A DNA stretch of 25,808 nucleotides from a virus: positions 1-25,808 of the IMG/VR virus record IMGVR_UViG_3300044568_000311, one strand, 5' to 3'. The notes under the pieces are model-generated. The model was not told the DNA's origin. It saw nothing but the letters and a program-made list of their open reading frames with translations, and searched no databases. Position numbers and translations under genes: made by a program. Shown piece by piece: positions 1 to 25,808 of the stretch. Position 1 is the first letter of the stretch; each line of letters opens with the position of its first letter.

Positions 1-781
1 GACCAGCGTTCGATGTCCCGCCAAATTTGTTTTGTATATTTCGTTCAATATCTCTCTGCTCGTCTTCGGTCGGTGTCCCATTATTAAAGTTAATAAGCAT
101 CGACGGTGCTAAACCATTCATTATATTATTTAAATGGTAGTTAGATATCTCTTCTTCTAATTCGCAGTACTGAAGCCCTCCTTGATAGTCTACGGGGCTA
201 TAATAGTAAAAGCCTGTTTTGTATGGTTTTATGTATAGTATTTCTTCACCACCATTACCAAAGCCAAAAGCAGGTATTTCTAAAGGTTTGTTTTGTCTGT
301 TTACTTTTGTCCAATCCTCAGCATAAAAATAATTTTCTACTTCGCCATCTTCATTACATTTACCACTTCTTAATGTTTCAATAGGAAAGTGATTACACTC
401 AACTATTCGTGTTTTATCGATTGAATAAACAACCTGCACTGCACATTGTCCCATCGCTTTCAAATCATAACACAATCTTTCAGTTGTATCGTCATCAAAC
501 AAAAGCATAGCTTGTGCATAATCTTCTGGCTTTAATAACTTATCGCTTGCGTCAATGCCTTTTCCGTATATCATTTGACTGATACCGTTTACAATTGCGT
601 TGTTTGTAGGTGATCCGTTAATCCTATCTTGTAAGTAGCCAAAATAGTTGTTATCTTCACCGTAATTAATCCAGTCTTGGTTTCTTACTTCAACTACTTT
701 AGGGCTTGTATAAGTTGCTAAATTTACAACACCAATTCCGCCCATCTTTTTAGTCTCTATTTTATTTATTTTTCTTTTCAT
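1..781 (-). CDS. Phage portal protein, C-terminus cut by window edge
   Basis: The portal forms the ring at the capsid vertex through which DNA is packaged and leaves. I translated this frame by hand because it runs off the left edge; about 260 residues are visible. It starts MKRKINKIETKK, passes through VVNLATYTSPKVVEVRNQDW and YGEDNNYFGYLQDRINGS, and reaches LNNIMNGLAPSMLINFNNG followed by DEQRDIERNIQNKFGG. The N-terminal 'sites of entry, unused residues, then small helical wing' pattern resembles portals of Bacteroidetes siphophages. The start ATG overlaps the stop of the upstream gene (ATGA), which supports this start. The call rests on family resemblance from memory. The position at the far end of the late region, after the capsid gene, is unusual. 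Confidence 0.75.
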   Translation of the reverse strand, partial: MKRKINKIETKKMGGIGVVNLATYTSPKVVEVRNQDWINYGEDNNYFGYLQDRINGSPTNNAIVNGISQMIYGKGIDASDKLLKPEDYAQAMLLFDDDTTERLCYDLKAMGQCAVQVVYSIDKTRIVECNHFPIETLRSGKCNEDGEVENYFYAEDWTKVNRQNKPLEIPAFGFGNGGEEILYIKPYKTGFYYYSPVDYQGGLQYCELEEEISNYHLNNIMNGLAPSMLINFNNGTPTEDEQRDIERNIQNKFGGTSNAG

Positions 782-1134
782 ATTTTATAGAAATTGTTGT
801 CAATATTAGGCAACGTATACTCTCCTTGGTTAATTGAATAGTCTTGTATTGTTGTATCGTCTGCTATGCAAAATACTCGGTCTTTGTAAACCGTTGTAAA
901 TACATCATCACGCATATAAACCTTTAAATTGTAAAATGTATTTTCTTTTAAAAAGTTCGATGTTATCACGCTATAAGTAGCCAAGTCAAAAGAAAAACCA
1001 AAAGATAATGGTTCTCTTGTATAAACTAATTTAGTTGTTTCGTCTGTAAACTCAAACATTAACGCAACACCGTTTACGTTGAACGTTGGAATTATAGTTA
1101 TGGGTTCGTCTTGATTTTTGTTTAATACTATCAT
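778..1134 (-). CDS. Unknown late structural protein, 118 aa
   Basis: I do not recognise a family. The product begins MIVLNKNQDEPITIIPTFNV and is rich in alternating hydrophobic and polar residues (VNGVALMFEFTDETTKLVY), which suggests a small beta-rich protein; a minor tail, adaptor or head-completion role is possible from its place between the tail-tube-like gene and the portal. The frame stays open further upstream from a TTG at 1182, but that codon lies inside the terminator hairpin at 1166-1194, so the ATG at 1134 is the better start. A CGTTATAT motif ends only 4 nt before that ATG, and the stop overlaps the portal start. Confidence 0.6.
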   Translation of the reverse strand: MIVLNKNQDEPITIIPTFNVNGVALMFEFTDETTKLVYTREPLSFGFSFDLATYSVITSNFLKENTFYNLKVYMRDDVFTTVYKDRVFCIADDTTIQDYSINQGEYTLPNIDNNFYKI

Positions 1135-1138
1135 AACA

Positions 1139-1165
1139 ATATAACGTGAACTTATTTTATTTTGT
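1139..1165 (-). promoter_or_regulatory. Candidate late promoter motif (CGTTATAT)
   Basis: Minus-strand ACAAAA (1165-1160), 13 nt, then CGTTATAT (1146-1139), lying just after the terminator at 1166-1194 and 4 nt before the ATG at 1134. The same arrangement precedes three other late gene starts. If it is a -10 element the transcript here would be leaderless or start inside the gene, so a different role cannot be excluded. Confidence 0.35.
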
Positions 1166-1194
1166 AAAAAAAAAGCACCCAATAAATTGAGTGC
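1166..1194 (-). terminator. Rho-independent terminator after tail-tube-like gene
   Basis: On the minus strand GCACTC, an 8-nt loop AATTTATT, then GGGTGC forms a 6-bp stem (one G-U pair), directly followed by nine T residues at 1174-1166. It begins 24 nt after the stop of the gene ending at 1218. Confidence 0.88.
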
Positions 1195-1217
1195 TAATTC
1201 TAAACCTGTTCATATCC

Positions 1218-1757
1218 CTATGCAGGTGTAATTTGTGTTGGTACTCCAGAAGTCTGTGCTATTTTTGAAAGCATATAAGTTGAATTTACAAACTGTGCCA
1301 TTAAAGGCTCTTGTCCTGTAATGGTTAAAGAATAACCATTTAAGTCGCCTAAGGCTACTCCTGTGCTAATTGTACCGTTTACATCACAACCTCTGGTCAT
1401 ACCTACTGAAAGGTAGTTACCGTTGTTATCTTGTACAAATACGTGCGGTCTAGTTGCTATAACTTTAGCTAATTCCACTTGTGTTGCTGCATCTAATTTT
1501 GTTAAAACCAAAGTAAGGGTTTGTTCAAAAAAAGTAGTTCCGTTGTCATTACTTGATGTAATGGTTTGCTCTAATCCCGATGCTGATTTAACATCGTATT
1601 GAAATAATGAAATATTAGTACCACTAAAGGTGCTTACCATTCCATTTGATATTGTAGCTGTTCCTAAAGTACCGTAGTCTCCAAAGAATACTTTTTGTAT
1701 TCCGCCGACTGCGTCTTTACAGGCTAATTTGCGACCCGTTGACATTAAACAAGGCAT
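1218..1757 (-). CDS. Probable major tail tube protein
   Basis: The 179-aa product follows the capsid gene and has its own terminator, as expected for an abundant structural protein. Its sequence is Thr/Ser/Gly-rich and beta-like: FFEQTLTLVLTKLDAATQVELAKVI, then VFVQDNNGNYLSVGMTRGCDVNG and NGYSLTITGQEPLMAQFV at the C-terminus. Repeated beta strands followed by a late 'G-x-S-L-T-I-T-G-x-E' strand fit tail-tube proteins of Bacteroidetes phages, but I recognise the style rather than a motif. A second in-frame ATG lies four codons downstream (MSTGRKLACKD). A minor head or adaptor protein is the main alternative. Confidence 0.6.
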   Translation of the reverse strand: MPCLMSTGRKLACKDAVGGIQKVFFGDYGTLGTATISNGMVSTFSGTNISLFQYDVKSASGLEQTITSSNDNGTTFFEQTLTLVLTKLDAATQVELAKVIATRPHVFVQDNNGNYLSVGMTRGCDVNGTISTGVALGDLNGYSLTITGQEPLMAQFVNSTYMLSKIAQTSGVPTQITPA

Positions 1758-1780
1758 ATCTATATATTTATTAAGTTAAT

Positions 1781-1805
1781 AAAAAAGGGCTACCTAAATA
1801 GCCCC
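1781..1805 (-). terminator. Rho-independent terminator after major capsid gene
   Basis: Minus-strand GGGCTA, loop TTTAGG, TAGCCC: a perfect 6-bp stem followed by six T residues (1786-1781), starting a few nt after the stop of the capsid gene at 1811. The next gene starts only 24 nt beyond, so some read-through is needed to express it unless it has its own promoter. Confidence 0.85.
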
Positions 1806-1810
1806 TTGAA

Positions 1811-2722
1811 TTATGCTATTCCGTATGTTACTGAATCCGCTCCAATTCCAACTTGCAAACCTCTTGAAAAACGTGCAATGAAACGAACATTTTTAGATCC
1901 GTCGATATCTGCCATATCAATAGTCTTAACTACGTTAGCATCATCAGCTAAACCAAATCCAACAAACAAGTTAGAAATTTGAGTTGCAACCATTGTGTTT
2001 GCAGGTAAACCATTTGCAACGAATACAGGTACACCATCGAAAGTTAATTCTTGACCGTTGTACCATTGTGTTCCTAATCCTTGTACACCATTGTTTGAAG
2101 TAGCTGCAACGCTAAATCCACCAAGTGCTCTTACGTATGCTTTCGCTACGTTTTGAGAAACAAAGATTCTTAAATCTTCTGTACCGTACAAAGCAGCAGG
2201 AATAACGTCTACAACTCTACCCATTTCAGCAATAACATTTGATGAAGTAATTGTTAAAGGTGTTCCAACAACTGCAGCACCATCAGTTTTAAGCAATTTA
2301 CCCAATCCGTTTGTAGCATTCCACAAGAATGTTTCAGTATCGATAGCAATATCTTTTAATACTTTAGCAATAAAGAAATCAGAAAAGTTTGAAGGCATAA
2401 CATCGAATGAACTGTAACCCATTGAAGTTGCTTCAAAATCCTGTTCAAATGGCGTTTTACAAAGTTGTAAGTTTACTTGTTTCTCTGCAACAGTTAGTAC
2501 TTTGTCAGAAAGTGTTACAACCCCTGTATCGGTAAAGTCACAAGTTGCATCTTGAACAAGTCCAGAAATAACCGCTTTCTTTACAGTTGCTTTAAATTTT
2601 ACATTAGGAATAACTGTTACTCCATTGTTTGCGATTGTGTTCGCACTTAATACCGCAGCTGCGATATACTTACCAGCACTTTCGCCAGCATAATTTGATG
2701 TAATCGTAGGTTGATTAGCCAT
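1811..2722 (-). CDS. Major capsid protein (HK97-fold)
   Basis: This 303-aa protein is the likely shell subunit. The N-terminus MANQPTITSNYAGESAGKY leads into a domain with VNLQLCKTPFEQDFEATSMG and a helix around IDTETFLWNATNG. The C-terminal part has LRIFVSQNVAKAYVRALGG, VPVFVANGLPANTMVATQIS and LFVGFGLADDAN, ending RFIARFSRGLQVGIGADSVTYG. Those strands ('v-f-v-s-q-n-v-a', 'p-v-x-v-a-n-G-l-p', 'n-l-f-v-G-f-g-l-x-d-d') are typical of HK97-like major capsid proteins of Bacteroidetes phages. Length fits a mature-size shell protein with no long delta domain, consistent with a separate scaffold-like gene just upstream. It is followed immediately by a strong terminator. Confidence 0.85.
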   Translation of the reverse strand: MANQPTITSNYAGESAGKYIAAAVLSANTIANNGVTVIPNVKFKATVKKAVISGLVQDATCDFTDTGVVTLSDKVLTVAEKQVNLQLCKTPFEQDFEATSMGYSSFDVMPSNFSDFFIAKVLKDIAIDTETFLWNATNGLGKLLKTDGAAVVGTPLTITSSNVIAEMGRVVDVIPAALYGTEDLRIFVSQNVAKAYVRALGGFSVAATSNNGVQGLGTQWYNGQELTFDGVPVFVANGLPANTMVATQISNLFVGFGLADDANVVKTIDMADIDGSKNVRFIARFSRGLQVGIGADSVTYGIA

Positions 2723-2749
2723 AGTTTTTAAATTTTAATTATTAATATT

Positions 2750-3325
2750 TTATTTTGACAACATTGCCATTATTCGTGATTCTGTTCCTGATATATTTAA
2801 ACCAGTGTTTTGTTTTCCTAAACTTACCTTTTCGGTTGGTTTATGTGTTGTTGGTTTTGTAGCACTAACTGAAGATAAAGTTGCTTTCATTTCTGTTTGC
2901 ATACCGCTCAATGCATCTAGCTTGGCTTGTAACTCATCAATTTTAGGTTGTACTGCTTCCATTACCAAAGCAATTACTTCTTCAATCGTAGGTGGTACTT
3001 CTGCAAGTTCTTCAACTACTACTTCCTCAACTGTTTCTTCTACTTTTTCAGTTGCTAATTCTTCTTCAATTACTTCCTCTTCTTTCAAGGCTTCAACCTC
3101 ACCAATGATACCGATTTCAGTAACGTAAATTTTAGAACCGTTTTCTAAAACGTATTCGCCAACTTCTAATGGCTCTTTAATTTCACCGTTAATAGCAAAG
3201 ATAGGATCACCTACTGCAAAGCTATCCGATTCAACAACTGTTCCGTTGTCTAGTGTTTGTTGTTCTAGCTTAACTTTGATGTTAAGCAAAGCAGTAATCC
3301 TGCTCAATACATCTGTATTTTTCAT
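2750..3325 (-). CDS. Putative scaffolding or capsid-assembly protein
   Basis: The 191-aa product lies directly before the major capsid gene. Residues about 1-75 look like a small beta domain (FAVGDPIFAINGEIKEPLEVGEYVLENG). Residues about 78-118 are a run of Glu and Val (EEEVIEEELATEKVEETVEE and onward). A helical, probably coiled-coil section PKIDELQAKLDALSGMQTEM follows, then a Thr/Lys-rich tail ending IMAMLSK. Acidic, helical proteins in this position are often scaffolds. The first domain resembles capsid-associated proteins encoded with XkdF proteases. No catalytic motif is seen. A candidate late promoter lies upstream. Confidence 0.6.
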   Translation of the reverse strand: MKNTDVLSRITALLNIKVKLEQQTLDNGTVVESDSFAVGDPIFAINGEIKEPLEVGEYVLENGSKIYVTEIGIIGEVEALKEEEVIEEELATEKVEETVEEVVVEELAEVPPTIEEVIALVMEAVQPKIDELQAKLDALSGMQTEMKATLSSVSATKPTTHKPTEKVSLGKQNTGLNISGTESRIMAMLSK

Positions 3326-3346
3326 AGTTTAATTTTTAAATTTCTA

Positions 3347-3373
3347 ATATAACGAAATGCTTGTTTTTTTTGC
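3347..3373 (-). promoter_or_regulatory. Candidate late promoter motif before scaffold-capsid genes
   Basis: Minus-strand GCAAAA (3373-3368), 13 nt, then CGTTATAT (3354-3347), 21 nt before the ATG at 3325. An AAATGC...GCATTT inverted repeat lies between the two boxes. See the finding on the recurrent late motif. Confidence 0.4.
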
Positions 3374-3377
3374 ATTT

Positions 3378-3545
3378 TCAATCTTGATAGTTTAAGTATT
3401 GATGTTTTTCTGGAATATCGTCTTCCGAAATTTCAAATAACTCTGGATGTTCTAAAATTGAAGGATGTTGTTCTAAAGGTTCATTTGCTATAACTACTGT
3501 ATAGCTATCTGTTCCTACTGAATTGATTTGTCTGATGTGTCTCAT
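3378..3545 (-). CDS. Small unknown protein, 55 aa
   Basis: Translated by hand: starts MRHIRQINSVGTDSYTVVIA and ends EDDIPEKHQYLNYQD, with TGA at 3380-3378. It is acidic in its second half. The ATG at 3545 directly abuts the stop of the fiber gene (3546). It fills the otherwise empty gap before the scaffold-like gene. I do not recognise a family. Confidence 0.6.
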   Translation of the reverse strand: MRHIRQINSVGTDSYTVVIANEPLEQHPSILEHPELFEISEDDIPEKHQYLNYQD

Positions 3546-5114
3546 TTATACAAAGTATTGAATTGTTGCGTATGCATATCTATATTGTCCCGCTGATCTT
3601 GTAATTAATATTTCATAAACACCAGTAGATTTTATTCTCAAAGCACAACCCACGTATGTAGGAGCTGTTGGATAACTTTTAGCAATTTGCAATCCTGCTG
3701 TCCCATAATTAATAACATCACCTACTGCTGAAACTGATGTTGGTAAACTAGGAATTGGTGCAATACTAGGTAATTCTAAAGCTACAGAAGTTAAATTAGC
3801 ACCTCCATTTGTACCATAACTTAATAATACATTTAGAGTGACTAAATTACCAATTTGAGATAAAGAGTAAGTGTGTTCAGTTGTTCCACTTGGTGCTGCT
3901 CCTCCAGTCCATACAATAGTACCTGAATATACATCATTAGTTATGTTTTGAAATGGTTGCTCTGTTGGTAATGCACTTGCATTTGTGTTATTTGCTAATA
4001 TTGTGAATGCAGATTGAGCAGCAGCAGTAGCACTAATAACTAAATTCCCAATACCTAATAAGCTATTTCCGTTTACAGATTTGATGTTTACAGTTGATTG
4101 TAAAGTATCTTGTTTTGAAGTAGCTAAACCGCTGTATTGTGTATTAGTTGCATTGTCTCCTGTATTGCTTCCACTTAAAGTAGTGATACCTAATTTTGAC
4201 TTAATTAAAGTATCTGTTAATGGTTTATTTTTCCACAAATCAGTCGATAGTTCATACTGTAAAAAATCTTCGTTTGCTAATCCCGAAATTGCTACATCGT
4301 GAATTTCTTCAAGTTCATAACCGTTTTGAATACCCACTTCGATTTGTCCCTGTGTTGGGTGTGACATTGTAACTTTACCCACGTAAACCAAATGAGTAGG
4401 TGCTAATATTTTTGATGCAGTATAAGTTCCAGCAGTAACACCACTTAAATAAAGTTGGTCTCCTTCTGCAAATGTTGAAGTGTTTAGTCCAGTTAAATCG
4501 CCAATGATTACGCAATTTCCAAGACCATTGTTTAAAATGTCTGATTGTAACATTCCAAATGTTCTTGAACTTAATGCGTCAGTTGTAGCAAGTGCTTTTG
4601 ATACTATTGGCTTATTTCCATTTGCACCACTAATATAAACTACCGTTCCCTTTGTCAAAGTTGCACCAGTCATATTTTTAACCTCACGAACTAATGTAGA
4701 TGCTTCTGCACCTATTGGAATATCTAACGCAGTTATAAAAGGATTTACACCGTCAGCTCCGTTGTTTGTCAGTTGGCTTGTTTGTGTTACCGCAGTAGGT
4801 ATAGTTGGCTTGTTTAATATTTGTGCATCGCCACTTGTTGCGTTCCAATCAGCGTTTACGTTTACCTCCGCTCCTGTTGCTATTCCTGCAAGTTTATTCT
4901 TTTCGGTTGTAGTATAGTCCTCAGTGCTTAATCCTTTGCCTGTTACTTTATCTACTTTTAAAGCATCTTGACTGTTTACATAGGCTGTTGTAGCTAATCC
5001 ATCTATTAACTTTGCTACTGTTACCTTTTTAGTTGTTGATTGATTTACAATAGGTAATACATCGCCTGTATCTAATGTTGTGACTAAATCTAATTCACTT
5101 ATTTTATTATCCAT
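3546..5114 (-). CDS. Tail fiber / receptor-binding-type protein
   Basis: The 522-aa protein opens with NKISELDLVTTLDTGDVLPI, then TKKVTVAKLID, a common N-terminus of phage fiber and structural proteins. Residues about 55-110 hold the fiber-type segment YTTTEKNKLAGIATGAEVNV plus NADWNATSGDAQILNKPTIP, widely seen in tail fibers and host-specificity proteins. The middle section (VREVKNMTGATLTKGTVVYI onward) resembles a small beta domain found in phage structural proteins. The C-terminal part is Ser/Thr/Asn-rich with beta strands (LVTLNVLLSYGTNGG) and ends YAYATIQYFV. A role in host contact or as a capsid/tail appendage is inferred. The start overlaps the stop of the upstream gene. Confidence 0.72.
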   Translation of the reverse strand: MDNKISELDLVTTLDTGDVLPIVNQSTTKKVTVAKLIDGLATTAYVNSQDALKVDKVTGKGLSTEDYTTTEKNKLAGIATGAEVNVNADWNATSGDAQILNKPTIPTAVTQTSQLTNNGADGVNPFITALDIPIGAEASTLVREVKNMTGATLTKGTVVYISGANGNKPIVSKALATTDALSSRTFGMLQSDILNNGLGNCVIIGDLTGLNTSTFAEGDQLYLSGVTAGTYTASKILAPTHLVYVGKVTMSHPTQGQIEVGIQNGYELEEIHDVAISGLANEDFLQYELSTDLWKNKPLTDTLIKSKLGITTLSGSNTGDNATNTQYSGLATSKQDTLQSTVNIKSVNGNSLLGIGNLVISATAAAQSAFTILANNTNASALPTEQPFQNITNDVYSGTIVWTGGAAPSGTTEHTYSLSQIGNLVTLNVLLSYGTNGGANLTSVALELPSIAPIPSLPTSVSAVGDVINYGTAGLQIAKSYPTAPTYVGCALRIKSTGVYEILITRSAGQYRYAYATIQYFV

Positions 5115-5346
5115 TTAATATAATTTTATCGTTGTTTTGTTGTAAAATGTAGTCTCCATTTTCTTGTAGTAAATAGTAAGGAATTTCGATTGCTCTTACA
5201 CCGTAAATATTGCCTATTCCTTGGGCTTGTAACGAACCATCGCAACACTTTACACTATATGTTCCATCAGCACATAAACAACCTCTTGTACCTCCTTTTG
5301 GGCTTGTATAACTTGGCGTCTTAAATGAATTACTTTTGCTTCGCAT
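5107..5346 (-). CDS. Small cysteine-rich late protein, 79 aa
   Basis: The N-terminal half carries the motif GCLCADGTYSVKCCDGSLQA (four Cys as C-x-C then CC), followed by QGIGNIYG. The C-terminal half is a short repeat of beta strands: PYYLLQENGDYILQQNNDKIIL. Small CxC...CCDG proteins recur near structural genes in Flavobacterium phages as far as I recall, but the function is unknown. A metal-binding or disulfide knot in a virion appendage is possible. It overlaps the XkdF-like gene by 17 bp and the fiber gene by 8 bp, showing translational coupling. Confidence 0.6.
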   Translation of the reverse strand: MRSKSNSFKTPSYTSPKGGTRGCLCADGTYSVKCCDGSLQAQGIGNIYGVRAIEIPYYLLQENGDYILQQNNDKIILNG

Positions 5347-5950
5347 CTTGAATTAATTTCTTAATTTCTAATAATTGTAATCCTGCTTCTATTTCTACAT
5401 CTACTTGGTCAATTTTTGACAAAGGTAGTTTCGCTTTGTCGGCAAAGTGTCCTTCAATACTGAAACCTTTTACTTTTCCTGTCTTAATAAACTCATTCCA
5501 AATAACATCATTTTCAACTTTGATTGTACCCATCCAAGTTCCTACAGGAACATTCAAATTGTACAAATTAGATTTGTCTTTTTCGGTGTCTTCAACAATC
5601 CAACTCTCAACCATCGTTAAACCTTTGATTGTTTCTTGATGCTCAAAAGTAGCATTGCTTTGGTTACCGTTTTGAAAAAACATTTCCATACATTTACGTA
5701 TCGTGTCTTGTGAAAAGTAAATGTAGTATTCACCGTTCTCTTCATCACGTCTGTAGATAGGTTTATCTGGCACTAACATAGCACCCATAATAATCTTTTT
5801 TTCTTTGTCTACTTCCGCAAACTTGTACTCTTTTTGCTCGTCTTTTAAGGCTATCCAATTTTCCTCAATGGCTGGGTTTTCTACAATCGAAATTGCATCA
5901 ATACCACTCAACTCCATTTCAGTATCCACAATAAGTTCTATAATTTTCAT
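5330..5950 (-). CDS. Prohead serine protease, XkdF-like
   Basis: This protein likely matures the capsid by cutting scaffold and capsid precursors. Counting from the ATG at 5950 (206 aa), GAMLVPDKPIYR lies at 56-67, FEHQ (His104) at 102-105, VESWIVED (114-121), and GFSIEGHF with Ser164. The order 'G-x-x-L-v-P-D-k-p-I-y-R, then H, then S-W-I, then G-F-S-I-E-G' is that of the putative phage serine protease XkdF family, with His104 and Ser164 as likely catalytic residues. An upstream in-frame ATG at 5989 would add MVKQNKNLKRYTY, but a CGTTATAC promoter-like motif lies in that extension, so I prefer 5950. It lies downstream of the tape measure gene, an unusual place for a prohead protease. Confidence 0.82.
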   Translation of the reverse strand: MKIIELIVDTEMELSGIDAISIVENPAIEENWIALKDEQKEYKFAEVDKEKKIIMGAMLVPDKPIYRRDEENGEYYIYFSQDTIRKCMEMFFQNGNQSNATFEHQETIKGLTMVESWIVEDTEKDKSNLYNLNVPVGTWMGTIKVENDVIWNEFIKTGKVKGFSIEGHFADKAKLPLSKIDQVDVEIEAGLQLLEIKKLIQDAKQK

Positions 5951-5954
5951 ATAT

Positions 5955-5981
5955 GTATAACGTTTTAAATTTTTATTTTGC
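5955..5981 (-). promoter_or_regulatory. Candidate late promoter motif before XkdF-like protease
   Basis: Minus-strand GCAAAA (5981-5976), 13 nt, then CGTTATAC (5962-5955), ending 4 nt before the ATG at 5950. It is the third of four matching elements. With such a short distance, any transcript would be nearly leaderless. Confidence 0.33.
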
Positions 5982-6013
5982 TTTACCATAATGTTAGCGT
6001 CAACAAAATGGTT

Positions 6014-7855
6014 TTATCCTATCGATGCACTACTAACTATGTTCCTATCTAATCCTTGCTGTGTTGTTACGTCATTAGCTACTACGTAAGCCTTGATTGG
6101 CTGTTGTCCTTGTTGTGCTATTGTTTCTGCTATTGCGTTTGTTTTTGATGCTCCTACTACGTTTATTGATGGCTGTGCTGATGCAGGTGCTGAAATTGCA
6201 CCCATTGAACCGCCTGCTCCACCACCTCCACCCCCTCCGCCTCCTAAAGCAGCTAATCCTTTTGCAGTTGCAGCTATTGAAGAAGCTACTCCAATACTTG
6301 CACTAATAGTATTTGCAGTTATTGTTGGTGGTGCTAATATAGGACCTAATAATAATGCTTTAGCATTTGCTGCCATTGTATTAATTATAATCTTAGCAAT
6401 ACCCGCTGCATTTTCAGCTATTAATAATCCTTTTTGTATTCCTTTATTTTTCTCAAATACTCCTTTTAATATATTAATACCGCCACTAACTGCATCTAAT
6501 TCTGCATTTCTAATTGCTAATTTAGCATCTCTAAGTGCTTCAGCATCTGCTTTTAATTTATTATTAGTTTCAACTTGATTAGTAACTAAAGCATTATCTA
6601 TTTCTTGCTTTTTAATAGCGTATTCGTTTTCCGCGTCTATTCTTGCTTGTGTTCCTAAAGCAGCACTATCTATTTTAAATTGCAATCTTTCAAGTTCAAT
6701 TCTTTTTTCTTCTTCTAAATTTAACCTTTGATTTTCAAGTTTTTTTAGTTCATCAGTTTCTAAACTTTCGTTAAATTTCTTTTGTTCAATAGCTAAAGCA
6801 TTTAGATTTTCAACTTCGCTTTGTCCTAATTCAATTTTCTCTTTTTGTAAAGAAATACTATTGACTATTTGCTCACTTCTAAAACCCTCTATTTGTGCTA
6901 AAACACCTTCTTTATTTGCTAGTGCTTCGGTTACTGCAACTTGATTTTCAATACTTTTGTTTAAAGCGTATGTTGATTTGGCAGCACTTACTTGTAAATC
7001 AGCTTGTGCTAACATTGCGGCTTGTTGTTTTTCTAATACATCTTTTAATTTATTATTGGCTTTTATTCTTTCATCAATACTTAATAAATCATTGTCTCTA
7101 ATTTGCCTTAATTTTTCAGCTTGTCTGTCATATTGCTCTACTAGCCTACCCTGTTCTGCTGCTGCTAATAACGCTGTATTTTGAAGTTTTATATTTGCTT
7201 CGGATGCTTTAAAAGTTTTTACTGCATAATTTCCAATAGCTTCAGCAGCATCTCCTATCGCTTTTTTACTTCTATCAACTGTATTATTAACGCCTGTTAA
7301 AATGTCAATAGATTCTTTACCTGCTTGTTTAACAGAATCCATTGCACCTGCAAAATCACCTTCAAATACTTTCTTTAATGCACTACCTAAATATCCAACT
7401 GTATCTAAAAACGAATTAAATCTTTCAATTAAATTTTCTTTAATTAAATCACCAAATTTTTGTAAGTATTTTGTAGGGTTTTCAAATACATCTTTAAATA
7501 CTTTTATGACTGCAGGAAAATTATCCATTACAAAGCCAATCAAATCATTAAAAGCAATCGATAAAGCACCAATAGCAGTATTAAATAAATCAACTACCTT
7601 CTGATTTTTTCCTAATATTTCTTTAAATAAATTAAAAGCTTCCATAACTAAGCCAATACCAATAGCTTTAAGGGCTAATCCCATTCCTTTAAATCCATCA
7701 GCCAAAGATTTAACTCCTGCTTCAGCATTTTTAGTTGACTTTTGTATGCCTTTTATTTCGTTAGCAGTATCTTCAAAACTATTACCTAATTTTTCAATAT
7801 CTGTAACTGCTTTGGCTGTATCAACCTTTATTTTAACTTCTACTTCTTGCGACAT
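6014..7855 (-). CDS. Tape measure protein
   Basis: The 613-aa protein sets tail length and is threaded inside the tail tube. It is almost wholly helical. Residues about 1-60 hold a typical start (VEVKIKVDTAKAVTDIEKLG), followed by hydrophobic segments around 53-85 (LALKAIGIGLVMEAFNLF) and 93-125. Long coiled coils cover about 225-460 (for example YDRQAEKLRQIRDNDLLSID). A second hydrophobic stretch (AGIAKIIINTMAANAKALLL) and a run of nine glycines lie near 540. At about 0.15 nm per residue, 613 residues would correspond to a tail near 90 nm, if the whole length counts. The ATG at 7855 lies inside the end of the small upstream gene. Confidence 0.85.
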   Translation of the reverse strand: MSQEVEVKIKVDTAKAVTDIEKLGNSFEDTANEIKGIQKSTKNAEAGVKSLADGFKGMGLALKAIGIGLVMEAFNLFKEILGKNQKVVDLFNTAIGALSIAFNDLIGFVMDNFPAVIKVFKDVFENPTKYLQKFGDLIKENLIERFNSFLDTVGYLGSALKKVFEGDFAGAMDSVKQAGKESIDILTGVNNTVDRSKKAIGDAAEAIGNYAVKTFKASEANIKLQNTALLAAAEQGRLVEQYDRQAEKLRQIRDNDLLSIDERIKANNKLKDVLEKQQAAMLAQADLQVSAAKSTYALNKSIENQVAVTEALANKEGVLAQIEGFRSEQIVNSISLQKEKIELGQSEVENLNALAIEQKKFNESLETDELKKLENQRLNLEEEKRIELERLQFKIDSAALGTQARIDAENEYAIKKQEIDNALVTNQVETNNKLKADAEALRDAKLAIRNAELDAVSGGINILKGVFEKNKGIQKGLLIAENAAGIAKIIINTMAANAKALLLGPILAPPTITANTISASIGVASSIAATAKGLAALGGGGGGGGGAGGSMGAISAPASAQPSINVVGASKTNAIAETIAQQGQQPIKAYVVANDVTTQQGLDRNIVSSASIG

Positions 7856-7986
7856 AATACTTTTGTTATAGGTTTAAATGCTTCTTTAAATGTTTCTGGC
7901 AGCTTATTCTTGCCTCTTGCTATTGCTATTCTTTCACTGTTGCTCTTCAAATCTAATTTTAAGCAGTCTATTATTTCTTTTATCAT
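7840..7986 (-). CDS. Small unknown protein, 48 aa, before tape measure
   Basis: Translated by hand: MIKEIIDCLKLDLKSNSERI, then AIARGKNKLPETFKEAFKPI, ending VLCRKK with TAG at 7842-7840. It is basic and helical. It starts 4 nt after the stop of the FISUMP tail gene and overlaps the tape measure start by 16 nt, so its position fits a translated member of the operon. No family recognised. Confidence 0.55.
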   Translation of the reverse strand: MIKEIIDCLKLDLKSNSERIAIARGKNKLPETFKEAFKPITKVLCRKK

Positions 7987-7990
7987 TGTT

Positions 7991-10624
7991 TTAGTCTTTT
8001 ATTAATCTTACCGAGAAACCGCCTTCCTTATTGGTGTAGTATCTGTTAGCATTGCCGTTATTGTAATTCAGGCGGCGGTTCCAGGCGAACGTCGTATCGT
8101 ACTCTGACGAACTCCACCAGTAACCGTAGTAGCCAATGAGGTCGAATGTTCCACTGCCGTTGCGATACCCTCCCGGAAGAGCTGTAAAGCCACTCTCATT
8201 AGTTGCTCCTGTATTAGGACTTTGCCAAAGTGATGTACCTGTTGATTTCATTTTACCTCCTGCAACACTTTCTCCTCCTAAATAGGTGGTTAAAGTTGTC
8301 CATTCGGTGTCTGTAGGAACGTGATAACCTAAAGGTGCTAATCCTCCATTAGCAATATTATTCACAGCATACCAATTATAAAGTTTACCGTAAATAATCC
8401 CATTAGCTGTATTGTTTGCATAATAACACCAAGCACCTGTAGTTAATCCTGCCCAAGCTGTTGGATCTGTAACTTCTGGGATAGGTGTTCCATCTCTATA
8501 CGTTTCAACATCTAGGTTTCTATTAGTCCAAAGTTGTGTTCCTATAAGAACTTCTGTCGCAGGCTCTACTATTCTCTGGTCTGTTAGCAATTCAAACTGT
8601 GCAACTCCTGTTGTTAAATCTGTTGTCATTGTATTAATCAAATACTTTGTGTCTCTTATTAGTATAGTATCATTCAATTTAAGCGTAGTTAATATACTTG
8701 TTGGTAGTATAGCACTAATTTTAGTTAATCGTGCCTTATAATTGAATATATTGGCAAAGTATGCAGAATAGTATTGGTCATATAATCCATTAATTACTAT
8801 ATCATTTGTTAGTGTACTTTGTTGTTCATTAAAATTTAATCCGTATGTTTCACCACTTATTAAAGTTTCTTGTCCGAATGCTTTATAAGTTGTATGTGGT
8901 GTTGATGTTCCACCACTTGTATTTGTGTTGAAATAAAATTGAGGCACGGTTGTCAATGCAGTTGAATTATAATCATATAAAATAACTGGCTTTGGAATGT
9001 ATTTTTGTAAATCTGTTTTTAAAGCATAACCAACTTGCAATAGTCCGGTTAAATTTGAAAAGTTTAAATCCTCAAATGGTAATTTAATTGAATACTCCTC
9101 TCCTTCTGCTGGTGGATTATTTGAATAATGCAAAGAACCATATTCAATTCCATTAGTAGAATTAAAACCTACATTAATTAAAGACTCACTTTTTTCGTAA
9201 TCAAAATTTATTTTTTTATAAGTTTTTACTCGGTTTAAAGTTTTTTTATCTTGAATAACATATTTAGTAATATCTATATCTGAACCATCTAAATAATAAT
9301 TTTCTAATGTATCAACTGTATAATTTATTCCATCTTCTGAAAAACAAGTCAAATTAAACATTTTTAAAATTCCACTAAAGAAATCTTCTATTTTAATTTC
9401 TGGAAAATATTTATTTATTTGTAATGTATATGATGGTGTAGTTTGTGATGCTGAATTTACATAAGATGTTTTAAATATTTGTAAAGGAAAAGAAAATGCT
9501 CTTTCATAAGTAGAATTTGCAACCGCTTGAGTAGTAAAAGAAAATGCTTCAAAAGTACCAATATAAAATTCAAATACATCATTAGTACCAATATTATTAC
9601 CAAGCGGTGATGTAGGACCATCAACAAATCCATAGGTTACACTAACTCCAGCACTTGAAGTTTGTAAATCTGATTTAAATATTTGAATCCCATTTTTAAA
9701 ATAATAAAAATAAAAATCTATACCGCTAACAGACGGTGTTACATAAAAAGTTAATCTTTTATTTCTAAAAGTATAAGTTCCATCAGTTAGTAACGTTGTT
9801 GTATTTGTAATTTTATCAGTTGTTAAATTAGCAGTGTATCCAGTATATGATGTACTATCTCCACTTATTGAAGTAAAATTAACTTTTGTTAATGTTTCTT
9901 TTCTAATAAATTCATCTGCATTATTTAACCATAAATAAGCGTTTGTAAATCTTGCATCAGATAAAAAAGAACCATTAAAATTTAAGTTTAAAATATTATT
10001 ATCATTTGCAATCATATTTAAAACTGCTGATAATTTTATAGCTGGAAATAAGTCATTATATCTTATCGGTGTTCCAGTTGCTGAAATATCATATCCGCTT
10101 CCATATTTCCAAACATTACCCGAAGTAATTAAAGGGAACATTATATTGCCACTGTCGTTGTTATTAATTACTATATTCTTTACAACTGAAGCAGCGTACT
10201 CAAAATCATATGTACTATCAGTTAAATCTTTTAAATATAAACCGTTAAACTTATCTTTTAAATTACCTAATGTTCCAATAAAAGTAATTGAATAATCTTT
10301 CGCTTGTCCATCTTCTACGTTTGCACTTTCAAGTTGTATTTTGCCTCTTCTAAAAGTAATAGTATCTATTTCAATATAAGCGTCTGCTTTTACTAATGTA
10401 CTGAATGGCTCGTCATTTGTATTGTCGTACCAATGTCTGAAAATCTTATTGTTTTGCTTTGATGCCGGTACTACAAATGTCTGTGAAAAATCGGTGTACG
10501 TTTTACTCAAATCATTTATATTTTGTATAGAACTAACTACAGATATTTTTTCGTCATCAAATAAATCTACTCGGTTGTATTGTCCCGTTTGAACATCTTT
10601 TATGTATATGGCTACTGATAACAT
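7991..10624 (-). CDS. Large tail / baseplate protein with C-terminal FISUMP domain
   Basis: The 877-aa protein has an N-terminal structural part (MLSVAIYIKDVQTGQYNRVD, then FSQTFVVPASKQNNKIFRHW) that resembles tail-associated proteins of Bacteroidetes phages, and a beta-rich middle. From about residue 690 it carries a FISUMP domain (Fibrobacter succinogenes major paralogous domain): GTQLWTNRNLDVETYRDGTP, GKLYNWYAVNN, LAPLGYHVPTDTEWTTL, ESGFTALPGGYRNGSG, YWWSSSE, and GGFSVRLIKD at the end. FISUMP domains relate to C-type-lectin/formylglycine-type folds and bind ligands, so host recognition is inferred. The last roughly 60 codons differ sharply in base composition (see finding). It overlaps the upstream gene by one base. 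Confidence 0.8.
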   Translation of the reverse strand: MLSVAIYIKDVQTGQYNRVDLFDDEKISVVSSIQNINDLSKTYTDFSQTFVVPASKQNNKIFRHWYDNTNDEPFSTLVKADAYIEIDTITFRRGKIQLESANVEDGQAKDYSITFIGTLGNLKDKFNGLYLKDLTDSTYDFEYAASVVKNIVINNNDSGNIMFPLITSGNVWKYGSGYDISATGTPIRYNDLFPAIKLSAVLNMIANDNNILNLNFNGSFLSDARFTNAYLWLNNADEFIRKETLTKVNFTSISGDSTSYTGYTANLTTDKITNTTTLLTDGTYTFRNKRLTFYVTPSVSGIDFYFYYFKNGIQIFKSDLQTSSAGVSVTYGFVDGPTSPLGNNIGTNDVFEFYIGTFEAFSFTTQAVANSTYERAFSFPLQIFKTSYVNSASQTTPSYTLQINKYFPEIKIEDFFSGILKMFNLTCFSEDGINYTVDTLENYYLDGSDIDITKYVIQDKKTLNRVKTYKKINFDYEKSESLINVGFNSTNGIEYGSLHYSNNPPAEGEEYSIKLPFEDLNFSNLTGLLQVGYALKTDLQKYIPKPVILYDYNSTALTTVPQFYFNTNTSGGTSTPHTTYKAFGQETLISGETYGLNFNEQQSTLTNDIVINGLYDQYYSAYFANIFNYKARLTKISAILPTSILTTLKLNDTILIRDTKYLINTMTTDLTTGVAQFELLTDQRIVEPATEVLIGTQLWTNRNLDVETYRDGTPIPEVTDPTAWAGLTTGAWCYYANNTANGIIYGKLYNWYAVNNIANGGLAPLGYHVPTDTEWTTLTTYLGGESVAGGKMKSTGTSLWQSPNTGATNESGFTALPGGYRNGSGTFDLIGYYGYWWSSSEYDTTFAWNRRLNYNNGNANRYYTNKEGGFSVRLIKD
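8011..8190 (-). other. GC-rich island in FISUMP C-terminus (candidate variable region)
   Basis: My hand count gives 93 G+C in 180 bases (about 52%), against roughly a third or less in flanking coding sequence. Codons here are unlike the rest of the gene: CCG, GGG, CGC, CTC, GGC, TTC, GCC. Many are NNC (for example TAC TAC GGT TAC, TTC GCC, AAC CGC CGC). It encodes residues about 812-871, the ligand-binding end of the domain. It may be a diversity-generating-retroelement variable region or a recombined domain tail; no template repeat or reverse transcriptase is in the window. Confidence 0.5.
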
Positions 10625-11736
10625 TATACTACGTCATTTATAAGATTAAAAGCGTATTCGAACTCTACTTCATAATTTATGTTTTTGTCCTTTAAATGGC
10701 TCTTTAAATCGCTTGATTGGCTTTTAACAGTTGCAGGTTTACCATCTAATAAAACAGTTTCAGATAAAAGCAAATCTGTTATTAACTCTGAATAGTTCTC
10801 ATCAACAAATCCTGTATTCAATTTTACCGTTTGCTTCCCATTTGTATTCATTGTTTTGAACTGCCCAATAGAAGTATTATAATTTAACGCTTGTTGGCTC
10901 AATTTATAATCTGTTCCTTTTACTGATACGCTATTGCTTTGTGCTTTAAAAAATGTAATAGTTTGCCAACCTCCGTATCTATTTACAAAGTCACAAAGCA
11001 CTGGTGTATATTTGCACTCTTCAATCGGATAGGTAAAGAATGTTTTAATAGTAGGACTTCCGCTTGCAGGAGTGTAAGTAATTGTTACTTTGCATCCGTT
11101 TATAAAAGCACTATTCGATTTAACTAAACTAATTGGAACTGTTGTATTGTATTGTCCCGTTAAACCTACGCCAAAATTTACAGAAACCGAATAAACAATG
11201 CCATCAATTCTTTCGTATTTTGCTACTACGGTTGTTGTAGTTGCTGTTGGTTTATCTACTAATACATTCACGTATTGAATTAATGCGTTTGGATAGGTCG
11301 ATAATTGATAATAATAATTTGCAATGTTTGTATTGCTCAATACTTCCATTACTGATTCAGCTGGATTTTGATTCCCACTTGTATAACTTGTAAAACCGTT
11401 TACACCTATGTAATCTGTTGTATTTAAAAGCGTATCAATACCCGTAACTGTTTTGTATCTTTTCACTCTAAACTTTACCCATTCATTGCTTTGCTCTTGC
11501 CCTCCTGCACTGCTTACATAAGTAGATTTTATATTGTCTATATATTCCTTAACATAATTTGAAACATTATAAATCGTGCTCAACTGTGTAGGGCTTGATA
11601 TATTTTTTGACAAAGTATAAGTTGGTGTTGCAGGTACTGTGCTACCATTCCAGATAAACAATTCAATCTTACTTCCATTTTGCCCTGTTTCGTTTATTTC
11701 GATTATAAACGGGCTTCTTACTTCTACTACTTTCAT
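10624..11736 (-). CDS. Tail structural protein, 370 aa
   Basis: I recognise this only by context and style: it directly precedes the large FISUMP tail protein and overlaps it by one base. The N-terminus MKVVEVRSPFIIEINETGQN, then GSKIELFIWNG, shows alternating strands. The product is rich in Thr, Val and Tyr throughout (KPTATTTTVVAKYERIDGIV), and the C-terminus has LLLSETVLLDGKPATVKSQS followed by a hydrophobic helix. This is consistent with a distal tail or baseplate component. The stop of the 53-aa gene overlaps its ATG (ATGA). No enzymatic motif is visible. Confidence 0.6.
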   Translation of the reverse strand: MKVVEVRSPFIIEINETGQNGSKIELFIWNGSTVPATPTYTLSKNISSPTQLSTIYNVSNYVKEYIDNIKSTYVSSAGGQEQSNEWVKFRVKRYKTVTGIDTLLNTTDYIGVNGFTSYTSGNQNPAESVMEVLSNTNIANYYYQLSTYPNALIQYVNVLVDKPTATTTTVVAKYERIDGIVYSVSVNFGVGLTGQYNTTVPISLVKSNSAFINGCKVTITYTPASGSPTIKTFFTYPIEECKYTPVLCDFVNRYGGWQTITFFKAQSNSVSVKGTDYKLSQQALNYNTSIGQFKTMNTNGKQTVKLNTGFVDENYSELITDLLLSETVLLDGKPATVKSQSSDLKSHLKDKNINYEVEFEYAFNLINDVV

Positions 11737-11894
11737 TTCGTGTGGTGTATTGTTTGAACTAATACTTCATCTACATATATTTCTTCTTTGCAAGTCCAAA
11801 GGCTAACATATTGCGTTGAATTTATTTCAGCTTCTGCTTCTATTATAAAAGTTGGTATTTCGTCCTGCTCTTTGTATATCTTAACTATGTTCAT
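11733..11894 (-). CDS. Small unknown protein, 53 aa, between neck and tail genes
   Basis: Hand translation: MNIVKIYKEQDEIPTFIIEA, then EAEINSTQYVSLWTCKEEIY, ending VQTIHHTK, stop TGA at 11735-11733. Its ATG overlaps the upstream stop (ATGA) and its stop overlaps the next ATG (ATGA), so it is tightly coupled on both sides. Acidic and beta-like. No family recognised. Confidence 0.62.
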   Translation of the reverse strand: MNIVKIYKEQDEIPTFIIEAEAEINSTQYVSLWTCKEEIYVDEVLVQTIHHTK

Positions 11895-12439
11895 TTTTGA
11901 TTGAAATTAGACTTGATTAAATAATTTACTGTTGATTCTATATCTAAACTAAATGCGTCTGTTATAACGCTTGATAATTGGCTTATATTCTTTTTGACTG
12001 CTTTTTCTAAAAACTTGTTTGGCTCTATACCTTGGTGATAAACTGATTCACGTACCGCATAAGGTGATAATCCTCTTTTGTTTGACCAATCTATAAAATG
12101 TTTAACACTTGGCTTTACACCTTCTTTAAATGAGTATGGTGATCCTTTGCCTTTTTGCTTCCACATTTTGCCCTTATTGTTTGTTCGTTTGAATGCTGAT
12201 GTTTGTTTTCTTACACCACCTACACCTCGAACTCCTTTATCTACAAAAGCACCATATTTTGACATTAAGATATTTATCTCTATTGAATTTTTAGAAACCT
12301 TTGCACCTTGATTTACTAAACTGTTTTTTAATTGCCCCGTATCAACTTTGCCCGTGCTTTCTAAATTAGCTTTTGCATCTTTTACGATGTTATTACTAAA
12401 ATCATTCAAGGCTTGTTTTAGGTTGTCAATCTTTAACAT
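11891..12439 (-). CDS. HK97 gp10-like head-tail / tail completion protein
   Basis: The 182-aa product shows features of the HK97 gp10 family of neck or tail-component proteins: an N-terminal helix LKQALNDFSNNIVKDAKANL, the segment GKVDTGQLKNSLVNQGAKVS, a strand-turn YGAFVDKGVRGVGG, and GSPYSFKEG, then GIEPNKFLEKAVKKNI near the C-terminus. 'VDTGxLxxS', 'YAxxVxxGtxg' and 'PFLxxA' are the usual landmarks; the last is IEPNKFLEKA here. It would join the head connector to the tail tube. It overlaps the upstream gene by 7 bp. Confidence 0.72.
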   Translation of the reverse strand: MLKIDNLKQALNDFSNNIVKDAKANLESTGKVDTGQLKNSLVNQGAKVSKNSIEINILMSKYGAFVDKGVRGVGGVRKQTSAFKRTNNKGKMWKQKGKGSPYSFKEGVKPSVKHFIDWSNKRGLSPYAVRESVYHQGIEPNKFLEKAVKKNISQLSSVITDAFSLDIESTVNYLIKSNFNQK

Positions 12440-12909
12440 TTGTTTATATCGTTTGGTACAGTTAGGTTTATAGTTGTGGTAAATCCTGCTAGCATATTCT
12501 CAAATTCTTTGTTTATGAATTCGCTTTGTGGATCGCCTTCTAATTCCATTGTGTCTATTGCTAATGTGCTTTGTCTTAACCTTGCCACTAATCGATTGAT
12601 TACGTACAGTTGATTTGTCCAGATATAAATTAAATTATCATTGCCGTATATATTGTCTTGTATTACTTCTTTGCTGACGTCTACTATATCTACATTCACA
12701 ATAGTTATTTGAAACGTTAATGAATTTTCACTATGTGTTACGTTGTCCATTGTAATATTAGCAAGTGGAAACATTGTAATCTTTGCCAAATCTAATTCCG
12801 TTAGTTCTCCAAGCGTAACTTTATTGCAGAAAGGGTTTGATTCTAATTCGTCTTTCATTGCTTCAATCACTCTGTAAATCGCTTCTACACCTCTTAAATT
12901 ATCTGCCAT
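12433..12909 (-). CDS. Probable tail terminator / neck protein
   Basis: The 158-aa protein has an N-terminal helix (GVEAIYRVIEAMKDELESNP), then a strand with FPLANITMDNVTHSENSLTF followed by QITIVNVDIVD. The C-terminal region includes FINKEFENMLAGFTTTINLT. A helix followed by 'f-P-l-a-n-I', an 'n-x-l-x-f-x-i-x-i-x-x-v-d' strand and a final beta hairpin resembles small tail-terminator-type proteins. Placement before the gp10-like gene supports a neck role. Its start overlaps the end of the frameshift extension of the upstream pair by 11 bp. Confidence 0.55.
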   Translation of the reverse strand: MADNLRGVEAIYRVIEAMKDELESNPFCNKVTLGELTELDLAKITMFPLANITMDNVTHSENSLTFQITIVNVDIVDVSKEVIQDNIYGNDNLIYIWTNQLYVINRLVARLRQSTLAIDTMELEGDPQSEFINKEFENMLAGFTTTINLTVPNDINKC

Positions 12910-13162
12910 TTCTTCTCTGTATTTTTTTTAGTTCTTCAGCTTCTTTTTTTCGTTTGTCAATCTTGTAACAAAGGTTGTTTAAACAAGTATGCATATTTAA
13001 TTGTTCAACCGCTTCATATCTTGTAACGTCTCCTCCAGCAAGTTCGTCAATTGTGCTATACCAATTCCAGTTGATGTCAAATTGAGTTGGCTCTGAAAAG
13101 TCTCCTCCTCCGTCTCCAAATACTTGATAATAGATGCTAGTAAGTCCGTTCCTAAATTCCAA
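12899..13162 (-). CDS. -1 frame extension of tail assembly chaperone (T-like part)
   Basis: This 87-codon frame has no good start: the first usable codon is TTG at 13162, inside a run of nine T, and the first ATG comes two thirds of the way in. It overlaps the upstream gene by 166 nt in the -1 frame. The protein FDINWNWYSTIDELAGGDVT, RYEAVEQLNMHTCLNNLCYK, then IDKRKKEAEELKK matches a known style of phage chaperone C-terminus ('WY-x-x-x-x-x-L-a-x-G-D-x-x-k-x-e-x-v', 'l-n-x-l-x-y-x-x-x-K'). It is probably made as a 252-aa fusion by slippage. Its stop lies within the start of the next gene, whereas the unshifted stop leaves an 87-nt gap. Confidence 0.7.
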   Translation of the reverse strand: MEFRNGLTSIYYQVFGDGGGDFSEPTQFDINWNWYSTIDELAGGDVTRYEAVEQLNMHTCLNNLCYKIDKRKKEAEELKKIQRRNGR

Positions 13163-13656
13163 AAAAAAACCATCGAACCTATTACCGCACTAAGTGGCAT
13201 TTGTCTTAATTGTTTGTGATACTTGTCTCCTTCGTATCTTTCAATATTATACATTCCGTTTTTTATTTCTTGCTTTATTGGTCTGTATAATACGCCCATT
13301 GCTATATGCATATTGCTCCACTCGGATATATTACCATTCAAATCTAATAATTCCCCGTAAGTCATTTTATCTAGTTCTGGTAGCCATCCAAACTTTACAC
13401 CATCGATTGTAAACTTCTGCACTAACTCGGGTTGGCTTTCTAATATGCCGTCTAAAATCTTTGATATGTTTTCTACTGATTCATATTCTAAATTTAATAC
13501 CTGTTCACGTGATAGTTTGCAAAATATTTCAATCTTTTTTATCTTTAAATATTCCTCAGCATCAGGTAGCTTTTTTCTACTTTCAATTTCTTGGTTGTAT
13601 TCTTGATATTGGATCAGTGTGATGTCGTCTAGTGAACTTGGAACGGTTAGCTTCAT
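12997..13656 (-). CDS. Tail assembly chaperone-like protein (G-like part)
   Basis: The 219-aa product starts MKLTVPSSLDDITLIQYQEY and contains MTYGELLDLNGNISEW and MHIAMGVLYRPI, patterns I associate with tail-assembly-chaperone-region proteins of Bacteroidetes phages. At residues 162-166 (MVFFW) the DNA reads GTT TTT TTT TGG, giving a T TTT TTT slippery heptamer in frame. A -1 slip there swaps the last 54 residues for 87 residues of the overlapping frame. This is the layout of lambda G/GT, though here the pair precedes the neck genes rather than lying next to the tape measure gene. It has a candidate late promoter upstream and opens the late tail operon. Confidence 0.65.
   Translation of the reverse strand: MKLTVPSSLDDITLIQYQEYNQEIESRKKLPDAEEYLKIKKIEIFCKLSREQVLNLEYESVENISKILDGILESQPELVQKFTIDGVKFGWLPELDKMTYGELLDLNGNISEWSNMHIAMGVLYRPIKQEIKNGMYNIERYEGDKYHKQLRQMPLSAVIGSMVFFWNLGTDLLASIIKYLETEEETFQSQLNLTSTGIGIAQLTNLLEETLQDMKRLNN
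13161..13169 (-). promoter_or_regulatory. Slippery T9 site for programmed -1 frameshift
   Basis: Minus-strand ATGG, nine T, GGAA. The T TTT TTT heptamer occupies 13168-13162 with the two TTT codons in the zero frame. A -1 slip makes the next codon TTG at 13162 and opens the frame ending at 12899. Transcriptional slippage on the T run would have a similar effect. Confidence 0.65.
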
Positions 13657-13673
13657 ATACTTGTTTATTTTAG

Positions 13674-13699
13674 ATATAACGTTAGATATTTAATTTTAC
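13674..13699 (-). promoter_or_regulatory. Candidate late promoter motif before tail operon
   Basis: Minus-strand GTAAAA (13699-13694), 12 nt, then CGTTATAT (13681-13674), 17 nt before the ATG at 13656 and just downstream of a strong terminator. This is the best-placed of the four copies. Confidence 0.45.
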
Positions 13700-13715
13700 G
13701 ATAAAATATATACGC

Positions 13716-13740
13716 AAAAAAAAACACCCCGTTAGGAGTG
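13716..13740 (-). terminator. Rho-independent terminator after moron-like cassette
   Basis: Minus-strand CACTCC, loop TAAC, GGGGTG (6 bp, one G-U pair), followed by nine T (13724-13716). It starts 26 nt after the stop of the 70-aa gene and isolates it from the late operon. Confidence 0.88.
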
Positions 13741-13766
13741 CTTTAAATGCGTTGTGTTGTTTTAGG

Positions 13767-13979
13767 TTATTTATTGAAGCAATCTAATAGGTTTGCTATA
13801 TCAAAATTTGTATTGTTGTATTGACAAACATAAGAAGCATCGCATACTGATAAATTTAATGAACTGCCTTCTTGTTGTTCTAGTGCTCTTTTTATACTTG
13901 CAATTAGACTTGGATACTTTTCTGCATCTTCATTCATTGCTTTTAATACTTCTGGCTTTAATCTTTGTAGTAAGTTCAT
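13767..13979 (-). CDS. Small unknown protein, 70 aa
   Basis: Starts MNLLQRLKPEVLKAMNEDAE and ends NFDIANLLDCFNK. The first half is helical, and the second half has two Cys in SVCDASYVCQYNN. No family recognised. It follows the 55-aa gene by 11 nt, has an A-rich leader (AAAACTAAAACT before the ATG), and is followed by a strong terminator. Small size and separate control suggest an accessory function such as host takeover, but this is inference. Confidence 0.62.
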   Translation of the reverse strand: MNLLQRLKPEVLKAMNEDAEKYPSLIASIKRALEQQEGSSLNLSVCDASYVCQYNNTNFDIANLLDCFNK

Positions 13980-13990
13980 AGTTTTAGTTT

Positions 13991-14158
13991 TTAAAGTTGG
14001 ATACCTCTTAACATTGTTATTTTAGCTAAATGACTATCGTCTGAACAATTAAATTCTTTTTTTAAATCAAATAATTGTTTTGAGTTTAATTGTCTTTTAA
14101 TAGCTTTTAAATTTCTGTTGTAAATTAATGCTTGGTTTTTATATTCTTGAGTTGTCAT
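13991..14158 (-). CDS. Small unknown protein, 55 aa, first gene of cassette
   Basis: Hand translation: MTTQEYKNQALIYNRNLKAI, then KRQLNSKQLFDLKKEFNCSD, ending MLRGIQL, stop TAA at 13993-13991. It is basic and helical. A Bacteroidetes-type promoter lies 36 nt upstream of its ATG, and the leader AACACTAAAACAAAT resembles leaders of the early genes. No family recognised. Confidence 0.6.
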   Translation of the reverse strand: MTTQEYKNQALIYNRNLKAIKRQLNSKQLFDLKKEFNCSDDSHLAKITMLRGIQL

Positions 14159-14193
14159 AATATTTGTTTTAGTGTTTCGCTTTATTGCTGGTA

Positions 14194-14226
14194 CAAATAT
14201 ACAACTAAATAAATGTTATAAACAAA
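14194..14226 (-). promoter_or_regulatory. Bacteroidetes-type promoter for the two-gene cassette
   Basis: Minus-strand -33 TTTG (14226-14223), 21 nt, and -7 TATATTTG (14201-14194) match the TTTG / TAnnTTTG consensus of the Bacteroidetes primary sigma factor. It lies between the large terminase gene and the 55-aa gene. Confidence 0.75.
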
Positions 14227-14236
14227 CTTTTTATAA
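14216..14236. repeat. Operator-like inverted repeat, copy 1
   Basis: TTATAAA, 7 nt, TTTATAA: a perfect 7-bp inverted repeat centred on the -33 box of the cassette promoter. An identical arrangement is at 19306-19326, and a 6/7 copy is at 24001-24021. Confidence 0.55.
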
Positions 14237-14286
14237 CTTATTTTTAATCTTTTTTTAAAATAATTTCTAACTACTTGTAAATCAAA

Positions 14287-15441
14287 CTATCTAACTGCAT
14301 ACTTCCCGTAGTTAGGTCTGGCTAATTTATCATATAAACCGTAACGGATCGCATCAATCGTGTGGTTGAACATATCGACTGGCACATTTAGAATGTTTCC
14401 GTTCTTATCTTCCTGCCATTTGTAGTTTCTAAATTCTTTTATCATATTAACTGAATCCTTTGTAACGTGAAGTTGGTACCGTTTCATCATATCAATACCG
14501 ATGTTAACCGATCCTTGTCCTTTTGTAGCTGGTTTTATATTCCAACCCATACGATATAACTCTTCAATTGATTTTGGCTCTGCTGAATCTGCAAATACTT
14601 CTTTGCGTTCTATTTCATTAAACTTTAACTTTTCGTCTATGTCTTTATTGGTTAGTCCTGTTTGGTATAATAGCTCTTTTAGATAAATGTTATCACCTTG
14701 CTGATAGATAGCCACCAAAGTTGTTGGATCATTCGTAAATCCAAAGTCCATACCATAAGATAAAAACTTTGCTTCACCTGGTATTGCGTTACATTCGTTA
14801 ATACGGAATATTAAAGCCTGTGATGAACCAATTTGACCTTGCCCGTATATTTTCCAATAGTTCTCATCTATGTTCTTTAATCGCTCTATTTCGGCTATTA
14901 TTTCTTTTGATAAAAATAAATTGTCTTTGTACGTTGTGATGTAAAAATCTGCATCGTCTCTGGGCTTTATCTTATCGTAAATGAAATGAAACTCATCACT
15001 TGGGTTGTAATCTAAAATTGCCTTTTCAGTTGTTCTAAATATTAACTGTTGCCAGTCTTCAAAGTATAGTTCGTTGGCTTCATTGATATATAAAACATCA
15101 CGTTTGCGACCTCTTACTTTTTGCGGCTGATCTAAAGATATAAACTCAAATAGGTTGCCTTCTAACTTGTATTCTGAATTGCTCTTGTTATGGTCTTGCT
15201 CTTCGTACATATCGTAGTGTCGTAGTATATCGAAAAAGTCTCGCATTGAACTTGCCCGAAGTGAAGGATATGTTTTTCGGCAAATGGTTATTGTTTTGCC
15301 TTTGTTCTTTAAAGCATAGCCAAATATTAACCACATTAAAATATTATAGGTTTTACCGCTTCTGGTTCCTCCTTGCTCTATTGTTATTCTCTTTGTTGAA
15401 TTATCTAAATGCTCAAATACTTTATTAGTCTGTATCTTCAT
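14287..15441 (-). CDS. terL: Terminase large subunit (TerL)
   Basis: The packaging motor cuts concatemeric DNA and pumps it into the prohead. The 384-aa product has Walker A GGTRSGKT at 24-31, a Walker B region DVLYINEANELYFEDW, and coupling-type motif FRTTEKAILDYNPSDEFHF. The C-terminal RNase H-like nuclease shows YGMDFGFTNDPTTLVAIY (first acidic residue), EVFADSAEPKSI, and MFNHTIDAIRYGLYDKL (last acidic residue). This order is typical of PBSX/Terminase_6-type large subunits, and the length is slightly short but complete. It overlaps terS by 17 bp. It is followed by about 130 nt without a gene that holds a promoter for the next cassette. Confidence 0.93.
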   Translation of the reverse strand: MKIQTNKVFEHLDNSTKRITIEQGGTRSGKTYNILMWLIFGYALKNKGKTITICRKTYPSLRASSMRDFFDILRHYDMYEEQDHNKSNSEYKLEGNLFEFISLDQPQKVRGRKRDVLYINEANELYFEDWQQLIFRTTEKAILDYNPSDEFHFIYDKIKPRDDADFYITTYKDNLFLSKEIIAEIERLKNIDENYWKIYGQGQIGSSQALIFRINECNAIPGEAKFLSYGMDFGFTNDPTTLVAIYQQGDNIYLKELLYQTGLTNKDIDEKLKFNEIERKEVFADSAEPKSIEELYRMGWNIKPATKGQGSVNIGIDMMKRYQLHVTKDSVNMIKEFRNYKWQEDKNGNILNVPVDMFNHTIDAIRYGLYDKLARPNYGKYAVR

Positions 15442-15796
15442 CTTTTGGCTTTAGTATTTCTACTTCAAACTTTCGCACCTGATGGCTGTTTTCACTTTCA
15501 ACAAACTGCATACTTAATTTTTTGCGGTCTTCATCTTCACATAAAACTTTAAATGCTGATATTTGTAAAGTTGCATTATCTGAACCCACCCACTTGTTAA
15601 GCATATAAGATACTGCTTTGCTTTTGTTCTTTGATATCGCTTCTTTAATACTCTCCGATTTATCCAATTCTAAATTATAAAACTGTGAGTGTTGTAAGTC
15701 AGTATAGTGTTGAAAAATATGATTTATTTTCATTACTTTATTCTTTATAACTATTTCAAGTATTTCTTTTTCGTGTTGCTCTTTTGTCTTTCCCAT
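15425..15796 (-). CDS. terS: Probable terminase small subunit
   Basis: The 123-aa product lies directly upstream of terL and overlaps it by 17 bp. A small, helical, charged protein in this position is usually the DNA-recognition subunit. Sequence landmarks are KEQHEKEILEIVIKNKVMKI, FQHYTDLQHSQFYNLELDKS (which may be the HTH-like part), and a C-terminal helix EDEDRKKLSMQFVESEN. Direct family recognition is weak; the call rests mostly on position. Its start overlaps the end of the methyltransferase gene. Confidence 0.7.
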   Translation of the reverse strand: MGKTKEQHEKEILEIVIKNKVMKINHIFQHYTDLQHSQFYNLELDKSESIKEAISKNKSKAVSYMLNKWVGSDNATLQISAFKVLCEDEDRKKLSMQFVESENSHQVRKFEVEILKPKDEDTD

Positions 15797-17052
15797 TATA
15801 TTACTATTCCGTTTCTTTTGATTATTAATGTATCATCAAGTTTTTTCATTCGGTCTATTATTACTTGGCAATATTTCGGGTCTAATTCCATTCCGTAGCA
15901 TTTGCGTTTAAGTTGATGTGATGCTACCATTGTTGTTCCACTTCCGGTAAATGGTTCAGCAATCAAATCACCTTCATTTGTTATTGCTTTAATGTATTCA
16001 GATGGCAATTCTATTGGAAATGTAGCAGGATGTTCTTTTCTTATTTCACCTAATTCTGGATTTGAATAAAAAACAGATTCCATTTCTTTTAATGCACCTT
16101 GAAATCCAACAGTAGAATTTTTCATTGAACCATCTGCTTGTCTTACTTTTCTATGCGTTCGACTTTCTTTTATCGCAGTAGACCTTTCTTGTGTTCTATT
16201 TATATCTTTAAATTTTTTGCCAAACACAAATATCCATTCGTGTGAAATTGGAAAAAAAGCAGATTGATTGCCTATTGAACCAGCAGAAGGTTTTGCCCAA
16301 ACATTCCAACTTAAAAACTTATACCCGTTATCTCGTGCTTTTATAATGTAATCATTCCAATATTCATTTATGTCATTGTCTTTTCTTTGAATACCTAAAT
16401 TGATAACTTGATATTCACAATACTCATAAAATGAAGTTATAAATTCAACTAAATTATTTACAGACAAATCTTTATTGCCATTATATTCTCTCATATCTGA
16501 ATATGGAGGTGATGTGAATAATAATTCAGCCTTTTGCCCATCCATTAACTTTGCAACTGTATCGGAACAAGTACTATCACCACAAAGCAAACGATGCTCT
16601 CCTATCTCAAATAAATCACCTAAAACAATATCAGTTTCAATTCCCCCTTCTGGCACTTCAAACTCATCCTCTTCTGCTTTTAAAACTTCATCATATCCCA
16701 AAGGCAAATCCAATCCCCAATCTTTTAAATCATTTGCATCCCATTCATTCGCTAACATATCCCAATCCCACTCTCCACCGCTTACATTGTCTTTAATTAA
16801 AAACTCTTTTTGTTGCTCTTCAGTTAAGTCTGTTATAATTATAGGTACTTCTTTTAATCCAGCTTCTTTGCAAGCCTTAAAACGCATATTACCGCCTAAT
16901 ATAACCATTTCTTTATTAACTACAATAGGTCTAATCTTTAGCATTTCTGGAAAGTCTTTGACTGACTGAACCAGCTTTTTAAACTTGTCATCTTTTATCA
17001 ACCTCGGATTGTTCGGGTTTACTTTTACTTCTGATATTTTTACTACTTGCAT
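15796..17052 (-). CDS. ParB-like domain fused to DNA N4/N6 methyltransferase
   Basis: The 418-aa protein has two domains. Residues about 1-115 are a ParB/Srx-type domain: VNPNNPRLIKDDKFKKLVQS, IRPIVVNKEM, and the signature GGNMRFKACKEAG (53-65). Residues about 145-400 are an amino-methyltransferase with catalytic motif TSPPY (180-184) before the AdoMet-binding motif FTGSGTT (368-374), the beta-class order. ESVF, HPATFPIELP and LDPKYC lie in the expected places. Such phage proteins modify phage DNA and can protect it from host restriction; the ParB part may act in DNA binding or as a nuclease. The base modified (N6-adenine or N4-cytosine) cannot be told from sequence alone. Confidence 0.88.
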   Translation of the reverse strand: MQVVKISEVKVNPNNPRLIKDDKFKKLVQSVKDFPEMLKIRPIVVNKEMVILGGNMRFKACKEAGLKEVPIIITDLTEEQQKEFLIKDNVSGGEWDWDMLANEWDANDLKDWGLDLPLGYDEVLKAEEDEFEVPEGGIETDIVLGDLFEIGEHRLLCGDSTCSDTVAKLMDGQKAELLFTSPPYSDMREYNGNKDLSVNNLVEFITSFYEYCEYQVINLGIQRKDNDINEYWNDYIIKARDNGYKFLSWNVWAKPSAGSIGNQSAFFPISHEWIFVFGKKFKDINRTQERSTAIKESRTHRKVRQADGSMKNSTVGFQGALKEMESVFYSNPELGEIRKEHPATFPIELPSEYIKAITNEGDLIAEPFTGSGTTMVASHQLKRKCYGMELDPKYCQVIIDRMKKLDDTLIIKRNGIVI

Positions 17053-17055
17053 ATA

Positions 17056-17241
17056 TTAATTTGTTAAATTTATTTCATAGAAGCAATCGGGTGCTTTTCT
17101 TGTTGGTTTATATTCTTTTGGTAATGCTTTGCTCTGTTTAATAAATGCTTCTGCTTCTTCTCTTGTATCAATTAATCGGCAATCAATAATCTGTTCTTTG
17201 CCTTTTGAATTTAATTGAGTAATTGTTATTTTATATCTCAT
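17056..17241 (-). CDS. Small unknown protein, 61 aa
   Basis: Starts MRYKITITQLNSKGKEQIID and ends APDCFYEINLTN. A beta-alpha pattern (strand, CRLIDTREEAEAFIKQ helix, final strand) gives a compact single-domain protein. It lies one nt after the HTH gene and 3 nt before the methyltransferase gene. No family recognised. Confidence 0.55.
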   Translation of the reverse strand: MRYKITITQLNSKGKEQIIDCRLIDTREEAEAFIKQSKALPKEYKPTRKAPDCFYEINLTN

Positions 17242-17242
17242 A

Positions 17243-17452
17243 TTAATTCTTGTTTAATTCGCTTTCAAATATTAACCATTCAGTCTTGCCTTCAAAAAAT
17301 AGTATTCTAGCTATTATACTTTGCTGTACGTTGTCTAATGTTTGTGGCCTGCTCTGTAATGGCTTTATTCGCTCTTTTAACATTATGCTTCTAATTTCAT
17401 CTACTCTTACTCCAGATGCTTTTGCCATCTGTGATATTGTTAAATTACTCAT
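17243..17452 (-). CDS. Small HTH DNA-binding protein
   Basis: Taking the ATG at 17452, the 69-aa product reads MSNLTISQMAKASGVRVDEI, then RSIMLKERIKPL, which is a MerR/excisionase-like winged-HTH signature ('I-s-q-m-A-k-a-s-G-v-r-x-d-x-i-R'). The C-terminal half (NVQQSIIARILFFEGKTEWL) is helical. The frame is open to a GTG at 17464, but the ATG is preferred. It overlaps the DnaA-like gene by 8 bp. A role in replication or gene control is inferred only from the fold and neighbours. Confidence 0.6.
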   Translation of the reverse strand: MSNLTISQMAKASGVRVDEIRSIMLKERIKPLQSRPQTLDNVQQSIIARILFFEGKTEWLIFESELNKN

Positions 17453-17819
17453 AGTGACTAACACAGTTGTTTATTTGCTCTATTTTGCCTTTATCGTTTA
17501 TTTCTTCTATTCTTTTTAATAAACTATACTTAGGGTCAACCGTTTGCATTATCGTGTCTCTTATCGCTTCTAAATGCTTTTTTCTTTTTCTTACCTCTGC
17601 AAATAGTTTCACGTTGTGGTGAATTGTGCAATGAGTCATAGTCTTTCCAAAGAAGTTAAAATGGTCTCTTACATCATATAACGTCATTTTTAAATCTTTG
17701 TGCAGGATGAAACAAGCCATTGAGCGAATATCGACCAGGTCTTGCGTTCTTTTGTTTTCGTAAATATCAACTCCGCAAAGTTGGTTTATTGATTCTCCGA
17801 TGTATTTTGCTTTATTCAT
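17445..17819 (-). CDS. Stand-alone DnaA domain-IV-like DNA-binding protein
   Basis: Residues about 28-75 (DIRSMACFILHKDLKMTLYD, then VRDHFNFFGKTMTHCTIHHN) align by eye with the DnaA C-terminal domain that binds DnaA boxes: a helix 'a-R-x-i-a-c-y-l', 'l-x-l-x-x-i-g-x-x-f', then 'T-H-x-T-v-x-h-a'. The 124-aa length leaves no room for the AAA+ domain. A phage protein with only the box-binding part could mark the phage origin, recruit host replication proteins or compete with host DnaA. It sits between the 5' nuclease and a small HTH protein. The leader is A-rich (AAAACTAAAAACAA before the ATG). Confidence 0.7.
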   Translation of the reverse strand: MNKAKYIGESINQLCGVDIYENKRTQDLVDIRSMACFILHKDLKMTLYDVRDHFNFFGKTMTHCTIHHNVKLFAEVRKRKKHLEAIRDTIMQTVDPKYSLLKRIEEINDKGKIEQINNCVSHYE

Positions 17820-18525
17820 TTGTTTTTAGTTTTAATAATAATTTGCATTCGATAAACTTCTCACGTGCTTTGTGTTTGTATATCTTTTTAAATAGTTGAA
17901 ATACTACTCTAATATAACTTTGTTCGCTTAAACAGCCTTTAAATGCTTTCTGAACCCATTTAACTCCATAACCTTTACAAAAGTTTACATTGTCCGAAGT
18001 ATCGCCTATTATCATTTGCTCGTAAAAGTTGTATAATGATTGCTCTTTTGATATATCATAGTAACATTGATGGCTCAAATGATAATTGTAAATAATGCAG
18101 GGCAGTTGTTTATAGTCTTTGTCTATGCTTACTATTATTACCTCGTCTCTGCCGAATGTATCGGTTAGGTTCTTCCAATAGGTGGCAACTACATCATCTG
18201 TTTCAACTCCGTATCCTGCTATTGAATTGTATGTTTCTTTTACGTGCTCTAGAAGTTCGTTTAATATCGGTGGTATTTCTCTGCCTATTCTGTTGGCTTT
18301 GTAGCTTTTTGATATTTCTTTTCTAAAGTTACCACGTGCTCCAGCGAATGTTAATACTCTATCAACTTCGTGTATTTCTTCTATCGTGTTGACTATCGAC
18401 ATAAACACCTCATCAAACTTTAACCTTGCATTTTCAATAGTGTGGTATTGTTCGTCTTCATCGTGCTCTTTTTTTCGGTAGCAGCTTGACCATATTAGGC
18501 TGTCTGCATCTACTAAAACTATCAC
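17812..18525 (-). CDS. FEN-type 5'-3' exonuclease
   Basis: The 237-aa protein belongs to the flap-endonuclease/T4 RNase H/T5 D15 group, which removes RNA primers and flaps during replication. Visible metal-binding and helical-arch residues are VDADS at 5-9 (D6, D8), FAGARGNFRKEI (the R/K arch) with KSYKANR, VETDDVVATYW (two Asp), VSIDKDYKQL, and IIGDTSDNVNFCKGYGVKW with the H3TH-type GYG. These follow the family order. The C-terminal part is Lys-rich. The start overlaps the upstream stop (ATGA). Confidence 0.9.
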   Translation of the reverse strand: MIVLVDADSLIWSSCYRKKEHDEDEQYHTIENARLKFDEVFMSIVNTIEEIHEVDRVLTFAGARGNFRKEISKSYKANRIGREIPPILNELLEHVKETYNSIAGYGVETDDVVATYWKNLTDTFGRDEVIIVSIDKDYKQLPCIIYNYHLSHQCYYDISKEQSLYNFYEQMIIGDTSDNVNFCKGYGVKWVQKAFKGCLSEQSYIRVVFQLFKKIYKHKAREKFIECKLLLKLKTNE

Positions 18526-18728
18526 GGTATTAATCGGTTTATCTGTTCTTTCTCTTCATCTGAATAAAACTCTACAAATTCGTAGTACTCATCGTAAAAT
18601 ACTGAATACTTCAATTTTGGATGTACCATTTGCCATTTCTGTTTCATTGCGTTGGCTTCTTGTTCGTCTAGTAATATTGTGTGTGGGTAGCCTTCTTCTA
18701 GTAGTACCCATCGTTTATCTTGTATCAT
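18522..18728 (-). CDS. Small unknown protein, 68 aa
   Basis: Starts MIQDKRWVLLEEGYPHTILL and ends SDEEKEQINRLIP. Tyr/Glu-rich centre (YSVFYDEYYEFVEFYSDEEK). It starts 2 nt after the 50-aa gene and overlaps the nuclease start by 4 nt. No family recognised. Confidence 0.6.
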   Translation of the reverse strand: MIQDKRWVLLEEGYPHTILLDEQEANAMKQKWQMVHPKLKYSVFYDEYYEFVEFYSDEEKEQINRLIP

Positions 18729-18730
18729 AA

Positions 18731-18883
18731 TTATTTAAATGTTTTAATTGAAATTTTAGCTGTTTTCTTTTCGCTCTTTACGGGCTGTATATTGATTGAA
18801 ATATCAATGTGGGTTAATTCTTTGTCTCTTGCGAATACGGCTTTCATTTGCTCGTATATCTGTGTCCAGTCATCATAACTCAT
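18731..18883 (-). CDS. Small unknown protein, 50 aa
   Basis: Hand translation: MSYDDWTQIYEQMKAVFARD, then KELTHIDISINIQPVKSEKK, ending ISIKTFK, stop TAA at 18733-18731. The helix-then-strands pattern is regular. Its ATG overlaps the upstream stop (ATGA). No family recognised. Confidence 0.58.
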   Translation of the reverse strand: MSYDDWTQIYEQMKAVFARDKELTHIDISINIQPVKSEKKTAKISIKTFK

Positions 18884-19041
18884 TTGATTATCATTTTAAT
18901 TGATTCGATGTACTTGTAGTAAAGTGTTTTACTTTTAAACCTTTCAAGTGCTTCTGGTAGTGTGTAGGCTTGAATAATTGTTTCAATGTCGGTTGCTTCA
19001 TCGTTTCGCTCTGTCCAATAGGTGACTAAAAACTCTTTCAT
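18880..19041 (-). CDS. Small unknown protein, 53 aa
   Basis: Hand translation: MKEFLVTYWTERNDEATDIE, then TIIQAYTLPEALERFKSKTL, ending IESIKMIIK, stop TGA. The beta-alpha-beta pattern ('f-l-v-t-y-w', 'y-t-l-p-e-A-l-e-r-F', 'y-I-e-s-I') suggests a small compact domain. It starts 2 nt after the 70-aa gene. No family recognised. Confidence 0.58.
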   Translation of the reverse strand: MKEFLVTYWTERNDEATDIETIIQAYTLPEALERFKSKTLYYKYIESIKMIIK

Positions 19042-19043
19042 AA

Positions 19044-19256
19044 TTATTGATTTTTAAAAGTTTCGTTGTAGTATTCTATTCCATTTCTATTTAAATCTCT
19101 TCCATAAAAAAAAGCAGTTTCAATCTGTTGCTTTTCTAATTCAATATACTTTAAATAAGAATTTACAAAAGCCTTACCTTCCGCTGTGTTGATGTTGAAT
19201 AATTGTGGCTGGTCAATTTCTAACTGACTGAACATTTCCTGCATTGCTGTTTTCAT
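19044..19256 (-). CDS. Unknown early protein, 70 aa, first gene of unit
   Basis: Starts MKTAMQEMFSQLEIDQPQLF and includes YFLKYIELEKQQIETAFFYG-like helical sequence (exact: LKYIELEKQQIETAFFYGRD), ending YYNETFKNQ. It is first after the promoter at 19286-19316 and carries the leader element AATCACTAAA followed by an A-rich stretch. No family recognised. Confidence 0.65.
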   Translation of the reverse strand: MKTAMQEMFSQLEIDQPQLFNINTAEGKAFVNSYLKYIELEKQQIETAFFYGRDLNRNGIEYYNETFKNQ

Positions 19257-19285
19257 TTGTTTTTGTTTTAGTGATTAATATTTGA

Positions 19286-19316
19286 CAAAGATATAAATTA
19301 AATACTTATAAACAAA
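19286..19316 (-). promoter_or_regulatory. Bacteroidetes-type promoter for replication-terminase unit
   Basis: Minus-strand -33 TTTG (19316-19313), exactly 19 nt, -7 TATCTTTG (19293-19286): a full match to the Bacteroidetes consensus. It drives the genes from 19256 towards the terminase. AATCACTAAA starts 9 nt after the -7 box. Confidence 0.8.
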
Positions 19317-19326
19317 TTTTTTATAA
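19306..19326. repeat. Operator-like inverted repeat, copy 2
   Basis: TTATAAA, 7 nt, TTTATAA: perfect arms and the same 7-nt spacing as at 14216-14236, again centred on the -33 box. Together with copy 3 it suggests a shared regulator of early-type promoters. Confidence 0.6.
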
Positions 19327-19341
19327 AGTATTTTTATTTAT

Positions 19342-19524
19342 TTATGTTGCCTTGCAAAAACAATCTGTTTCATATTCAAATAAATCGCATTGCTCTTGTG
19401 ATAGTTCGTGTAAATCTTTTGCTTTAGTAAATGGTCTTTGTGCCATTTCAACTAATTGTGATATGCTTTTATTGGTTCTTAAATCAAATCTTGGTATTTC
19501 TTCGGAACTATATTTTTGTTCCAT
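19342..19524 (-). pseudogene. C-terminal fragment of PAPS-reductase-like gene
   Basis: A 60-aa frame (MEQKYSSEEIPRFDLRTNKS, then QEQCDLFEYETDCFCKAT) in the same frame as, and downstream of, the gene ending at 19555. Only the TAA at 19557-19555 separates them; the ten codons between (NPDSAKWWLE) are also open and read as natural protein. So this is the tail of that gene, cut off by a nonsense codon, rather than a separate protein. It could still be made by internal start at the ATG at 19524. Confidence 0.75.
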
Positions 19525-19554
19525 TTCAAGCCACCATTTTGCACTATCTGGATT

Positions 19555-20178
19555 TTATTTTATAATAGTCAATCTTTTCTTTAGTGATTTTTTAAAACAC
19601 AGATCGCAGTTCCCTTCATAATCTTTTAAACCTAAATCAAAAGTTTGTTTACTCCAGAAATCTCTAACCATTCTTTCATTAAAAGGTATCTCATCACATA
19701 ATGGGTATATTATATTATCTCTTTTTGCGTGAATACTTTTACGGTGTGCTTCGTCTGCTCTAATTCCAATTATTCTTGTTACATTATAATCTTTAAAATT
19801 ATCTCGTATATATGCATCAATAGGTCTTTGTTTTAATTCCCTTGTGCAATTTGAAGCCATATTGTTTGGTAAAGGATATTTTTCTAACATAGACTCAAAT
19901 GGTTCTCCATTGCGTGATGCACTTTCAAAATCTACTATTTTATAAGTTGTTCCTTTTCCTTTTTCATAATTTATAAATGCTTCTATCCAAACTACATTTA
20001 AACTCCATTCTTTGTCGCATCTATTTACAAATTGTAAGGTTTTTTCAACTTCTTTTCCCGTATTTAAAAAAACATAAATAACATTTTTATATTTATTTGG
20101 GTTTGATTTTATATGCTTTGCAAGAACTGCTGAAGTGCGACCTCCAGAAAACATCATTAAATATATTTTATTATCCAT
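19555..20178 (-). CDS. PAPS-reductase-family protein, N-terminal part before in-frame stop
   Basis: The 207-aa product has the PP-loop ATP-pyrophosphatase signature SGGRTSA at 11-17, KNVIYVFLNTGKEVEKTLQF, the conserved SNCTRELKQRPIDAYI, RIIGIRADEAHR, and a C-terminal Cys pair GNCDLCFKKSLKKR. Enzymes of this family activate or transfer sulfur (PAPS reductase, DndC-like and related enzymes); in phages the target is unknown, with nucleotide or DNA modification a possibility. A TAA replaces a sense codon after LTIIK, and the natural sequence continues for 70 more codons (10 plus the fragment at 19342-19524). It overlaps the upstream nuclease-like gene by 8 bp. Confidence 0.82.
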   Translation of the reverse strand: MDNKIYLMMFSGGRTSAVLAKHIKSNPNKYKNVIYVFLNTGKEVEKTLQFVNRCDKEWSLNVVWIEAFINYEKGKGTTYKIVDFESASRNGEPFESMLEKYPLPNNMASNCTRELKQRPIDAYIRDNFKDYNVTRIIGIRADEAHRKSIHAKRDNIIYPLCDEIPFNERMVRDFWSKQTFDLGLKDYEGNCDLCFKKSLKKRLTIIK

Positions 20179-20593
20179 TTGTATTTTTATTTATTATTGA
20201 TGCCTGGCTTTCAGTTAGCATATAAACAGATTTGTTTACTTTGTTTTTGTTGCCTTGTGAGTAGGTTGTGGCTCCAGCTTGTACGTTGTTTTCTTCAGGT
20301 AGTTTTAGTTGGTCAAGAAAATAAAGATAGTTTCCTTTCGTGTCAAATACGTAATAGAACTTTAAACAGTCTTTGTGGCTCATTAGGTGCTCGTATTTAA
20401 ACCTTTCTAATAGTTTGGTTGGATAGTATTCATTTCTTATTTTAATCTCTAAAATGCAGTTATATCCTTTCGGTGTTTTACCTTTTGCGTCGTAGTGTTC
20501 GTAATCTCCGCCAGTCCATTCTAATTGCCAACCATCAAGATTCATTATTTGAATTATACCCTGCTCCCATTTGTGGGTCTGCTCAATTGTCAT
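20171..20593 (-). CDS. Putative PD-(D/E)XK nuclease
   Basis: The 140-aa product shows a nuclease-like core: WTGGDYEHYDAKGKTPKGYN, then CILEIKIRN, giving D35 and E49-I-K51, the D...ExK pattern of PD-(D/E)XK enzymes. An N-terminal helix (EQTHKWEQGIIQIMNLDGW) and a following helix (LLERFKYEHL) plus strand (CLKFYYVFD) fit the fold. The C-terminus is Asn/Lys-rich and probably disordered. It sits in the replication region, so DNA repair, recombination or host DNA degradation are possible. Recognition is by motif only. Confidence 0.55.
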   Translation of the reverse strand: MTIEQTHKWEQGIIQIMNLDGWQLEWTGGDYEHYDAKGKTPKGYNCILEIKIRNEYYPTKLLERFKYEHLMSHKDCLKFYYVFDTKGNYLYFLDQLKLPEENNVQAGATTYSQGNKNKVNKSVYMLTESQASIINKNTNG

Positions 20594-20777
20594 AAACTAC
20601 ATTTAGACTATTTATCATTTCTTGTATTCGTGTTGGGTTGCACTTGCAGGGATAGTCTAGTTTTAAATTAAAAGTACGTGAGTATATTTCGCTGATCATT
20701 CTGTACTCATCGTTTTCAATGTAGTGTCTTTTTACTTCTCTGAACTTTGCCCACCAAGTTTTATCGTTCTTGTTCAT
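20583..20777 (-). CDS. Small unknown protein, 64 aa
   Basis: Starts MNKNDKTWWAKFREVKRHYI and ends EMINSLNVVYDN. Basic and aromatic, with a CKC motif (YPCKCNPTR) that could bind metal. Overlaps both neighbours (ATGA at the start, 11 bp at the end). No family recognised. Confidence 0.55.
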   Translation of the reverse strand: MNKNDKTWWAKFREVKRHYIENDEYRMISEIYSRTFNLKLDYPCKCNPTRIQEMINSLNVVYDN

Positions 20778-20950
20778 TTTCTTTTAAATTTAAACTCGTT
20801 CATCTTTTCTTTTCGCTCGTCGCAGTTGCAGTTTGGATTAATTTTTTTTACCAGCCATTTTATGCCAGTCCATTTAAACACAAATTCTAAACGGTCGCCC
20901 CAGCCTAACTCTGTCCAATATTCATTAAACTCTTGCTTTCGTGTTTTCAT
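20774..20950 (-). CDS. Small unknown protein, 58 aa
   Basis: Starts MKTRKQEFNEYWTELGWGDR and ends ERKEKMNEFKFKRK. It has WGDRLEFVFKWTGIKWLVKK followed by NCNCDE, a short CxC. The frame is open to a GTG at 21010, but the ATG at 20950 overlaps the stop of the 32-aa gene (ATGA), which decides the start. No family recognised. Confidence 0.58.
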   Translation of the reverse strand: MKTRKQEFNEYWTELGWGDRLEFVFKWTGIKWLVKKINPNCNCDERKEKMNEFKFKRK

Positions 20951-21045
20951 TCGAATATCGCTATAAATGTAACGCCTGCCATTACGATTAGTAAAACAGT
21001 TATTATCCACGAAAATACTTCTATTAATATATCTCTTAAATTCAT
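20947..21045 (-). CDS. 32-aa single-pass membrane protein
   Basis: Hand translation: MNLRDILIEVFSWIITVLLI, then VMAGVTFIAIFE. Residues about 10-31 form one hydrophobic transmembrane helix after a short charged N-terminus. Its ATG overlaps the upstream stop (ATGA) and its stop overlaps the next ATG (ATGA), so it is coupled on both sides in the manner of a real gene despite its size. Function unknown; holin-like or membrane-targeting roles are possible but not shown. Confidence 0.6.
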   Translation of the reverse strand: MNLRDILIEVFSWIITVLLIVMAGVTFIAIFE

Positions 21046-21230
21046 TTTGTTATGTTTTTAATTTCGGTTGCTACTTCATTCCAATAGTTGCAGATTTGTG
21101 CCTCATTGGCTTTTCTGCTTTTATAAATTAAACCATTCACTACATTTTGAATGTAGTCAATAGGATATTTATTTAATAAAATTATGGCTCTGTCTCTTGG
21201 CAAAAATTGCTCATTTAGATTGTACTTCAT
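21042..21230 (-). CDS. Small unknown protein, 62 aa
   Basis: Starts MKYNLNEQFLPRDRAIILLN and ends NYWNEVATEIKNITK. Helical throughout. It overlaps the sigma-factor gene by 20 bp and the 32-aa gene by 4 bp. No family recognised. Confidence 0.58.
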   Translation of the reverse strand: MKYNLNEQFLPRDRAIILLNKYPIDYIQNVVNGLIYKSRKANEAQICNYWNEVATEIKNITK

Positions 21231-21759
21231 TTTTTATCTGTTCTTTTATAATTAATACTGTGTTTCGTAAACTCCAATAAGTGATGCCTACTTCTCGGCT
21301 CAATTCGCTTATATGAATTTGCTCAACAAATACCTTTTGAAATATAAATTTAATGTAAGTTAAATTTGCTTTTTGTCTTGTGTAGTCTTCTATGCTTTCA
21401 AGTTCTGAATTAAGTCTATTTAACCAAACGTCCTTAGCGTCGTTTTTAAGGTAGAAATCTACTTCGCTGTATTCTTTTATCTCTTCTGGAATATCGATGC
21501 TTAAATCAGTTGTTAAATGCTTTTTATTCTTTCGCAAATCGTCTGTGTACATATTTTTCAAAACAACATAAACAAAGTAAAAATTAACTTGGTTTTCGTC
21601 AAACATTATATTGTTGTCCTTTCGTTGGCTGTAACTGTATATTTTTAGATACATATCCTGCACGTAGTCTTCAGCTGTATCATTTGAACAACCAAACGAT
21701 TTAACATAGTCAAGCCATTGTTTGTGCTTTTTTGAAAGGACATCAAGAATGTTTGTCAT
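21211..21759 (-). CDS. Phage-encoded sigma-70-family (ECF-like) factor
   Basis: The 182-aa product has the two-domain layout of ECF sigma factors. Region 2 covers about residues 15-80: GCSNDTAEDYVQDMYLKIYS, then NQVNFYFVYVVLKNMYTDDL and RKNKK, the usual 'x-D-x-A-E-D-x-v-Q-d-x-x-l-k-i-y' followed by '-10 recognition' helix. Region 4 near the C-terminus is an HTH: HISELSREVGITYWSLRNTV, then LIIKEQIKNEV. It could direct host RNA polymerase to phage promoters, most likely late ones; the CGTTATAY motif found before four late genes is a possible target (ECF -10 elements often contain CGT). This link is inference. It overlaps the helicase by 4 bp. Confidence 0.72.
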   Translation of the reverse strand: MTNILDVLSKKHKQWLDYVKSFGCSNDTAEDYVQDMYLKIYSYSQRKDNNIMFDENQVNFYFVYVVLKNMYTDDLRKNKKHLTTDLSIDIPEEIKEYSEVDFYLKNDAKDVWLNRLNSELESIEDYTRQKANLTYIKFIFQKVFVEQIHISELSREVGITYWSLRNTVLIIKEQIKNEVQSK

Positions 21760-22667
21760 AAGAAATTAAGTTGTGATTCCTTTATCGTTTGAAGTATGCT
21801 TTTACCGTTTAAAGCAAAGCCTACATTGTTGTACATCGCTGTTAATATTATCGGGTCGTCATACGGTGTTGGAATACCACCTGTTTCAACTTCTTTAATT
21901 TTTCTAACGTGGATCATTGTTTGATTCCAGATTGTTGAATGGCCTACTAATCGGTGAACAACTATAAAGTCATCGGCTCTATTAACAAATTTACCTCCGC
22001 CTTCAACATCGTTTGCCATTGGTGGTTGTGGAAATCCTGCAAATGGATGCTGTAAATTATAAAGCATTCGTAGTGCTGTTGTGTTTGCGTGTGTATTTAA
22101 CCATATTGATACTTTGTTTTCTTTGCAAAACATTCGGAGTTCTGTACAAGCCTGATAATCATATTCGTGACCTCCAAGGTTCTTCATCATTTCGGGCTCT
22201 TTTGCAAGTGAGTTGTACGGATCTAATAATATACCATCAAAGTTAAATTCTTTTTTGACTTTACCAAACATTTCAATAGCTGTGATATAAGTGTACATTA
22301 CAGCATTATCTACGAACTTAAAATGCTGATTGATAAAATCTGTGTGCGTTTTAAAATTAGAATCAGAAACAAGGTTTATTGGTGTTTCATCCAGGAACTC
22401 GACCAGCTTTCTAATTAAAGAATAGCTATCATTTTCTGTGCTACAAATTAACCACTTTTTACCGTGTTTCAAAGAGTAAGCTAACATCAAATATACTATT
22501 GAAGTTGTTTTACCTACGTTTGCGTGACCTAAAATAATATTGAAATTTGATGGTTTAAAGCGTATGTAGTCATCTATTTCTGGAATGCCTAACCGATAGC
22601 CCTCTTTTAGTTTACCACTTCTTATATCCTTTAAAATGGATAGTTGATGTTTGTAGTCTATTAACAT
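21756..22667 (-). CDS. RecA/DnaB-fold helicase-like ATPase
   Basis: The 303-aa protein has Walker A GHANVGKTT (47-55), Walker B GILLDPYNS (about 145-153), and a motif-3-like SIWLNTHANTT segment, ending with KSILQTIKESQLNFL. The layout matches phage replicative helicases of the DnaB/Twinkle (RecA-like) type that lack the N-terminal primase or DnaB domain. It is probably the phage replicative helicase or a Rad/RecA-type accessory motor. The leader AATCACTAAAACAAATT precedes its ATG. Confidence 0.82.
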   Translation of the reverse strand: MLIDYKHQLSILKDIRSGKLKEGYRLGIPEIDDYIRFKPSNFNIILGHANVGKTTSIVYLMLAYSLKHGKKWLICSTENDSYSLIRKLVEFLDETPINLVSDSNFKTHTDFINQHFKFVDNAVMYTYITAIEMFGKVKKEFNFDGILLDPYNSLAKEPEMMKNLGGHEYDYQACTELRMFCKENKVSIWLNTHANTTALRMLYNLQHPFAGFPQPPMANDVEGGGKFVNRADDFIVVHRLVGHSTIWNQTMIHVRKIKEVETGGIPTPYDDPIILTAMYNNVGFALNGKSILQTIKESQLNFL

Positions 22668-22686
22668 AATTTGTTTTAGTGATTTA

Positions 22687-22705
22687 AATGGGGCTTTTAC
22701 ACCCC
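22687..22705 (-). terminator. Weak hairpin between SSB-like and helicase genes
   Basis: Minus-strand GGGGT, GTAAAA, GCCCC can form a 4-5 bp stem, followed by ATTTAAAT rather than a T run. It may attenuate transcription or be incidental. Confidence 0.25.
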
Positions 22706-22717
22706 GTTAAGTTAATA

Positions 22718-23092
22718 TCAGAAGGGCAGCCCAGAATCGTCTACTTCATAAGGCAAAGCATTGTTAATTGGCTCTTGTGAACTTACCGCTTCTCTGTTTG
22801 GCATTTGTTGCTGTGCTGTCAAACTTAATGAATCTACTTTATCAATTCGCCAGCCTTGAATGTTTGCATAGTATTTACCCTTCCATTCAGATCCACGTAA
22901 ATTAATACTAACCTTTACCAAATCATTTATTTGAAACTTGTCTAGTAGGTTTGTTTTGTCTTGTGTAAATTCAACTGGTATTGACTGCGGGTATTGCTCA
23001 TCGGTTTGTACTACTAACAACCTTTTTTTGAAATCTTTTGCTCCAATAGTTTCGGTTTCTCCTATTACTATTATTTTTCCGTTTACTTCCAT
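22718..23092 (-). CDS. SSB-like protein, DUF3127 type
   Basis: The 124-aa product opens MEVNGKIIVIGETETIGAKD, then FKKRLLVVQTDEQYPQSIPV, which is the DUF3127 OB-fold pattern of Bacteroidetes. It ends in the acidic tip VDDSGLPF, the protein-interaction tail of single-strand binding proteins. It would coat ssDNA in replication or recombination. It lies one nt after the ERF gene, so the two form an annealing module. Confidence 0.83.
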   Translation of the reverse strand: MEVNGKIIVIGETETIGAKDFKKRLLVVQTDEQYPQSIPVEFTQDKTNLLDKFQINDLVKVSINLRGSEWKGKYYANIQGWRIDKVDSLSLTAQQQMPNREAVSSQEPINNALPYEVDDSGLPF

Positions 23093-23093
23093 C

Positions 23094-23654
23094 TTATTTA
23101 GTTAGTGCCTCTTTTACTTCGGCTGTTAATTTATATTTCTTTTCTATTAATTCAATGTCGCCACCTCCAACTAAATAATCTTTTGCTTTGGTGAATGCTT
23201 CTGTTCCTTCAACTAAAAGAAGTTTTTCTTTTGGCTCATTTTTTGAGACGTTTGAATGGTTGTTTGTTGCGTCTGCGTCTGCTGTATCATCAATCAGTAA
23301 AAGGTTGCCTAATGCGTATTTCTTTGCGTATGATGATGCAGAACCGTATCGTTGTGGCATTGCCATTCCTTTCTGTTCTAAATCAATTCCTACTACCGCT
23401 TGGCAATCTATTGTTAAACCGCTTTCACAATCGCAAATAGTAGCTACTGATGCCATCATTGGTGGATTAGCGTTTACTAATTGCTCATTGATAGTGAAGT
23501 AAACCTTGTATTTTTCGTTCATTGGCTTTAGTGCTTCTAATATATCTTCAGCACTTCTAAAGTTGTACTTGCCAAATGAGTTATACTTGCTCTTTTTGGC
23601 TTTAAATTCAAACTGAATCTTTGATAGTTTTTCGCCTAATTCTAATTTTTCCAT
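23094..23654 (-). CDS. ERF-family single-strand annealing protein
   Basis: The 186-aa protein carries the ERF signature: EKLSKIQFEFKAKKSKYNSF near the N-terminus, GKYNFRSAEDILEALKP, YKVYFTINEQLV, and YGSASSYAKKYALGNLLLID, then DTADADATN (the conserved 'G-x-x-x-t-Y-a-k-r-Y-a-L-x-x-l-l-x-i-x-d-x-D-x-D'). ERF proteins anneal complementary single strands during phage recombination and genome circularisation. The SSB-like gene follows directly. The C-terminal extension (ELIEKKYKLTAEVKEALTK) is helical. Confidence 0.9.
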   Translation of the reverse strand: MEKLELGEKLSKIQFEFKAKKSKYNSFGKYNFRSAEDILEALKPMNEKYKVYFTINEQLVNANPPMMASVATICDCESGLTIDCQAVVGIDLEQKGMAMPQRYGSASSYAKKYALGNLLLIDDTADADATNNHSNVSKNEPKEKLLLVEGTEAFTKAKDYLVGGGDIELIEKKYKLTAEVKEALTK

Positions 23655-23656
23655 TG

Positions 23657-23872
23657 TTAAGATTTTTTAAGTGTGTAATTAAATTGATTCATAAATTGGT
23701 AATAGTGATTCATTCCATTAGATACTATTTCTGCATCAATAACCTCGATGTTGTTTAATAGCCTTTCATTCTCATCCATTAGCCTTCTGTTCTCGGCTAT
23801 TAATGCTTCGTTTGATTGGCTTAAATAGTTTACCAATTCTTTAGTGCTCCAGTTTTCTTTAATTCTGCTCAT
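23657..23872 (-). CDS. Small coiled-coil protein, 71 aa
   Basis: Starts MSRIKENWSTKELVNYLSQS and has a heptad-like segment NEALIAENRRLMDENERLLN, followed by NIEVIDAEIV. A dimeric coiled coil is likely. No enzyme motif or family recognised. The leader has AATCACTAAA, then A-rich sequence before ATG, and it ends 2 nt before the ERF gene. Confidence 0.62.
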   Translation of the reverse strand: MSRIKENWSTKELVNYLSQSNEALIAENRRLMDENERLLNNIEVIDAEIVSNGMNHYYQFMNQFNYTLKKS

Positions 23873-23890
23873 TGTTTTTGTTTTTAGTGA

Positions 23891-23968
23891 TTAAATATTG
23901 ATTAAAGTTCTGATGATAAAATAGGTTGCTATTAACAGCCCGATTTTGATTTGTGTTTTTGCTTTCAT
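23891..23968 (-). CDS. 25-aa micropeptide, first reading frame after promoter
   Basis: Hand translation: MKAKTQIKIGLLIATYFIIR, then TLINI, stop TAA. Basic start and hydrophobic remainder, compatible with a small membrane peptide. It lies 27 nt after a -7 box and carries AATCACTAAA ahead of its ATG, like the other early genes, which is the main evidence it is real. It may instead be a leader peptide or unused. Confidence 0.45.
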   Translation of the reverse strand: MKAKTQIKIGLLIATYFIIRTLINI

Positions 23969-23995
23969 TTTAATGATTTAGTGATTAATAAAGTC

Positions 23996-24003
23996 CAAAG
24001 ATA
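23996..24003 (-). promoter_or_regulatory. Bacteroidetes-type promoter (-7 box) for early unit
   Basis: Minus-strand TATCTTTG at 24003-23996 is identical to the -7 box at 19293-19286, and AATCACTAAA begins 9 nt after it in both. A -33 TTTG is not present at the expected spacing, so activation may be needed. Confidence 0.6.
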
Positions 24004-24021
24004 TAAAAAAATTGTTTATAA
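24001..24021. repeat. Operator-like inverted repeat, copy 3 (imperfect)
   Basis: ATATAAA, 7 nt, TTTATAA on the plus strand: 6 of 7 arm positions match with the same 7-nt spacing as copies 1 and 2. Unlike them it overlaps the -7 box rather than the -33 box. Confidence 0.45.
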
Positions 24022-24045
24022 AAAAGAAAAAAGTCAATTATTTTT

Positions 24046-24077
24046 AAAAAAAAATCCTCAACATTTCTGCGGAGGAT
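24046..24077 (-). terminator. Rho-independent terminator after ninG
   Basis: Minus-strand ATCCTC, a 12-nt loop, GAGGAT (6 bp), followed by eight T (24053-24046). It begins 56 nt after the ninG stop and separates it from the early unit. Confidence 0.82.
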
Positions 24078-24132
24078 CTTTCGGGTTCACTAAAACCATT
24101 TAAAAACACAATATTTATGATAAGCAAATATA

Positions 24133-24687
24133 CTACTTTATTTGTTTAATCAGTATATCGTACTTTAATTTTTTAGCTATTAATTCCTCCTTGCTAAATT
24201 TGTAGTTTCTTTTACTATCTGATTCGCTTTCTAATTGCTCTACAAACTCATTACCGTACCGTTTAATCAATCCTTTTCTATATTCCAATAGATTGCCAGA
24301 AAGATGTTTATTACAGTGTGTATTGCATTGCTTATGGCAGTTCCTTTCATCAAACATAAATCCACTATACATTCCAGCTGAATAATAATGCCCGCCTGCC
24401 CAATCATTTGTTTTTGAATTGTTGCAGGAAATGCAAGGTAAATTTTTATCTCTTAACCTGATCCAATGCTGAAAGCTTTTTTTAGCATCTTTCTCATATT
24501 CAGAAAGTGTTTTAATTTTATCTTTAATTATTTTCTTTTCTGCTTTCCATTCTTTTTGCTCTTTCTCTTTCTGTTTGTTCTTTGCAAGTTGAATGGCACA
24601 TTTATAATCGCAGGTTTGTTGATTGAACCTTTCTAGTACAAATTTTTGACTGCAAACTTTACATTTCTTCAACTTGATTTCTTTCAT
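24133..24687 (-). CDS. ninG: NinG / Rap-type recombination nuclease
   Basis: The 184-aa protein fits lambda NinG (Rap), a Holliday-junction nuclease active in phage recombination. Visible marks are an N-terminal zinc-ribbon-like CKVCSQKF...CDYKC, a Lys/Glu-rich helix, FQHWIRLRDKNLPCISCNNS, GGHYYSAGMYSGFMFDERNC, then HKQCNTHCNKHLSGNLLEYR with the His/Cys cluster, and a C-terminal Lys-rich helix. The start shares its ATG with the stop of the endonuclease (TAATG). It works with ERF and the SSB-like protein encoded downstream. Confidence 0.9.
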   Translation of the reverse strand: MKEIKLKKCKVCSQKFVLERFNQQTCDYKCAIQLAKNKQKEKEQKEWKAEKKIIKDKIKTLSEYEKDAKKSFQHWIRLRDKNLPCISCNNSKTNDWAGGHYYSAGMYSGFMFDERNCHKQCNTHCNKHLSGNLLEYRKGLIKRYGNEFVEQLESESDSKRNYKFSKEELIAKKLKYDILIKQIK

Positions 24688-25442
24688 TATGTATATATAT
24701 AATTAGTATTGTTTTTTAGCCTTCCAGATAATCTATCTGTAAAATATCTATAATTTTTTTTATAAATTTTACATAATTCTTTAATAGTATAATAAATTCC
24801 ATTTTGAGTATCTAAAACAATTTTTATATTTGATAAATATATATTTAATTTATGCTCTTCAGATAATTTTTTACCAGTATGTGATAAAGATAATTTTTGT
24901 TTATGTTCTTCAGAAAGTTTTGTTCCTTTTTTAGATAAACTCATTTTTAATATTGATTTTTCTGAATGCTTTCTACCTTTTCCAGATAAACTTATTTTTA
25001 ATTTATGCTCTTCAGAAAGTTTTTTTCCTAAATTATGTTTATTTCCTTTGCTTGATTTGCTAATTTTAACTTTAGCTTCATCAGTATGTTTTTTACCTAA
25101 ATTTTTTCCAATATTAGATTCTTTTATTTTAATTTTTGTAAACATACTTAAATGACCAGATTTATCTTTAGATGTCGTTAATCTACAATTTAATCCTTTT
25201 CCATTTAATACTGAATATAAATCTTGATAATATCTTTCTTTGTCATTTAATTCTTCAATATTACATTCACATAATATTTCAAATTTATGTTTAGTAATTC
25301 CATATTTTAAAAAAGAATTATATAAGGCTCTTTGACTTTTACAATTATTTAATTTATATGTTTTAAATCTTTTTTCAATATTTACACTTTGTCCAATATA
25401 TATTCCTTTTGTGGGATTTGTAATTTTATATATACCTATCAT
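24687..25442 (-). CDS. Free-standing GIY-YIG homing endonuclease
   Basis: The 251-aa protein has GIYKI (3-7), GIYIGQS (13-19), NIEKRFKTYK with Arg25, and an ERYYQDLYS helix, which are the GIY-YIG nuclease core. Residues 116-204 hold about five NUMOD3 repeats (GKKLSEEHKLKISLS type), which wrap along DNA. The C-terminus (QNGIYYTIKELCKIYKKNYR) resembles a NUMOD1/IENR-type DNA-binding segment. Such enzymes copy themselves into alleles lacking them. It is even more AT-rich than its neighbours and sits immediately before ninG, with no split gene visible, so it appears to be inserted between genes. A structured leader lies upstream. Confidence 0.9.
   Translation of the reverse strand: MIGIYKITNPTKGIYIGQSVNIEKRFKTYKLNNCKSQRALYNSFLKYGITKHKFEILCECNIEELNDKERYYQDLYSVLNGKGLNCRLTTSKDKSGHLSMFTKIKIKESNIGKNLGKKHTDEAKVKISKSSKGNKHNLGKKLSEEHKLKISLSGKGRKHSEKSILKMSLSKKGTKLSEEHKQKLSLSHTGKKLSEEHKLNIYLSNIKIVLDTQNGIYYTIKELCKIYKKNYRYFTDRLSGRLKNNTNYIYT
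24831..25097 (-). repeat. NUMOD3 repeat array within homing endonuclease
   Basis: About five related 16-20 residue units (GKKHTDEAKVKISKSSKG; GKKLSEEHKLKISLSGKG; GRKHSEKSILKMSLSKKG; GTKLSEEHKQKLSLSHTG; GKKLSEEHKLNIYLS) produce visible DNA repeats. They are DNA-binding modules. Confidence 0.85.
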
Positions 25443-25452
25443 AAAATAAAAA

Positions 25453-25522
25453 GCAACAAATCAAAAGGTGGTAGTCTTTATCATTGTTGCAATTTAATAA
25501 AATTATTTATTTCGGCTACCAC
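25453..25522 (-). promoter_or_regulatory. Candidate pseudoknot leader of the homing endonuclease
   Basis: In the minus-strand transcript GTGGTAG (25522-25516) pairs perfectly with CTACCAC (25474-25468), and GCAACAA (25490-25484) pairs perfectly with TTGTTGC (25459-25453). The two stems interleave, the arrangement of an H-type pseudoknot with loops of 25, 9 and 8 nt. The 3' arm ends 10 nt before the ATG at 25442. This may restrain translation or give antitermination, but both stems are only 7 bp. Confidence 0.4.
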
Positions 25523-25531
25523 TCCGATATA

Positions 25532-25539
25532 CAAATATA
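25532..25539 (-). promoter_or_regulatory. Possible -7 promoter box for homing endonuclease
   Basis: Minus-strand TATATTTG matches TAnnTTTG, but no TTTG is at the right distance upstream. If used, transcription would start a few nt before the first arm of the pseudoknot candidate. Confidence 0.35.
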
Positions 25540-25557
25540 TAAAATTTATATATATAA

Positions 25558-25806
25558 TTACATATTATTGTCAAATTGTTTTCTAACTATACAATTTATT
25601 TTATGTGTCATTTCTTGAAAATATATAGATTTTTGTACAGCTGCAGTATCAGCCACATCATCGTTCATAAGTTCACATAATCCTATTAAATCGGCTTTAA
25701 ACTTTACCATTTTAGCTGATGTTGGTTTAAGTTCGTCAAGGCTTTCTAATAGTAGCTGACTAATGCAGTATAGTTTGTGTATTTCGGTGTTTTTCTTTTT
25801 GCTCAT
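25558..25806 (-). CDS. Unknown small helical protein, 82 aa
   Basis: Starts MSKKKNTEIHKLYCISQLLL and ends HKINCIVRKQFDNNM. Mostly helical (ESLDELKPTSAKMVKFKADL). Complete at both ends within the window. No family recognised; its promoter lies outside the window. Confidence 0.6.
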   Translation of the reverse strand: MSKKKNTEIHKLYCISQLLLESLDELKPTSAKMVKFKADLIGLCELMNDDVADTAAVQKSIYFQEMTHKINCIVRKQFDNNM

Positions 25807-25808
25807 TG

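Follow-up and report, generated by a model that had tools for sequence, protein, structure and literature searches.

The locus described here raises the question of how a gene that carries an in-phase run of nine Ts is read, whether into one protein or two, and, if the frame is switched, whether it is the ribosome or the RNA polymerase that slips and what the products do. Chaperone pairs produced by a frame switch are a textbook feature of phage tail assembly, and the documented pairs are, to our knowledge, ribosomal. The locus lies in a 25,808-nt stretch of viral DNA (IMG/VR record IMGVR_UViG_3300044568_000311, positions 1 to 25,808), referred to below as the window. From the sequences compared in the present study we favour, with a probability of about 0.6, a programmed -1 switch that is mostly transcriptional and that provides a chaperone-like pair resembling G and GT of phage lambda. 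The locus would then specify two proteins, G (219 aa, from unshifted reading) and GT (252 aa, from a -1 switch at the nine Ts). The switch would be made mostly at transcription, by an RNA polymerase that stutters on T9 or T10, and mRNAs with one extra U (U10 for U9) would be read straight into GT and be coupled to the next gene, while unslipped mRNAs would give G. The two proteins would act as a pair of assembly chaperones in tail building, with G the commoner. The features concerned are collected in Table 1.

Table 1. Positions of the G/GT locus and neighbouring genes, numbered along the window.
Feature	Position	Strand	Remarks
Terminase large subunit	14287..15441	minus	Upstream of G/GT, with a 70-aa ORF and a terminator-like element between
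Gene G	12997..13656	minus	219 aa, unshifted reading; PHROG 32199, a family without function label
Dual-coding part of G		minus	Last 54 codons, 3' of the slip site
T9 run, GG-TTTTTTTTT-GG	13161..13169	minus (A9 on plus)	Putative slippage site
In-frame heptamer T TTT TTT	13162-13168	minus	Within the T9 run
T frame	12899..13162	minus	87 codons (LEFRNGL...RRNGR), entered by the -1 switch; PHROG 38404, a family without function label
Next gene	12433..12909	minus	158 aa, PHROG 30964; overlap of 11 nt between its start (ATG) and the end of the T frame
182-aa gene	11891..12439	minus	Similar to 'tail completion or Neck1 protein' (PHROG 5), E = 3.9e-7
Likely tape measure protein	6014..7855	minus	613 aa; matches two PHROGs with structural or unknown label

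At the run, G reads ATG GTT TTT TTT TGG AAT TTA, and the fused product GT consists of 165 + 87 = 252 residues, of which the first 165 are common to G and GT. The first-pass annotation had described the T9 run and its heptamer, the 87-codon frame, the 166-nt overlap of that frame with G and the 87-nt gap between the unslipped G stop (at 12997) and the next gene; all are exact on the window sequence, and the slipped frame does end within the start of the next gene, as it had also stated. An AF2 model of G has pLDDT values of 90–98 over residues 1–170 and low values from about residue 187 on. The remaining runs of at least nine Ts in the window (24046-24054, 13716-13724 and 1166-1174) all lie in or beside intergenic DNA. 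A terminator-like element at 13716-13745 (minus strand), with a CACTCC...GGGGTG stem followed by T9, is situated about 60 nt upstream of the start of G, and so G may open a late transcription unit.

The first search for relatives gave 44, with identities from 100% down to 31%, and one of its six peptide patterns touched the slip site, at the protein level only. Further scans used queries lying only downstream of the run or only upstream of it, as well as distant seeds, and so it was not the site itself that picked out the loci. All 45 sequences of the first set, counting the window, have T9 in phase, and the wobble positions next to it vary. Across all readable loci it is T9 (276) or T10 (79), in phase, in 355 of 355, including those found with queries that end before the run or start after it. 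Runs of eight or fewer Ts, or of 11 or more, were seen at the site in none of the 355, so that T7 and T8 are absent though the heptamer would allow them. Some of these loci come from the same contig as overlapping pieces; at <80% protein identity, 116 lineages are left. A naive estimate from the genes' own codon usage puts the chance of finding GTT TTT TTT in all of 49 lineages at 9e-32, and the T run is conserved far beyond chance.

The group is a large one of aquatic phages, most if not all of them phages of Bacteroidota. One cultured relative was found, Nonlabens (Persicivirga) phage P12024S, in which T9 occurs as CTT TTT TTT TAT (C-T9-A), with the residues L and Y where the window has V and W. 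A search for the family in 396 genomes of the order to which a Flavobacterium MAG belongs returned one match, that already-known genome, which suggests that the family resides mainly in free viruses and is rare in sampled genomes. Several observations on individual loci were made in passing. A class B relative (L205) is on a contig binned as Campylobacterota (an 'Epsilonproteobacteria' MAG), either through an error of binning or because its host lies outside the Bacteroidota. Two metagenomic copies carry breaks that are probably assembly errors, one an in-frame stop in G (L015) and the other a frame break upstream of the run (L135). On the coding strand of loci L002-L200, runs of at least nine As number 18 in 1.07 Mb versus 236 runs of at least nine Ts; the latter amount to about one per locus and are mostly the slip site.

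Both readings past the site are open. The T frame extends for 81–93 codons in 338 loci, and the unshifted tail is open for 48–67 codons beyond the site in 49 of 49 lineages, compared with 4.7% of controls in which the T-frame codons were resampled with the genes' own usage. At the third position of the T frame, which is the second of the G frame, the fraction that differs is 0.31 in the overlap, versus 0.41 in T past the overlap and 0.52 in G upstream. As judged from these patterns, selection acts on both frames, and with them on both C-terminal ends. P12024S departs from this, its unshifted tail being only 25 codons long, which implies that the unshifted tail in the form seen here is not needed everywhere.

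That the T frame has no proper start of its own, as the first-pass annotation had it, holds for the group. An ATG near the junction occurs in this frame in one of the 116 lineages, and a start codon of any kind is absent there in 44. Among the relatives there was no T gene with an ATG start and no stop in the T frame, the two features which that annotation had set against its own reading. Independent translation of T could be proposed for the window, where the -1 ORF has a single start near the junction, a TTG at 13162; however, this TTG is made by the T run itself, the codon is TTA, TTT, TCT or TCG in 74 of 116 lineages, and full-length fused homologues exist, so that with ATG so rare a separate start for T is very improbable. 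The start of the next gene follows the T frame closely: in 80 of 106 cases it forms ATGA with the T stop (offset -4), and in 13 of 106 the offset is -1. It overlaps the G stop in none, the latter lying a median of 76 nt upstream. Because it is the stop of the T frame that overlaps the ATG, the next gene would be coupled to T and not to G, and reading into T may also deliver the ribosome to the next gene, as part of the control.

The fused reading has counterparts in nature. A profile of fused GT aligned to single-frame proteins over 236 columns, with the junction aligned (hhalign probability 98.4%, E = 8.7e-15). These proteins are carried by Flavobacterium phages 2A and laban6-1, Cellulophaga phage Ingeline, Polaribacter phage Leef and a Microcystis phage. 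In three of the five genes the two phenylalanines at the junction are encoded by a plain TTT TTT with non-T neighbours (T6), and the other two have no T run at all. The Duneviridae members (PHROG 25418: 2A gp12, laban6-1 gp17 and Ingeline gp5) are homologous over the whole length of GT, but they are encoded in one uninterrupted frame, with T6 at most at the junction and no need of a frame switch, whereas the loci of the present group have T9 or T10 and the switch. Together these comparisons show GT to be a sensible polypeptide, and the long T run to accompany the split form.

Such single-frame forms in distant relatives, together with the error-prone nature of homopolymers, could also be taken to mean that a one-base indel had split a single gene, by assembly error or by decay. 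This was rejected as hardly credible, since the same split recurs in hundreds of independent contigs and in a cultured phage, and the unshifted tail is under selection. Flavobacterium phage 6H gp10 was considered as a further frame-switched case and was likewise rejected, being a break in one phage whose close relatives carry the whole gene. This gene (L210, 10352-10927) is cut short in comparison with its close relatives; 2A, for instance, has the ~293-aa form (PHROG 25418). The remainder of the 6H gene lies unannotated in another frame, through either a natural break or a sequencing error. The programmed -1 switch put forward in the first-pass annotation is strongly supported by T9 or T10 in every locus, by the open T frame and by the fused homologues; at the level of sequence, the comparisons have shown a conserved switch with both ends selected, a T frame lacking a start, and a GT that is uninterrupted in distant relatives.

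Slippage by the polymerase had been mentioned at first only as something that would look similar. The likeness is real, in that the identical peptide, VFFLEFR, results whether the mRNA carries one more U or the ribosome slips by -1, so mass spectrometry across FF-LEFR, proposed earlier as a check, cannot separate the two; but the evidence favours the polymerase over the ribosome. A ribosomal -1 slip needs the heptamer, that is seven Ts, while the polymerase needs run length. The run occurs in five registers: NTT TTT TTT TGG (T9), TTT TTT TTT TGG (T10), TTT TTT TTT CTG (T9), ATT TTT TTT TTG TGG (T10) and AGT TTT TTT TTT CGT (T10). At least seven changes of register were counted on the tree, a FastTree reconstruction with many weak forks, and throughout them the run length stays at 9–10. 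Wherever Ts were lost on one side, Ts were gained on the other. The 3' T was lost in two classes, each with one origin, and the 5' side gained Ts in both; a 5' side of that length is found in about 12 of 116 lineages, and if the two sides were independent the two events would coincide by chance with p ~0.01 (an estimate). It appears, then, that run length and not codon register is conserved, with modest power, as there are only two independent losses of a 3' T. In vivo, runs of nine As or nine Ts are sites of efficient slippage by bacterial RNA polymerase, whose RNA-DNA hybrid is 9–10 bp long (PMC5009743).

Downstream RNA structure was looked for in 55-nt windows beginning +2 to +20 past the run in 25 lineages, by folding without pseudoknots, and the mean z values were -0.06 to 0.11. 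Given that the Ts always number at least nine, that the register slides and that RNA structure is not conserved, slippage of RNA polymerase is likely the leading mechanism, ahead of ribosomal -1 slippage. There are two caveats. The rule of at least nine Ts largely follows from the heptamer plus the flanking residues (V, L, I or F before, W or Y after), and a longer T run also offers ribosomes more registers in which to slip.

The ribosomal alternative, in which two tRNA-Phe would slip on T TTT TTT much as in lambda G/GT and the two extra Ts would merely encode neighbouring residues, is a credible but distinctly less probable reading. It has in its favour that the in-frame heptamer is kept in every locus, that most of the extra Ts are supplied by those same flanking residues, and that tail genes of lambda and of many other phages are known to use this mechanism (PMC5009743). 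The F. johnsoniae prfB gene carries a +1 frameshift (PMC8710568), which implies that the ribosomes of Bacteroidota can be programmed to shift. The ribosomal reading does not, however, account for the lack of T7 or T8 among 355 loci, nor for the addition of Ts on the other side after loss of the 3' T (CTG, CGT) or a move of the run by one codon upstream, and a conserved downstream structure is missing. A stimulator of the Shine-Dalgarno type is also unlikely, as the anti-Shine-Dalgarno is occluded in the ribosomes of Bacteroidia (PMC8710568).

What the slipped and unslipped products do is less easily deduced. The first-pass annotation had called them tail chaperones, and for that claim the one direct hint is a weak match of folds, while neither a family assignment nor the position of the genes, away from the tape measure, bears it out. 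Searches of G and T against Pfam gave no match, and comparison with PHROGs gave no chaperone family. A sequence search of the PDB with the G profile produced chance matches only, and fold searches of the PDB with the G model (Foldseek, VIA-align) produced nothing beyond helical bundles that matched the long C-terminal helix. In BFVD the G model matched P12024S gp38, Flavobacterium phage 6H gp10 and many proteins of uncultured phages, and weakly one annotated tail assembly chaperone (E 0.013, prob 0.99, TM 0.35-0.39).

The late genes of the window lie on the minus strand, in the order TerL, a 70-aa ORF, G/GT, the 158-aa gene, the neck-like 182-aa gene, genes of 370 and 877 aa, and tape measure. 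G/GT is thus not between the major tail protein and the tape measure genes, the likely tape measure being the fifth gene downstream; one of the two PHROGs matched by the latter is that of a P12024S protein which also matches a tape-measure PHROG. Three other genes of the window, all on the minus strand, deserve mention. The 877-aa tail-region protein (7991-10624) has a complete C-terminal Fib_succ_major (FISUMP) domain (PF09603, E = 7e-44) and is possibly an adhesion tip. Directly upstream of a small terminase-like gene there is a fusion of a ParB-like N-terminal part to a DNA methyltransferase (15796-17052), and a 251-aa protein (24687-25442) resembles, by eye, a GIY-YIG homing endonuclease with repeated DNA-binding motifs.

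By analogy, G and GT are probably a tail assembly chaperone pair, an assignment that comes mainly from the two-product design and from the lack of another candidate. Frame-switched pairs of tailed phages with a common N-terminal part are mostly tail chaperones, and ahead of the tape measure gene the window showed no other candidate pair. The switch could instead be real and the pair something else, such as a neck or connector protein, or another protein of assembly, that comes in two forms. The surroundings would suit this, as the locus comes just after the terminase in the window, or soon after the adaptor gene in Ingeline (whose fused, single-frame form lies between the adaptor and tape measure genes), with a ~150-aa gene and neck-like genes downstream; the tape measure gene is several genes away and no chaperone family is matched. 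Against it stand the usual nature of such pairs, the want of a rival pair and the fold match to an annotated chaperone, and we regard a non-chaperone role as rather unlikely.

A -1 frameshift is reportedly conserved in the tail assembly genes of dsDNA phages (Xu, Hendrix and Duda, 2004). With lambda G/GT, the present locus has in common two products that share an N-terminal part, a -1 switch that adds an alternative C-terminal part, and a compact late operon. The lambda-like layout proposed in the first-pass annotation holds in its switch and alternative C-terminal part but not in gene position, which here is after the terminase and several genes before the tape measure gene, whereas that of lambda is before the tape measure gene. 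In the family searches the likeness was not matched by any sequence homology. The slip site is a T9 or T10 homopolymer and not the lambda heptamer, G GGA AAG, and past it there is a dual-coded G tail of 54 codons. P12024S gp38 and gp39 (PHROGs 32199 and 38404) are the same pair, with T9 and a -1 tail just after the terminase, but the record has them as two separate hypothetical proteins with no frameshift annotated, and the unshifted tail is 25 aa and not 54 codons.

Programmed transcriptional slippage has been described for mxiE and spa13 of Shigella and for dnaX of Thermus (PMC5009743). As proposed here, the slippage site of these genes is within the coding region and heterogeneity of the mRNA leads to a second C-terminus; in Shigella there is an effect on the next gene, and Thermus dnaX has a nine-base run. 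Those are cellular or plasmid genes, whereas the present case is a phage morphogenesis gene in which a run of at least nine has been kept across hundreds of phages while its codon register changes.

The principle of the G/GT pair and the nine-A/T slippage device are each already known. For a T-run switch in a tail chaperone, no earlier description was found in the open-access literature searched. Nor was the combination of the two in one large phage group, with a run length that is kept, a register that slides and a dual-coded tail, found in that literature. We would give even odds that this group of Bacteroidota phages sets the ratio of its two chaperones by polymerase slippage at T9 or T10, with selection acting on run length while the run slides between codons. 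PHROGs 32199 and 38404 can be understood as two halves of one protein, linked to PHROG 25418. It appears that a large phage group, most of it uncultured, retains the design of two products with the switch moved to RNA polymerase, in hosts whose ribosomes depart from the usual mode of Shine-Dalgarno pairing.
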